Part shown: in pieces, positions 1-47,028 of the stretch | Position numbering within the stretch: the first letter of the stretch is position 1 | Layout: every line of letters begins with the position of its first letter | Virus record (IMG/VR): IMGVR_UViG_3300029811_000150 | Location: 1 to 47,028 of that record | From: a virus | Direction: 5' to 3' (one strand) | Length of the DNA: 47,028 nt | Notes under the pieces: model-generated | Seen by the model: only the letters and a program-made list of their open reading frames with translations | Told to the model about the DNA's origin: nothing | Databases searched by the model: none | Translations under genes and position numbers: made by a program

Positions 1-111
1 GGGGGGGGGGGGGGTGGTAAAGAGAAAAAAAAAAAAAAAAATTTTTATTAATAAATATGAAAATAAGGTTTATTTTTTATAAATTTTATTTTTTTTTTTT
101 TTTTTTTTTTT

Positions 112-256
112 AATAAAGAAGAAAGGAAACTGAGAGTAACACGACTGGGAAGAAAAGTAACACAGAAGGTAAAGAGAACAGAAAGGTCAATGGAATGGGA
201 ACGAATCCCTAGGGGCAGTTACATGATAATTTCATAATTTGTTATTTGTTATTTGT
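112..256 (+). repeat. Left copy of degenerate inverted terminal repeat
   Basis: Four blocks occur in the same order here and on the reverse strand of about 46540-46668: AGGAAACTG (124-132), CAGAAAGGTCAATG (179-192), ACATGATAATTT (221-232) and a TTTGTTATTTGTTATTTGT tract (238-256). Spacing between blocks differs by up to about 20 bases, so this is a diverged repeat. Both copies abut a T-run on the outer side. Confidence 0.6.
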
Positions 257-260
257 TAAA

Positions 261-281
261 AAGTCAACTATTGACCTTTCT
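261..281 (+). repeat. Dispersed palindrome copy 1
   Basis: Core GTCAActaTTGACCTTTCT. It lies immediately inside the TTTGTTATTTG tract of the left terminal repeat. The right arm is the conserved TTGACCTTTCT; the left arm is AAAAGTCAA. Confidence 0.8.
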
Positions 282-340
282 TGAAATAAATAAAGTTTCT
301 TAGAAAAACTAAAGTTTCAGGAGCAACCCAGCCCTTTTTG

Positions 341-374
341 AAGGTCAGAAATTGACCTTTCTGTTTTTTTTTTT
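341..374 (+). repeat. Dispersed palindrome copy 2, terminator-like
   Basis: GAAGGTCAgaaaTTGACCTTTC can form a hairpin and is followed by TG and 11 Ts, which looks like a rho-independent terminator for rightward transcription. It lies just outside the inverted repeat enclosing the first leftward gene. Confidence 0.7.
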
Positions 375-399
375 AGTAATCACAAATAGAGTGCCTTGC
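375..399. repeat. 25-bp inverted repeat A, 3' arm
   Basis: This matches the reverse complement of 808-832 at 23 of 25 positions. It starts 12 nt beyond the stop codon of the leftward gene 412-783. The partner arm is 24 nt upstream of that gene's ATG, so the pair precisely encloses one gene and its ribosome binding site. Confidence 0.85.
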
Positions 400-411
400 C
401 GGTTAAAGTTA

Positions 412-783
412 TTATTTAAGTCCTAATTTTTCCAGGAGTGCCAACTCAATCTCACTCAGTCCACCAGCCGCTACTAACTTGGCGGCTTCTTTCTTAACGG
501 AAGTCTTTTCCTTTGCAGGAGTCTTCCATATTCCTTTCACCAGGGATTCATACCGCTCAGTCATAACCTTAACTTTCTCCTTCATGGTATAATCTTTCAT
601 CCCTGCAATCTTATCGCTAAGATTTTGTTTGAATCCGTAGGTAACTAATCCTCTCTGAACTTCAGTCATCTTCTCAATCTCTGGGAAGAGCATCGTTAGA
701 TCATAGGTATCAAGGATAGTATTCTCAAAGCCTATCTGGATAGTACCTTCTAAGTAGGTCCACTTAATTCTTTCTTGTGCCAT
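412..783 (-). CDS. Small phage protein, paralogue of the 40038-40397 product
   Basis: This 123-residue protein has no recognised enzyme motif. ATG at 783 is chosen because AAGGAG lies just upstream. Its central and C-terminal parts resemble the product of 40038-40397: a YD..LFP/YD..LPP segment, then YGFKQNLSDKIAG against FGLSHRIGDAAAG, then LVKGIW against LVDGNW, with both ending LLEKLGL. The two genes lie near opposite genome ends. It is probably expressed early from the tandem leftward promoters at 1150-1252. A 25-bp inverted repeat encloses it. Function is unknown; a small soluble DNA-associated or regulatory protein is only a guess. Confidence 0.75.
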   Translation of the reverse strand: MAQERIKWTYLEGTIQIGFENTILDTYDLTMLFPEIEKMTEVQRGLVTYGFKQNLSDKIAGMKDYTMKEKVKVMTERYESLVKGIWKTPAKEKTSVKKEAAKLVAAGGLSEIELALLEKLGLK

Positions 784-807
784 GATATTGCTCCTTATTT
801 TGCAATA

Positions 808-832
808 GCAAGGCAATCTATTTGTGACTACT
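808..832. repeat. 25-bp inverted repeat A, 5' arm
   Basis: Partner of 375-399 (23/25 complementary). It sits just upstream of the Shine-Dalgarno of the leftward gene 412-783. In the leftward RNA the arms could pair into a panhandle closing the whole gene. Confidence 0.85.
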
Positions 833-841
833 TTGTTCTAT

Positions 842-866
842 AACACAGTCTCTATAATAACACTCC
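842..866. repeat. 25-bp inverted repeat B, 3' arm
   Basis: AACACAGTCTCTATAATAAC begins this arm. It matches the reverse complement of 1065-1089 at 23 of 25 positions and lies 7 nt past the stop of the leftward gene 874-1041. Its sequence is unrelated to inverted repeat A. Confidence 0.85.
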
Positions 867-873
867 TTTTTAG

Positions 874-1041
874 TTAGTCTATTGGTTTATCTAAAGGTTC
901 ATAGAATTGAGTCCAACCGTGAATGGTGTATCCATTCAGGGTAGTTATCCGTTGGACATTGGTGTTATAGGTACTTGTTGTAAGACCATGACCATAGGCC
1001 CTTGCTATTTCCAGTTTAATCTCCTGTGTTAACTCTTTCAT
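874..1041 (-). CDS. Hypothetical 55-residue protein in an inverted-repeat cassette
   Basis: ATG at 1041 is preceded by AGGAG at good spacing, which favours it over upstream codons. The product starts MKELTQEIKLEIARAYGHG and ends YEPLDKPID; no family is recognised. It is mixed-charge and soluble, with no membrane segment. It is the first gene downstream of the two tandem leftward promoters and is enclosed by 25-bp inverted repeat B (842-866 / 1065-1089), the same arrangement as its downstream neighbour. Coding status rests on the start context and cassette placement. Confidence 0.6.
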   Translation of the reverse strand: MKELTQEIKLEIARAYGHGLTTSTYNTNVQRITTLNGYTIHGWTQFYEPLDKPID

Positions 1042-1064
1042 GATAACTCTCCTATTTGTATAAT

Positions 1065-1089
1065 GGAGTGCTATCATAGAGACTGTGTT
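1065..1089. repeat. 25-bp inverted repeat B, 5' arm
   Basis: Partner of 842-866 (23/25). It lies 23 nt upstream of the ATG of the leftward gene 874-1041, mirroring the position of repeat A relative to its gene. Confidence 0.85.
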
Positions 1090-1149
1090 CCGTTATGTAG
1101 TTGGTCGTGACCAACGTTGTCAATGAACAAATGTTTCAATGTTAAATAC

Positions 1150-1178
1150 ACTGTAACACATTCAATTTGTTTTGTCAA
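1150..1178 (-). promoter_or_regulatory. Leftward sigma70-type promoter, proximal
   Basis: On the reverse strand: TTGACA (1173-1178), a 17-bp spacer ending in TGT, then TACAGT (1150-1155). It has a consensus -35, an extended TGn -10 and exact 17-bp spacing. It shares most of its sequence with the second promoter 74 bp upstream. It should drive 874-1041 and 412-783. Confidence 0.75.
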
Positions 1179-1223
1179 GTGTTACGTTCATATCAACAAA
1201 TGAAATGTATTTTAATATGATTC

Positions 1224-1252
1224 ACTGTAACATAATTTGAATTATTTGTCAA
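1224..1252 (-). promoter_or_regulatory. Leftward sigma70-type promoter, distal
   Basis: On the reverse strand: TTGACA (1247-1252), a 17-bp spacer ending TGT, then TACAGT (1224-1229). It is a near duplicate of the promoter at 1150-1178, so the pair looks like a tandem duplication giving two starts for the same leftward genes. Confidence 0.75.
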
Positions 1253-1312
1253 GTTTGGTGATAATATGGTGGATTCGACGGCAAAAAGCTGGTTATTTCA
1301 TGGCGTGTAGTG

Positions 1313-1321
1313 TGATATAAT
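1313..1321 (+). promoter_or_regulatory. Possible extended -10 promoter, rightward
   Basis: TGATATAAT is a perfect extended -10, but the 17-bp-spaced -35 position (TTATTT) is poor. A start would fall at the C6/G6 hairpin at 1329. It is weaker evidence than the promoter at 1511. Confidence 0.4.
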
Positions 1322-1328
1322 GGAGAGG

Positions 1329-1351
1329 CCCCCCGGCTATCCCCAGGGGGG
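1329..1351. other. GC-rich hairpin ahead of the terminase genes
   Basis: Six Cs (1329-1334) and six Gs (1346-1351) flank an 11-base loop in otherwise AT-rich intergenic DNA. It could be a transcript leader hairpin, a terminator without a U-run, or part of a packaging signal, given its place about 230 bp before terS. Confidence 0.45.
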
Positions 1352-1405
1352 ATGGGGTAGGCGTATATAGACGACGGTTTTTCTCTATTAAGTAGAAATT
1401 TCCAA

Positions 1406-1432
1406 AGCACCAGCTGCTAAAGCAACTGTGCT
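1406..1432. other. Imperfect hairpin upstream of the late promoter
   Basis: AGCAC (1406-1410) pairs with GTGCT (1428-1432), with inner AG/CT and TGC/GCA pairs. It is probably a leader or operator structure; its function is unknown. Confidence 0.35.
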
Positions 1433-1445
1433 ATTGTTCAAGTTT

Positions 1446-1471
1446 AAAGAGTCAACATTTGACCTTTCTGG
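1446..1471 (+). repeat. Dispersed palindrome copy 3
   Basis: AAAGAGTCAAcatTTGACCTTTCTGG. Its right edge is about 40 bp upstream of the -35 of the late promoter, a position where a bound protein could affect initiation. Confidence 0.85.
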
Positions 1472-1510
1472 TTTTGGTAAATGAACAAATGTTCAAATGA
1501 AATAATTCCC

Positions 1511-1539
1511 TTGACAGACTGTGACATCTGAGATATACT
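1511..1539 (+). promoter_or_regulatory. Rightward sigma70-type promoter for the late operon
   Basis: TTGACA (1511-1516), a 17-bp spacer (1517-1533), then TATACT (1534-1539). The predicted transcript starts near 1546. This makes the upstream GTG at 1521 impossible as the terS start on this RNA and supports GTG at 1578. Confidence 0.75.
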
Positions 1540-1577
1540 GGAGGGAACAATACATTAATGAATGGAAAGGTAACCTA

Positions 1578-2096
1578 GTGGGAAGACCTCGCTCAGATAT
1601 AGAAACAGAGAAAGTCCTTGATTTATTGGAGCAGGGTTTTACCCAGCCGCAAATGGCCGGCGAGCTTGGAGTTTCTACTCCTACCCTCGCTAAGAAGATA
1701 GCTGATATTCAATCGAAGCAAGGGCTTATCCTCAAATATAGAGCCCTTCAATCTCTTCAGTTAACTGAACTCCAAGCTCGTGTTTTAGAAGCAATAACCC
1801 CTGAAAAGATAGATGAAGCTCCCCTTAAAGACTTAGTTGGCGCCTACAAAATTTTAAAGGACAAAGAATTAGTAGTAGATGGTAAACCAACAGAGATAAA
1901 AGGATTAGTCGCTTATCTTGTGGAGATGGAGCGTCAGCAACTTGCGCTGGAGAAGGATGAGACTATAGTGGATATAACTGATCAAGGTGGTGGAAATGGG
2001 AAGTCCTGCGCCAGCGGCGCTCGGGGGAATCCAATGGCTCTTGGAGACTTCGATATGAAGGATTTAAATCTACAGAATGAAGAATATCTAAGTTAA
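1578..2096 (+). CDS. terS: Terminase small subunit (putative)
   Basis: It binds phage DNA and hands it to the large terminase at the start of packaging. GTG at 1578 is chosen because GGAAAGG sits 8 nt upstream and a near-perfect promoter lies at 1511-1539. An in-frame GTG at 1521 would precede the transcript start. The 172-residue product opens GRPRS and has a helix-turn-helix-like segment (LLEQGFTQPQMAGELGVS, then TLAKKI) near residues 16-40, a helical middle, and an acidic tail with a Gly/Ser-rich GGGNGKSCASG stretch. The call rests on the N-terminal HTH, the size and position upstream of TerL. A GCGCC/GGCGC hairpin lies inside it (2008-2020). Confidence 0.7.
   Translation: MGRPRSDIETEKVLDLLEQGFTQPQMAGELGVSTPTLAKKIADIQSKQGLILKYRALQSLQLTELQARVLEAITPEKIDEAPLKDLVGAYKILKDKELVVDGKPTEIKGLVAYLVEMERQQLALEKDETIVDITDQGGGNGKSCASGARGNPMALGDFDMKDLNLQNEEYLS
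2008..2020. other. GC hairpin inside terS, weak pac candidate
   Basis: GCGCC-AGC-GGCGC is a perfect 5-bp stem in a GC-rich patch encoding the Gly/Ser-rich stretch of TerS. P22-like phages carry pac inside the small terminase gene. That precedent is the only support for a packaging role. Confidence 0.2.
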
Positions 2097-2485
2097 TGAA
2101 ACAAGTTTCTTTAATAAGACTCGACTATAAAACGAGTCGAGGTGTTTTTGGAGTCCTTCTAATTGAGGGAGAATTATTGTGTCATACTTTGGAAAGATCT
2201 TTTCTCTATAATATAAGGAATGAGTCTTGCATCCCTTGTAATATTTATCTTTGCTCCTATGCTATAGGGGCGAAGGAAGGTTATCTCCTGCAGGATGTAC
2301 CAAATAGAAGTGGTATTATGATTCACGCTGGGAATACTTTATCAGATACTTCAGGTTGTATCTTGCTGGGGAAAAGCTTCAATGCTCATGGGGAGCTGGA
2401 GAGGAGTAAGGAAACAGTGAATCTGTTTGAAGGAGTACTTGATAGACAGGATTTTGAGCTTTCTATAGAGGAATACTTAGCTTGA
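2096..2485 (+). CDS. DUF5675 family protein
   Basis: This 129-residue protein fits the DUF5675 pattern: an early LLIEGELLCHTLE strand, IPCNIYLC, then VPNRSGIMIHAGN followed by DTSGCILLG. The family is common in phages and prophages. Its structural resemblance to L,D-peptidase-like folds and the conserved H and C residues suggest an action on cell wall or virion, but the reaction is unproven. The ATG overlaps the terS stop (TAATG) and its stop overlaps the TTG of terL, so the three genes are translationally coupled. Its place between the terminase subunits is unusual. No signal peptide or membrane segment is seen. Confidence 0.7.
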   Translation: MKQVSLIRLDYKTSRGVFGVLLIEGELLCHTLERSFLYNIRNESCIPCNIYLCSYAIGAKEGYLLQDVPNRSGIMIHAGNTLSDTSGCILLGKSFNAHGELERSKETVNLFEGVLDRQDFELSIEEYLA

Positions 2486-3936
2486 GCCTCCAGCCCAATA
2501 TAATGGAGAAACTTGTCTCCTGGAGAAAGAGTCCTATAATTTTTGCTCATGAGTGCATTGACTGGAGAGGGACAGCAGGCGTTACACCTCAGCAAGTAGA
2601 AGCTCTCCAGGCTGTTACAAAGGAAAGGAGAATCTCTATAAGAAGTGGCCACGGTTGTGGCAAAGATGCCATTGCAGCCTTGATAACTCTCTGGTACATG
2701 TCCACCAGAGTCGATGCTAAGGTGGTAGTAACTGCTCCAACGAATAGACAGCTCAATGATATATTCTGGTCGGAGTTGGCTAAGTGGTTTAGGCGAAGTC
2801 TACTTCAAGATGAGTTTGTACAGCAAAAGGATAAATTCTTTCATAAGAGTAATCCTAAAGGTTGGTGGGTTAGAATAGTGAGTCCCCAGGTAAGTGCTAC
2901 CAAGGATAGTCAGGCTGAGACTCTAGCTGGATTCCATGGTGAGCACCTTTTGATTATAGCTGATGAAGCGAGTGGGATTCCTGATCCATTCTTTATTCCA
3001 CTTGAGGGCGCAATGACCCAGGAAGATAACATTGCAATCTTGATTGGGAATATGACTAGGAATGTAGGTTACTTCTATGATACTCATTTTCATTCTAAAC
3101 TGAACAAAAGGTGGCGCAAGCTTCACTGGGATTCCAGGAAGAGTCCTATTGTTACAGATGATATGGTTCGGTTTTTCGAGGAGAAATATGGAGTAGATTC
3201 AAATGTCTTTGCCATCAGGGTGGCTGGGAATCCTCCGAAAGACAATGCAAATACTTTAATCTCTCTATATGATGCTAAGGAATGCATGAAGAATGAAATA
3301 GAACCTGCTGAGGATGAACCACTCTTTCTCTCTGCTGATGTGGCAAGGTATGGAGAAGATGTCTCTATTATCCTTCCAAGAAAGGGATTAAAACTATTCC
3401 CCTGGGAGACTCATAATAACTTGAATACTATATCTCTAGGCGGACATATAAACCAGAGTTATCAAGAGTTAGATGCTGATGGCCTGGCTATAGACGAGAT
3501 TGGAGTAGGAGCAGGTGTAACAGATTGGCTCCAGAAGCATGGTCATATAAGGTGCTTCGGAATTAATGTGGCAGCAAAGTCAAGTAATATAGCAAAGTAT
3601 GATAGACTCAGGGATGAACTTTGGGTGGCAGTAAGAGACAAGTGCGTCTCGCATTTGTATGATATTCCAGATACAGAAGAGGGAGAGGAGCTTTGTAATG
3701 AACTTGCCTCACCGACATATGACTTCAATGCTCATGGAGGCTATAAGATAGAATCTAAGAGGGAGATGAAAGCGAGAGGTGTTATGTCTCCGAATATAGC
3801 TGATGCAGTTGGCCTATCTGAGTATTTTAGTAACATTGCTTATAGAGTGTGGGGAACCAGTAAAACAAAAAAGAAGAAAAGAAGATTCTTCTCTAGAGTT
3901 TCTCAGATAGCAAAAGGCGGCTGGCAGACAGCGTAG
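2482..3936 (+). CDS. terL: Terminase large subunit
   Basis: It is the ATP-driven DNA packaging motor with a C-terminal headful nuclease. The 484 residues contain Walker A SGHGCGKD (55-62), Walker B LLIIADEA (156-163) with the catalytic acid after the Asp, the coupling region around IGNMTRN (188-194), and RNase H-like nuclease acids in SADVARYGED (D286), AIDEIGVGAG (D338) and NIADAVGLSEYF (D441). Walker A ends in Asp where Ser or Thr is usual. TTG at 2482 overlaps the previous stop (TTGA) and has GAGG upstream; ATG at 2503 lacks an obvious ribosome binding site. The C-terminus is Lys/Arg-rich. An inverted repeat (GGACC-TCT-GGTCC) follows the stop. Confidence 0.93.
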   Translation: MSLQPNIMEKLVSWRKSPIIFAHECIDWRGTAGVTPQQVEALQAVTKERRISIRSGHGCGKDAIAALITLWYMSTRVDAKVVVTAPTNRQLNDIFWSELAKWFRRSLLQDEFVQQKDKFFHKSNPKGWWVRIVSPQVSATKDSQAETLAGFHGEHLLIIADEASGIPDPFFIPLEGAMTQEDNIAILIGNMTRNVGYFYDTHFHSKLNKRWRKLHWDSRKSPIVTDDMVRFFEEKYGVDSNVFAIRVAGNPPKDNANTLISLYDAKECMKNEIEPAEDEPLFLSADVARYGEDVSIILPRKGLKLFPWETHNNLNTISLGGHINQSYQELDADGLAIDEIGVGAGVTDWLQKHGHIRCFGINVAAKSSNIAKYDRLRDELWVAVRDKCVSHLYDIPDTEEGEELCNELASPTYDFNAHGGYKIESKREMKARGVMSPNIADAVGLSEYFSNIAYRVWGTSKTKKKKRRFFSRVSQIAKGGWQTA

Positions 3937-4001
3937 TCCTCGGACCTCTGGTCCGTGAGTGAAAAGCGGCCGACTGAGGTAAACAAAGGGTAGGTAACAA
4001 G

Positions 4002-4160
4002 ATGAAGATGACAGTAATATTGAAGATTGTTGGAATACTTTATAACTTTGGATTTCGGGAGCTTTTAATTAAGTTTGTTAATGATCCAGATAATAGTTGG
4101 GATGAGAAGTTGATCTTAGCCCTAGATGAATTTTTTGGTTACAGTTCAAAAGGTCAATAA
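4002..4160 (+). CDS. Hypothetical 52-residue protein ending in a palindrome
   Basis: ATG at 4002 has a purine-rich GGTAGG stretch upstream. The product begins MKMTVILKIVGILYNFGFRE, is partly hydrophobic and ends LDEFFGYSSKGQ. The last codons (AAA GGT CAA TAA) are the left arm of dispersed palindrome copy 4, so the repeat supplies the stop codon. No family is recognised. The amphipathic or hydrophobic N-terminus could associate with membranes. It separates the packaging genes from the exported-protein group. Confidence 0.55.
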   Translation: MKMTVILKIVGILYNFGFRELLIKFVNDPDNSWDEKLILALDEFFGYSSKGQ

Positions 4161-4173
4161 TTGACCTTTCTGG
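4148..4173 (+). repeat. Dispersed palindrome copy 4
   Basis: AAAGGTCAAtaaTTGACCTTTCTGG, with fully paired GGTCAA/TTGACC arms. It overlaps the stop of 4002-4160, and its 3' CTGG runs straight into the GGAGG ribosome binding site of the next gene. Confidence 0.9.
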
Positions 4174-4181
4174 AGGATGAT

Positions 4182-4568
4182 ATGAAAAAAGTTTTGTTAT
4201 TTATTCTTGCTTTAGTTTTTCTATTCTGTGGCGGAGCTTTTGCTGATACTGTTTATACTAAGACAAAGGTAATAGATGCACAGAATCTCTGGACAGCTCC
4301 AATTCCTGTTTCTGTGGGGTGCAGAGCAAATGTTCGTATCCATCCAGATACCAGTCCAATAATGACTATTCATGCTCAGTGTAAGTATAAAGGAGAAACT
4401 ACTTGGTATGACATGGATCACTGGGATTTAACAGCAACTTCAGTTGATATTATACATACTACAGCACAACCAGAACCAGAGCCAGCTCAGATTAGATTGG
4501 GATGCAAGACTGGTGGATATACTTCAGGGAATTGCACTTTAAGGATTGGAACTGGTAGATTACCATAG
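4182..4568 (+). CDS. Exported hypothetical protein with Sec signal peptide
   Basis: ATG at 4182 follows GGAGGATGAT, a strong ribosome binding site. Residues 1-21 form a classical signal peptide (MKK, a hydrophobic core, then GGAFA before DTVYTK). The mature part of about 107 residues has beta-rich features, four cysteines (GCRANV, AQCKYK, LGCKTG, GNCTLR) and Trp-containing strands, which suggests a small disulfide-stabilised periplasmic or secreted domain. No family is recognised. It is the first of five clustered genes with signal peptides, and only 10 nt separate its stop from the next start. Confidence 0.7.
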   Translation: MKKVLLFILALVFLFCGGAFADTVYTKTKVIDAQNLWTAPIPVSVGCRANVRIHPDTSPIMTIHAQCKYKGETTWYDMDHWDLTATSVDIIHTTAQPEPEPAQIRLGCKTGGYTSGNCTLRIGTGRLP

Positions 4569-4578
4569 AGAGGAAGAT

Positions 4579-6762
4579 ATGAAAATAAAACAACTTGCTA
4601 TAATCCTATTTACTTCATTCTTCCTTTGTAGTTCTGCTTTTGCTGAGGGAAGTAAATTTGATCGCTTTGCAACTGATGCAGAGGTAACTGCTCAGACCAG
4701 GGATGATGTTGGGATAACTCCGGCGTCTATTTCCTATATTGCTGGAATTACATCAGCGGAAAGTCTCTATCTCGAAGTTAAAGAAGAAAATACTTCTGCT
4801 GTATCAAAGGGCCAAGTTTGTGCAATTACTGGCAGTTCGGGTGCAAAGATAAGAGTTGGGTTAGGTGATTGCGATGATGCTGCTAAGATACGAGTTGTTG
4901 GAATAGCAGTAGATGCTATTACACAGAATGGAGATGGCTCTATTGTCTATAAAGGGATCCTTGAAAGTGTAGATACTAGAGACACTAATTCTGATGTAAA
5001 TCCAAATGGAGAAGTTTGGGCAGCTGGCGATTTACTTTGGGCGTCAGTTACTGCCGGAGGTTTGACTAATGTTAGACCAACTTCTGGTCGATCTATTAAA
5101 GTTGCTAGAACTGTAAAGGGAAATTCCAATGTAGATACTCTTATTGTAATAGGTCATACAAACCCTGTTTGGGCTACTGCTGCATCTGGTGAAGATATTG
5201 TTGTAAGGATGGGAGATAGTGCTGGAGCGAATAAGATTTCATATCGAGACTATCTCAACAATGAAGTTGGTTCACTGGACAGTGATGGAAAGTTTACAAT
5301 TTACAATGACTGGGACTTCCAAGGCAACTACGCCCTAAATCTCCAAAACATTTCCGATCTTATGGCTAGAAAATCTCAATATAGATTTTTAGATAATACA
5401 AATAAATACATTCCGACCGGACAGGATTTGATTAATAACTATTCAGCCTTTAGTATTATAGTACTAGCTAATGCTTGTTGTTTGTGTGATCTTGGAACTG
5501 TAAATGCTATTCTGGCTTCTCATGGGAATGGGAGCTATGGTGGTTTTTATGCGCAGGATCAGCCCAATAATAAAATACGTTTTTCCATTTATGATGGTAC
5601 GGATGTAAGACATGTTGAGATAGCGTTCGACACATTATCTGATCAGAGTTGGCATGTATGGTCTGGTACTATAGATACAACCGGAAATGGAGGAGATGGT
5701 TTACTTTATTTTTATAAAGACAGTAAACTTATGGGTACTGGTGTTAATGTTATTGCAGCTTTAAGTTCTAATTCAAATACTTTTCGTATCGGTGGCGATG
5801 GCAATGATCGTTCTTGGTCGGGTGAAATTGCAAGAGTGCTAACCTTTAACCTTGCTCTTACCTCTACCGAGATAAAGATTCTTTCATCTGGCATGTCTAT
5901 ACCGTATAAGTATCTTGGGGCAAGTCAAACTGAGTTAATGCCTAATCAAGTTGATCGTGATTTTTCAGGTGCTTCAGCTTGGGCAGACCACAACTTGAGT
6001 GCTTATAATGAAACAACTGATTTAACCATAACTGCAAATGCTGCGGCGCAATATTGTACCTGTTCGGTAGTTTCAGCTCCTACCACAATAGGCAAGCGAT
6101 ATCGAATGACTTTTGATGTAGCCAATCTTGTATCAACATGGACTATTAAAAGCTTTGATGGAATACAGACAATAGGTACAGTATTAGCCAACGGAACAGG
6201 AACATCTATTGAATGGACGGCAACAACTACGGGTGGTTACAGAATAGTCGCAGTAGCAAATAATTCAAGCGCAGATTTTGACAATTTTACACTTACTCAA
6301 ATCGGCTGTGTCCTTCAACTTGAACAACCAGGAATAGGTCATAATCAGTGGCTTGACACATCAGGCAACGAACTTCACGGGACAGTCAGTGGAGCATTAC
6401 CGATTAATCTTCTGGCTAATCATCAGGAGAAATATGTTGACTTGACGGTGACAGGAAATGGTTCATTTACTCTGCCAAAGGGCTACAAAATAAAAAGTAT
6501 CATTGCAAAAGAGACAGCAGGGAATGCTCTTACCGGGGGCTTGGATGTTGGCCTTTCAGCCAATGGTGTTGAAATAGTCAGTGGGATGGTAATAGGTGGA
6601 AGTGCTACAGTGCTTTGTACTCTTGTCGAGGCTGGAACTATCGGCGCTACATTTATGACTGCTGATGACACAATTTACTATTCAGATGGAAATGATGACG
6701 GGGCTTGGGATTCTGCTTCATTAGAACTGAGAGTTCAAATGCAACGGTTGACCTTGAATTAA
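4579..6762 (+). CDS. Large exported protein with LamG/concanavalin-like domain
   Basis: ATG at 4579 follows GAGGAAG. The 727-residue product starts with a signal peptide (MKIKQ, a hydrophobic stretch, SSAFA before EGSKF). Residues of about 60-210 resemble a phage structural or adhesin-like beta domain. About 270-430 form a laminin-G/concanavalin-like jelly roll (AFSIIVLAN, SYGGFYAQD, WHVWSGTID, FRIGGDG, WSGEIARVL). About 450-590 look like a carbohydrate-binding module, and about 620-727 a C-terminal beta domain. Such multi-domain proteins usually bind glycans as receptor-binding fibres. The signal peptide instead suggests export from the infected cell to periplasm or surface. Confidence 0.72.
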   Translation: MKIKQLAIILFTSFFLCSSAFAEGSKFDRFATDAEVTAQTRDDVGITPASISYIAGITSAESLYLEVKEENTSAVSKGQVCAITGSSGAKIRVGLGDCDDAAKIRVVGIAVDAITQNGDGSIVYKGILESVDTRDTNSDVNPNGEVWAAGDLLWASVTAGGLTNVRPTSGRSIKVARTVKGNSNVDTLIVIGHTNPVWATAASGEDIVVRMGDSAGANKISYRDYLNNEVGSLDSDGKFTIYNDWDFQGNYALNLQNISDLMARKSQYRFLDNTNKYIPTGQDLINNYSAFSIIVLANACCLCDLGTVNAILASHGNGSYGGFYAQDQPNNKIRFSIYDGTDVRHVEIAFDTLSDQSWHVWSGTIDTTGNGGDGLLYFYKDSKLMGTGVNVIAALSSNSNTFRIGGDGNDRSWSGEIARVLTFNLALTSTEIKILSSGMSIPYKYLGASQTELMPNQVDRDFSGASAWADHNLSAYNETTDLTITANAAAQYCTCSVVSAPTTIGKRYRMTFDVANLVSTWTIKSFDGIQTIGTVLANGTGTSIEWTATTTGGYRIVAVANNSSADFDNFTLTQIGCVLQLEQPGIGHNQWLDTSGNELHGTVSGALPINLLANHQEKYVDLTVTGNGSFTLPKGYKIKSIIAKETAGNALTGGLDVGLSANGVEIVSGMVIGGSATVLCTLVEAGTIGATFMTADDTIYYSDGNDDGAWDSASLELRVQMQRLTLN

Positions 6763-6772
6763 AGGGCTTAAA

Positions 6773-7332
6773 ATGAAAAAGTTTATCATAGTATTTCTGT
6801 TATTGTTTCCGGTTTCTGCCCTTGCCGACATTACTACATTTCAGAATTTTGGGAATCTGAAACTTACTATTCCCTCGCCATCTATAAATCCGGCAGATGC
6901 TGAAGCAACTTATATGCTTGCTACTGGTGTTATACCTGATGACGGCACGGTTACTGGTAATCTATATGATGCTAACGATAACCTTGTAGCCTGTAAGCGG
7001 GTATATAGCTTCTCAGGAGGGAATAAGGACATTCCCTTTAATGATTTAACAGTGGGGCAACAAGGCTATTTGTCTGGGCAAACGCCGGAGAGTAAGTGGG
7101 ATATAGCGGAAATAAAGCTATGGTTAGTCGATAGGCAGGTAAAAGACGAGGTGGGAAATGTAAGTGTGGATGATCCTTACTATTTTTCTGATAAGGACAC
7201 CAAAGAAACACTGCTTGGCAAAATAGAGAAGGTTTCTGCGATAGAGCCGAAGAAACGAAACAATATCTTTACATAGCCTTTGGCTGTTTGGTGATAGTTG
7301 TATGGGCTTTATTCATGTTGCTTTCGGGGTAA
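6773..7332 (+). pseudogene. Exported protein, reading frame broken before a C-terminal membrane anchor
   Basis: ATG at 6773 opens a frame with a signal peptide (MKKFIIVFLLLFPVSALA before DITTF) and stops at 7276 after about 167 residues. In the -1 frame across about 7240-7330 there is YIAFGCLVIVVWALFMLLSG, a clean transmembrane helix preceded by EETKQYL and ended by TAA at 7330-7332. That frame has no start codon of its own nearby. The natural product is therefore probably one protein with signal peptide, beta-rich domain and C-terminal anchor. It is interrupted by a one-base sequencing error or mutation near GAAGAAACGAAAC, or joined by frameshifting. Family unknown. Confidence 0.55.
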
Positions 7333-7338
7333 AAACTA

Positions 7339-7728
7339 ATGTTTAATTTATTCAATTGGTTCAAAAAGAAGTGGAAAAGTCAAAGTGTCTGTGCTTTCAA
7401 CCCTCGACCTGAATGCTTACAAGTTATTGAGGATAAGCCCTGCATACCTGGTGAATATGAATGCTATCAGAAGAGCAGAGATGCTTCTAAATGTCTTAAA
7501 GAACACGGTTATGATGCTTATGCAGTCTGTGGACCTGTTAAAGGACTAATAAAACATCATTGTTGGGTTGAGATAAAGCATGAAGGAGAAATCTACTGGT
7601 ATGATCCGACATGGATAAACAGGAACATTAAGTATGGATGCTGGCCAAAATCTTGTTGGTCTGATAGAACAGTGTTTAAACCTTATAATACTGGAAAAAT
7701 AAAGTATTCTGTAAAAGAGAGTAAATAG
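7339..7728 (+). CDS. Transglutaminase-like cysteine protein (putative)
   Basis: This 129-residue protein carries a pattern like the transglutaminase/cysteine-protease superfamily. A Cys in GEYECYQKSRDASKCLKEHGY sits before a helix, followed by AYAVCGPV, then HHCWVEIKHEG (His) and IYWYDPTW (Asp). These supply a plausible Cys-His-Asp triad in the usual order. No signal peptide is visible, though basic residues follow MFNLFNWFKKK. GGGG lies upstream of ATG. It might act on peptidoglycan peptides or on neighbouring exported proteins. It is Cys- and Trp-rich. The family call is from motif order only. Confidence 0.5.
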   Translation: MFNLFNWFKKKWKSQSVCAFNPRPECLQVIEDKPCIPGEYECYQKSRDASKCLKEHGYDAYAVCGPVKGLIKHHCWVEIKHEGEIYWYDPTWINRNIKYGCWPKSCWSDRTVFKPYNTGKIKYSVKESK

Positions 7729-7730
7729 TT

Positions 7731-8216
7731 ATGTTTAGTTGGAAAAGTAAAAGAAGATTAAAAATGTTAAGTAAATTAAGTGTAATCTTTTTAGTTTTAT
7801 TTTTGGTTTTCTCTATACCAGCTTTTAGCCAGGAGTGGCATACGACCAACCAGATTACAGTAATTTGGGATGCCTCGACTGAGTTGGAGGGAGGACTTGT
7901 CATATCTGAGACTGACATTATTGAATATCGAGTGTATCTCTCTAATGCTATAACAGACCCGGATAAAACGAATCCAGTAGAGATTGATATTACAGGAGAT
8001 ACTTCTTATACAATTACCCTGGTAAATGAAGGACAATACTTTGTTGGCTTGCAGACAATTCGTACAATCTTAGTAGGTCCTAATGATGAGACTATTATAG
8101 AAGAGTCTTATATTGGTTGGTCAGATGATCCGGCTATTGTCCGGGATGGAGTTACTTTTGGAATCAGACACTTCCTACCGCCGATGGTTCCAGTTGGATT
8201 GAGACCTGGGACGTAA
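7731..8216 (+). CDS. Exported fibronectin III-like protein
   Basis: It begins 2 nt after the previous stop. A signal peptide is formed by MLSKLSVIFLVLFLVFSIPAFS before QEWHTT. Translation may begin at 7731, giving a basic MFSWKSKRRLK extension, or at ATG 7764. The mature 120 or so residues look like one fibronectin type III-type beta sandwich (ITVIWDAST, IEYRVYLSN, TSYTITLVNEGQYFVGLQTI). FnIII-like domains in phages usually mediate weak surface binding. It is the fourth signal-peptide gene of the cluster and carries no cysteine in the mature part. Confidence 0.65.
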   Translation: MFSWKSKRRLKMLSKLSVIFLVLFLVFSIPAFSQEWHTTNQITVIWDASTELEGGLVISETDIIEYRVYLSNAITDPDKTNPVEIDITGDTSYTITLVNEGQYFVGLQTIRTILVGPNDETIIEESYIGWSDDPAIVRDGVTFGIRHFLPPMVPVGLRPGT

Positions 8217-8229
8217 AAGGAGAAGTAAT

Positions 8230-8634
8230 ATGAAAAAGGTTTTTGCAGTTGCATTAGTCGTTGGATTTTTCTGGGCTTTACCTCTATTCGCAGATGGTAG
8301 ATGTCCACTTACAGGGAATGAATATTTTCTGGATATAGAGGATACTCGCTATGAGCTGTCTGGCTTTGACTGCGTCTTTGGGCCGGGTTGTTCAGCGGAT
8401 TGTGATCTTTGGTATGGAGACTTTGAAGTTGGTCCTTTGTATCATGTGGTTCTTCCCTTTAGTTGTTCACATGAGACTGCTACAATTGCAGGTCTTCCTT
8501 GTGCTTTAAACTTGAATGGAGATTTAGAGTGTTTGGCGGTTGATACATCTGATTATCACTGTGTAGAACTTGGAGATAAGACTTGGTGTTTTCCTTGCGA
8601 GCCAGAAATATTTCTCTTCTGGAAAGTGGATTGA
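8230..8634 (+). CDS. Exported cysteine-rich protein
   Basis: ATG at 8230 follows AGGAGAAGTAAT. A signal peptide (MKKVFAVALVVGFFWALPLFA) precedes DGRCPLTG. The mature 113 or so residues contain ten cysteines (for example DCVFGPGCSADCD, FSCSHE, WCFPCEPE), an even number suited to disulfides in the periplasm or outside. No family is recognised. It ends the exported group; the next gene encodes a cytoplasmic receiver domain 13 nt away. The Cys density would make little sense in the cytoplasm, which supports real export. Confidence 0.68.
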   Translation: MKKVFAVALVVGFFWALPLFADGRCPLTGNEYFLDIEDTRYELSGFDCVFGPGCSADCDLWYGDFEVGPLYHVVLPFSCSHETATIAGLPCALNLNGDLECLAVDTSDYHCVELGDKTWCFPCEPEIFLFWKVD

Positions 8635-8647
8635 AAAGACAAGTGTC

Positions 8648-9085
8648 ATGCCCGAAAAGTTCACTATCTTCGTCCTTGATGATGATAAACCTTTTTGTGA
8701 ATTACTCTCGGCTGTAGTTAAGCGGCGCTTTTTTGTTTCTGAGTTGGAAGACTATGAGATAGAGCTAAAAACTTATTATGATATGGAGAATATTGCTGGG
8801 GCAGTAACCTGGATTAAGGAAAACAAGCCTGACCTGGTTTTGTTGGATTATATGCTGGGCACTGAATTGAGTGCTTGTCTAAGTTCTCTGGATGTATTAA
8901 AAGAAATCATTCCCTATTGTTCTAATATTAAGATGATGACGGGATTGCTGGGTGAGGATATACGTGTAAGACTGATAAAAGAAGGGCTGGACAAGATGCA
9001 TATAAAGGTAATTCAAAAACCATTCGGTATTGATGTTTTGTCGCAGATGTTAAAAGATGCTCTCGGAATAGAAAAAAATGTCTAA
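8648..9085 (+). CDS. Stand-alone response-regulator receiver (CheY-like) protein
   Basis: This 145-residue protein is a single REC domain. It has the acidic cluster D11-D13 in FVLDDDKPF, the phospho-acceptor D67 in PDLVLLDYMLG, T98 in MMTGLLGE and K124-P125 in IQKPFG, so every key phosphotransfer residue is present. There is no output domain. ATG at 8648 is chosen because the domain starts there; its ribosome binding site is weak. It lies in the late operon between an exported Cys-rich protein and coiled-coil/membrane proteins, and overlaps the next gene by 8 nt. It may intercept host phosphorelay or chemotaxis signals. No kinase partner lies in the phage part. Confidence 0.8.
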   Translation: MPEKFTIFVLDDDKPFCELLSAVVKRRFFVSELEDYEIELKTYYDMENIAGAVTWIKENKPDLVLLDYMLGTELSACLSSLDVLKEIIPYCSNIKMMTGLLGEDIRVRLIKEGLDKMHIKVIQKPFGIDVLSQMLKDALGIEKNV

Positions 9086-9272
9086 TTCATCTGAGATACT
9101 TTTGAAGCTTAGAATTGCACAGTTGGAAGGAAAATTACTTCTTTACGAGTCTTTGACCTCAGAGATATCAAAAATGGAATCTATTCAGCAAGTAGCTTCT
9201 GATGCTAAATCTCAAATGAAAGAAATACTTGATATTTGGAACGAATATAGAATTTCGGATACCGCAACGTGA
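9078..9272 (+). CDS. Small coiled-coil protein
   Basis: The 64-residue product is almost wholly helical, with heptad-like leucines (LLKLRIAQLEGKLLLYESL) and no membrane segment. It overlaps the REC gene at its start, and its TGA overlaps the GTG of the next gene (GTGA). The N-terminal LRIAQLEGKLLLYE resembles LRIGKLEAMLELYM of the following protein, so the two are probably diverged tandem duplicates, this one lacking the C-terminal anchor. It may pair with its neighbour through the coiled coil. Confidence 0.6.
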   Translation: MSNSSEILLKLRIAQLEGKLLLYESLTSEISKMESIQQVASDAKSQMKEILDIWNEYRISDTAT

Positions 9273-9679
9273 ATGAATCAGATTCTATCTTACGCATTGG
9301 GAAGCTGGAGGCTATGCTTGAACTATATATGCCGATGCTCAAAGAGTGTCAGGGAATTTCCTCTGCTGTTGATGATATTGGTATAATCCAGACAGAGTTG
9401 CGGGCTTTACGGGATTCACGGATAGAGATGAAAGGAGAATTGACTAATTTGTTAAAAAGTCAAGATAAGATATACAAGGAAACTGCTAAAATATTACAGA
9501 ATAGAGAGGATTTAATAGGAAAAGAAGTAACGGGTGTTTTAAAAGGATTTGAAGCTAGATTGGGCAAAACTGAAGTGACAATTGATTCTTTTAAGTTGAA
9601 AGGTTGGGAGACATTGTCAGGAATTATACCCTGGGTAATAGCTACATTTGCAACTGTATATGCTTTTTTCAAGGAATAG
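9269..9679 (+). CDS. Coiled-coil protein with C-terminal membrane anchor (XhlA-like)
   Basis: A GTG start at 9269 overlaps the previous stop. The 136 residues comprise a long coiled coil (about 1-105) and one C-terminal hydrophobic helix (LSGIIPWVIATFATVYAFF) ending in KE. This architecture matches XhlA-type holin-associated proteins and similar phage lysis or anchoring proteins. There is no strict sequence signature, so the lysis role is inferred from architecture. The N-terminus resembles the product of 9078-9272. It lies just before the portal gene. Confidence 0.5.
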   Translation: MNESDSILRIGKLEAMLELYMPMLKECQGISSAVDDIGIIQTELRALRDSRIEMKGELTNLLKSQDKIYKETAKILQNREDLIGKEVTGVLKGFEARLGKTEVTIDSFKLKGWETLSGIIPWVIATFATVYAFFKE

Positions 9680-9681
9680 AT

Positions 9682-11505
9682 ATGAATATAACAGAACAAC
9701 CTACAATAACTCCTGCGGGAGGAAAAGACTTAAAGAGTAAGGATTATAATCTCCTGCAGAAGTTGCAGAAGTGGGTTGCAGATGCAGAGAATTCTACTCC
9801 AGAATCTACTTGGAGAGAAGTAGCGCAGGAAGATTATGCTTTCTATGCTGGAAAACAGGATACAGATGATGTTATTGATTCACTGGAAGCTCAGAGTAGA
9901 CCAACTACTACTTTCAATGAGATAAAGCCGAAGATAGATAAGTTGGTGGGTCTGGCTGATCAAGTAAGGAGAGTTCCTGTTGCTCTTCCAGTGAGTAGAG
10001 AAGATGAAGCTATAGCGGAGCTTACTAATGGAACTTTCAAGCATTTTCGATATAGTCAAAGCATTAGTGACAAGGAGATGGAGTGCTTTGAACATACTGC
10101 AAAGAGCGGGAGGTCCTTTCTCTATTTTCATATAGATAAGGCAAATCCTTTTGTACCAGAAATAAAGGTAATGAGGCTTGCTGGTAGAGATGTCTTGGTA
10201 GATCCTGATTTTGTTGGCTATGATATAAATGAAGCAAGATATGTTGCTATAAATAGGTGGTTTAAAGAAGAAGATATTTTAGTTCACTGGCCAGAGTTTG
10301 AGGCTTCTGATGTAAGAATGATGGAGACAAGTACATCTACTTACACTCCTAGTTATTTTGATGAAGTAAAAGAGTTATATAGGCTTATAGAAGTTTATTT
10401 TAAAGTGCCTGAAAGAGTAGTTTGGTTCTTTAATCCCTTGACTAATAAACATGAACATCTTTCTAGGGTAGAATGGAGGGAGTTTAAGAAAGCAGTAGAA
10501 GATGGAATAACACTTCCTGATGGAAGGACTTTGAATAAAGTTCCTGAGGCTGTAGAATCTGTCAAGAATGTTATTCACTATGCTATATTCTCTGGGGGAG
10601 TTCTCCTGGAGAGTGGGAAATCTCCATACAACTATGAGGGTTATCCTATAGTTCTCTATGGTGCATATAAGAATGAAGATGAGAATAGATGGTTTGGTGC
10701 TACTACTATGATGAAGGATCCTCAAGTATCCTTGAATACAATGAGGAGGCAATTGTCGCACCTACTTCAGACTTCTCCTAAGGGAATCTTAATGCATGAA
10801 GTAGGAGCTATTCTTAATATAGATGAATATGATACAAGGTCAGCTGAACCTAACTTTAGGATGGAATTTGCTAGAGATTCTCTAGCCAGGGCTAAGTTCA
10901 GCGATCAGCCACAGATAAGTAATATCTATAGTATCTTGGATGGAACATTCCAGCAGAGTATGAAGGATGTTAGTGGGATTCAAGATCCACTAATGGGGAA
11001 GCAGACTTCTTCAAGGGAACCTGGAGTCACTGCAAGATTAAGGCTAGAGTCTAATATTGCTGTTCTTTATATATTACTTAAAAATTTCAGAATGAGTCGA
11101 ATTCAAGGGGGAAAGATATTGCTGTCCCTCATTCAGCAGTATGTTAAAACTCCTAGAGTGATTAGAATCGAGGGAGAAAAGGGACAACAGTTACTTGACA
11201 TAAATACTCAGTTTAATCCTCAAGCAGAAGGATTCAATGATCTAAGTGCAGGAAAGTTTGATCTCCAGATTGATGAGGCTGCTGAGAATGCAACGATGAG
11301 GAGAGAGATTGCTCAGATGCTTATGGATCTTAACCATAATAACCCAGACTCTATTCCACCTGATATTATAATGGAATATATTGACCTTCCGCTTACTGCG
11401 AAGACAAGAGTTAAGGAATATAATGAGGCAAGGCTGGAGAGAGAATATGAATTGAGGATGATGGAGATAGAGGCTAAGACGAAAGGAAAGGAGGAAAAGA
11501 AATAA
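9682..11505 (+). CDS. Portal protein (P22-like)
   Basis: It is the dodecameric ring at the head vertex through which DNA is packaged and ejected. The 607 residues start at ATG 9682, 2 nt after the previous stop. The typical portal order is visible: an N-terminal helical wing (ESTWREVAQEDYAFYAGKQ), a central beta region, and a stem/crown with LDGTFQQSMKDVSGIQDPLMGKQ and TARLRLESNIAVL. The helical C-terminus ends in a Glu/Lys-rich tail that would face the head interior. Position upstream of scaffold and capsid genes, length and motif order support the call. Its TAA overlaps the next ATG. Confidence 0.88.
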   Translation: MNITEQPTITPAGGKDLKSKDYNLLQKLQKWVADAENSTPESTWREVAQEDYAFYAGKQDTDDVIDSLEAQSRPTTTFNEIKPKIDKLVGLADQVRRVPVALPVSREDEAIAELTNGTFKHFRYSQSISDKEMECFEHTAKSGRSFLYFHIDKANPFVPEIKVMRLAGRDVLVDPDFVGYDINEARYVAINRWFKEEDILVHWPEFEASDVRMMETSTSTYTPSYFDEVKELYRLIEVYFKVPERVVWFFNPLTNKHEHLSRVEWREFKKAVEDGITLPDGRTLNKVPEAVESVKNVIHYAIFSGGVLLESGKSPYNYEGYPIVLYGAYKNEDENRWFGATTMMKDPQVSLNTMRRQLSHLLQTSPKGILMHEVGAILNIDEYDTRSAEPNFRMEFARDSLARAKFSDQPQISNIYSILDGTFQQSMKDVSGIQDPLMGKQTSSREPGVTARLRLESNIAVLYILLKNFRMSRIQGGKILLSLIQQYVKTPRVIRIEGEKGQQLLDINTQFNPQAEGFNDLSAGKFDLQIDEAAENATMRREIAQMLMDLNHNNPDSIPPDIIMEYIDLPLTAKTRVKEYNEARLEREYELRMMEIEAKTKGKEEKK

Positions 11506-11660
11506 TGGCTAATTCTGCAATATATAAAGATTTCTTTGATCTTGAAGGGATTCAAGCAGAACCAGAAGAGGCACAATTAACTCTTTCTGAATTGCAAAGA
11601 GTTGTTATGGAACTTTCAAGAAGAGTAGCAAAGCTAGAGCGTCTTCATGCAAAGTTCTAG
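11505..11660 (+). CDS. Small helical protein between portal and scaffold
   Basis: The ATG at 11505 overlaps the portal stop (TAATG), with GGAGG upstream inside the portal gene. The 51-residue product is acidic in the middle (LEGIQAEPEEAQ), then a basic leucine-rich helix (LSELQRVVMELSRRVAKLERL). It is probably a short coiled-coil head-assembly accessory. No family is recognised. Confidence 0.65.
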   Translation: MANSAIYKDFFDLEGIQAEPEEAQLTLSELQRVVMELSRRVAKLERLHAKF

Positions 11661-11684
11661 CTAATTTAATATAGGAGAAGTAAC

Positions 11685-12488
11685 ATGCCAAAAGAAATAG
11701 TTTTACAGCCGCAGGGAGATGAAGGCTCCAAAGGTCCTGAGGGCGAGGCCCAGGTAACTGAGCTTGAAGGTGGTAAAGGAGAAGGTTCGGAAACTGAAGA
11801 AGAGATAGCAGCCGCTGCTGAGGCAGCAAAGAAGAAGGAAGAAGACGATGCTGCTGCTGCAGCCAAGCCTCTAACTGATGCAGAGTTATTGGCTAGCCAG
11901 GTTTCCGAAAATCAAGAACTGCGAACTCTTTTAAGGGATGGGAAGAGGAGTATGGATGCCTTGACAGAACGGGTGACTAACTCTGAAGCAGCTTTGGAAA
12001 AGGCTGGCCTCGTCACTGAGGAAGAGAAGCAAGCAGTAGCTGATCAGCAAGCTACACATGATGCACGGCAGAGGGAATTAGAGACTATCTTGGAGATGAC
12101 TCGACTTAGTTCGAAGTATGAGGATGTTGATTCTGTGGTGTCCCAAGGGAACTTTGACGCAGCTATAGATGTAATGGCTGCTGAGCATGCCAAGAAGAAT
12201 GGTGTCTCTATAAACGAGGCTGTAGTAGCTGTTGAAGGCTGGGTATGGTCGCTAACAAATCCTTATCGCTTTATGTACGAAAGGATAAAGGAAATACATC
12301 CAAGTTTTAAAGGCAAGGAACAAGCTCCTGCTAAGGCTCCTGGGAGTGTCCAGGATGTGCATGGTGGAGTTGGTAGTGGCGATTTGACTGGATGGACTGG
12401 AGCAAAGATTGATGGTCTTCCTGAAGATGAACTTGCTAGTGTGCCAAAGGATGTATATGCGAAATACCTTCGAAATGAACTTAAGTAG
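11685..12488 (+). CDS. Scaffolding protein (putative)
   Basis: The 267-residue product is strongly acidic and alanine-rich at the N-terminus (EGGKGEGSETEEEIAAAAEA, then KKKEEDDAAAAAK). It has a helical coiled-coil middle and a C-terminal segment with Trp and a basic KDVYAKYLRNELK tail. Low-complexity charged helices directly upstream of the major capsid gene are typical of phage scaffolds, whose C-terminus binds capsid protein. GGAGAAG lies upstream of the ATG. Assignment is by composition and position, since scaffold sequences are poorly conserved. Confidence 0.75.
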   Translation: MPKEIVLQPQGDEGSKGPEGEAQVTELEGGKGEGSETEEEIAAAAEAAKKKEEDDAAAAAKPLTDAELLASQVSENQELRTLLRDGKRSMDALTERVTNSEAALEKAGLVTEEEKQAVADQQATHDARQRELETILEMTRLSSKYEDVDSVVSQGNFDAAIDVMAAEHAKKNGVSINEAVVAVEGWVWSLTNPYRFMYERIKEIHPSFKGKEQAPAKAPGSVQDVHGGVGSGDLTGWTGAKIDGLPEDELASVPKDVYAKYLRNELK

Positions 12489-12499
12489 GAGGAACAGAT

Positions 12500-13558
12500 A
12501 TGGCTGAAACCATTTTTCTTACAAATGATGCTCTAACCAGGAAGAAGTGGGCGAGGGAGTTATTCTCCATTATCCTTCCTGCGACGGAGATAAACTCTCT
12601 TGTCGGCAAAGGACCGGATAGTATTATACAGATGCGGTCGGAGCTGGGCAAGGGCGAAGGGGACGAGTTGACTTTTGGTATTCGTCTTCCCTTAGAAGGT
12701 GAAGGAATTGTTGGAAGGAATACTGTAGAAGGAAATGAAGAAGAGTTAATCTTTAAGGACTTCAAGGCTAGCATCGAAGAGCTCAATCATGCAGTGTCCA
12801 CTGGTGGAAGGATGGAGCAGCAGAGGGTGCCTTATAACCTGATGCAAGAAGGAAAGGATGGCTTGCAGTATTGGTGGGCAGAGAAGCTTTCTGATATGGC
12901 ATTGGCTCACCTTTGTGGGGATACCACTTATAAGGTAGCAGGTGTTACCTTTGCTCAAGATCCTGTTGATCCTGATGGTGAGCACTGGCTCAAGGTCAAC
13001 GATGTTGCTGAGGCAAGCCAGACGAGTGCAGACCTTATTGACTTGACTTTTTTGGATAGGATGAAGCAGCAAGCAGAAGTACCGGATGCCTCCAAGAATT
13101 GCTACAAGGTGAGGCCGTTGCTTTTGAAGGGAAAGAAGTATTATAGGGTCATCCTTCATAACTATGTCTTTGATCGACTGAGACAGAACACGAATGTTGG
13201 TCAGTGGGGCGACCTTCTAAGGTCTGCTAATAAGTTGGCTTTGCCGGATGTCGAGATTGAGTATAATGGCTTGCTGGTTGGTAAGAGTGAGCGGATTCGC
13301 CAGATGGTGGAAGATACCACTGATGCACGAGCAGGAGTGTTTAGGAATCTCTTGTTAGGTTGCCAGGCAGCTGTTATGGCTTGGGGCGGTGCAGGGGAAA
13401 GTAAGTCCACGACTATGGCCTTTGTTCCCTATGAGACTGATGCCAAGCGCTTCGTGAACATTCGAGGCGGTGGGATTCTTGGAATGAAAACTGTTCGTTT
13501 TCAAAGTCGTGACTTTGGCAGGATTGTTGGAAGCAGCTGGGGAGCACCTATAACCTAA
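12500..13558 (+). CDS. Major capsid protein, N4-gp56 / P22-like family
   Basis: The 352 residues carry the family pattern of N4-gp56-type capsid proteins: an N-terminal KKWARELFSIILPATEINSLVG, then GDELTFGIRLPLEGEGI, ELNHAVSTGGRMEQQRVPYNL, LQYWWAEKLSDMA, and the C-terminal GILGMKTVRFQSRDFGRIV. These proteins form the HK97-fold shell. GGAGGAAC lies just upstream of ATG. It follows the scaffold by 11 nt and precedes two smaller head proteins. GC content and codon use look slightly higher than in surrounding genes, as is common for highly expressed capsid genes. Confidence 0.9.
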   Translation: MAETIFLTNDALTRKKWARELFSIILPATEINSLVGKGPDSIIQMRSELGKGEGDELTFGIRLPLEGEGIVGRNTVEGNEEELIFKDFKASIEELNHAVSTGGRMEQQRVPYNLMQEGKDGLQYWWAEKLSDMALAHLCGDTTYKVAGVTFAQDPVDPDGEHWLKVNDVAEASQTSADLIDLTFLDRMKQQAEVPDASKNCYKVRPLLLKGKKYYRVILHNYVFDRLRQNTNVGQWGDLLRSANKLALPDVEIEYNGLLVGKSERIRQMVEDTTDARAGVFRNLLLGCQAAVMAWGGAGESKSTTMAFVPYETDAKRFVNIRGGGILGMKTVRFQSRDFGRIVGSSWGAPIT

Positions 13559-13570
13559 GGAGGAGTCAAG

Positions 13571-13972
13571 ATGCCTGACTTATATACGCATGCATTCTCT
13601 GACAACACTCGTCTGGCTAAGGGCAAGACGATGATTGCTCCTGCAGATGGTACTTGGAATCTTGTTCCTATACCGAGATTTACTTTTGTAAAGACGGTGT
13701 GGTTATTGATTACAGGTGTTTATGTAGGAGGAGCTCCTGTTGTTACTATAGGCTTCATTGGTAACGGCGAGGTTGCTGATGTGGATGCATTTATGACTAA
13801 CGTGGAAACAGACCCAACTTTTGTTGGCATGAAGAATTCTCTTCATGGTTCAGCATTGTGGGCTGATGGTAAGTACTTTGATGCCGCAGGTGGTGCTATT
13901 ACATTGACCACTACGAAGGGAACCACAGCAGGTAATCTTATTGCTTTTGTAGATTATGCTGTTGTATGTTAG
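13571..13972 (+). CDS. Head protein, possibly capsid decoration
   Basis: The 133-residue product is beta-rich and Gly/Ala/Thr-rich (WLLITGVYVGGAPVVTIGFIG, GGAITLTTTKGTTAGNL) with no charge clusters, as in phage decoration or minor head proteins. It follows the capsid gene by 12 nt with AGGAGG upstream. No family can be named. The next protein has similar composition and size, so the two may be sibling surface proteins. Confidence 0.55.
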   Translation: MPDLYTHAFSDNTRLAKGKTMIAPADGTWNLVPIPRFTFVKTVWLLITGVYVGGAPVVTIGFIGNGEVADVDAFMTNVETDPTFVGMKNSLHGSALWADGKYFDAAGGAITLTTTKGTTAGNLIAFVDYAVVC

Positions 13973-13987
13973 AAAGGAGGTTACGAT

Positions 13988-14533
13988 ATGGCTGTTAATG
14001 ATCTAAGACGAACTGATCTAAGGACCAATGTCAGGATAAATCCTTTTTGGATAGTATCTGCAGAGTTTGGTGCAGTGGATACAGATGATGAAGCTGTTTT
14101 ATTTGGCTTTCCTCTAGTGGGAGGAGACTATTTCATTCATGAGATGTTAGTCGATGTGTCTGTTGCATTTGATGATGCTGATGGAATTACCGGCATTGGA
14201 TATGGCCTTTTGGCTGCAGCTGGTACTATTGCCAGTGGCGATTCTGATAACTATATGGCATCCGGAGAGATTACTGCTAATGCAATTCAAAAGTATCTGG
14301 GTGGCTTAATAACACATGCTAATGCATCAGGAAATGTAACTGGTACAGATTGGGCAGAGGGTAAGTTTGCTATGGACAGTGATGGTTCAGGCAGCACTGA
14401 CTTAGCTGGCTTACGTGATCAGCTTATTGTTGGAGCTGACTACGATACCATGCCCATAGTATATGCAACAGTTAAGACTGGACAGACAGTTGGTAAGGCC
14501 AGGCTTCATATGATGGTTAGTAGGCTACAATAA
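13988..14533 (+). CDS. Structural protein of the head region, hypothetical
   Basis: The 181-residue product opens MAVNDLRRTDLRTNVRINPFW and has beta-strand and Gly/Asp-rich segments (GIGYGLLAAAGTIASGDSDN, DSDGSGSTDLAGL), typical of virion surface proteins. AAAGGAGG lies 9 nt upstream. It is followed by a hairpin that includes a dispersed palindrome, separating the head genes from the adaptor and tail genes. Family unknown; a structural role is inferred from context. Confidence 0.55.
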   Translation: MAVNDLRRTDLRTNVRINPFWIVSAEFGAVDTDDEAVLFGFPLVGGDYFIHEMLVDVSVAFDDADGITGIGYGLLAAAGTIASGDSDNYMASGEITANAIQKYLGGLITHANASGNVTGTDWAEGKFAMDSDGSGSTDLAGLRDQLIVGADYDTMPIVYATVKTGQTVGKARLHMMVSRLQ

Positions 14534-14545
14534 CTGATTAAAAAG

Positions 14546-14586
14546 GGATCAAGAAAAAAGAGTCAATAATTGACCTTTCTTGATCC
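14546..14586 (+). terminator. Long hairpin containing palindrome copy 5
   Basis: GGATCAAGAAA (14546-14556) pairs perfectly with TTTCTTGATCC (14576-14586). Inside is the palindrome AGTCAAtaaTTGACC (14560-14581). It is followed by TTTCATT rather than a long U-run. It could attenuate transcription between head and tail genes. Confidence 0.55.
14560..14581 (+). repeat. Dispersed palindrome copy 5
   Basis: GAGTCAAtaaTTGACCTTTCTT. Here the dispersed palindrome forms the head of a longer stem, so the element can be part of an RNA hairpin. Confidence 0.85.
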
Positions 14587-14619
14587 TTTCATTAAACAGT
14601 TAGATTAGTGAGAGGGAAT

Positions 14620-15246
14620 ATGAATCTAGGTCAATTAAAAGATGAAGTAGAGGTCGTTCTGCAGGATACCAGCTTTGCTAGTAGCTTTGGTAGCTGGGTG
14701 AATGATGCTGTTGAACAGATTATAGATGATGCTAATGTTCCTGGATTTAAAGAAATCCTATTCGTTAATACAGTATTGGCTACTGCCTATACAACACTGG
14801 GAGCTACCTGTAGCGGTAGGATTCTCTATGTTGGTACTGCTACAACTGAGTTGGCTGGTGGAGTTGTTACACTAGAACACATGATGAAGATGTATCCTGG
14901 GATGGATGAAGTAGGAGATGTAGAGTATGTTGCTGTTGAAGGGAATACTCTATATTACCAAGGGATTCCTTCTACAGTTGCACCTTTAACATTGCTACAT
15001 AGAAGGAAACCTGTTGCTATGGTAGAGGATACTGATGAACCCGAGGGGATTCCTTCTCATTTACACTTAAATGTAATTGTGCCTAAAGCAGCGATGTTTG
15101 GCTTCGATAGGATAGAGGATGGAGTTGAGGGGGAGAAAGTTAATACCATTGCTCAATCTATAAGGTATAAGCAGGGATTGCATGACCTGATGTGTTGGGT
15201 GGCCAAGCGGGTACCTCATAGATCTCACTCTATTTGGAGTCATTAA
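14620..15246 (+). CDS. Head-tail adaptor protein (putative)
   Basis: The 208-residue product starts at ATG 14620 after GAGAGGGA. It begins with a helical MNLGQLKDEVEVVLQD segment followed by WVNDAVEQIIDDANVP, the pattern of podovirus gp4-like or DUF6682-type adaptors that plug beneath the portal. A beta-rich middle follows, then helices (HLNVIVPKAAMFGFDRIED). It lies directly before a beta-propeller-like tail protein, matching the P22-type order. Its TAA overlaps the next ATG. Confidence 0.6.
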   Translation: MNLGQLKDEVEVVLQDTSFASSFGSWVNDAVEQIIDDANVPGFKEILFVNTVLATAYTTLGATCSGRILYVGTATTELAGGVVTLEHMMKMYPGMDEVGDVEYVAVEGNTLYYQGIPSTVAPLTLLHRRKPVAMVEDTDEPEGIPSHLHLNVIVPKAAMFGFDRIEDGVEGEKVNTIAQSIRYKQGLHDLMCWVAKRVPHRSHSIWSH

Positions 15247-16175
15247 TGGCTAAAGGTATTACTGTTTTAAATGCTTGTTTAGGGCTTAATAATAAAGTTG
15301 ATCCTGTTAGGATCAAGTTTGATCCTGAGGGTGGGATCAGCGAGTTGGCTGTTGCTGTAGATATAGATATAGATAGTAGTGGGAGGATAAGCCGGAGGAA
15401 AGGATATGAAAGAGTTCTCTCTGGAGCAGGGCATAGTTTGTTTCCTTATAATAATATTTGCTTTGTTGTGGTTGACAGTAGCCTTACTATTCTATATCTT
15501 GATTTTTCTACCAAGACTTTGCTTCAAGTTACTGATGCTAGGATGAGTTATTGTGCTGTAGAGACGAGGGTATATTTTGCTAATGGTTATGAGAAAGGTT
15601 ATATAGAGAATGAAGTAGTTTATCCTTGGGAAAAAGGAACTTACATAGGATCTGACACAACGAAAGTACTCTATGATCCACCTGTTGGTAAACTATTAGA
15701 GGTGTGGAATGGAAGGATGTTTGTAGATCAGGATGAGGCTTTGTGGTATAGCGAAGCATTCAACTATCATGCTTTTGCTCTTGGAGAGAATTATATATTG
15801 TTTCCAAGTAAACTAAGAATGGTTAAAGCTGTAAAGGATGGCTTGTTTGTGAGTACAGAGGAGGAAACATATTTCCTTAGTGGGTCAACTCCAAAGAGCT
15901 TTAGTCAATTGAAGGTAGCTGATTATCCAGCTATAGAAGGAACAGATGTTTTAGTGAAAGGTTCTAAAATTGGTGGGGACGACTTAGATAAGGGGATTTT
16001 GAATGAGGATGTTGCAATATGGACTAGTCAAGAAGGAATCTGCATTGGCGGTCCAGGAGGATTCTTTAAAAATTTAACAGAAAGAAAACTAACTTATCCA
16101 AGTGCTAAAGAAGGAGCTGGCTTATGTATTGATGATCGTTATATTAGTATATTGAAGGCACCTGACTTGGAATAA
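15246..16175 (+). CDS. Tail nozzle / stabilisation protein (putative)
   Basis: The 309-residue product starts at ATG 15246 inside the previous stop. It has repeated short beta-strand units (FPYNNICFVVVDSSLTILYLD, RVYFANGYEKGYIENEVVYP, LLEVWNGRMFVDQDEALWYS, GLFVSTEEETYFLSG) consistent with the beta-propeller of short-tail nozzle proteins. These sit below the adaptor ring. The opening KGITVLNACLGLNNKVDP resembles the start of such nozzle proteins. The call is from fold pattern and gene order. Confidence 0.6.
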   Translation: MAKGITVLNACLGLNNKVDPVRIKFDPEGGISELAVAVDIDIDSSGRISRRKGYERVLSGAGHSLFPYNNICFVVVDSSLTILYLDFSTKTLLQVTDARMSYCAVETRVYFANGYEKGYIENEVVYPWEKGTYIGSDTTKVLYDPPVGKLLEVWNGRMFVDQDEALWYSEAFNYHAFALGENYILFPSKLRMVKAVKDGLFVSTEEETYFLSGSTPKSFSQLKVADYPAIEGTDVLVKGSKIGGDDLDKGILNEDVAIWTSQEGICIGGPGGFFKNLTERKLTYPSAKEGAGLCIDDRYISILKAPDLE

Positions 16176-16197
16176 CAATTTAAGATAGGAGAATAAA

Positions 16198-16917
16198 ATG
16201 GCTTTAAAATTAAGTACTGGTTTGAGGGACAGCTTGCTGGGGAATGCTTATCTGAAGGGAACTTCACTTTCCTATGTAGATGGAGCTGTAGGAAACGACT
16301 ATATTACTGACAGTGAGAATAGGTTTTTGACTGCTGGATTTAAAGTTGGTGATTTGTTCAGTACTACAGGTTCAACAACTGGAGCGAATGATCTGACTAA
16401 TGAGCCTATTTTGGCTGTTGCTGCAGGAAAGTTGGAGTTTGCTACCGGTCAAGTGAACACAGCGGAGGCGTTTGTTGCTGCTACTGATATAGAAGGAGAT
16501 AATGAAGGCTCGCTGAGGGAGTTGTTTGAGAATGGTATCCTTCATATCTACAGTGGTTCTCAACCTGCTGATGCAAATAGTGATGAGATTGGAACAAAAC
16601 TTGTTGAGATTACCTTAGCAAGTGGAGCTTTCACACCTGGAAGTGCAACTAATGGACTGGAATTTGAAGCTCCTATTAGTGGGAAGATAGGGAAGAAAGC
16701 AAGTGAAACTTGGTCGGGCGTTGGAATAGCTGATGGAACAGCCGGATGGTTTAGACTGTATGATAATCTGGAGCATACTGGAGCAGTAGAAAGCGCTGTC
16801 CGGCTGGATGGTAATTGTGGTGTGAGTGGGGCTCAGTTAAATATGAGTAGCACAAGTGTTAAAAGTGGAGCAACTGTAACACTTGATAGCTTCGATGTTA
16901 CCTTGCCGGCATCATAA
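16198..16917 (+). CDS. Tail-associated structural protein
   Basis: The 239-residue product begins MALKLSTGLRDSLLGNAYLKG and consists of beta-rich segments. A Thr/Ser-rich C-terminus (LNMSSTSVKSGATVTLDSFDV) resembles phage tail-attached proteins. AGGAGAAT lies upstream of the ATG. A near-perfect palindrome hairpin follows two bases after the stop. No exact family is recognised; probably a tail appendage or adaptor subunit. Confidence 0.5.
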   Translation: MALKLSTGLRDSLLGNAYLKGTSLSYVDGAVGNDYITDSENRFLTAGFKVGDLFSTTGSTTGANDLTNEPILAVAAGKLEFATGQVNTAEAFVAATDIEGDNEGSLRELFENGILHIYSGSQPADANSDEIGTKLVEITLASGAFTPGSATNGLEFEAPISGKIGKKASETWSGVGIADGTAGWFRLYDNLEHTGAVESAVRLDGNCGVSGAQLNMSSTSVKSGATVTLDSFDVTLPAS

Positions 16918-16918
16918 C

Positions 16919-16943
16919 AGAAAGGTCAACAATTGACCCTTTA
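16919..16943 (-). repeat. Dispersed palindrome copy 6, inverted orientation
   Basis: AGAAAGGTCAAcaaTTGACCCTTT. The full-length arm AGAAAGGTCAA is on the top strand, so the TTGACCTTTCT consensus reads on the bottom strand. It directly follows a late gene stop and could form a hairpin without a U-run. Confidence 0.85.
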
Positions 16944-16954
16944 GACTGAGGTAA

Positions 16955-17332
16955 ATGATGAAGTGGTGTAGCGATGTCATACTTGATGAAGCACTGAATT
17001 ATATTATAGATGTTACAAACAAACTATGTGTTTGCTCCACTCAGCCAACTACGTACACTGAAGCAGTCACTACTTACATGCTTGCTGAAGTGTCCATGAC
17101 AGCAGCGGATTTTGATGGACCATCTGATGGAAGTGTCTCTGGTAGAAAGATTGCTGTTAAAGAACAAGTTGAAATGAGCATTACCAACTCAGGGGATGTT
17201 CAGCATGTTGCTTTGGTATTTACATCCGGTAGTGAGCTCCTATATGTTACTACTTGTCTAGTTCGAAGTATTTTGAGTGGGAACAAAGTTACTGTACCAG
17301 AATGGAATATAGAGCTTCGAGATCCAGATTAG
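16955..17332 (+). CDS. Hypothetical tail-region protein
   Basis: This 125-residue protein opens MMKWCSDVILDEALNYIID. A beta-rich C-terminal half follows (VALVFTSGSELLYVTTCLV, NKVTVPEWNIELRDPD). It has a TTYTEAVTTYMLAEVSM helix-strand region resembling small virion proteins. GAGG occurs upstream of tandem ATGs (16955, 16958). It is 8 nt from the next gene. Family unknown, structural by context. Confidence 0.5.
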   Translation: MMKWCSDVILDEALNYIIDVTNKLCVCSTQPTTYTEAVTTYMLAEVSMTAADFDGPSDGSVSGRKIAVKEQVEMSITNSGDVQHVALVFTSGSELLYVTTCLVRSILSGNKVTVPEWNIELRDPD

Positions 17333-17340
17333 GAGGATTA

Positions 17341-17877
17341 ATGGAAAAGCTAGAAGGACAAAACGAATTGAGGCAAAAAGCTCGTGTCAGTTCTAGATGG
17401 GACTGGGAGCTGTGGCGGGAAGGGAAGCTTATTGATTCCTGGGCAGAGTTGAATGTCTGCACCAACGAAGGCTTAGATGCGCTTCTGGATATAATGTTTC
17501 ATGCTTCTACTCAGCTAACTACTTGGTATCTATTAATCTTTGAAACTGATACGACTCCTAGTAGTGCTACTACTTATGCTGTGCCAGTTTTTACTGAGTG
17601 CACTGCTTATACTGAAGGAACAAGACCCGCATTTAATGAAGCTGCTGCTTCTAGTCAAAGCCTTACAAATAGTGCTAACAAAGCAACTTTTACTATAAAT
17701 GCAACTAAGACTATCTATGGAGCAGCACTTGTTGCTGGTGGTACTGATGCTAATACTAAAGGAAATGTTGCTGGTGGAGGAACTATGTATTGCGCCAGTA
17801 AGTTTGCTGCTAGTAAAGCAGTTATATCAGGAGATGTCTTGAGGGTAACTTGTACACTGACTGCAAGTGATGTCTAG
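17341..17877 (+). CDS. Hypothetical tail protein
   Basis: ATG at 17341 follows AGGAGG. The 178-residue product contains WDWELWREGKLIDSWAELN near the N-terminus and a beta-rich Ala/Thr-rich body (FNEAAASSQSLTNSANKATF, IYGAALVAGGTDANTKG). This composition is like phage tail-tip or fibre-attachment proteins. The NVCTNEGLDALLDIMFHAS segment is reminiscent of phage proteins that precede fibres. Family is not named with confidence. It overlaps nothing and is 2 nt from the SPRY gene. Confidence 0.5.
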   Translation: MEKLEGQNELRQKARVSSRWDWELWREGKLIDSWAELNVCTNEGLDALLDIMFHASTQLTTWYLLIFETDTTPSSATTYAVPVFTECTAYTEGTRPAFNEAAASSQSLTNSANKATFTINATKTIYGAALVAGGTDANTKGNVAGGGTMYCASKFAASKAVISGDVLRVTCTLTASDV

Positions 17878-17879
17878 AT

Positions 17880-19298
17880 ATGGCTATTACCTGGAATCCA
17901 TCAGATAAAGGAGCTAATGTAACGCTGTCGAATGGGAATTTGTCGGCAGAGGCTAATTCTACTAATGTAGATTCCGTTCGAGCAACCAACTCGAAGGCTA
18001 GTGGTAAGTGGTATTGGGAGATTTTGATTGATGCAGTTTCTATGTCGGGACACTGTACAGGAGTTGGTACCTCTGGTGCATCTATTACAGATCGTCCAGG
18101 GCAAGATACTAATGGATATGGCTATGATTCTGCGAATGGAGAGAAAGGTAATAATAATGTCTGGGATTTATATGGAGACAACTATACTACAAATGATATA
18201 ATAGGAATCGCTCTTGATCTTGATAACGGTAAGATTTGGTTTGCGAAGAATAATGTTTGGCAAGATTCTGGCAATCCTGCTGCGGGAACGGGTGCAGCCT
18301 ATACTGGATTGTCAGGAACATTCTTTCCTATGCATGGTCCCAAGGATGTTGGCGGTGGTCCAGATCCAGCCGATAAAGCAACAGCTAGATTCGACGCAGG
18401 AGATCAATCCTATTCTCCTCCTTCAGGATTCGATCAGATTGGAGAGTCTGAAATATTTGCTGAGATAAGTGATGGAGTTGGTTCGCAAGATGCCTTTGTT
18501 CTTGAGCTTCCTTTCTGGAAAGATATAGCAGATGAGGTTGGATTGCAGGATGCTTTAAGTGTAGAAACTACATATAATCTTGCAGTTACAGATGTTATGA
18601 GCTCAGATGATGCTCTAGAGTGTGAGATTTATGTTACCATGCTTACACCTCAAGATGCTTATCATGTTCAGACAGCAGATACTCCTTCAGTACAATATAT
18701 AATTACTTCACCTGTTGGGGAAGTGGATTTAGAGTTACCTGCTTTAGAAGTATTAGCAAATTCAGGGGCGGCTGCAAATATAGAGTTTCCTATTTTTGAA
18801 GTAGATGCTGTTGCTACTCCTGGAGATGTTGCTTGGGGGGATTTAGATTTTCCTGTGCTTTCTAGTGAGGCAAGAACGGGATTAGTTGCAGAGGCAGAAT
18901 TACCAAAGTTCAGTGCTGTAGGAAATGTCCTCGTTGGAGTAGTTGCTACTGGAGAAGTTGATTTACCTTTAGTTAAATTAAATGCTTCGGCACTGTTAGA
19001 TATTCTTGCTAATCTTGATCTGTCTCTTCCTAAGCTAGTGGTAACATCTAGTGGCATTTATGGAGCAGTTGTTTCGGGAAGTCTTAAGTTATATCCATTG
19101 AGACTTAATGCTGAAGGCTATGCTGGAAAGGTAGGAACAGTTGATGTTTCATTACCTAGTTTTGTTATGGATGGGAAGCTTGCTCATGTTCCAGTTGGGG
19201 AAGGGGATATGGAACTTCCATACTTTACTGTAGATGCAGATGGAAATGTAACACGAGATCCTTGTTTAGGTCCTTACATCTTGAAGCATAGAAGGTAA
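17880..19298 (+). CDS. SPRY-domain tail protein with beta repeats
   Basis: The 472-residue product has three parts. Residues of about 1-185 form a SPRY/B30.2-like beta sandwich (ASGKWYWEILID, CTGVGTSG, NGYGYDSANGEKG, DIIGIALDLDNGKIWFAKNN). Residues 195-280 contain repeats of the type SDGVGSQDAFVLE and ADEVGLQDALSVE. Residues 285-460 contain about nine repeats of roughly 20-24 residues with a GEVDLELP.. or LDLSLPKL core. SPRY domains mediate protein binding, so this is a likely receptor-binding or fibre protein. The last repeat type recurs at the start of the next protein. Confidence 0.72.
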   Translation: MAITWNPSDKGANVTLSNGNLSAEANSTNVDSVRATNSKASGKWYWEILIDAVSMSGHCTGVGTSGASITDRPGQDTNGYGYDSANGEKGNNNVWDLYGDNYTTNDIIGIALDLDNGKIWFAKNNVWQDSGNPAAGTGAAYTGLSGTFFPMHGPKDVGGGPDPADKATARFDAGDQSYSPPSGFDQIGESEIFAEISDGVGSQDAFVLELPFWKDIADEVGLQDALSVETTYNLAVTDVMSSDDALECEIYVTMLTPQDAYHVQTADTPSVQYIITSPVGEVDLELPALEVLANSGAAANIEFPIFEVDAVATPGDVAWGDLDFPVLSSEARTGLVAEAELPKFSAVGNVLVGVVATGEVDLPLVKLNASALLDILANLDLSLPKLVVTSSGIYGAVVSGSLKLYPLRLNAEGYAGKVGTVDVSLPSFVMDGKLAHVPVGEGDMELPYFTVDADGNVTRDPCLGPYILKHRR

Positions 19299-19302
19299 GT
19301 AT

Positions 19303-19328
19303 AAAAAGTCAATTATTGACTTTTCTGG
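19303..19328 (+). repeat. Dispersed palindrome copy 7
   Basis: AAAAAGTCAAttaTTGACTTTTCTGG. Its CTGG runs into GGGG, the ribosome binding site of the next gene (ATG 19336), as at copy 4. Confidence 0.85.
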
Positions 19329-19335
19329 GGAATGT

Positions 19336-19878
19336 ATGGCGAATGTAGCTAACATAGCACTACCAAGTTTAACTATGTCAGGTCATGGTTGCGTAGATGT
19401 AGAGAACTATCTTTGTCTGTGTATACAACTGAATATTCTTGCAGTTAGTCAATATACAAACTATAGCTTTGATAGTTTATGTAAGTTTAATGGGCAATAT
19501 TTAGCTGCGGGCGAGGATGGAATTTTTGTTATTGATGAAGCAGATAATGATAATGAGATAGATATAAACTCTATCATAGAGTTAGTTAAAACAGACTTTG
19601 GAGTGTCCCACCAGAAAAGACTTCGATCAGTGTATGTTGGCTATGAAACGAGTGGTAGTCTTAAGTTGACTTTGTTAAATGATGATGGAAATGAAAGGAT
19701 ATATACCTTATCCTCTACAATTGGGCAGCTACAACATGGTGGTAAAATACCTATCAACAGAGATGGAAAGGGAAGGTATTGGACTTTTAGAATAGAGAAT
19801 GTTGAGGGATGTGATTTTTCTGTAGATAACATTGAAGTTATTCCAGTTGTTCTTGGGAGAAAACCAAGTGACTCCTAG
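19336..19878 (+). CDS. Tail-region structural protein with leading LP repeat
   Basis: The 180-residue product begins MANVANIALPSLTMSGHG, which looks like one more copy of the (VDVSLPSFVMDG) repeat ending the previous protein. This suggests a split or duplicated gene. The remainder is beta-rich (FNGQYLAAGEDGIFVID, SGSLKLTLLNDDG, RYWTFRIENVEGCDFSVDNIEVIPV), as in phage tail-associated proteins. The stop overlaps the GTG of the next gene. Confidence 0.55.
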   Translation: MANVANIALPSLTMSGHGCVDVENYLCLCIQLNILAVSQYTNYSFDSLCKFNGQYLAAGEDGIFVIDEADNDNEIDINSIIELVKTDFGVSHQKRLRSVYVGYETSGSLKLTLLNDDGNERIYTLSSTIGQLQHGGKIPINRDGKGRYWTFRIENVEGCDFSVDNIEVIPVVLGRKPSDS

Positions 19879-21046
19879 GATAATCTTAACTGGTGATGAA
19901 GAGGAAGCTAGTTATAGAGTAAGAGAAGGGATAAAGCAACTGGATATTTTAAAGGGGTTGATGGGATTTCAAAAGCTGAAGCAAGATGTAAGGAGAGTAA
20001 GGTATACTGATGGGAGTGAAATAATTTGTCGCTCGGTCTTTGGAGTGGAAGAGATAGAAATTTTCGCTTCTAGTGTTATAGCAGAAAGAAGGGAAGAGGA
20101 CGTTTTCTTAGCTGGAGCGTGGTACTCGGGGGGAGTAGATGGAAGAGTATTTCGAAGCACAGATTTAGGTACAACTTGGCAGAAGATGGATGATTTGGAT
20201 CCTGAGCATGAAGGTTGGGTAACACTAATAAATGTAAATTATGCAAAGGATAATGTTTGTCTTGCTGGAACATGTTACGAAGGGATGTTTTTTAGGAGTA
20301 TAAATGGAGGCCAAACTTGGGTTTATAAAGATATACCTGTAGATGAAATGTGTTTGTGGCCTTCTTATATTGCAGATGATATTTGTCTTATGGGAACAAG
20401 ACCTAATGGGTATATTCTTCGAAGTGTTGATTTAGGTAATACCTGGGTGAATGTTAAGACATCTGGTGGAGTTATAGTTTCGAGTATTTGTTATGTCGAA
20501 GATGGGATTTGCCTTGCTGGAACCTATATTTCTCCCTTTGCTTATATATTAAGAAGCACAGATTATGGATTAACTTGGACAAATCCAACAGTTCCAGGAA
20601 GACTTGAGAGTCAAAATATTTCGTCTCTTTTCTATTTAGAAGATGGAATCTGTCTTGCTGGAGCAGATGCCTTTGCTGGTGTGTATAATAGGATTTGGAG
20701 AAGTGTAGACTTTGGAGTATCCTGGACAAGTGTTTCAAGTGGTACTGATGGCATTTATGCAGGGGCTTACTTAGGAGATGGAATCTGTCTTTTTGTAGGA
20801 GGTACAGGCGATGGCAGGATTGATCGGAGTATTGATTATGGACAGACCTGGACGACTGTTTATACATCTACAGGTTGTATTGTAGTGACTTTAGCTTGTA
20901 TAGAGAATGTATGTCTTGCTGGTGCTTCGGATGGAAGAATATTTAAAAGTGTTGATCGAGGAGAGACTTGGAAAGATCTAGGAGTCTTAGAAGAGGTATC
21001 TGGAATGGTATCTTTAGCAGCTATACCAAGGAGTTATCATGGCTGA
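19868..21046 (+). CDS. Asp-box (BNR) beta-propeller tail protein
   Basis: GTG at 19868 follows GGGAGA and overlaps the previous stop. An upstream ATG at 19832 would overlap much further and lacks this signal. The product of about 392 residues has seven Asp-box motifs: STDLGTTW, SINGGQTW, SVDLGNTW, STDYGLTW, SVDFGVSW, SIDYGQTW and SVDRGETW. Each is paired with a strand of the form DGICLAG. That is a seven-bladed propeller of the sialidase/Vps10 type, used in phages for glycan binding or hydrolysis. No catalytic sialidase Arg triad was identified. Most blades carry a Cys at the same place. Confidence 0.78.
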   Translation: MTPRIILTGDEEEASYRVREGIKQLDILKGLMGFQKLKQDVRRVRYTDGSEIICRSVFGVEEIEIFASSVIAERREEDVFLAGAWYSGGVDGRVFRSTDLGTTWQKMDDLDPEHEGWVTLINVNYAKDNVCLAGTCYEGMFFRSINGGQTWVYKDIPVDEMCLWPSYIADDICLMGTRPNGYILRSVDLGNTWVNVKTSGGVIVSSICYVEDGICLAGTYISPFAYILRSTDYGLTWTNPTVPGRLESQNISSLFYLEDGICLAGADAFAGVYNRIWRSVDFGVSWTSVSSGTDGIYAGAYLGDGICLFVGGTGDGRIDRSIDYGQTWTTVYTSTGCIVVTLACIENVCLAGASDGRIFKSVDRGETWKDLGVLEEVSGMVSLAAIPRSYHG

Positions 21047-22910
21047 AATGGCTTGTGAGAGATATTTAACTAATATACATGAAATGGTAAAGAGTAAATT
21101 CTCCTCAGCAGAGGAGTATGCAGGAGATGCTTGGGATATTGCCAGTGACTATCTTGAGGAAGTTAGTGCAGCTGCAAAGAGTTTTGACTTTACCTTTCCT
21201 TTCATGGGATCTTCTGTCTTTCTAAGTACGGGGGATTACACTCCTGCTGCACCTGATAGACCAGATATGGACGTTGTGCTTCCAATGGCTCCCCTTGAAC
21301 CTAGCTTAACTGGAGTAACAATTGATCCTGTAGATGTTCCAAGTTTCAATGTTGTTAGCCCTAATATAAGTATTCCTAATGCTCCAAGTGTAAGTTGGCC
21401 GAGTGATCCAGGAGAAGCTCCTTCTCTTGTATATCCAGATATACCAGCAAAGTCTAGTTATGACTTGCCAGATGTTCCTATTATAGAGGCTATAACTATT
21501 CCTACTTCTCCAGATATAGAGATTCCTAGCTTTGAGGGAGAACTTCCTGTTGATGATGTAGACTTACCACAATCAATCTTTATCTACAATGAGGAAGTTT
21601 ATCAGTCAGCGCTTCGAGATGCCGTGAGCGATAAATTACTCGAGAATGTAGAGAACGGAGGGACTGGCTTAGCCAGTGAAGTAGAGGATGCAATTTGGGC
21701 CAGAGCTAAAGCAAGGAAGGATTTAGAAGTTGAAAAGATGTATGATGAAGCAGAGAACTATTTCTCTTCAAGAGGTTTTACCTTACCGCCAGGAGCTTTA
21801 AGTGGAAGACTTGCTAGTGTTCAGAAGGAAGTTCTTCGAGCGGAACAACAAATAAATTATGAGATAATGATTGAGCAAGCTCGTCTTGCCCAAACAAATA
21901 CTCACTTTGCCTTGACTACTGCAGTACAACAAGAAGCTAGTATAATGGCTTATGTTGGAGGAGTAGCAACTAGAGCGCTTGATTCTGCTAAGTATGTACA
22001 GGAAGCTGCTATAGCAATCTTTAATGCGGCGGTGGCTAAGTACAATCAAAAACTGGCTGCTTATCAAACTTGTGCAGCGGTGTATGAAAGTAGAATTAGA
22101 GCGGCGGGACTTATCCTGGAAAATTATAAAGTGAAACTAGAAGGGATAAGAATAGCTGCTGATGTGCAGAGACTCTATGTAGATATTTATAAGGTACAGG
22201 TATCTGCTGTTGAGACCTTGATGAATCTTTATAAAACTGAAATGGAAGCTGCCAGGATTCTAGGGGATCTTGAGCGAGTAAAGTTGGATGGTTTTAAAGC
22301 AAAGATTGAAGCATATAATGCTAAGTTACAAGCTATAACAAGTAGATATAATGCTTATCAAGCACACATTGCAGGGGAAGGTGCAAAGGTCGAAGTTTAT
22401 GAATCACAGGTAAAGGGATTCCTTGCAAGAGTAGAAGGGACTAAGGTTGAGGCTAGTATAAATGTTGCTGAAGCAACAGCTAAGATTGAGGCGAATAGGA
22501 ACTTGATCGAAGGCTATCGAGCTGATATAGATAAGTATCGAACAGAGACAGAAGCGCTTCTTGGAGAGGTAGAGACAAAGGGAAAAGTTTATGGATACGA
22601 AGTTGGAGCATATGACTCTGAGGTGAAGCTTGCTGGGGTTAAGATAGAAGGAGATATCTCAAAGTATCGAGCACAAGTAGAGCATAGTCGAATCTGGATA
22701 GAAGAACAATTAGCTCAGGTAAAGATACGGCTTGATGCAGCTTTAAAGTTGCATGAAATTCAAGTTGAGGCTCTAAAGGGTGGCTCGAATGTAGCTGCTC
22801 AAATGGCTGCATCAGCCTTAGCCTCTGTAGCAGCTGGTGCTCAGTTGAGTTATCGAGGTGCTTATACTAGACAAGATCAGAGAGCAGAACAACTCAGTGG
22901 CAGTTTATAA
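21039..22910 (+). CDS. Long helical virion protein with proline-rich neck
   Basis: The 623-residue product overlaps the propeller gene by 8 nt. Residues of about 60-185 are rich in Pro/Asp with repeats such as IPNAPSVSWPSDPGEAPS and DIEIPSFEGELP. Residues 200-600 are almost uninterrupted helix, rich in Ala/Glu/Lys/Tyr with repeated ...KYN.KLAAY and EVEAYKA.I type heptads. The C-terminus has an Ala-rich hydrophobic stretch (AAQMAASALASVAAGAQ). This suits a rod-like ejection protein, tail needle or fibre shaft. The family is not named. Confidence 0.55.
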   Translation: MAEMACERYLTNIHEMVKSKFSSAEEYAGDAWDIASDYLEEVSAAAKSFDFTFPFMGSSVFLSTGDYTPAAPDRPDMDVVLPMAPLEPSLTGVTIDPVDVPSFNVVSPNISIPNAPSVSWPSDPGEAPSLVYPDIPAKSSYDLPDVPIIEAITIPTSPDIEIPSFEGELPVDDVDLPQSIFIYNEEVYQSALRDAVSDKLLENVENGGTGLASEVEDAIWARAKARKDLEVEKMYDEAENYFSSRGFTLPPGALSGRLASVQKEVLRAEQQINYEIMIEQARLAQTNTHFALTTAVQQEASIMAYVGGVATRALDSAKYVQEAAIAIFNAAVAKYNQKLAAYQTCAAVYESRIRAAGLILENYKVKLEGIRIAADVQRLYVDIYKVQVSAVETLMNLYKTEMEAARILGDLERVKLDGFKAKIEAYNAKLQAITSRYNAYQAHIAGEGAKVEVYESQVKGFLARVEGTKVEASINVAEATAKIEANRNLIEGYRADIDKYRTETEALLGEVETKGKVYGYEVGAYDSEVKLAGVKIEGDISKYRAQVEHSRIWIEEQLAQVKIRLDAALKLHEIQVEALKGGSNVAAQMAASALASVAAGAQLSYRGAYTRQDQRAEQLSGSL

Positions 22911-22921
22911 GGAGAAAGGTT

Positions 22922-23392
22922 ATGGCAGATGACTTTTTTGGTAGAAAGTGGCCTGAGGTAGACTGGAAAAAAGGGCTTAAAAGGAAGTATGATATTAAGG
23001 AAACTGAAGCTGGAGCAGCTAGGATGCGAGCGCAGACTGAGGCTATAAGTGCAGAAAGGAAATTTGGTCCTGAAGGATTGGCTGGGGAAGAACTTGCCAG
23101 GAGGTATCCTTATGGAGCTCCTATGGTAGCTCTTGCAGCGGAAAGACAAAAAGCAGGAGCTTATGCAGGAGGAAAAGAGCAGGAAAGAAAGGAGTCTGAA
23201 TTTTGGATGTCTGAAATGGAAAGACGAACAGCAACTAAGAAGACTCCTGAAGGAAGGATAAGTGCTATTGGAGAGATGCTAGATGAGGAAGAAGGAGAAG
23301 GAGCTGCTACTCCTTTAGGAAAGATAAAGTGTCCTCCTGGACGTGTGTTAAGGAAAGGTATATGTGTTCCAAGGGGATTTGATATCTATTAA
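22922..23392 (+). CDS. Small virion/ejection-associated protein
   Basis: The 156-residue product is charged and helical (EAGAARMRAQTEAISAERKFG, ERQKAGAYAGGKEQERKESE). A C-terminal segment KCPPGRVLRKGICVPRGFDIY has two cysteines. GGAGAAAGG precedes the ATG. It sits at the head of a group of Ala/Lys-rich proteins typical of material ejected with DNA in podoviruses. A palindrome copy separates it from the next gene. Confidence 0.5.
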   Translation: MADDFFGRKWPEVDWKKGLKRKYDIKETEAGAARMRAQTEAISAERKFGPEGLAGEELARRYPYGAPMVALAAERQKAGAYAGGKEQERKESEFWMSEMERRTATKKTPEGRISAIGEMLDEEEGEGAATPLGKIKCPPGRVLRKGICVPRGFDIY

Positions 23393-23404
23393 ATAGTTAA
23401 GAAC

Positions 23405-23429
23405 AAAAGGTCAAATGTTGACCTTTCTG
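23405..23429 (+). repeat. Dispersed palindrome copy 8
   Basis: AAAAGGTCAAatgTTGACCTTTCTG. It lies in a 50-nt gap, just upstream of the AGGAG ribosome binding site for 23443. Confidence 0.88.
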
Positions 23430-23442
23430 ATAGGAGAACAAG

Positions 23443-23631
23443 ATGGCTGTTGCGAAACCTAAGAAGTGGATGAAGGAAGCCGTTAAAAAGCCTGGAGCTT
23501 TTACTGCATACTGTAAAGGAAAGGGATATGAAGGTGTAACTGATAAGTGTATAGAGGAAGGTATCGCAGCAGGAGGAAGGACAGCCAAACGAGCTCACCT
23601 TGCTAGAACATTCAGGAGGATAAAAAGATAA
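23443..23631 (+). CDS. Small basic phage protein (W-KPG motif)
   Basis: The 62 residues carry the pattern KKWMKEAVKKPGAFTAYCKGKGY followed by GRTAKRAHLARTFRRI. This small-protein pattern recurs in phages and related viruses. Strong positive charge suggests DNA or membrane contact inside the virion. AGGAGAAC precedes the ATG. The stop overlaps the next ATG (TAATG), and the N-terminus (MAVAKPKKW) resembles the next product (MAIAKPRKLW). Confidence 0.65.
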   Translation: MAVAKPKKWMKEAVKKPGAFTAYCKGKGYEGVTDKCIEEGIAAGGRTAKRAHLARTFRRIKR

Positions 23632-23774
23632 TGGCTATTGCAAAACCAAGAAAGCTTTGGCAGAAATTTAAAAAGAAAATCTTTCCCTCAAGTGAAAAGC
23701 CTTCAGCAGGTCAGATGGACTTTGATGTCATGGAAGCAATCCGTAAAAGGAAGAAAAACCTAAAGGGTATTTAA
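23631..23774 (+). CDS. Tiny basic protein, overlaps previous stop
   Basis: The 47-residue product begins MAIAKPRKLWQKFKKKIFPS and ends RKRKKNLKGI. It is strongly basic with a central acidic QMDFDVMEA patch. The ATG shares bases with the previous TAA. The ribosome binding site is AGGAGG inside the upstream gene. It is one base from the start of the large ejection protein gene. No family is recognised. Confidence 0.6.
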   Translation: MAIAKPRKLWQKFKKKIFPSSEKPSAGQMDFDVMEAIRKRKKNLKGI

Positions 23775-23775
23775 G

Positions 23776-26700
23776 ATGAGCAGGATAAGGTCTCTTGTTT
23801 TAGCCCAGGAAAGGGAAGAGCAAAAGGTAGCGAAAGCTAGAAGAACCTTTCTAGCTGATCCCACTAAGGCACAAGATATTATTGCTAAAGCTATGGCGGT
23901 TCATGTTCCACCTGGTAGGAAGATTAGAACAAAGAAGCATCCTACTAAGTTAGAAGCAGTAGGAGCTGCTATGGATAAATCTGATCCTAGGTCTGGAATG
24001 GGGAGAGCTGTTTGGAATAGATATTCCACTGCGATGGAAGATCCTAGATTTAGTGGCTATTATCCAAAGGAAATAATCGCTGCCGTTGGACGAAGCGAGC
24101 TGGCCAAAAGAAAAGAGAGTGTTCGTGAATATACCCAGAAACAAAAGGTAGGAACCTTTAGTACTTTCTTTCATGAGCCTGTAGCAGAGCTTCCTGGACA
24201 GGAAGAATGGGAAGCAGCTCACCCTCCAAGGATTCCTCATATGAGAGCAGAGGAAAGCGCTGCATGGGGAGTTGGTACAAAGGCTGCTATTGAAGCAGGG
24301 AAGTGGGGCCTTGGAAGAGGACCAGCTGCAAAAATAGGGAGGAGAAAGGCTGTAGCTTTGTTGGCTAAAGCTGGACCCTATGGAAAGTTAGCTGCTGCGG
24401 GTGTTGGAGCAATAGCTGGCTTTAGAGTTTTTGAGGAAGTTTCCTCTAGGACTACTGAGCAAGTAAAGAAGACTGAATATGGAAAGGAACATCCTTTAGC
24501 AGCTGAGCTGATTGGTATGGGAGCTGGTCTTGCTACAGGTGTTGTTGCTCCAGTGGAAGTGATGTTTGGAACTGAAACAAAATTTGCAAAGAGATCTTAT
24601 ACAGCAATCAAGAGATTCTTCACAGATAGTAAATTTCGTCAGGCTACAGCTGATGCTGTGATGAAAAATCCAGCGGCAAAAGAGATAATTAAATTTAAAA
24701 AAGCAGAATCCGCAGTTGCTAAGTCCTCTGATAAAGCAGTGGCTACTATAGATAAAGATAAAGCTGCTGTAATGAAGAGACTTGTTGATACACTTGAAGG
24801 GAGAGTAGCAAAGGAATCTTCCGATAGAATGAAGGGAATTATTGCAAGACGTAGAGAAGCTAGAATAGTCGAGGGAGAAATTGCTCCAACTATCCCACTC
24901 CCTGGAGCTATCACAAAGAAGAAGGTTCCTACCCCAGAAGAATTAGAACTTTTAAGAAAAGGAATCAGGACAAAAGTTAGCCCTGGAGAAGCTGTCGTTG
25001 AATATACAGAGGCAGAAAGAGCAAGAGCACTTAAAGATTTAGAGTTTACGAAGAGAGGTGGATTGCCTGTTCCAGCAGCTATAGCAAGACCAGGTGCTAT
25101 CTCGGCTCCATCAGAACGAATTTCTGGTGTACCTAGCAAGCTAGAGATTCCAAGGAAAGCAATTCCTATCGAAGCAGAGACTCCCAATCTTCCTATACTT
25201 AAACCAGATGGTTCTATATCTGCTTTAGGAGAGAGGAAGGTAGTGAAGTATGGCTATGGAGATATAAAGAGTGAAGAGGGATTTGATAGAGTTTTGGCTG
25301 AGGTAGCTGAAGGAAAGAAAGCTACAAGTGTTATACAGAAAGTTGGTGAGATGGAAGAGGGAATTGTAAGACACTCTAAAGTTATTCCAGCTAAGAAAGT
25401 AACAGTTACTTTTAAAAAGAAAATGTCAAATCTTGGCTATGATGCTGAAGAGATAGCTGGTATGAACGCCAAGGTAGCAGCCAATATTGAGCGCTTTTCT
25501 GTGAAGAAAGAGCCTAGTGCTATATTAGATAAGGCGTTTCGAGAGCCAGCAAAAAAGTCAAAAGTTGACCTTTCTGATCTTTCGACAGAAGAGAAGTTAT
25601 ATAATTGGGCTAAGACTCGATCTCCGCAACAAAGAAATATTTTAGTAGAGAAAGGTACAATTCCAGAGTCAGTTAATAGAAGGATCGTTAGGGAAGAGAG
25701 AGCTCTTATTGAAGGGAAGCCAGCATATAAAGAATTTACTGCAAAGGAAAGTGAAGATCTAGTTGGTTCTATGGGGACTGGGAAGTTACCTAAAGAAGAT
25801 GGAAGTTATGCTTTAGGAAAGGAAGAGTTTGTCTCCAGGATGTTGTTAGGGAAAACTGGAGCTATTTCACCAGGAGCTCTTGCAGCAATAACTGGAATAG
25901 GTCTCATGGGAGCTCTGTCTATGTTTAACGAGGCAGAGGCCAGTATGATGAGTCAGCTTGCAAAGGTATTCAAGCCGGCTACTTTTAAGGAAGCTTCAAA
26001 GGCAGGAAAGAAAATTGGAGTAGAATATAATGGAGTCCAAGAAGGTATAGAAGGTCCAGTAGGGCATCTATTTACTGATAGTAAAACAGGAAGTACTTTC
26101 TTTTCGAGTAGTGCTATTCCTGCAGAAGTGCAGAAAGCGCTTGAAGCTAATAGAGCAAAGTGGGGAGCTATTGAGACAGTAGCTGGGCCTCCTTCAATGC
26201 CGCCACCTTTAGCTGAAAGAGGATCTGTTGCTGTGAGGGCTCTTGGAGCTATAACAGCAGCAGCTACAACCTTTACCCTCGCTGATATATTCTCTCCTGC
26301 TAAAGCCGAAGCAGCAGGGATAGTTGACTTAGGAAGAACTTTAACAGGCTTAACTGCAACTATATTAAAGGGCTCCCCGCCTACTACAGCGAAAAAATTA
26401 GTTGGAGAGATGAAGAAGTCTAACTTAATAGTTAAACGTCAAGGTGATCATTGTTATGTTTTATCAGAGTTTCAAGAATCCTTGGGTATTATTCCTAATC
26501 CTGCAAATATAACCAAGAAGAAAAGTCTTCCTCCTGGAGCAGAAGCAGTAGTGTCACCTCATGTTCAGCTTCTTTACTACACAGGAGTTAAAGATGGACA
26601 AGAGTTAATGAATAATGCTGGTGTCCAGTGGGGAAGTTGTCAAGGTACTGCTATAACGAATACTCTAAATGGACACAAAACTTTGATGAATATTCTTGTG

Positions 26701-27144
26701 GATTTTATACCTGGCTATAAATCATCTGCAAAGGGAGCTATCTCTGCATTGAAGCCTGTAGTAGAGAAGTATCATGTTCCTATGCAGGAGAGAGCCTATC
26801 ACTTTGGAATGGCTAGAAAACTTAAAAAGAGTTATGAAAAGGAACTCTCTAAATTAAACAAAAAGAGAAAGTTTAAAAAGGGAGAGGCTGATGAAGGATT
26901 AGCAGCTGTAGCTAAACTGGAAAATCTCTACAAAGAACACGATGCTGCTTATAAAGCTTCTACAGCTATGAAGGATGAATACCAAGCGGCTTGGACAAAG
27001 GCAATGGTTCCCTTTGCTAGTAAAGCAGAAAACTCTGGTACTAGAGTATTCTTAGCGGCTGAGGATACAGCTGCCTTTGAGAATTATCCCTGGTTAAAGG
27101 ATGTAATAACTTGGGAGGAGAGAGCTGCTGCGGCGAAGATATAA
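23776..27144 (+). CDS. Large internal virion (ejection) protein, 1122 aa
   Basis: The protein is very Ala/Lys-rich. It has an N-terminal basic helical region, hydrophobic helices near 190-260 (LAKAGPYGKLAAAGVGAIAG, IGMGAGLATGVVAPVEV), a long charged helical middle, further hydrophobic segments (ISPGALAAITGIGLMGAL; SVAVRALGAITAAATTF) and a C-terminal domain with RQGDHCYVLSEF and QWGSCQGTAITNTL. This matches podovirus proteins delivered into the cell that can span membranes. A dispersed palindrome copy lies in frame (encoding AKKSKVDLSDL). The GSCQGTA Cys and DHCYV could belong to a degenerate peptidase-like domain, which is unproven. The next gene starts 4 nt later. Confidence 0.62.
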   Translation: MSRIRSLVLAQEREEQKVAKARRTFLADPTKAQDIIAKAMAVHVPPGRKIRTKKHPTKLEAVGAAMDKSDPRSGMGRAVWNRYSTAMEDPRFSGYYPKEIIAAVGRSELAKRKESVREYTQKQKVGTFSTFFHEPVAELPGQEEWEAAHPPRIPHMRAEESAAWGVGTKAAIEAGKWGLGRGPAAKIGRRKAVALLAKAGPYGKLAAAGVGAIAGFRVFEEVSSRTTEQVKKTEYGKEHPLAAELIGMGAGLATGVVAPVEVMFGTETKFAKRSYTAIKRFFTDSKFRQATADAVMKNPAAKEIIKFKKAESAVAKSSDKAVATIDKDKAAVMKRLVDTLEGRVAKESSDRMKGIIARRREARIVEGEIAPTIPLPGAITKKKVPTPEELELLRKGIRTKVSPGEAVVEYTEAERARALKDLEFTKRGGLPVPAAIARPGAISAPSERISGVPSKLEIPRKAIPIEAETPNLPILKPDGSISALGERKVVKYGYGDIKSEEGFDRVLAEVAEGKKATSVIQKVGEMEEGIVRHSKVIPAKKVTVTFKKKMSNLGYDAEEIAGMNAKVAANIERFSVKKEPSAILDKAFREPAKKSKVDLSDLSTEEKLYNWAKTRSPQQRNILVEKGTIPESVNRRIVREERALIEGKPAYKEFTAKESEDLVGSMGTGKLPKEDGSYALGKEEFVSRMLLGKTGAISPGALAAITGIGLMGALSMFNEAEASMMSQLAKVFKPATFKEASKAGKKIGVEYNGVQEGIEGPVGHLFTDSKTGSTFFSSSAIPAEVQKALEANRAKWGAIETVAGPPSMPPPLAERGSVAVRALGAITAAATTFTLADIFSPAKAEAAGIVDLGRTLTGLTATILKGSPPTTAKKLVGEMKKSNLIVKRQGDHCYVLSEFQESLGIIPNPANITKKKSLPPGAEAVVSPHVQLLYYTGVKDGQELMNNAGVQWGSCQGTAITNTLNGHKTLMNILVDFIPGYKSSAKGAISALKPVVEKYHVPMQERAYHFGMARKLKKSYEKELSKLNKKRKFKKGEADEGLAAVAKLENLYKEHDAAYKASTAMKDEYQAAWTKAMVPFASKAENSGTRVFLAAEDTAAFENYPWLKDVITWEERAAAAKI
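25552..25576 (+). repeat. Dispersed palindrome copy 9, inside a coding sequence
   Basis: AAAAAGTCAAaagTTGACCTTTCTG, in frame inside the 1122-residue ejection protein gene, encoding KKSKVDLSD. This is the only copy in the middle of a large gene. Confidence 0.88.
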
Positions 27145-27147
27145 GAT

Positions 27148-28659
27148 ATGATGGAGCAATATGCTGGTAGAGTTGTTGAAGCAGGGGAGAAGGTTATAAC
27201 AGAGAGACCCTTCATGCATCATTCTTGGCATCCAGCTATGAAATCTGAATTAGAAAGGCTGAATAAGGGCTCCACCTTAATGTCTCCTCCAATGACTAAG
27301 CTGCATAGTAGAGCAGCTGGTTATATGCCTATGGTTCCAGATGCAGAATATAGTGTTACTTCTTATCTCCAGGACATTAATATTCGACTAGAGGCTATGA
27401 ACTTCTGGAAGAAAGGAAAGCCAGATGGATGGTGGGCCTATAAGAAGTGGATCACAGAGAATCCAAGTCAATGTCCAGAAGGATTGATTAAAACTTTCAA
27501 TCAATTTGAAAAAGGTTTTATACCTGTTGATACATCAGGAGGGTTTAATAAGTACGCCGAAAAAATATATGCTCTAGAAGTCGCAAGGTTGCTTGCCTTT
27601 TCAGAATCTGTTCCCTTTAAACACACTTTAAAATTGATTGCTGATCTTAGAGTATTTGGAGTGGAAGGAGTAAAGGCAATGCCAAAGGCAGCCTTTGCAA
27701 TTACTAAAATTGCTATTAAGCAGAGGGGAGGAGAGGCATGGCTTAAGAAACATGGATTTAGCTTAGACTATATGGATGAAGCAATAGAAACTTATACAGA
27801 AACAGGGAAACTCTATAGAGTAGTTTCTGATATTTCTCCATTTAGAGTAAATGAAAGTATGGCTGATAAAGCTTTGAATAAGTTTAATGAGATAGGTGGC
27901 ACACCTACTTCGATAGTTGAGAGATTTGATAGGGCTTTGTCAGTGGTAGCTAGTATGAATATGGCAGCGAAAAGAGGAATGACTCCTGCCCAGGCAACTT
28001 ATGCTGTCTTTGATACTATCTTGAAATCAAACTTTCTAAGTGGGCAACTCAATCCGGCTACAATAAGAAATCCTTTTATAAGACTTATGATGATTTTTCA
28101 GGGAACTCCACATAAAATCCTGGAACAAAGAGTTGCTCTGCATGGAAGAGCTTGGAAAGGAGTAGCAGATACGCTTGCTCAACTAAGGAAAGATGTTGTT
28201 CGAGGGGAACAAGACTTCAAATGGGAGATGATTAAACAAGGCTTTGGTAAGCAGAAAGATATATTTGGGAATACTCTTTTATCTCAATCTATAAGGGAGA
28301 TGGTGCTTATTGGAGCTGGTATTACAGCAGGTAAGTATGCTTGGGACGGGGACTTGAGTCATCACTTCTTTCACATTCCATACTTCAAAACCCAAAAAAG
28401 AGATATTGCTATAGGAGCTTCACCCTTAGTTAATGCAAGTTTGGAGACTTACTCTAAATTCATGGACGAAGATTATGATGAATTCTTAGTATCGACTTTC
28501 TTTAATTCATGGTTTGATAGTACAATAAAAGGAGTACCGGCTCCTATTCCAGTTAACTTCAAGAAGGCTATTAGGTTAACCGAAAACGATATTCCTGATA
28601 GGTATCGTGACAGTAAACTTCGCTATTTGTTTGGAGTACCGGCATGGGATCATGATTAA
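27148..28659 (+). CDS. Second large ejection / polyvalent-type protein
   Basis: The 503 residues are helical, with PFMHHSWHPAMKSELERL, a middle rich in aromatic and charged residues, and RNPFIRLMMIFQGTPHKILEQR near 310. A short hydrophobic segment follows (MVLIGAGITAGKYAWDG), then FGVPAWDHD at the C-terminus. The layout resembles the C-terminal part of large polyvalent-type phage proteins. Since it starts 4 nt after the 1122-residue gene, the two may be halves of a protein that is fused elsewhere. Its TAA overlaps, tail to tail, the stop of the leftward HNH gene. Confidence 0.55.
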   Translation: MMEQYAGRVVEAGEKVITERPFMHHSWHPAMKSELERLNKGSTLMSPPMTKLHSRAAGYMPMVPDAEYSVTSYLQDINIRLEAMNFWKKGKPDGWWAYKKWITENPSQCPEGLIKTFNQFEKGFIPVDTSGGFNKYAEKIYALEVARLLAFSESVPFKHTLKLIADLRVFGVEGVKAMPKAAFAITKIAIKQRGGEAWLKKHGFSLDYMDEAIETYTETGKLYRVVSDISPFRVNESMADKALNKFNEIGGTPTSIVERFDRALSVVASMNMAAKRGMTPAQATYAVFDTILKSNFLSGQLNPATIRNPFIRLMMIFQGTPHKILEQRVALHGRAWKGVADTLAQLRKDVVRGEQDFKWEMIKQGFGKQKDIFGNTLLSQSIREMVLIGAGITAGKYAWDGDLSHHFFHIPYFKTQKRDIAIGASPLVNASLETYSKFMDEDYDEFLVSTFFNSWFDSTIKGVPAPIPVNFKKAIRLTENDIPDRYRDSKLRYLFGVPAWDHD

Positions 28660-29147
28660 GGAAAATTAAGATAAGCAAATTCTCCAAACTCTTTAGAAGC
28701 TGCTTTGTCGTAAGCTAAAGCAGCCTCTTTTTCTGTATTGAAACTACCAAGAGTTCGATTGAATTTCTGATCTAGAAAATCAACTATTTGTATTCGAGCT
28801 TTCCATTTTGCTCGATGCTTCATCCAATAAACCCCTTTATATTTAGATGTGCAATGGCTACGTTTTCTGCGATTTCGATTATTCTCTTGTGAAGTACATA
28901 TACGCAGATTCTGTTTTTGGTTATTTAATGTATTATGATCTTTATGATCTACCATCATATCTTCAGGACAATTCATTATAAAGCGAGCTATATTGGTTAT
29001 TCTATTATTATTTTTGTTTCTTCTTGTTACAATAAAGCATTTAGTACACTTGCTCCAACTAGCTTGCCAGCTATATCGATTTAACCACTCGAAATCTTCA
29101 TCATCTACTAGAGCAACCTGTTCTTGAGTTAAGAGAATCTCTTTCAT
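28656..29147 (-). CDS. HNH homing endonuclease with AP2 domain
   Basis: The 163-residue product has an N-terminal segment (LLTQEQVALVDDEDFEWLNRY) and an HNH nuclease motif (MVDHKDHNTLNNQKQNLRIC) at about 75-95. A C-terminal AP2-type DNA-binding domain follows (SKYKGVYWMKHRAKWKARIQ, LGSFNTEKEAALAYDKAA). Such free-standing endonucleases cut an allele lacking them and spread by repair. It is the last gene of the leftward module and converges on the late operon. A second, shorter relative lies at 34306-34761. Confidence 0.88.
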   Translation of the reverse strand: MKEILLTQEQVALVDDEDFEWLNRYSWQASWSKCTKCFIVTRRNKNNNRITNIARFIMNCPEDMMVDHKDHNTLNNQKQNLRICTSQENNRNRRKRSHCTSKYKGVYWMKHRAKWKARIQIVDFLDQKFNRTLGSFNTEKEAALAYDKAASKEFGEFAYLNFP

Positions 29148-29161
29148 TGTTATTTCTCTGT

Positions 29162-29491
29162 TTAAATGTCTATAAAAATATATGGCTTATTGAATTCCTT
29201 AGCCAGGAGTATTTCATTGCCTAAGCCAACAGAAATACTCCATCCTTCTAATTTAAGAATCCATACTTCATCCATAAGTTGTATGGATTCTCTATCCAGC
29301 TTCTGCCAGAACTCCCAATCCCTGGGCAATTCATAGAGAGTAGCAACCGGATGCCAGTGAACTATTGGAGAGTAAACATAAAAACCCTCATTAGCAAGTT
29401 GTCCAGCTTTTTTGCAGGCAGCTAAGTATCTCTCTTCCATTACTTTAGGATCACTGTGAGTATATGGACTACCTAGATAAATTTTAAGCAT
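29162..29491 (-). CDS. DUF1937 / nucleoside 2-deoxyribosyltransferase-like protein
   Basis: ATG at 29491 is chosen. GGAAGG lies upstream, and the longer frame merely reads through palindrome copy 10. The product of about 109 residues shows the Rossmann-like pattern IYLGSPYTHSDPKVMEERY, then DWEFWQKLDRESIQLMDEVWIL and GLGNEILLAKEFNKPYIFID. This fits DUF1937 and its relatives, which resemble nucleoside deoxyribosyltransferases acting on the nucleobase of deoxynucleosides. Phages use such enzymes in nucleotide salvage or DNA modification. The substrate is unknown. Confidence 0.75.
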   Translation of the reverse strand: MLKIYLGSPYTHSDPKVMEERYLAACKKAGQLANEGFYVYSPIVHWHPVATLYELPRDWEFWQKLDRESIQLMDEVWILKLEGWSISVGLGNEILLAKEFNKPYIFIDI

Positions 29492-29502
29492 CTTGTTACC
29501 TT

Positions 29503-29529
29503 CCAGAAAAGTCAATTATTGACTCTTTT
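29503..29529 (-). repeat. Dispersed palindrome copy 10
   Basis: On the reverse strand AAAAGAGTCAAtaaTTGACTTTTCTGG. As at copies 4 and 7, its CTGG merges with the ribosome binding site (GGAAGG) of the downstream gene, here the leftward 29162-29491. Confidence 0.85.
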
Positions 29530-29812
29530 ATCTGATCTCTAATCTGTCCAGCATGGTTCCAACATGAGTTCCTAGATTTTGTAGAAGTTTGTAGTGGTCT
29601 CTTATACGACTGGCTAAAGGTACAAGAGCTCTTTCTGCTTCTTTTGCATCACAAGGAACAGCTCCTTCATCTGGATGCGAGACTCCAGAGAGTCGCTTCT
29701 CTAGCTCTTCAATTTTTGCTTCCAATCGATTAGCAGCATTTTCTGCATCGTTGAGTTCTTGATTAACTTGTCCTTCTTTTACTTGATTGACACCACAGTT
29801 TTCTACTGACAT
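29528..29812 (-). CDS. Hypothetical coiled-coil protein
   Basis: The 94-residue product has a helical heptad region (LNDAENAANRLEAKIEELEKRL), a linker (SGVSHPDEGAVPCDAKEAE) and a C-terminal helix (RIRDHYKLLQNLGTHVGTMLDRLEI). AAAGGAG lies upstream of the ATG. It lies between the DUF1937 gene and the helicase-like gene. No family is known; a dimerising accessory of the replication module is possible. Confidence 0.6.
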   Translation of the reverse strand: MSVENCGVNQVKEGQVNQELNDAENAANRLEAKIEELEKRLSGVSHPDEGAVPCDAKEAERALVPLASRIRDHYKLLQNLGTHVGTMLDRLEIR

Positions 29813-29830
29813 TGTTTGTCTCCTTTAAAG

Positions 29831-31033
29831 TTAATCTGTAGTTTTATACCAGATATTTCCTATTTCCCCCTTGGGACCTTCGTAACTTCGCCTAAACTTT
29901 CCAGCTCTTATTCCAGTAGCCAAGACGTTGTCTAATTTATTACTGTCAATGTCCCTCCACACCAAAGACAGTAATTGCTTTTCTGTTATCCACTTTCTAG
30001 TCTTTATTATTTCAACTACAAGGTCTACATCTGCTGCTATAGTACTCCTTCCTACAGCCTTAAACACGTTCGGCATAAGGATTTCTGTTTCTTCTATAGT
30101 TGCTATTGCACTATGAATATGCTGCCAAGTTACAATCATATTAGCTGAGGTAGCAGCGGAGTAGATGATAGAGAGTTTTAATACATAGAGAGGTTTCCTC
30201 TCATACCAACCTGTGAAAGCTTCATCCTTGCAGATTCTATCATGGCTAGTTGGTTCGTAAGCATTATACCACTCTTCAAATTTAACTCTACAATCAGAGG
30301 AAAAAGTAAACTCCCCTACCATTCTACTTATAAGATAGAGATCCTTTAGAAGCTTCTCCTTTAAAATTACTTCCTCAAGAGTTTCTTCTGGATAGCAAAC
30401 TTTCTTATCCTTTTTATCAGCCCATATAAACATAATCCTTGAAGTGAGTCCTGTTCCTATTGCTGAACTAGGTAGAGAAGAAGCTATACTTTCTGGTGTA
30501 GTGGCAGCGAGTAGATTTAAGAACACAGAAGGAATGACATTATTCCCTGCGTGCTTAGTTCGGTATTTCCAGGGAATTTTTTGAGCATCGAAGAGATCTG
30601 TGAGATAAGTAATCATCTTTGTATTCTCAATCTTAGCTCCAAGGAAAGATTCAAATTCCTTACTTGTCACTGTCAAAGATGCATGTTGATAGGTAGTGCC
30701 ATCCGGCATCTGCTCATCTATTGCACTCTTCTCTAAATCCTCTATCAAGGCCTGGGGAGTGATAGCATCTGCAGAAGTAACAATATCTGGAATTTGACTA
30801 AGGAATTCCGTGCCAAAAGATATAGCTTGAGATTTCCTTGGTCCACCGGCTGGGCCTACAAAAACTACATACATGTTAGCATATATACTAATCCTGCCAA
30901 TAGAAAGATATACTTTCTTTCTTAGACAAGAAGCTATAGTAGATAAAGCTGTCCATAGATGAAAGTGCTTAGCAGATTCAGTGTTTTTCATATACAGTAC
31001 ATAGGAGTCAACCCAGTTCGTTAGCTCTCTCAT
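29831..31033 (-). CDS. DUF3987-like helicase/primase-associated ATPase
   Basis: The 400 residues match the DUF3987-type phage ATPase layout. An N-terminal FHLWTALSTIASCLRKKVYL precedes a P-loop YVVFVGPAGGPRKSQA (60-70), in which Arg replaces the usual Gly before Lys-Ser. Later come SKEFESFLG, LTDLFDAQKIPWKYRTK and LLAATTPESI, and SRIMFIWADKKD as a likely arginine-finger/sensor region. The C-terminal part is helical and winged-helix-like. These proteins act as the replicative helicase or primase-helicase in phages lacking DnaB. Adjacent polymerase, ligase and recombination genes support this. Confidence 0.7.
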   Translation of the reverse strand: MRELTNWVDSYVLYMKNTESAKHFHLWTALSTIASCLRKKVYLSIGRISIYANMYVVFVGPAGGPRKSQAISFGTEFLSQIPDIVTSADAITPQALIEDLEKSAIDEQMPDGTTYQHASLTVTSKEFESFLGAKIENTKMITYLTDLFDAQKIPWKYRTKHAGNNVIPSVFLNLLAATTPESIASSLPSSAIGTGLTSRIMFIWADKKDKKVCYPEETLEEVILKEKLLKDLYLISRMVGEFTFSSDCRVKFEEWYNAYEPTSHDRICKDEAFTGWYERKPLYVLKLSIIYSAATSANMIVTWQHIHSAIATIEETEILMPNVFKAVGRSTIAADVDLVVEIIKTRKWITEKQLLSLVWRDIDSNKLDNVLATGIRAGKFRRSYEGPKGEIGNIWYKTTD

Positions 31034-31041
31034 TTAATTAT

Positions 31042-31293
31042 TTACTCTTGAAAAGATAGCTTAGATGTAGTCTTACTTTCATCTATATAACATTCTTCTA
31101 AATATGCAGCCCAAATCCTTTTGCTAGCAAGATTTTGAAATCCGGGACATTGCTGACATGCTGATGCGGAGTAACCACCAACGACTTTTGGTCCGTTTTG
31201 TTCAAAAGCAATACATAAGTATTGTTGTGTTCTTTTATCAAAATAATCACCGCTTCGAGAATTTAGAATACCTGATAATACAGAATCAGTCAT
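31042..31293 (-). CDS. Small Cys-containing hypothetical protein
   Basis: The 83-residue product contains DKRTQQYLCIAFEQNGPKVV and SACQQCPGFQNLASKRIW. A CxxC within CQQCPGF suggests metal binding or a redox site. It lies 8 nt upstream of the helicase-like gene in the leftward operon. No family can be named. Confidence 0.55.
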   Translation of the reverse strand: MTDSVLSGILNSRSGDYFDKRTQQYLCIAFEQNGPKVVGGYSASACQQCPGFQNLASKRIWAAYLEECYIDESKTTSKLSFQE

Positions 31294-31298
31294 TTGTT

Positions 31299-31484
31299 TT
31301 ACTCCAAAAAAGATAATTCAGATAGAGCTTTATCTGCAATAGCCCAAGAAGTATAACTACTATGACAAGCTTTATGATTGCAGAGCTCAAAGTTATCACA
31401 GACCTTTCCTTGAGTGTCTCTTATCTCTTTAAGAGCTTTCACTGCTATTATGAGATTTTGTCTAGTGCTACTCATTAATTCCAT
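31299..31484 (-). CDS. Hypothetical 61-residue protein
   Basis: The product begins MELMSSTRQNLIIAVKALKE and holds two cysteines (KVCDNFELCNHKACHSS), giving a CX5CX4C-like cluster that may bind metal. It is five bases from 31293 and coupled in the leftward operon. GGAGATAAC precedes the ATG. No family is recognised. Confidence 0.5.
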   Translation of the reverse strand: MELMSSTRQNLIIAVKALKEIRDTQGKVCDNFELCNHKACHSSYTSWAIADKALSELSFLE

Positions 31485-31529
31485 GTTATCTCCAGCTTAT
31501 ATCCTGTTCAGTCATCTCCCCAATTGTCT

Positions 31530-32009
31530 TTAATAACATTCTCGTGATACAATTCGACTTACCATAGATTGAGTTATCTTAAACATCTTTCCTATAAAGT
31601 GCTGTGGAAATCTTCCAGCCAGTCTTCGAATTAACCATATTTCTCCAGATTTAAGCTTCCCACTGTGGCCTTTGGTCTGCAACCCAGTTCTCCATGCATG
31701 AAGAGCATTGTAGCTTCGAGTGCAATATTCTAGATTATCGTGACAATTGTCTTGCTTGTTACCATTTTTATGATTTGTTTCTGTTAAACCTTCTGGAGCA
31801 GGTCCTGTAAAAGTTCTCAAGACCAAATAATGCATAGCAATCTTCCAGGCTTCCTTGACGCCAAAATAAAGATTTATGTAGAAGTATCCATTAGTATCAA
31901 CAAAAGGCTTTAATAGGATACCTTTTCGTCTGATATTTCCTTTATTGGATACTTCATAATCATATACATTCCTAAAAGGTAAGAATTTCCATAATTCTTC
32001 TATAGCCAT
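31530..32009 (-). CDS. HNH endonuclease with NUMOD4-type N-terminus
   Basis: ATG at 32009 is 10 nt inside the 3' end of the polymerase gene. The 159-residue product has a NUMOD4-like start (EELWKFLPFRNVYDYEVSNKG), an HNH core (ETNHKNGNKQDNCHDNLEYC) and a C-terminal helix-turn-helix (SGEIWLIRRLAGRF, MFKITQSMVSRIV). This is the architecture of phage free-standing homing endonucleases. It sits directly downstream of the polymerase and overlaps it by 10 nt. Confidence 0.87.
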   Translation of the reverse strand: MAIEELWKFLPFRNVYDYEVSNKGNIRRKGILLKPFVDTNGYFYINLYFGVKEAWKIAMHYLVLRTFTGPAPEGLTETNHKNGNKQDNCHDNLEYCTRSYNALHAWRTGLQTKGHSGKLKSGEIWLIRRLAGRFPQHFIGKMFKITQSMVSRIVSRECY

Positions 32010-34315
32010 GAGATATCTTGCTCCTTCATTTCTCCCCAATTATCGCCAACACAGAAACTTACATCTATCTTCATAGTTTCCCTACCAACTGGAACTTCCT
32101 TAATCATTATCTTCCTTAGCTCCTTCATTATATCTATAGTCTCACTGTGATGAACAAGAGAATAGATTGCATCATGCAATTGAAGATATATTCTGATATC
32201 ATTTCCTAATTTATCATAAGTCTCTCTCAGAGATATATTTAAGAGTTCCCCAATAGAGGACTGTGGAATATAAGCATAAGCGCTCCTGAATAAAGAGTCT
32301 CCCCATCTATCTAGAAACTTATGTTTCCTTCCAAAGAGGTTAATCATAGTTCTATCTTGCCTAAGCTGCATCTGGATTCTCTTATGCCAGATAGGAAGGA
32401 GATGGTTCTTCTGGAAATATAATTTTAAGAGGGGTTTAGCTTGAGCCATAGAAATATCAAGTTTATTAGCAAGGACTCCAGGGCCGCTTGCATAATTGCT
32501 TGCATGGCGCATGGTTTTCCCTATTGTTCTTTGTTCCTTAGTTACTTCCTCCAAGGGAATATCATACATGAGAGCAGCAGTATATCTATGAACGTCGTAA
32601 CCTTTAGCCCGTTCAGAACCAGACATTCCAAAGGCATCCTTGAAAAGCTTCATCAAGACTGTATCTAAGCAGAGATAGGCTACTGCAACTGCCTCAGCCT
32701 GAATATAATCTGCCTCTAGTAGAACGTATCCCTTAGGAACAGTATAGAGAGTCCTAGCTTCCTTAGGAATATTCTGTAGATTGCCTGGACCATAGGAAAG
32801 TATAATTGATTTAGAGGAGGACCACCTTCCTCCAAAACCTGTTCCTGTTACATTATAAGAAGAATGAACTCTATTCTCAGGGGACACTGAAATATCAAGG
32901 AAGGTGGATATAAGTTTAGATGCTTTTCTTCTCTTTATGATAAAAGCTGGAACTTCATGCATCCTCGCTAACTTTTTAAGGGCATCCTCTCCTGTAGTAA
33001 GCTTCTGCTTCTCACGAATACTCTTTCTCCTTTTATATTGAGGAGGTAATTCAAGATCTATATAGAGGAGATTCTTAACTTGAGCAGGACTGTTATAGTT
33101 TACTTCTTTGCCCACCAACTTTAGGAGTTCTGCATCTACTTCTTTTAGATTCTTTTTTGCTTCTACAACTAACTCCTCTTTCTTCTTCATATCAACGAAG
33201 AGTCCTTGGAGTTGAAGCATAGAGGCTGGCTCAATCCAAGACATCTCCCTTTGAAAGGTCTCCCAGAGATCTCTCTTCTTCAGTAACTTCTCCATAATAG
33301 GAGCAATACACTTTGTGTTGAGAGCATCTAGAGCGTTATATTCTCCTGGAGCAGTCTCAGAAAGATGCTTCCATGCTGGTACATCGAGGAGAATACTTGT
33401 TACATACTCTAGACTCTTTGGAAGTTCTGGCCACAGATTATGAGCGGCCACTAAAGTATCCATATAGAGATTATAAGTGGGGATTCCGTTCCTTAGAAAG
33501 AGAACTGACAAATCATAAGTGGCATTGTGGTAGATAATTGGGAGTTCTGAAATAACTCTTCCTATCCACTCCCAGATTTCTAGCTCATCTCTTTCAGGAA
33601 ATAGAGGAACCTTTCCCTTTAAAGTGCCAAGGGTGAATGCCCAGACAGGAGAGTTAGAAAAACCTATTCTATTGATATGAGCCTGAACGGCTTCTATATC
33701 CACAGCGACAGGCTCCTTTTCATCCAGGAGACGCTGGCATAACTCTATGAAATTAGCTTTAGTTGGGTCAATTATAAGTTGGCGTCTATCTTCTGGAATG
33801 TCTGGAAAGCCAGAATGATATAGAGCCTTTTTCAGGTCCATCACTACTGTAGTAGCAAGACTCCAATCGTAGCCTACTGCTTGAGGATGATAACTGGGAA
33901 CCAGCTTTTGTCCTGGAACTAGAGTAGAGGTAGTGACTGATCCTCTAGCATGCTTTATTCCTTTCCTTCCAGTCAATGCCCAAAGAGCAGTATTGCCCAT
34001 TGCTACAACAACATTAGGCCTGTATGTTTCTATCTCTTTCTTTAAAGTAGCTATATATTCGAGCATCCTGGGAGTTGGTATCTTGCAGCCTTTATCTACA
34101 AAATAATGCTTCATGTCGTTTCCAGGTGCTTTTTCACGAGCAACATTGGCTATTAAACATTGTGACCTTATAATACCTGCTTGAGAAAGAAGAGTATTTA
34201 AGGTATTCCCAGCTTTTCCGACGAAAGGCTTACCTGTTCTATCCTCTTCAATCCCTGGAGCTTCTCCAAGTAGCATGATATCAGCGGTAACTGGTCCGGA
34301 GGTTTTCACATGCAT
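32000..34315 (-). CDS. Family A DNA polymerase fused to an N-terminal uracil-DNA glycosylase-like domain
   Basis: The 771-residue replicative polymerase has three parts. Residues 1-170 are UDG-superfamily: GEAPGIEEDRTGKPFVGKAG (17-36) and SYHPQAV (141-147). The N-terminal Cys pair and CRP-type Cys of iron-sulfur UDGs are absent. About 200-340 is a 3'-5' exonuclease with D206/E208, N264/D268 and Y326/D330. The polymerase follows, with motif A LEADYIQAEAV (D536), O-helix RTIGKTMRHASNY (R596, K600, His604, Y608) and motif C QLHDAIYSL (HDA, not HDE). The UDG-PolA fusion resembles SPO1-type polymerases. His occupies the site equivalent to E. coli Pol I Phe762. Endonuclease genes overlap both ends. 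Confidence 0.92.
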   Translation of the reverse strand: MHVKTSGPVTADIMLLGEAPGIEEDRTGKPFVGKAGNTLNTLLSQAGIIRSQCLIANVAREKAPGNDMKHYFVDKGCKIPTPRMLEYIATLKKEIETYRPNVVVAMGNTALWALTGRKGIKHARGSVTTSTLVPGQKLVPSYHPQAVGYDWSLATTVVMDLKKALYHSGFPDIPEDRRQLIIDPTKANFIELCQRLLDEKEPVAVDIEAVQAHINRIGFSNSPVWAFTLGTLKGKVPLFPERDELEIWEWIGRVISELPIIYHNATYDLSVLFLRNGIPTYNLYMDTLVAAHNLWPELPKSLEYVTSILLDVPAWKHLSETAPGEYNALDALNTKCIAPIMEKLLKKRDLWETFQREMSWIEPASMLQLQGLFVDMKKKEELVVEAKKNLKEVDAELLKLVGKEVNYNSPAQVKNLLYIDLELPPQYKRRKSIREKQKLTTGEDALKKLARMHEVPAFIIKRRKASKLISTFLDISVSPENRVHSSYNVTGTGFGGRWSSSKSIILSYGPGNLQNIPKEARTLYTVPKGYVLLEADYIQAEAVAVAYLCLDTVLMKLFKDAFGMSGSERAKGYDVHRYTAALMYDIPLEEVTKEQRTIGKTMRHASNYASGPGVLANKLDISMAQAKPLLKLYFQKNHLLPIWHKRIQMQLRQDRTMINLFGRKHKFLDRWGDSLFRSAYAYIPQSSIGELLNISLRETYDKLGNDIRIYLQLHDAIYSLVHHSETIDIMKELRKIMIKEVPVGRETMKIDVSFCVGDNWGEMKEQDISWL

Positions 34316-34761
34316 GCTGTTTCCCCTTCCCCAGGAAAATTCAGAGCAGCAAATTCACCATAACTTATTCTGGAGACTTGCCCAAAAATATCTTCCACTC
34401 TTATTCTTGCTTGCCATTTTTTTGAGTTTTTATGCCATGTTATTCCTTTATATTTTGATTTTCCTTTTCTACTTTTACTGTTAGCACTGTTTTCTCTGTC
34501 AGAGCATACTCGTAAATTATATTTTTGATTATCAAGTGTGTCTTTATTTTTATGATCTACAATTTTACCTTTAGGAAAGTTCATTATAAAACGAGCTAAA
34601 TAAATCACTGCCTTATTATTAGAATAATCTATTCTTCTAGCGTAAAAACTTTTTGTAACTGAACTCCATTGAGCATGCCAGTTATATTGATTTACTCTCT
34701 CAAAATCTTCATCATCTACTAAAGCGAACTTTTTTTGTGTGAGGGAAATTCTTTTCATCAT
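34306..34761 (-). CDS. HNH endonuclease with shortened AP2 domain
   Basis: This 151-residue relative of 28656-29147 shares LTQKKFALVDDEDFE, the LARFIMNFPKGKIVDHKN HNH core and KYKGITWHKNSKKWQARIR. Compared with its relative it lacks about 20 residues of the AP2 domain between VSRIS and YGEFAALNFP. DNA binding may therefore be impaired, as in a decaying homing gene. The ATG overlaps the methyltransferase stop and its end overlaps the polymerase start by 10 nt. Its 3' end supplies the GGGGAAGGGG ribosome binding site of the polymerase. Confidence 0.85.
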   Translation of the reverse strand: MMKRISLTQKKFALVDDEDFERVNQYNWHAQWSSVTKSFYARRIDYSNNKAVIYLARFIMNFPKGKIVDHKNKDTLDNQKYNLRVCSDRENSANSKSRKGKSKYKGITWHKNSKKWQARIRVEDIFGQVSRISYGEFAALNFPGEGETACM

Positions 34762-36062
34762 TCTCCCTTCAAATATTCAGCAATTCTTTTATTAGCTGTA
34801 TTATAAGCCTCTACCTTTTCGTCACATCCTCTAACAATTAGCTTTTGGCTTAACCCAGCCTCTAAAGCAGCGCCACTACCAGTAAATGGATCATAGAGTT
34901 TCTGGCCTGGAAGAGAAACTCTTCTAAGAAGTTTTTTCAAAAGAGAAACTGGCTTTTCAGTAGGATGAATCCTTTTACTCTCTAGAACAGGATCCTCTTG
35001 AATCCAGTCAGGCATCCCTTGTACCACCAACTTTGAAGTAGCCTTTCTACAATAAAGGATCATTTCATAGCAAGAGGAAGGCCATCTTTCTGGCATATTA
35101 CATTGACCAGATTCTCGTTTAATCCAAATCATAGGCTTGATATATGCATCCCAACCAGCCTCAATCATCATTCCCCTTATAAGAGAAAAGAATTCTGGTG
35201 CAACGAATATATAAGCATGAGCACTTTCAGTAGTAAAGCGATAGGACTCCCCTGCAAGAGTTTTATAAAGAGCTAGAGCTTTCTCTGTAGAGTCATCAAA
35301 TTTATATCCACTCGTAGAGAAACCTCCAGTTGAATTGCCAATAGAAGTAGCTATCTTATCTATCTCTATTCCGTATGGAGGATCTGTTAGGAGAATATCT
35401 ATAGATTTATCTTCTTGCTCCTTCATATCAATGGAAGCTTCCTTGAGCAGGAGCTCAACTTTACTTTCCTTTTCAAGAAGAACTTCCCATTCCTGAACTG
35501 CCAAGGCATGATCGACAACTTGTTGGCAACCCTTTACTGCTTTCTTTATAGCTTTTTGTGTCTTGAGCGAGCGAAGCTCAGGGAAGTCCTTTAGTGCAGC
35601 AGAGATAGCAATATTATCTATGACAGTTCCCTTTGACTTTCCTATTGCCTCGGCTGTATCACTTAGCTTCCAGCCTCCCTCCCTTCCACTTGAAGTTTCT
35701 CCATAGAGTTTTTGCTTCAACTCATGAAGATCTGCAATAGCATCTGCTTCGTCGGCAGGAGAGAGGTCCTCCCTTTGAAGATTTTCCTCTAGCTCAATCT
35801 CTCTCATCTGGATTGGAGTTAGATTTCCCTTATACATACATCTTACATTGATGCCACCAAGTAGGCAAGCTGCTAACCTTCTCCCACCAGCAACGAGTTC
35901 TAACTTTTCCGTCACTATAATGGGGTGGAGTTGCTTCTTCTCAAGGATAGATGCAAGTAACTCCTTTACTTTTTTGGAGTCCCTTCTATAACGAGGGAGG
36001 TCTTCGTGGACTACTATATTTTGAGGAGGAGAATAAAAGATTTTATCTTCGTCTATAATCAT
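34758..36062 (-). CDS. ParB-domain / DNA methyltransferase fusion
   Basis: The 434-residue product has an N-terminal ParB/Srx-like nuclease-type domain (residues 1-115, with LVAGGRRLAAC and ELEENLQREDL) and a KorB/ParB-type HTH (WKLSDTAEAIGKSKGTVIDNI). A C-terminal N6-adenine/N4-cytosine methyltransferase domain follows, with DPPYG (227-231) before HPTEKP (366-371) and DPFTGSG (391-397), the order of the beta class. Such fusions are frequent in phages and probably target methylation that protects phage DNA. Upstream lies a structured gap flanked by dispersed palindromes. Confidence 0.9.
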   Translation of the reverse strand: MIIDEDKIFYSPPQNIVVHEDLPRYRRDSKKVKELLASILEKKQLHPIIVTEKLELVAGGRRLAACLLGGINVRCMYKGNLTPIQMREIELEENLQREDLSPADEADAIADLHELKQKLYGETSSGREGGWKLSDTAEAIGKSKGTVIDNIAISAALKDFPELRSLKTQKAIKKAVKGCQQVVDHALAVQEWEVLLEKESKVELLLKEASIDMKEQEDKSIDILLTDPPYGIEIDKIATSIGNSTGGFSTSGYKFDDSTEKALALYKTLAGESYRFTTESAHAYIFVAPEFFSLIRGMMIEAGWDAYIKPMIWIKRESGQCNMPERWPSSCYEMILYCRKATSKLVVQGMPDWIQEDPVLESKRIHPTEKPVSLLKKLLRRVSLPGQKLYDPFTGSGAALEAGLSQKLIVRGCDEKVEAYNTANKRIAEYLKGE

Positions 36063-36077
36063 ATTGTTATCCAGTGG

Positions 36078-36102
36078 AAAGAGTCAATTATTGACCTTTC
36101 TG
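36078..36102 (+). repeat. Dispersed palindrome copy 11
   Basis: AAAGAGTCAAttaTTGACCTTTCTG, 16 bp upstream of the ParB-methyltransferase start, oriented against the direction of transcription. A right-arm-only half-site TTGAACTTTCTGG follows at about 36110-36122. Confidence 0.88.
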
Positions 36103-36265
36103 TAAAATGTTGAACTTTCTGGTTTGATACCCAGATTTGTCCTCTACGGGCCGTAAATTTTATGGGTAGGTGGACCCACATAAAATTTTTAAACGCCGTA
36201 GCGACGATGTGTGGCCCGACACGGGCGAATTAAATATCATCATTACCGTCAATATTGCTCAGTCT

Positions 36266-36291
36266 AAAGAGTCAAATGTTGACCTTTCTGG
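36266..36291 (+). repeat. Dispersed palindrome copy 12
   Basis: AAAGAGTCAAatgTTGACCTTTCTGG, ending 2 bp before the stop of the leftward gene 36293-36532. Together with copy 11 it brackets the structured element. Confidence 0.88.
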
Positions 36292-36292
36292 T

Positions 36293-36532
36293 TCATTTAC
36301 TATGAATTATCTTGGTTACTTTTCCGCACTCTACACACCTGAAAAAAGCAATAGGAAACAGAGAAACCTTCCCCGTTTGACTTAACATAGCAGGTACTTT
36401 ATGAATGGCCCAGACGAGATCAAAGTGTTCTCCTTCGCAAAATTCACACTTGATACGTTCCAGTTCCTCTAGATTAACCTTTATCTGTTGTTGTGGTTGT
36501 TGTTTCTGAAGTATTGCTTGATTACTGTTCAT
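36293..36532 (-). CDS. Zinc-ribbon hypothetical protein
   Basis: The 79-residue product has two CxxC knuckles (IKCEFCEGEHF and FFRCVECGKVT), about 30 residues apart, giving a zinc-ribbon-like fold. A Gln-rich N-terminus (LQKQQPQQQIK) precedes them. Such small zinc proteins are common in phage early regions and often contact DNA or host enzymes. It overlaps 36522-36755 by 11 nt. The stop abuts palindrome copy 12. Confidence 0.65.
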   Translation of the reverse strand: MNSNQAILQKQQPQQQIKVNLEELERIKCEFCEGEHFDLVWAIHKVPAMLSQTGKVSLFPIAFFRCVECGKVTKIIHSK

Positions 36533-36755
36533 TTTCTATACTTCCTTTTAGGGCTTTTAAGTCTTTTTGTGTAATCCCTAGAGCTTTGATTAAAGCTTTC
36601 TCTTCATCCGAAAGAGCTATTCTGCTACTTCCTTTTTTATTCTTTATATTTTCCTCTAACTCCCTAGCTCTCTTAGTCCTATAGGAGCGAAGGAATTCCA
36701 CTCTTTCAAGATAAGAGAGCTTAGTGAAGTTAGGGAAAAGGTTATAGAGCTTCAT
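36522..36755 (-). CDS. Hypothetical 77-residue charged protein
   Basis: The product is helical and charged (TKLSYLERVEFLRSYRTKRA, EENIKNKKGSSR, ALGITQKDLKALKGS). Its ATG is 2 nt from the stop of the upstream small gene, which implies coupling. The overlap with the zinc-ribbon gene supports a compact leftward operon. Family unknown. Confidence 0.6.
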   Translation of the reverse strand: MKLYNLFPNFTKLSYLERVEFLRSYRTKRARELEENIKNKKGSSRIALSDEEKALIKALGITQKDLKALKGSIENEQ

Positions 36756-36757
36756 TG

Positions 36758-36904
36758 CTAGACTGCAGCTACTCTATCAACATTGTTGAAGGTGCGACCT
36801 TTCCAGGTACAAATTTCCATCTTAGCCTGAGTTTCAATTCCAATCCAGTCAGAGTTAGCAATCGCTTCGAGGATTTGCTTTGGAGTGGTCATAGTAATTT
36901 TCAT
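36758..36904 (-). CDS. Hypothetical 48-residue protein
   Basis: ATG at 36904 lies 3 nt past the stop of the SSB-like gene. The product begins MKITMTTPKQILEAIANSDW and ends EICTWKGRTFNNVDRVAAV. It is compact with a plausible strand pattern and no known family. It has the same strand and tight spacing as its neighbours, which supports translation despite the short length. Confidence 0.55.
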   Translation of the reverse strand: MKITMTTPKQILEAIANSDWIGIETQAKMEICTWKGRTFNNVDRVAAV

Positions 36905-36907
36905 GAC

Positions 36908-37273
36908 TTAAGCAAAGTCATGCATCATGTTGATTTTGGCTTGCCTCTTCGTTTGAGTACCCTTTTTGGTCATTTCAACTTCATCGCCAGGCTTAGGTAG
37001 CCAGTTGCGATAGGTGTGAACTGAACCATCAATAGGAGTCTCTCCATCACTCATTACTCCTCCATTATTATTGAGCGTGAATGACCAATCGATTGTCTTG
37101 TCTTCACTATTAAACTTAACATCAGTTACAGCAGCGTTGTAGTAACCCTCTGCGATTAGAGGAATAGGCTGGAAATCTTCTTCAATATTGAAATCGTCTA
37201 CTCCTTGATATCCTTGTTCTGTCTCGTTTTCGTAGCTGTCCTCAGGATTTTCATCTTTCTTAGTCCTAGTCAT
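36908..37273 (-). CDS. Probable single-strand DNA-binding protein (DUF669-like)
   Basis: The 121-residue product has an acidic N-terminus (KKDENPEDSYENETEQGYQ) and an OB-fold-like middle (PLIAEGYYNAAVTDVKFNSEDKT, IDWSFTLNN, SVHTYRNWLPKPGDEVEM). This resembles DUF669-type phage proteins that accompany Sak4 recombinases as SSBs. It is the next gene after the Sak4-type ATPase in the same operon. The family call rests on context and strand pattern. Confidence 0.5.
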   Translation of the reverse strand: MTRTKKDENPEDSYENETEQGYQGVDDFNIEEDFQPIPLIAEGYYNAAVTDVKFNSEDKTIDWSFTLNNNGGVMSDGETPIDGSVHTYRNWLPKPGDEVEMTKKGTQTKRQAKINMMHDFA

Positions 37274-37307
37274 CTGTTTCTTTCCTTTTCTTAAGTTAAG
37301 GTTAATA

Positions 37308-38048
37308 TTATTTTTTCTTCCCTTTCAAAGCTTTCTCTCTCTTCAATGCTTTCATTACAGCATCATAACTATTCGGCAGAAAGTCAGGGAGAAGATGAGT
37401 CTTTCCACTCAATCTACTCCTTGCCTTAGTGTAGCCAATGGGAACAGTTTGAATCATCCATTCTGTATTTTGACCAACTCTTTTAGTAGTACAATAGTAG
37501 ACTTCTTGGAAGGCACCAGGAATCTTCTCCCTAAGCTGACCAGTTAAGAGAGGAGATATATCTATAATATTTCCAGTCTTTTCATCCTTCACAATATCAA
37601 TGTGACTGATTATAATCACGTTACACTGAAGGTTGACTATCTGCCTGAGCTTGCCTTCCATAAGGTTACGAACCATCATGAAGTGAACGTTCCAGATAGG
37701 CCCTCCCGTTGGACTTCTCTTAGGATCGAGTTGCATAGCTCGAGCCATAGCAAGGTCAGTCATCCTGGAGGTAGAATCCACCACTACAGTAATATATTCA
37801 CCTTCATCTATAGCTTTCTTAACTCGAATTAAATCTTTCTCAAACTTAATCCAGCCTTGCCAGTCATCGCTATACTGTTCATAGTCAAAGTTCAGTCCTT
37901 TATAAGTAATTATCCCTTCATCAAAGTCGAAGATGAAGCCTGGAGTAGGACAGGAACTAGCGAAGACGGACTTGCCTGTGCCATAGGTTCCAATTAACAT
38001 GGCCTTGAAGAATTCAGTATCTATAGTTACATTTTTAGCATTAGCCAT
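37308..38048 (-). CDS. Sak4-like RecA-fold ATPase
   Basis: The 246 residues have Walker A IGTYGTGKS (19-27), a Walker B-type strand EYITVVVDSTSRM, and CNVIIISHIDIVKDEKTGN. This is the AAA_24/Sak4 family, single-strand annealing or RecA-like recombinases of phages. It would promote strand annealing or exchange with the adjacent SSB-like protein and the Cas4/AddB-like nuclease upstream. It starts 2 nt past the stop of the small membrane gene and ends with a Lys-rich tail. Confidence 0.85.
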   Translation of the reverse strand: MANAKNVTIDTEFFKAMLIGTYGTGKSVFASSCPTPGFIFDFDEGIITYKGLNFDYEQYSDDWQGWIKFEKDLIRVKKAIDEGEYITVVVDSTSRMTDLAMARAMQLDPKRSPTGGPIWNVHFMMVRNLMEGKLRQIVNLQCNVIIISHIDIVKDEKTGNIIDISPLLTGQLREKIPGAFQEVYYCTTKRVGQNTEWMIQTVPIGYTKARSRLSGKTHLLPDFLPNSYDAVMKALKREKALKGKKK

Positions 38049-38049
38049 A

Positions 38050-38271
38050 CTACTTCTCCTTGTTAGCTATATACAGCAATCTTTCATCACATCCATCATC
38101 TGAGAAAGCAAATCTGGCTAAAATAGGATCGTTTCCTTGTTCAATAGCCTTTGCTATTCTATAGTCAGTATGCATACCACAACTACCAATTGTAAGAATT
38201 AATGTTGTAACTACTAAAGCTATTGCTGTAGTTATAAACTTCTCCATTGACCATGGATCTTTATCTTTCAT
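38050..38271 (-). CDS. Small membrane protein
   Basis: The 73-residue product has one hydrophobic helix (FITTAIALVVTTLILTIGSCG). The C-terminal part (YRIAKAIEQGNDPILARFAFSDDGC) resembles small membrane proteins found in many phages. IGSC could be a weak lipobox. It is embedded between recombination genes. Confidence 0.6.
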   Translation of the reverse strand: MKDKDPWSMEKFITTAIALVVTTLILTIGSCGMHTDYRIAKAIEQGNDPILARFAFSDDGCDERLLYIANKEK

Positions 38272-38289
38272 GTTTGTTCTCCTATTTAT

Positions 38290-39342
38290 TTAAGCAGAAG
38301 AGTCAAAGGTTGACCTTTCTGGTTGCTTCTCAGCTCGATTAGCATTTTCCACTTTTAACTTTTCTATGAACCTTTTTGTTGAGAGGTCAAGGAAGTTTTT
38401 CTTGTTTATAAGAAATCCTTCTGGGATATAACCTTCCTCTATATCATCTCTTACTCTTTCTAAAGGCTCATTCCTTTCACAAATATTACAGAATTGACAC
38501 CTTCCGAATTGGTAACAGCTGTCAAACTGCATAGGCCAAAGATCCTTCTTTTGATATTCTACTAACTCAGAACAAGTAGCAAGGAAGCTCATTCGCCAGG
38601 CTTCTAAGTCTCCCTCTGTAAAGATATGAGGGAATCTTTGAAACTTTTTTGTCATCTTTCCCCACTCCCCATCTTGTTTCCTTTTTGAGGAAAGCTGATG
38701 AATGTCAACCATGCAGCCTTCAGTAGGAAAGTCTAGGGCATGATGCCCAGCATAGGAATAGCCAACAATTTGAGGGCTCCTATGGAGTCTGCCTCCCTGG
38801 GTACTGATAGCTTGACCAGTCGACTTAGCTTCGAGTATCCAGGGCATACCTGATAATTCAATCTGAACATCAAGACGACCATTGAAGTGGATTTCGAGAG
38901 AAGCCAAATTAGGAAAATATTTCTTCTCGCTCTTAGTCAATTCCATGGAGCAGTCAAACATCTGCTCTGTTTCTATAACTTTGAGCATGTTATAGTCATG
39001 TTGAAATTCTGTGCAATATTCTAGGAAAGCAATTGTGGCATTCTTTAGAGTTCTATAATCAGTCTCATCAAAAGTCTGACCATAGGCTTCAGTTTCATGC
39101 TGCCAAACGGCTGCGCCATATTCAGCTGCCTGTTGTATAGCCTTTCCATCACGAGACCAGCCATTTTCTTTAATATGGCTATAGTAACCCTCTATAAAGC
39201 CGTGCCAAGTTGAGCCATATCTTAAGGCAACTGATCCCCTTGTAGGAATGAGGCCTAGTTCTTTAGTGAGAAAGTATTTTCGCTTGCAGAGGTGAAAGTT
39301 AGACCTATAAGTATTATCTAGTTCTAGAATTTGCTTAGTCAT
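38290..39342 (-). CDS. PD-(D/E)XK nuclease, Cas4/AddB-like with Fe-S cysteines
   Basis: ATG at 39342 follows GGAGG. The product of about 350 residues has an N-terminal C19 (HLCKRKYF), the nuclease core GRLDVQIELSG..ILEAKS (D158, E171, K173), and a C-terminal cysteine set CYQFGRCQFCNIC. One N-terminal plus several C-terminal cysteines is the iron-sulfur arrangement of AddB/Cas4 exonucleases. It probably makes single-strand tails for the Sak4-type annealase. The C-terminal PERSTFDSSA is encoded by palindrome copy 13. Confidence 0.82.
   Translation of the reverse strand: MTKQILELDNTYRSNFHLCKRKYFLTKELGLIPTRGSVALRYGSTWHGFIEGYYSHIKENGWSRDGKAIQQAAEYGAAVWQHETEAYGQTFDETDYRTLKNATIAFLEYCTEFQHDYNMLKVIETEQMFDCSMELTKSEKKYFPNLASLEIHFNGRLDVQIELSGMPWILEAKSTGQAISTQGGRLHRSPQIVGYSYAGHHALDFPTEGCMVDIHQLSSKRKQDGEWGKMTKKFQRFPHIFTEGDLEAWRMSFLATCSELVEYQKKDLWPMQFDSCYQFGRCQFCNICERNEPLERVRDDIEEGYIPEGFLINKKNFLDLSTKRFIEKLKVENANRAEKQPERSTFDSSA
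38297..38322 (+). repeat. Dispersed palindrome copy 13, at a gene 3' end
   Basis: AGAAGAGTCAAaggTTGACCTTTCTGG. Read on the reverse strand it encodes the C-terminal PERSTFDSS of the nuclease gene, so the repeat has extended a protein. Confidence 0.88.
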
Positions 39343-39571
39343 TGCTCCTCCATACACGAGTTTCGTAAGACGAGTTAAATCTTTCTACTCGTGAAATCAT
39401 TCTTTGGATTATATTTTCTGCTTGATGTGCAAGTTCACAAAGCTGCGCATCGAGCAAGCTACTAGGAGGATTCAATGAACCTCTGGCACCTTTAAGTTTA
39501 AATAAGTAAAAGTTTCGTCTTTGTGCCCATCTTTGAGCTGGTGTGGGGAGTTTAAAAGTTTGAGTTGGCAT
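39335..39571 (-). CDS. Hypothetical 78-residue helical protein
   Basis: The product starts MPTQTFKLPTPAQRWAQRRN, has a basic aromatic region (FYLFKLKGARGSLNPPSS) and a C-terminal amphipathic helix (LCELAHQAENIIQRMISRVE). GGAGAAAG lies upstream of the ATG. Its last 8 nt overlap the nuclease start (ATGACTAA). It is the first gene below the 0.45-kb gene-free tract. Family unknown. Confidence 0.55.
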   Translation of the reverse strand: MPTQTFKLPTPAQRWAQRRNFYLFKLKGARGSLNPPSSLLDAQLCELAHQAENIIQRMISRVERFNSSYETRVWRSND

Positions 39572-40037
39572 TTATCTTTCTCCTTTTATATAAGATAAAT
39601 AGTTAAAGGCAGGGCTTTCCACCCCGCTTGCTGGTTTGTCGGCGACTGGTGGGACCGATCACTAGGATGACATTACTGTCAGACTTGAGTATCAATGCTA
39701 TCCTATTCGCTCACTCAAGACTTTATTTTGTCCACAGACTATTGAGCAGTAGGCTTCAAGGGGCACTTCGCCCACCACAAAGGGAATCATAGCCTCGCTC
39801 TCAATAAATGAACTATTGCTTGACAAGTTACGAGGCTCCCTATTGCCTTCAACTTGCCATAATAGTTCAAGGGAATTAAACAGTAACATCTCATTTACCG
39901 TGCTTTCTTCGCAGCCCTCGCAACTGTGTGCGCACTTACTTGCCACATTCCTTCTCACGCAGCCTCTAGAGTTAAGCTTCGCTGAGGTAGCACTCGGATG
40001 GCAACTCCTTTCAATGAGATATTACAAACTTGAAATG
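39572..40037 (-). ncRNA. Candidate large structured non-coding RNA
   Basis: This 466-base tract between two leftward genes has no convincing gene. Its paired segments, on the + strand, are: CTTGAGT (39684-39690) with ACTCAAG (39713-39719); GGGC/GCCC (39761-39773); AGCCTCG (39791-39797) with CGAGGCT (39831-39837), flanked by GGG/CCC; TGAACTATT (39809-39817) with AATAGTTCA (39861-39869); CAAGTT (39824-39829) with AACTTG (39851-39856); and TTGCCA (39940-39945) with TGGCAA (39999-40004). Helices 39791:39837 and 39809:39869 interlock as a pseudoknot. It probably spans most of 39590-40030, read leftward. Its class is unknown. Confidence 0.5.
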
Positions 40038-40397
40038 CTACAGGGACAATCCCAGCTTCTCCAGGAGGGCCTTTGCAGCTGCTTGCTCCTTCGGATTCAT
40101 CTGGTCAATCTTGTCAGTGAGGCCCTTCTTGGTGAGCTTCTCACCGGCGGGAGCACGGACAGTCCAATTTCCATCTACCAGACCCTTCCAAACCTTATCC
40201 ATTGCATCGACTGCTTCTTTTCCCTTCTTACCAGCAGCGGCATCGCCAATTCTGTGGGATAAGCCAAAGGGACCGAACTTAGTCTGAATGTCAGGGGGGA
40301 GCTTAGCAAAGTCGTAACTCCTATCCTGGTTACTTTCAATCTCTTTAATCTTAAGGATTGTTCCTTCAATCACTTTTGTCATACGCTTTGCTGCCAT
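40038..40397 (-). CDS. Small phage protein, paralogue of 412-783
   Basis: ATG at 40397 follows AAAGGAG; the upstream TTG at 40421 lacks such support. The product of about 119 residues begins MAAKRMTKVIEGTILKIKEIE and contains YDFAKLPPDIQTKFGPFGLSHRIGDAAAG, cut here into its recognisable parts YDFAKLPPDIQ and FGLSHRIGDAAAG. It has GLVDGNWTVRAPAG and ends KALLEKLGLSL. The pattern is recurrent in phage genomes but unnamed. The gene near the left end is a diverged copy. It is expressed from the promoter at 40564-40592 together with the ribbon-helix-helix gene. Confidence 0.72.
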   Translation of the reverse strand: MAAKRMTKVIEGTILKIKEIESNQDRSYDFAKLPPDIQTKFGPFGLSHRIGDAAAGKKGKEAVDAMDKVWKGLVDGNWTVRAPAGEKLTKKGLTDKIDQMNPKEQAAAKALLEKLGLSL

Positions 40398-40557
40398 TTT
40401 TACTACTCCTTTGGGGAGCAAGGCTCCCTTGTGTTAGGTGATTATCTAGAGCTAGTCGAACCAACTCTGACATTGAAATTGCTGCTTTTGCAGCAGCTAT
40501 CTTGAGAACTTGTTTATACCCTTTCGGTAAGACTATATGAAAGTGCTCCATGATCAT
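40366..40557 (-). CDS. Ribbon-helix-helix DNA-binding protein, leaderless mRNA
   Basis: The 63-residue product has the Arc/CopG layout: a beta strand HFHIVLP followed by two helices (YKQVLKIAAAKAAISMSELVRLALDNHL). It should bind DNA as a dimer and act as a repressor. The consensus promoter -10 (40564-40569) places the transcript start at the A of the ATG (40557). No ribosome binding site is present, so translation would be leaderless, like lambda cI from PRM. Its 3' end overlaps the next gene by 32 nt. Confidence 0.68.
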   Translation of the reverse strand: MIMEHFHIVLPKGYKQVLKIAAAKAAISMSELVRLALDNHLTQGSLAPQRSSKNGSKAYDKSD

Positions 40558-40563
40558 ATGAAC

Positions 40564-40592
40564 ATTATATCATACATCAATCCAGATTGCAA
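40564..40592 (-). promoter_or_regulatory. Leftward sigma70-type promoter for the RHH operon
   Basis: On the reverse strand: TTGCAA (40587-40592), 17 bp, TATAAT (40564-40569), with TGA before the -10 (extended). It overlaps the 3' end of the upstream gene 40596-40760 region. The start of transcription coincides with the ATG of the RHH gene. Confidence 0.75.
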
Positions 40593-40595
40593 CAC

Positions 40596-40760
40596 TTATC
40601 TTCCAGGTTTACTATAATTCTTTTTCGTATCTTGATATCTTCTCCTTAAATCTTCTCGAACTATTTGTCCCGTTCCAGGATTCTTAAAATACTTAGCGCC
40701 TTTTCTACTTAGATCACCATAGACTTCCTTAGCTATTTTCTTTGCTCTTCCGCTGTTCAT
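40596..40760 (-). CDS. Small basic phage protein
   Basis: The 54-residue product begins MNSGRAKKIAKEVYGDLSRK and ends RRRYQDTKKNYSKPGR. It is strongly basic and resembles the short RxxY-K.K proteins found in many phages. The ribosome binding site is GGAGG upstream of the ATG at 40760. It overlaps 40729-41004 by 32 nt. A nucleic-acid-binding role is likely on charge alone. Confidence 0.62.
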   Translation of the reverse strand: MNSGRAKKIAKEVYGDLSRKGAKYFKNPGTGQIVREDLRRRYQDTKKNYSKPGR

Positions 40761-41004
40761 TCTTCCTCCTTACAATTATATCAGTTTGAATCCTTGGCCA
40801 GTATAGAGAGGCATCTTCAGGATTAGCTTCCAATCCAAAGAAACAATCCCAGTTGTGGAACTCCACCATATATTCACCTTGATTCTCTATTATAGAAACA
40901 TGGTGCTTAGAACATAACTCTATTAAACCAGTTAAAAAACTATGAACTCTTCCTTCTTTAAAGGAAGCTTCTACCTTAGATGGTTCCATCAATGTCTCCT
41001 CCAT
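40729..41004 (-). CDS. Hypothetical 91-residue protein
   Basis: The product has a helix-rich start (KVEASFKEGRVHSFLTGLIE), then CSKHHVSIIENQGEYMVEFHNWD and a basic C-terminus (RRKNEQRKSKENS). HHVSIIENQGEYMVEF is a pair of strands. Several ATGs lie near the start (41004, 40989). It overlaps both neighbours, a sign of a compact operon. Family unknown. Confidence 0.55.
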   Translation of the reverse strand: MEETLMEPSKVEASFKEGRVHSFLTGLIELCSKHHVSIIENQGEYMVEFHNWDCFFGLEANPEDASLYWPRIQTDIIVRRKNEQRKSKENS

Positions 41005-41272
41005 TGAAAAATATACAGTCAGCTATAAAAGGAGGATCGCATACTCGATATATCCTTGGACCTCCATGAAACTTAGTACACCAATAAATCTGTACTTCTC
41101 CATCCTTTAAGATTCGTCTTTTCCAAGGTATGCGATAGTGGAGCTCTCGTCTTTTACAAAAGTTTTCTAGCTTTTTTAAGCTTCGAAATGTCTGCGTTCT
41201 ACAGTGAAAACACTTTAAGCAAGGTCTATTCCTGCTGGAAGATTCACTTAAAGGTTTATATGATGTAGACAT
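40976..41272 (-). CDS. Hypothetical Cys-containing protein
   Basis: The 98-residue product contains RPCLKCFHCRTQTFRSLKKL (CxxCxxC) and later YWCTKFHG and YRVCDPPFIADCIFF. This makes a metal-binding fold plausible, with basic segments suggesting nucleic acid contact. It overlaps the next gene by 29 nt. No named family. Confidence 0.55.
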   Translation of the reverse strand: MSTSYKPLSESSSRNRPCLKCFHCRTQTFRSLKKLENFCKRRELHYRIPWKRRILKDGEVQIYWCTKFHGGPRIYRVCDPPFIADCIFFNGGDIDGTI

Positions 41273-41290
41273 TCTTTAGTCCTTTTTAAA

Positions 41291-41707
41291 TCAAATGTTA
41301 AGCAAATATTCTTGCTCAGAAAGAGAAAGCTTCATTCTTTGTGTTATTTCTTCCTTAGTTATATCATCATCAAGCATTAACTTAATCTGTCTCTTTCTCT
41401 CTCCTTCATCTTGAAGAACAATCCTCTTCATCTTTCCGTTACTCCCCCTTTTAAAGCCTACAAGGGGGGAAGTAATCTTGATGAAGAGCTTAACCCACAT
41501 CTTACCCTCTTGAAAAACTCCAGAGACATCTATCCTAGAAGCTTGGACTTTATCAACAACACTATATTCAAGAATAACCTTCTTTATATCTCTGACTAGA
41601 GCCTTTTGCTCTATCCTGGATGAAACAGGGACGAAGATTTCCTCTTCATCCTTTAACTCTAAAGCTTGTTGAAACCAACTATAACTTAGTGGATTAGGCT
41701 TTGTCAT
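41291..41707 (-). CDS. Hypothetical 138-residue protein
   Basis: The product has a helical start (SYSWFQQALELKDEEEIFVPV), then VRDIKKVILEYSVVDKVQAS, a strand pair (KMWVKLFIKITSPLVGF) and a C-terminal helix-turn-helix-like region (IKLMLDDDITKEEITQRMKLSLSEQEYLL). The tail may bind DNA. It overlaps 41694-41894 by 14 nt. Family unknown. Confidence 0.6.
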   Translation of the reverse strand: MTKPNPLSYSWFQQALELKDEEEIFVPVSSRIEQKALVRDIKKVILEYSVVDKVQASRIDVSGVFQEGKMWVKLFIKITSPLVGFKRGSNGKMKRIVLQDEGERKRQIKLMLDDDITKEEITQRMKLSLSEQEYLLNI

Positions 41708-41894
41708 TCTCTTTCTCTTTACTTACTTGTCCACTCCTTATTAAGTGTGCATCGAGTAGTTCCTGTGTTGCACAAAGGATACGTCTGTTTAGCTCTATCC
41801 TGGCAGGAGTATGTAAAGTTAAGGCGCCTTCCTTTATTCCTGTATCTATTAAGGCTTCCTTTCTCCACAATTTTAGAGTTCTTTCAGTTAACAT
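41694..41894 (-). CDS. Hypothetical 66-residue protein
   Basis: The product begins MLTERTLKLWRKEALIDTGI and includes ARIELNRRILCATQELLDAHL, two probable helices. GGAGAACAAATG gives a good ribosome binding site. It overlaps the next gene. It lies 17 nt below the stop of the zinc-ribbon gene that carries a palindrome. Family unknown. Confidence 0.58.
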   Translation of the reverse strand: MLTERTLKLWRKEALIDTGIKEGALTLHTPARIELNRRILCATQELLDAHLIRSGQVSKEKENDKA

Positions 41895-41911
41895 TTGTTC
41901 TCCCTTTCTTT

Positions 41912-42136
41912 TTATTCAGCCATAGAGTCAAAAGTTGACCTTTCTGGAATAGAAGCTTCACAGCAATCTGAGACAGGCTCTCCCCAGTTATCTGGATAGT
42001 GAGTCCCACTTTGTCCATCTGTACAGTGAGTACCTGCATAATCAAAATCATTCCTTAGTGGAATAATTTGACAAAGTTCTCCGCACTCAGGACATCTAAA
42101 TCCATCTGGTGTTGTGTATTCAGGGAGCTTTTTCAT
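41912..42136 (-). CDS. Zinc-ribbon protein extended by a palindrome
   Basis: The 74-residue product has FRCPECGELCQIIPL (CxxCxxxC) and THCTDGQSGTHYPDN with DCCEAS, forming a likely zinc site. The C-terminal PERSTFDSMAE is encoded by palindrome copy 14, as in the nuclease 38290-39342. Its ATG overlaps the previous stop (ATGA). Function unknown; probably a DNA- or protein-binding early protein. Confidence 0.62.
   Translation of the reverse strand: MKKLPEYTTPDGFRCPECGELCQIIPLRNDFDYAGTHCTDGQSGTHYPDNWGEPVSDCCEASIPERSTFDSMAE
41924..41947 (+). repeat. Dispersed palindrome copy 14, at a gene 3' end
   Basis: GAGTCAAaagTTGACCTTTCTGG, encoding PERSTFDS at the C-terminus of the leftward zinc-ribbon gene. 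Confidence 0.88.
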
Positions 42137-42366
42137 ATAGTATTCAATAAACCCTCTATGTCCACCCAGTATGATTCACCTTCAAAAGTACAATTCCAAA
42201 CGAATACATCAGCCAGCTCACACTCCATAGGAGTGGAATTAAATGCTATTGCTCTTGCATACTTTCCACAAGCTAGAGCTCTAGTTATATGGTATCTTAA
42301 TCTGTATCCTGCTTCAGTATCAACACTAAATACATTCTTTAATAAAGTTTCTAGTTCTGGTGTCAT
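42133..42366 (-). CDS. Hypothetical 77-residue protein
   Basis: The product begins MTPELETLLKNVFSVDTEAG and contains YHITRALACGKYARAIAFNS and CELADVFVWNCTFEGESYWVDI, a helix followed by strands. It overlaps its neighbours on both sides by 4 nt (ATGA), indicating coupled translation. Family unknown. Confidence 0.6.
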   Translation of the reverse strand: MTPELETLLKNVFSVDTEAGYRLRYHITRALACGKYARAIAFNSTPMECELADVFVWNCTFEGESYWVDIEGLLNTI

Positions 42367-42563
42367 TTCTCTTTCTCCTTAAATGAAGGGCAGCCATTTG
42401 GGCATCTTGGAACCCAAACTTGTTGGTTGCAAGTTGGACATTTTATAAGCTTCATATTAAAATGTCCCTCTCCAATGGAAATAAACTCATTTCCACAAAC
42501 TAAGCATTTGCAGTTGCAAGAATCTAGATTGAGTGTATCTACTACCTTCCATGTCCGCTCCAT
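42363..42563 (-). CDS. Small double zinc-ribbon protein
   Basis: The 66-residue product has repeated CxxC knuckles (CKCLVCGNEF, IKCPTCNQQV, PRCPNGCPS), giving a likely rubredoxin/zinc-ribbon fold. Its ATG is one base past the stop of the upstream gene. Such proteins frequently act as small adaptors in phage early operons. No exact family. Confidence 0.65.
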   Translation of the reverse strand: MERTWKVVDTLNLDSCNCKCLVCGNEFISIGEGHFNMKLIKCPTCNQQVWVPRCPNGCPSFKEKEK

Positions 42564-42764
42564 TTATTTCTCCTTTGTTTTTACCTCTATAAGATAGTTA
42601 TCTTTTCCAGAATGGAAGTAATTATATACTGAGAGTCTAGTTCTATCTACTTGAAAAGCTATTTCCTTTATAAAGTAAGTAAAAGCTTGTTCCTTGGAGT
42701 GAGCATGAGTCCAAAGATTTATTGTCTCTCCGTAGTAGTTGAAGGAACCTTTATAGAGCTTCAT
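42564..42764 (-). CDS. Hypothetical 66-residue protein
   Basis: ATG at 42764 is chosen because it overlaps the end of 42751-42966 in the style of this operon; a longer frame would run far into that gene. The product starts MKLYKGSFNYYGETINLWTH and has AFTYFIKEIAFQVDRTRLSV, with a basic C-terminus. Family unknown. Confidence 0.55.
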   Translation of the reverse strand: MKLYKGSFNYYGETINLWTHAHSKEQAFTYFIKEIAFQVDRTRLSVYNYFHSGKDNYLIEVKTKEK

Positions 42765-42966
42765 CTTGTTCTCCACTCGTGGGCTTACCACAACGAATAC
42801 AAGGTCCACCAAGGTAGTTAGTGTTAGCAACAGCTTGGAGTTTTCCACAGTGTGGACATTCAATGTCAGCATAAAGCCAGTGAATACCTCTTTTTATTTC
42901 GTTTGCTGAGAATCCTGCATCTTTATCTATTCCAGAGGAGTGTTTTGGATAAAACTTTATTTTCAC
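42751..42966 (-). CDS. Zinc-ribbon protein
   Basis: The 71-residue product has DIECPHCGKLQAV and GGPCIRCGKPTSG, two CxxC knuckles about 20 apart forming a zinc ribbon. It overlaps the ligase stop by 4 nt and the downstream gene by 14 nt. It is probably a small nucleic-acid-associated protein. Confidence 0.65.
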   Translation of the reverse strand: MKIKFYPKHSSGIDKDAGFSANEIKRGIHWLYADIECPHCGKLQAVANTNYLGGPCIRCGKPTSGEQDEAL

Positions 42967-43832
42967 TTATCCCACCTTACTCCTTTAAACCTTGGAAAGA
43001 TAGGAACAGCTTTGTCTGGGTGGGTAGAAGACCAAGCTCCAAATTTAACTGTTATCCAGGTTCCCTCCTTGGGAGGATCATTCCAAAGTCTTACCCTTTC
43101 TATTTCATTTATTCCTGAGCAAGAGAAAGTCCTTCCGTTGTTAGGGAGTTTTAGAAGTAAACTTCCAAAGGTATCCAAGTGGAGAGAAGTATCCTCTCCT
43201 GGAGGAAGAAAGCCCAGGAATAGAGCTTCTACTTCATAGCTGGGCTTAATTGCCCAGAGATTCCCAACGTGCCTTCCTGGTCTATAGAGAGAATCTGGCG
43301 CTCTTACAATGATTCCTTCAAGTCCTTGACTTAGATAAAGACGAAGGAAATAGTCTAAATGACCAGGGGTTGTTATAGAAAAAGGAAGTTCTTTAATAAA
43401 AGAGTTCTCAGGGAGTTCATTCAATTTGTATGTATTTTCGTATAATCTAGTTCGCTGGGATATTCCTTTAGTAGGTTGATCGAAGATATTATATTCTAGC
43501 TTTAAGGAATTAAAAGTAGGCTTTATTCTTCTAGAAGCTCCATTTATATCATTAAAGGACATAGTAGGGTGAAAGAGCTCTCCATCTAAGTCTGCATCAG
43601 GGAAGAATAGTTCTAGCCCTGCAACTATATGAGGGACAGAAGTAATGAGATTATTGTTCCTGGTATAAAGACCATCTCCATGATACCAAAGGGCTCGAAT
43701 TCCATTCAACTTTGGTTGTGTATAAAGATTGTGGAAATGTCTCTTATGAAAGTATTCTACTATATTATCCTTTTCAGGGTTCAAGTGAATACACTTCATT
43801 GGACCTAGTTTTTCTTTAGATATATTATTCAT
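42963..43832 (-). CDS. ATP-dependent DNA ligase
   Basis: The 289-residue ligase has the adenylation motif QPKLNGIR (Lys41 nucleophile), motif III DADLDGELF, motif IV GLEGIIVRAPDS and a motif V-like LWAIKPSYEVEALFLG. The C-terminal OB-fold region ends with TWITVKFGAWSS and PRFKGVRWDK. The short length matches minimal phage ligases. It joins Okazaki fragments and recombination nicks with the PolA-type polymerase. AAGGAAAG precedes the ATG. A hairpin followed by a U-rich tract lies in its leader. Confidence 0.88.
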   Translation of the reverse strand: MNNISKEKLGPMKCIHLNPEKDNIVEYFHKRHFHNLYTQPKLNGIRALWYHGDGLYTRNNNLITSVPHIVAGLELFFPDADLDGELFHPTMSFNDINGASRRIKPTFNSLKLEYNIFDQPTKGISQRTRLYENTYKLNELPENSFIKELPFSITTPGHLDYFLRLYLSQGLEGIIVRAPDSLYRPGRHVGNLWAIKPSYEVEALFLGFLPPGEDTSLHLDTFGSLLLKLPNNGRTFSCSGINEIERVRLWNDPPKEGTWITVKFGAWSSTHPDKAVPIFPRFKGVRWDK

Positions 43833-43854
43833 TTTCTTTCCTTTAAAAAGAAAA

Positions 43855-43932
43855 GGCAGCTCATCCGAGCAAAACTCCAGCCGAAGCCCGTAAGGGCCAG
43901 GAGTACGACCAGATAAACTCTTGATGGCTGCC
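43855..43932 (-). ncRNA. Structured leader hairpin upstream of the ligase gene
   Basis: GGCAGC (43855-43860) pairs with GCTGCC (43927-43932), and CATC (43862-43865) with GATG (43923-43926). ACTCC (43874-43878) pairs with GGAGT (43900-43904), and GCCC (43886-43889) with GGGC (43894-43897). Read leftward, the closing stem is followed at once by TTTTCTTTTT, like an intrinsic terminator. This fits an attenuator or riboswitch-type leader for the ligase, or an ordinary intergenic terminator. No known class was recognised. Confidence 0.55.
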
Positions 43933-43938
43933 TGGGAT

Positions 43939-44139
43939 TCATTCTGTTATTTTTACAGGCTTTTCAAAGGCCCATAGAAGATTATTCTTAAAGTTCGTTA
44001 CTTGTTGGGGAGAATAGAGAAAATACATAACCTTTAGATCAGTTCCAATTTTTACAACACAAAAATTGCTGTATTCTTGAACCTCAACCTCTGGAATTTC
44101 TCTATTCATTAAGTGAATACTCATTTCAGATAAAGCCAT
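43939..44139 (-). CDS. Hypothetical 66-residue protein
   Basis: The product begins MALSEMSIHLMNREIPEVEV and contains NFCVVKIGTDLKVMYFLYSP, strand-rich. It is the first gene after a perfect consensus promoter (44160-44188), with AAGGAG as ribosome binding site. Family unknown. Confidence 0.6.
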   Translation of the reverse strand: MALSEMSIHLMNREIPEVEVQEYSNFCVVKIGTDLKVMYFLYSPQQVTNFKNNLLWAFEKPVKITE

Positions 44140-44159
44140 TTTGTTCTCCTTTTCTTTAT

Positions 44160-44188
44160 ATTATACCATATCCTTGGACATTTGTCAA
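44160..44188 (-). promoter_or_regulatory. Leftward consensus sigma70 promoter
   Basis: On the reverse strand: TTGACA (44183-44188), 17 bp, TATAAT (44160-44165), with TGG before the -10. It matches consensus in all twelve bases. It should drive 43939-44139, the hairpin leader and the ligase onward. Palindrome copy 15 lies about 47 bp upstream. Confidence 0.85.
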
Positions 44189-44234
44189 TAGAGACTGGGA
44201 AATAGATGGTTAAAACTGGGAAATAGTTTGCCAT

Positions 44235-44262
44235 CAAGAAAGGTCAATTTTTGACCTTTTTA
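44235..44262 (-). repeat. Dispersed palindrome copy 15, inverted orientation
   Basis: Top strand CAAGAAAGGTCAAtttTTGACCTTTTTA, near-perfect arms, consensus on the bottom strand. It lies just after the stop region of 44260-44445 and 47 bp upstream of the strongest promoter. Confidence 0.86.
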
Positions 44263-44445
44263 CTTAGTTCTATAACAAATAGTTCCTTCTTCTGTAACTC
44301 TATATCTGTTTGTTTCTTCTTCAGCCCAATCAAAAACATAATCTAGTGGTAAGGTTCTTGCTGGACGCCCAGAATGACAAGCATCATAATCATCTGCTAG
44401 TTCATCCCAAGTTAAATTTTTATTTTCTTTATGAGGCTTATTCAT
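44260..44445 (-). CDS. Hypothetical 61-residue protein
   Basis: ATG at 44445 overlaps the stop of the upstream gene and follows GGAAGAAAAG. The product starts MNKPHKENKNLTWDELADDY and ends EEGTICYRTK. It has an acidic DACHSGRPARTLPLD centre. Family unknown. Confidence 0.55.
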   Translation of the reverse strand: MNKPHKENKNLTWDELADDYDACHSGRPARTLPLDYVFDWAEEETNRYRVTEEGTICYRTK

Positions 44446-44821
44446 TCTTTTCTTCCTTCCTTTTTCTATGCCTCTCAAGAATTTCCATTATATCATCTGG
44501 AACTTCCTCTTCTGAAACAGGAGCTATCTTTTCTTTTAGTGTTACCAATTCAGATGAACCATCTTCTCTATAGATAGTTATTTTGAATGGTTTTTCGTAA
44601 GTAAAAATAGCCAGCCATTGTTTATCTTCCTCTCTTTGTATTATAGAAGAGAGGGAAACATTCATTTCGACTCCTCTTTTAAGAAATTCCATTCTTTCTC
44701 TATAGAACATTGTCCTGAGGGAGAGTCCTTGCCCTTTGGAAGGAACTTCAATAGCCATGGAGTCTCCTAACTTTAACTTTAAGGCTGCTTGAAAAATTTC
44801 TTTAACTTGTTCTCTATTCAT
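44438..44821 (-). CDS. Hypothetical 127-residue protein
   Basis: The product starts MNREQVKEIFQAALKLKLGD and has a conserved-looking FYRERMEFLKRGVEMNVSLSS, beta strands (WLAIFTYEKPFKITIYRE) and a basic tail (LERHRKRKEEKNE). It looks like a cytoplasmic phage early protein. GGAGGAATAAAA lies upstream. Family unknown. Confidence 0.6.
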   Translation of the reverse strand: MNREQVKEIFQAALKLKLGDSMAIEVPSKGQGLSLRTMFYRERMEFLKRGVEMNVSLSSIIQREEDKQWLAIFTYEKPFKITIYREDGSSELVTLKEKIAPVSEEEVPDDIMEILERHRKRKEEKNE

Positions 44822-44839
44822 TTTTTATTCCTCCTTTCT

Positions 44840-45016
44840 TTAAGAGCCAGAAATACTTCTCCATAATCTAGAAGCTTCCTCTTCCTGAGACTTAGCTATC
44901 CTTACAGCAAGTTCTAGCTTAGTCCCTGTAGATTCTAAGTTTACTTCTTTAGCTTTAGCAATGAGGAATTCTTTTCTATATTGCAGTAATAACTTGATAC
45001 CTGGGTCAAGTGCCAT
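44840..45016 (-). CDS. Small SAP-like domain protein
   Basis: ATG at 45016 follows AAAGGAG. The 58-residue product contains KAKEVNLESTGTKLELAVRI, the pattern of a SAP motif (two helices with a Gly-Thr-Lys turn) used to bind AT-rich DNA. A short helix precedes it. A role in phage DNA binding is likely but unproven. Confidence 0.6.
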   Translation of the reverse strand: MALDPGIKLLLQYRKEFLIAKAKEVNLESTGTKLELAVRIAKSQEEEASRLWRSISGS

Positions 45017-45033
45017 TTCTTTCTCCTTTCTAT

Positions 45034-45402
45034 TTAGACAAGAATTAAACAATTTTCATCTTTATCTTTAAGAAATTTCTTGATTGTATCTTCCGTTCCG
45101 CCCGTTCTATCTTTAGAAACACAAGCAATTAATATATCTGAATTCTTTGCTATATCTATGTTTCTTATAAAACCTGCAGCTCTTCCAAACTTTTTCCAGT
45201 TGGCAGGAAACCATAGTCGTTTTTCTTTTGATAATTTTAATTCGGCGGCAATCAATACAGCAAATTTATCCCCACCTTTTGGGCATAAACCGCTGCAAAT
45301 TGAATCACCTGGTTCATAATGTTCAAGAAACTTTCTATGGACTTTGATATAGTCTTCTAATGTGTTTCTAGATCTAGTACCAATAACACCTATTACTTTC
45401 AT
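45034..45402 (-). CDS. SLOG / DUF2493-type nucleotide-binding protein
   Basis: The 122-residue product has a Rossmann-like layout: VIGVIGTRSRNTLEDYI, GDSICSGLCPKGGDKFAVLIA, GFIRNIDIAKNSDILIACVS and GGTEDTIKKF. This is the DUF2493/YspA branch of the SLOG superfamily, which binds nucleotides or nucleotide-derived signals. The family often neighbours anti-phage signalling genes, and phage copies may sequester such signals. The ligand is not evident. Confidence 0.7.
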   Translation of the reverse strand: MKVIGVIGTRSRNTLEDYIKVHRKFLEHYEPGDSICSGLCPKGGDKFAVLIAAELKLSKEKRLWFPANWKKFGRAAGFIRNIDIAKNSDILIACVSKDRTGGTEDTIKKFLKDKDENCLILV

Positions 45403-45422
45403 TTAATATTCCTCCTTTCTAT

Positions 45423-45563
45423 TTAGCTATCTCCCAGCTCCCAAATACCATAATCCAGTATCCCAGCGAGGATAACTAGAAAGACAAAGTCTAGGCAACT
45501 TGTAAAAGGGTGAGTGAGGAAGATCTCACTGAAGAACCAAGTGATTGCTAGGGCAGTTAACAT
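45423..45563 (-). CDS. Small hydrophobic membrane peptide
   Basis: The 46-residue product begins MLTALAITWFFSEIFLTHPF and contains a hydrophobic core (CLDFVFLVILAGILDYGIWEL). GGAAAAG lies upstream of ATG 45563. It is one of two adjacent tiny membrane genes. A holin- or inhibitor-like role is possible, with no family signature. Confidence 0.5.
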   Translation of the reverse strand: MLTALAITWFFSEIFLTHPFTSCLDFVFLVILAGILDYGIWELGDS

Positions 45564-45588
45564 TTTCTTTTCCTTTCTTTATTTTCCT

Positions 45589-45717
45589 CTATTTAGCAAT
45601 GATTTCCAAGGCATCAACTATAATAGAGAATAGAAATTGAACTTCTGTACCAACAACTATTCCAACCACTAAAGTGTATACAATACCTATTACAGTTATT
45701 AATCCAGCATAGCTCAT
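45589..45717 (-). CDS. Small hydrophobic membrane peptide
   Basis: The 42-residue product (MSYAGLITVIGIVYTLVVGI, then VVGTEVQFLFSII) is one transmembrane helix or two short ones. GGAGG precedes the ATG at 45717, one base from the stop of the SprT-like gene. With the next small peptide it forms a pair of tiny membrane genes in the early operon. Confidence 0.55.
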   Translation of the reverse strand: MSYAGLITVIGIVYTLVVGIVVGTEVQFLFSIIVDALEIIAK

Positions 45718-45718
45718 T

Positions 45719-46219
45719 TTATTCCTCCTTTTTACCTTTATAATATAATATTCCTTTACATCTTCTACAGGTATAGCTTATCCCACTTCTTGCATAATTA
45801 TGCTTTTGTTCTGTGAAAGAGTGTTCCTGACAAGAACAGCGATAAATGTAGGGCTTCTTTCTTCTTTTTGGTGGTGGAACTTTATAGCTATGGCAAGTTT
45901 GTGGATTAGAAACTCCAAAGAGTTTCATAACTGCTTGCCATACTGTTCCATGTGGTGGACTACATGGAGCAATAATATTTACTACAAAGTGAGCCACTTC
46001 ATGTGGAACTGTAGAGAAGAGGAAATCTTCCTTATTCTCTAACATCAAGGCCAAGTTAAATCTAAGCAAGGTGTCTTTTGAGTGGAACATTCCTGCTACC
46101 TTTCCAGTCAAGTCCATTCTTACCTTGGGTTCAGGAAAGGAGTGATCTGGAAACTTCTCCTTGGCTATTGCTAGAGTTCTAGCTACTTCCTGGTCTAATT
46201 TTGTAAGGGTCTTCATCAT
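45719..46219 (-). CDS. SprT-like zinc metalloprotease
   Basis: The 166-residue product has the HEVAH metalloprotease motif (73-77), third ligand H90 in SPPHGTVW, and a C-terminal zinc ribbon (YRCSCQEHSF, TCRRCKGILYY). This is the SprT family, related to DNA-protein crosslink proteases of the Spartan type. A phage copy could clear protein blocks from replicating DNA or degrade a host DNA-bound factor. It has two adjacent ATGs at the start. Its leader repeats the ATAAACATGGAGA sequence seen before the next gene upstream. Confidence 0.82.
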   Translation of the reverse strand: MMKTLTKLDQEVARTLAIAKEKFPDHSFPEPKVRMDLTGKVAGMFHSKDTLLRFNLALMLENKEDFLFSTVPHEVAHFVVNIIAPCSPPHGTVWQAVMKLFGVSNPQTCHSYKVPPPKRRKKPYIYRCSCQEHSFTEQKHNYARSGISYTCRRCKGILYYKGKKEE

Positions 46220-46237
46220 AACTCTATTTCTCCATGT

Positions 46238-46483
46238 TTATAATATAGGCATACCAAATAATTCTAGTATCTTAGCCGGATTGACGATAACGTAGTCGTC
46301 TTGTTTTTCTGCACAATATCGATCTCTTGTGCTATTGAAAAACCAGCCTATTTCATCTTCAGGAAGGTCCTTTAATAAAGGTGTTATCTTATCTGTTTTG
46401 AATCTGTATAAGTGTCCATCGACGGATAGTTCTGCTATATCTTCATTCTCGAACATGACTTCTATCCAGTATTTATTTTTCAT
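46238..46483 (-). CDS. First early-operon protein, hypothetical 81 aa
   Basis: The product begins MKNKYWIEVMFENEDIAELS and is beta-rich (HLYRFKTDKITPLLKDLPED, DYVIVNPAKILELFGMP), a small alpha/beta protein of unknown family. It is the first gene from the promoter at 46508-46536, with GGAGAG as ribosome binding site. First-position genes of early operons often encode host-takeover proteins. Confidence 0.6.
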   Translation of the reverse strand: MKNKYWIEVMFENEDIAELSVDGHLYRFKTDKITPLLKDLPEDEIGWFFNSTRDRYCAEKQDDYVIVNPAKILELFGMPIL

Positions 46484-46507
46484 CTAACTCTCCATGTTTA
46501 TAACCAT

Positions 46508-47028: not shown

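Follow-up and report, generated by a model that had tools for sequence, protein, structure and literature searches.

Gene-enclosing RNA panhandles in the early region of a phage group and their possible likeness to pre-rRNA leader–trailer helices

In the window (the whole stretch of DNA that was analysed, 47,028 bp, which makes up an entire IMG/VR record), two small adjacent genes are each enclosed by an inverted repeat of their own, and sequence comparisons leave very little doubt that such repeats form RNA panhandles that are real and maintained by selection. By analogy with ribosomal RNA, we lean towards the view that the early operon is built like a pre-rRNA operon, with a boxA-tethered RNA polymerase, looped-out cistrons and leader–trailer helices. 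The first-pass annotation of this DNA, which described the two repeats, missed their recurrence in a phage group, the abutment of neighbouring helices and the frequent presence of a boxA-like element in the leader.

Two panhandles at the left end of the window

Gene 1 (412–783, read from 783 to 412; 123 aa) and gene 2 (874–1041, read from 1041 to 874; 55 aa) are both minus-strand ORFs preceded by a Shine–Dalgarno (SD) sequence, and their leftward mRNA is probably an early transcript. Gene 1 encodes a conserved terminase-adjacent phage protein (P1) with homologues in related phages, while the product of gene 2 (P2) has no detectable relatives. No match to either gene was found among known families, with zero matches to P1 or P2 in Pfam and PHROGs. 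The AlphaFold2 model of the gene 1 product is confident (pLDDT 88), and fold searches with it against PDB and BFVD gave nothing significant, the best VIA-align match (Z 3.6) being meaningless. Rfam gave nothing at the gathering threshold in nine relatives and nothing credible in positions 1–1700 of the window.

Both repeats reported by the first-pass annotation, at 375–399/808–832 and 842–866/1065–1089, were found at these positions. The former is 92 % complementary, and the latter can be extended to 842–872/1059–1089, where 31 nt are 87 % complementary. Three of the four arm differences in the 25-nt cores become G.U pairs on the minus strand, the fourth being a U.C mismatch. In the mRNA, the gene 1 panhandle would be closed by a 5′ arm at 807–832 and a 3′ arm at 375–400 (minus strand), and the gene 2 panhandle by a 5′ arm at 1059–1089 and a 3′ arm at 842–872 (minus strand). 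The latter arm ends 9 nt ahead of the next 5′ arm, which predicts a single-stranded link of 9 nt between the helices (833–841, minus strand). The arms of the two genes have no sequence in common, as had been claimed, and the geometry described as identical proved to be similar instead: the 5′ arm lies 23 nt from the ATG of gene 1 and 17–23 nt from that of gene 2, depending on helix extension, and the 3′ arm begins 11–12 nt and 1–7 nt, respectively, past the stop codon.

Helices were scored on the minus strand, G.U on the coding strand counting as a pair. Those of gene 2 (score 59) and gene 1 (score 54) were the top two of the whole strand, the next scoring 40; the best helix from 36 dinucleotide-shuffled versions of the genome reached 50. 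Among the 117 ORFs of the window with an SD-like sequence, both panhandles also stood far above the rest, the next score being 35 once the same repeat read in antisense is set aside. Both the minimum-energy and the centroid structure predicted for the RNA from 1095 to 370 (minus strand) have the two stems closed (z −9.25, 20 shuffles), and the stem of gene 2 is likewise closed when its RNA (1095–838) is folded alone (z −6.5, 200 shuffles).

Relatives of gene 1

Neither gene 1 nor gene 2, used directly as a query, brought up relatives among viral contigs or isolated phages, and a query with the DNA polymerase gave no result; relatives were reached only via terminase searches, which supplied 72 and then 56 metagenomic loci, together with an alignment of the gene 1 subgroup. 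The window encodes a family A DNA polymerase whose N-terminal part is a uracil-DNA-glycosylase domain (32000–34315, minus strand; PF03167 and PF00476) and a ParB-like N-terminal domain fused to a DNA methyltransferase (34758–36062, minus strand), and the large terminase of three relatives (L051, L057 and L065) carries an intein-like sequence (ending ...DGNHLYVLGDFTVxxN before TGKD) at its Walker A motif.

The gene 1 homologues of metagenomic phages are usually divergently oriented and lie just upstream of the terminase genes. The single cellular relative lies on a Desulfobacterales MAG contig, and a gene 1 profile run against 389 genomes of the class of that MAG matched only the MAG itself. 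A second, distant paralogue of gene 1 is present in most complete records; copies lie elsewhere in the minus-strand region in the window (40038–40421, minus strand) and in L110–L114. This paralogue has a helix score at background level and no panhandle, and thus serves as an internal control.

Recurrence of the helix

The terminase-adjacent gene 1 lies inside its own helix of 24–40 bp, with a contig-specific sequence, in 23 contigs (the window and 22 others). The curated set comprises 31 helices in these 23 contigs, with a median length of 28 nt and loops of approximately 190–680 nt; a borderline helix of 16 bp (L056) was omitted. The 5′ arm is mostly located 14–40 nt ahead of the ATG and the 3′ arm 1–42 nt past the stop codon. 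The ribosome-binding site is not occluded, the SD sequence being in the loop and the 5′ arm ending at least 14 nt ahead of the ATG at annotated starts.

An unbiased scan covered 1804 SD-preceded ORFs from all loci, for each of which the best helix was sought between positions −90 to −8 and the region from the stop codon to +80. The median score was 20 and the 90th percentile 26, and approximately 30 ORFs scored at least 42, almost all of them being the terminase-adjacent gene 1 or genes immediately next to it in the operon. The control phages T7, lambda, vir555 and MW202711 gave maxima of 33–36, and GC-rich phiM5 contained one helix at 50. Six terminase-adjacent relatives (L013, L014, L016, L017, L019 and L106) have no helix. 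Two further candidates (L015 and L011) scored above background but were kept out of the panhandle set, their matches being AT-rich or long and noisy.

A much larger hairpin, whose arms of 57–90 nt consist of simple GTAACGGTAAC-like direct repeats, was observed downstream of the panhandle genes in many relatives (L161:5178–5479, L166:4746–5016, L169:8910–8646, L171:422–153, L123:1068–755 and L168:10842–10580), and may represent an origin, an iteron region or a packaging region. Its counterpart in the window may be the inverted repeat of poly-A and poly-T at the end of the contig (18–112). The G run at the contig start (1–14), which is followed by poly-A, probably arose as an artefact of assembly or sequencing at a break of low complexity.

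Selection on pairing

The first-pass annotation had suggested a panhandle mRNA under selection on pairing, a suggestion borne out by relatives that retain the helix with different sequences. Thirteen alignable gene 1 arms, anchored by hand at their outer ends, formed the covariation set. In these helices 95.6 % of cells are paired, a figure biased upward since the arms were extracted as helices. The search for compensatory changes that had been proposed revealed two-sided changes at 19 of 26 pairs. Covariation reached 0.589, compared with 0.252±0.021 for shuffled and 0.10–0.16 for slid alignments. Moreover, in one close pair of relatives (L022 and L040, 84 % identical) compensated changes occur at both ends of the helix. 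Neither the two-sided changes nor the compensation in this pair is accounted for by the extraction bias.

The second line of evidence is strand-specific. Arm differences are compatible with G.U pairing in 71 cases on the coding strand and in 17 on the opposite strand (p=2.6e-9), the helices having been detected with a strand-neutral score; an earlier, smaller count gave 57 and 19. DNA-level explanations do not predict such a bias. Together with the compensatory changes, it shows that the helices are selected as RNA, and it disfavours DNA cassettes. The fold, the covariation and the G.U bias all identify the structure as 5′–3′ UTR pairing within one mRNA.

Tandem helices

A neighbouring gene with its own helix was found in eight contigs (gene 2 of the window, L158, L161, L164, L166, L169, L171 and L123). 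Among the neighbour genes that were compared, a set that excludes the one in L123, L105_b and L107_b are homologous (E 4e-8) and the rest are unrelated. Abutting helices occur in six contigs, the link being 9 nt long in the window and 1, 4, 3, 5 and 1 nt long in the others, and the sequences of abutting helices are unrelated to each other.

Units consisting of a gene and its helix are present in some relatives and absent from others. In L007, gene 1 and an ORF of 68 aa share one loop, which implies that the arrangement of one gene per loop is not absolute. The helix around them is homologous to that of L006, and the arms have therefore remained paired through the gain or loss of approximately 235 nt.

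The leader

The region ahead of the first helix frequently contains a motif resembling the boxA of rRNA operons, with examples such as GCTCTTTGAAAATTT (L162), GTTCTTTGACAAT (L160, L169 and L006) and GTTCTTTAACAATTGAATA (L145). The 13-mer GYTCTTTRAMAAT occurs exactly in 7 of the 23 leaders and nowhere in 514 kb of the same contigs, a partly circular statistic, as the motif was read from these leaders themselves. Two other versions of the motif served as independent checks. The core TCTTTRAMA precedes the first helix in 12 of the 23 leaders, where 0.19 would be expected, and is missing from the other 11. The published consensus GYTCTTTAANA is gammaproteobacterial (PMC5725501). With at most one mismatch it matches eight leaders, compared with 0.58 expected. 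In the class of the Desulfobacterales MAG, a boxA-like element was present in all 17 testable 16S leaders, 85–154 nt ahead of the 16S sequence, as GATCTTTGAAAA in 16 and GCTCTTTAACAA in one. In the phage leaders, the distance from boxA to the 5′ arm varies from 2 to 85 nt.

The candidate element of the window, GTTCATTGACAAC (1116–1128, minus strand), is weak, and its assignment as boxA is tentative because it has two mismatches to the leader motif, which is exact in seven relatives. It is directly followed by the palindrome GTTGGTCACGACCAAC (1100–1115, minus strand), a putative boxB-like hairpin or operator, and preceded by two promoter-like copies of TTGACA-N17-TACAGT (proximal, 1150–1178; distal, 1224–1252; both minus strand); these assignments are based on sequence motifs. 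A separate observation concerns the repeated motif GTCAA-N3-TTGACCTTTCT, with a palindromic GTCAAnnnTTGAC core, which is operator-like and intergenic and occurs around the early region of the window (263–281, 343–362 and 1451–1470) as well as in L011, L015, L019 and L053.

Proposed mechanism and alternatives

We propose that each repeat supplies both strands of an RNA helix in the leftward (minus-strand) mRNA, and that this helix closes a loop containing one cistron with its ribosome-binding site and stop codon. RNA polymerase would start at the promoters near 1150–1252 and transcribe the boxA-like element, at which a Nus-type complex could be recruited and keep the 5′ arm close to the RNA exit channel. 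With the cistron looped out, the emerging 3′ arm would pair with the 5′ arm in a helix of approximately 25–30 bp, which may be cut by RNase III or may merely shield both ends. Every small early gene would thereby become a separate, end-protected mRNA with its SD sequence free in the loop. The helix is the solid part of this scheme, while the processing steps, as well as the early timing, are what we infer. In the model described for E. coli pre-16S RNA, a boxA that is bound to RNA polymerase retains the 5′ strand, and the leader–trailer helix forms once the trailer has emerged (PMC10250234). The order of elements in these phages (boxA, 5′ arm, cistron, 3′ arm, and so on again) matches this scheme.

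An RNA panhandle without rRNA-like processing, which we regard as rather unlikely, would bring terminating ribosomes near the start codon or shield the ends from RNases, the boxA-like element then being one of ordinary antitermination. The position of the helix just outside the SD sequence and the stop codon is consistent with such a role, as is the B. subtilis hbs mRNA, which is protected by 14 nt of 5′–3′ UTR pairing (PMC7821165). However, abutting helices with links of 1–9 nt and a boxA in the leader are what processing predicts, and the closed-loop version is weakened by the two ORFs inside the L007 loop.

Autoregulation, in which the gene 1 protein or another phage protein would bind its own panhandle and control translation or decay, seems considerably less probable. 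Gene 1 is the commonest enclosed gene and its distant paralogue has no helix, as this explanation would have it, but the mostly unrelated neighbours possess unrelated helices of their own, so that no sequence-specific binder fits all of them, and the gene 1 model has no clear fold match.

The first-pass annotation had also offered modular cassettes, and single-gene cassettes or invertible segments whose inverted repeats are read by a recombinase or transposase would be compatible with small, mostly unrelated genes and with gene-plus-helix units that come and go among relatives. In this weak sense of units gained and lost the proposal stands; as a DNA mechanism it is largely refuted, and we consider it highly improbable, as the arms are common neither to different cassettes nor to most lineages and the coding-strand G.U bias is invisible to DNA. 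In addition, the units contain no recombinase (none was matched for P1 and P2 in Pfam and PHROGs or for six neighbour genes), target duplication was not seen, and orientation is constant in all 23 contigs. Finally, operator pairs for protein binding, in whose favour the arms of one subgroup have the motif TTCATGCCTTCCAT in common, or an effect of chance or AT composition may be dismissed as having a negligible probability, since scores are far above those of shuffles and control phages, the inner half of the arms in that subgroup covaries freely yet stays paired, and the compensatory changes refute both.

Relation to known systems

The resemblance to pre-rRNA leader–trailer helices and boxA antitermination (rrnTAC) lies in a long-range helix of approximately 25–45 bp around each RNA of a polycistron (27–44 bp in E. 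coli rRNA), in tandem units with different helix sequences, in pairing that is kept despite variable sequence, and in a leader boxA, for which the phages have a candidate in some of their leaders (PMC10250234). The phage helices differ in enclosing protein genes within loops of the size given above, in that the boxA-like element accompanies some of them only and at a variable distance, and in that their processing is putative. Because protein genes are enclosed, they resemble pre-rRNA processing helices and are not members of that family.

The pairing of both untranslated ends of one mRNA is also known from S. aureus icaR and B. subtilis hbs, which are single mRNAs with short pairings, that of icaR blocking the ribosome-binding site with UCCCC (PMC7821165). 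The phage panhandles belong broadly to this class of mRNAs with 5′–3′ UTR pairing, although their helices are longer (24–40 bp), leave the SD sequence free, covary, recur and occur in tandem.

The early mRNA of T7 is processed by RNase III at local hairpins between genes. The early polycistron described here may similarly be cut into separate mRNAs at double-stranded RNA, but no helix around a gene turned up when T7 was scanned (maximum 35). The lambda nut site (boxA and boxB, N antitermination) offers another parallel, a phage early leader with a boxA-like element and, in the window, a small palindrome after it; the phage motif, however, is of the rrn type, no N-like protein stood out, and boxB is not consistent in relatives, the palindrome being confined to the window. 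The open-access literature yielded no precedent for a phage panhandle mRNA or for rRNA-like phage leaders, although such absence is not proven.

Significance

Long-range 5′–3′ pairing of bacterial mRNA has so far been represented by single cases with short helices. In these phages it takes the form of a conserved, tandem architecture that covaries and encloses protein-coding genes, and it may be linked to the machinery of rRNA antitermination. Whether the early mRNA of this phage group is a mimic of pre-rRNA, which co-opts host Nus factors and RNase III to obtain monocistronic mRNAs, is in our judgement evenly balanced. The system provides a compact natural test of whether boxA/Nus tethering promotes the formation of long-range helices while RNA is being transcribed, in a setting that ribosome assembly does not complicate, and it may point to a design rule by which stable monocistronic mRNAs are cut from a polycistron.

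Follow-up and report, generated by a model that had tools for sequence, protein, structure and literature searches.

Within the 47,028-base viral record analyzed here over its full length (the window), a gene-free tract of 466 bases (positions 39572 to 40037, minus strand) lies inside a leftward cluster of DNA-recombination genes. A sequence-only reading had described the tract as gene free, with poor codon structure, and coding scores bore this out. The longest open reading frame (ORF) in the tract scored -0.03, compared to 0.25 ± 0.09 for genes and -0.12 ± 0.12 for noncoding (wrong) frames, all frames fell below the coding range, and none gave a family match in Pfam or PHROG. We ruled out a protein gene within the tract on these two grounds, neither of which revealed the conserved protein in one frame that the reading had named as a reason to abandon an RNA.

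The genes around the tract are all on the minus strand, in the order RHH, g119, tract, g78, RecB-like, and Sak4. The first gene of this short unit (40366 to 40557) encodes a 63-amino-acid protein that is RHH type by reading and had no match in a Pfam search. It is followed by g119 (40038 to 40397), a small protein conserved in a 38-member alignment and located directly upstream of the tract. On the other side, the tract adjoins g78 (39335 to 39571), an orphan ORF with a marginal coding score, after which come a RecB/Cas4-like PD-(D/E)XK nuclease (38290 to 39345; Pfam PF12705, E value of 2.6e-12) and a Sak4-like annealing ATPase (37308 to 38048; phrog_124, E value of 5e-26). The tract had been placed between operons, which is not clearly so, as it sits inside one leftward gene run. 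That an RHH promoter lies upstream of it, as had been proposed, is plausible, because a sigma-70-like -35/-10 match, TTGCAA-17-TATAAT with an extended -10 (TG), precedes the RHH gene (40592 to 40564, minus strand; a match to the consensus alone).

The predicted structure of g119 had a pLDDT of 88, and family and fold searches with this protein returned no match giving a function. An ORF at the opposite end of the window (412 to 816, minus strand) is a likely g119 paralog, judging by the spacing of the G..D..AAG, GLxxGxW, and LLEKLGL motifs, which the two have in common when compared by eye. At the other border of the tract, a 9-bp hairpin read from the sequence (39570 to 39600, minus strand; arms 39570 to 39578 and 39592 to 39600) places the g78 Shine-Dalgarno sequence in its loop, and two start-codon bases fall in its stem. 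This arrangement suggests a separate translational control, possibly a switch, at the start of g78.

Several other features of the window lie outside this cluster or extend beyond it. The 13-bp palindrome GTCAANNNTTGAC is dispersed in 15 exact copies (263, 1451, 4153, 14562, 16925, 19308, 23410, 25557, 29511, 36083, 36271, 38302, 41927, 44243, and 46610), compared to approximately 0.05 expected, and was the best of all 5-mer dyads tested. Copies are mostly in gaps or at gene ends, some follow the likely g119 paralog, and 12 share [C/T]TTTCT as their plus-strand right flank regardless of gene direction. The palindrome also occurs in 13 of 20 related virus records, at 1 to 14 copies each, and in a bacterial metagenome-assembled genome (MAG), where 10 of 11 copies are on a phage-like contig. 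Its appearance fits a stoperator-like operator dispersed throughout the group, a site resembling parS, or a compact terminator. By reading, one ORF (34758 to 36062, minus strand) joins a ParB-like N terminus to a DNA methyltransferase-like C terminus, and three free-standing minus-strand ORFs (28656 to 29147, 31530 to 32039, and 34306 to 34761) resemble HNH-type homing endonucleases. The left end of the window (1 to 112) has long G, A, and T homopolymer runs, possibly an assembly artifact or a true terminal feature.

Pairing on the minus strand divides the tract into a series of hairpins. Domain 1 (39883 to 40025), which the sequence-only reading had missed, is a 13-bp stem with one GU pair (arms 40013 to 40025 and 39883 to 39895) that begins 12 nucleotides (nt) after the g119 stop codon and closes 117 nt. 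Hairpin 2 (39809 to 39869) combines a 9-bp stem (39861 to 39869 with 39809 to 39817) and an 8-bp stem (39852 to 39859 with 39822 to 39829). Its loop pairs with downstream sequence through the 7-bp helix AGCCTCG/CGAGGCT (39831 to 39837 with 39791 to 39797), which interlocks with the 9-bp hairpin to form a candidate pseudoknot spanning 39791 to 39837. Hairpin 3 (TATTGAG/CTCAATA, 39740 to 39806) and hairpin 4 (CTTGAGT/ACTCAAG, 39684 to 39719) follow, and TAGGAT in the loop of the latter is complementary to ATCCTA at 39663 to 39668, making a second candidate interlock. There are nine perfect 7-bp pairs in the tract, and the 9-bp and several shorter complementary pairs reported earlier, two of them interlocking, were all present.

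The individual helices of 6 to 9 bp picked out by that reading are mostly near chance for 466 bases; for example, 24% of dinucleotide-shuffled versions contained a perfect 9-bp helix. Taken together, the helices tell a different story. The tract contains 11 helices of 7 bp or longer, compared to a shuffle mean of 5 (reached by 1% of shuffles), and within 150 nt such helices interlock in seven pairs, compared to 0.6 (0.7% of shuffles; P = 0.007). Short-range helices of this minimum length take in 66 bases, compared to 18 in shuffles, a value reached by none of 150. The 70-nt segment around the 61-nt hairpin 2 (39803 to 39872) had a folding z score of -5.5, and none of 500 shuffles was as strong. 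The nested minimum free energy (MFE) of the whole tract was not significant on the minus strand (z of -1.25; plus strand, -2.3). An unremarkable value is expected when many helices interlock, since these cannot be scored together, and it also leaves room for chance. We conclude that the tract is noncoding and, with its helices taken together, structured beyond chance.

Searches of phage records, viral contigs, and related genomes found no close homologs of the tract. A DNA search of phages with the tract gave no match, comparison with 23 related records gave chance-level matches alone, and g78 used as bait recovered no close relatives. One 16-mer from the tract matched six viral contigs and was rejected, the likeness ending at those 16 bases. 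The one close relative of the region, L008, has a Sak4 that is 85% identical, and its contig stops before the tract. More distant relatives were gathered from viral and genome contigs by searches with Sak4 and with alignments of g119 and RecB, yielding approximately 50 contigs on which g119, the gap, the RecB-like gene, and Sak4 follow in that order. The gap is 93 to 600 nt long, has almost no primary sequence similarity between lineages, and in some cases holds an additional small gene, which looks HIRAN-like by eye in L010 and L016, with other genes elsewhere.

What these gaps retain is a stem. Among 36 distinct junction gaps, stem strength had a mean z score of 4.3, and 69% of gaps beat all 40 shuffles; 162 other intergenic gaps from the same contigs had a mean of 0.65 (9% beat all shuffles), and coding sequence had a mean of 0.31 (3%). 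Folding z scores averaged -3.4 for the junction gaps and -0.2 for RecB coding sequence. The stem typically starts 10 to 30 nt past the g119 stop codon, and domain 1 is its positional counterpart in the window. One subclade (L050, L052, L054 to L056, and L058 to L061) has overlapping g119 and RecB genes, with no gap and no hairpin, implying that the genes can keep this order without the junction element. The g119/RecB gap of L048 (4443 to 4620), on a contig binned as Micrarchaeota, holds a tRNA-like acceptor and T arm with an overlong middle (GCAAGGG...GGTTCGAACC...CCCTTGCAACCA), which ARAGORN did not call as a tRNA whether introns were allowed or not.

Covariation among homologous gaps had been proposed as a check on the RNA, and it could be followed in the relatives, where the junction hairpin covaries between close pairs; the tract itself yielded no close homolog for the comparison. 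The close pair L033/L040 showed two compensatory changes, two one-sided changes, and no broken pairs, and further compensatory changes were found for L014/L042 (two) and L027/L038 (one). When stems were scored symmetrically, GU pairs outnumbered AC pairs in the transcribed sense by 29 to 8, a count that includes some near-duplicate lineages. Another count, of 31 to 0, was discarded because its stem scoring favors GU. At least four T residues occurred in the 8 nt after the stem in 13 of 26 stems (background, 16%), and TTT directly followed the stem in 8 of 26 (background, 2.5%). Compensation, the excess of GU over AC, and the U-rich 3' side together point to an RNA on the g119-to-RecB transcript and, for about half of the lineages, to termination or attenuation of transcription.

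Given these observations, we place about even confidence in the reading that the tract is a transcript-level hairpin conserved in position, resembling a terminator or attenuator, which has here been enlarged to a multidomain structured RNA. The tract would then be untranslated, structured RNA within a minus-strand message extending from the RHH gene across g119 to the recombination genes, and its first helix would be the local version of the hairpin that most relatives keep regardless of sequence. Such a hairpin would most likely end, pause, or attenuate transcription and protect or stabilize the RHH-g119 message at its 3' end. Expression of the recombination genes behind it would thereby be lowered, leaving g119 more abundant than the downstream RecB-like, Sak4, and SSB proteins. 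Small RNAs derived from 3' untranslated regions (UTRs) are likewise structured RNAs directly downstream of a coding gene on the same transcript, and the enlarged tracts of 360 to 466 nt with multiple hairpins may persist as stable 3' RNAs.

The likeness to intrinsic terminators, attenuators, and stabilizing 3'-UTR hairpins lies in the stem shortly after a stop codon, the retention of structure without sequence, the U-rich tail seen for roughly half of the relatives, and the RNA-strand bias. Unlike intrinsic terminators, the junction stems often lack a U tail, and their loops can reach 50 to 120 nt and be structured themselves. A scan for canonical terminators between 39200 and 41500 found none. 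The window version has a 13-bp stem closely following the g119 stop codon, as a terminator would; however, a GC-rich stem, a short loop, and an immediate T run are found in part of the relatives alone, and the window has an AU-rich stem, a 117-nt loop, and the tail TGTTTAATT, with 300 nt of additional helices after it. These departures, the lack of a U tail in half of the relatives' stems, the subclade without a hairpin, and the nonsignificant MFE of the tract all count against the preferred reading.

We think it unlikely that the tract is instead a self-standing large pseudoknotted RNA, resembling GOLLD or ROOL, that is produced from the RHH promoter, processed from the message, and active in trans or in an RNA-only complex. 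This alternative draws on the surplus of interlocking pairs and of helices reaching 7 bp or more, and on the fact that the tract is not an isolated oddity. Long gene-free multihelix tracts occupy the junction in 5 of the 36 gaps, namely, the window and four unrelated lineages, L010, L036, L047, and L082, where they measure 360 to 410 nt. All five exceed shuffled sequences in helix bases (window, 66 versus 18; L010, 52 versus 13; L036, 37 versus 14; L047, 75 versus 20; L082, 57 versus 24). Comparison of the five revealed no common sequence core, which implies several independent enlargements at one junction.

Nor do the long tracts form a recognizable RNA family. The Rfam search suggested earlier was run, and the tract had no match at the gathering score and nothing convincing up to an E value of 10; the GOLLD and ROOL covariance models were likewise absent from its matches at either level. 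None of the five long tracts gave a convincing match, the sole match being a spurious subthreshold plant microRNA, and fifteen loci searched at the gathering score returned a single match, to a tRNA. Like GOLLD and ROOL (Nature 2025, PMC12286853), the tract is phage borne, gene free, several hundred nucleotides long, and multihelical, with candidate pseudoknots, and it resembles them in size and apparent complexity only. Membership in that class is defined by a discrete large RNA that forms a homo-oligomer. The tract differs in having neither a covariance match nor a sequence core conserved across lineages, and GOLLD and ROOL are located near a tRNA island, whereas there are no tRNA genes beside the tract or anywhere in the window. 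Most relatives, moreover, have the short hairpin alone. The earlier proposal of a large structured RNA thus holds insofar as the tract is noncoding and structured and the relatives' gaps covary; it does not extend to a discrete RNA of the GOLLD/ROOL type, given the lack of an Rfam match and a junction-conserved part that is a single hairpin. The likeliest role for the tract is control at the level of the transcript, by termination or attenuation, and it may be released as a small RNA; this reading is preferred over that of a giant RNA machine.

It is quite unlikely that the tract is mostly unconstrained spacer or a gene remnant with one ordinary hairpin, its elaborate helices having arisen by chance. 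The frequency of the 9-bp helix in shuffles, the whole-tract MFE, and the weak coding score of downstream g78 would fit such an origin, but the combined helix content, the hairpin 2 segment, and the junction-specific hairpins of the relatives speak against it. We regard as improbable a bolder possibility, that the g119/RecB junction of this phage group is reserved for large pseudoknotted RNAs that evolve fast, are retained for fold and position and not for sequence, may be bound by g119, and act in trans during infection. A DNA-level element (a replication origin or a recombination or packaging site), with the inverted repeats acting as DNA, is very unlikely: recombination and replication genes adjoin the tract and its inverted repeats are strong on both strands, but the excess of GU over AC and the U-rich tails on one side alone argue for RNA, and GC skew turns at 866 and 28675, away from the tract, on which ground a replication origin there was rejected.

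If the preferred reading of an enlarged transcript-level hairpin is correct, dozens of divergent phage lineages have kept a structured RNA element at one junction while conserving almost none of its sequence. Such elements would by design escape RNA-family searches that depend on sequence, and synteny combined with structure would offer a route to finding them. A search for phage RNAs that adjust how much of the recombination proteins is made would then have a specific site to start from, the g119/RecB junction.
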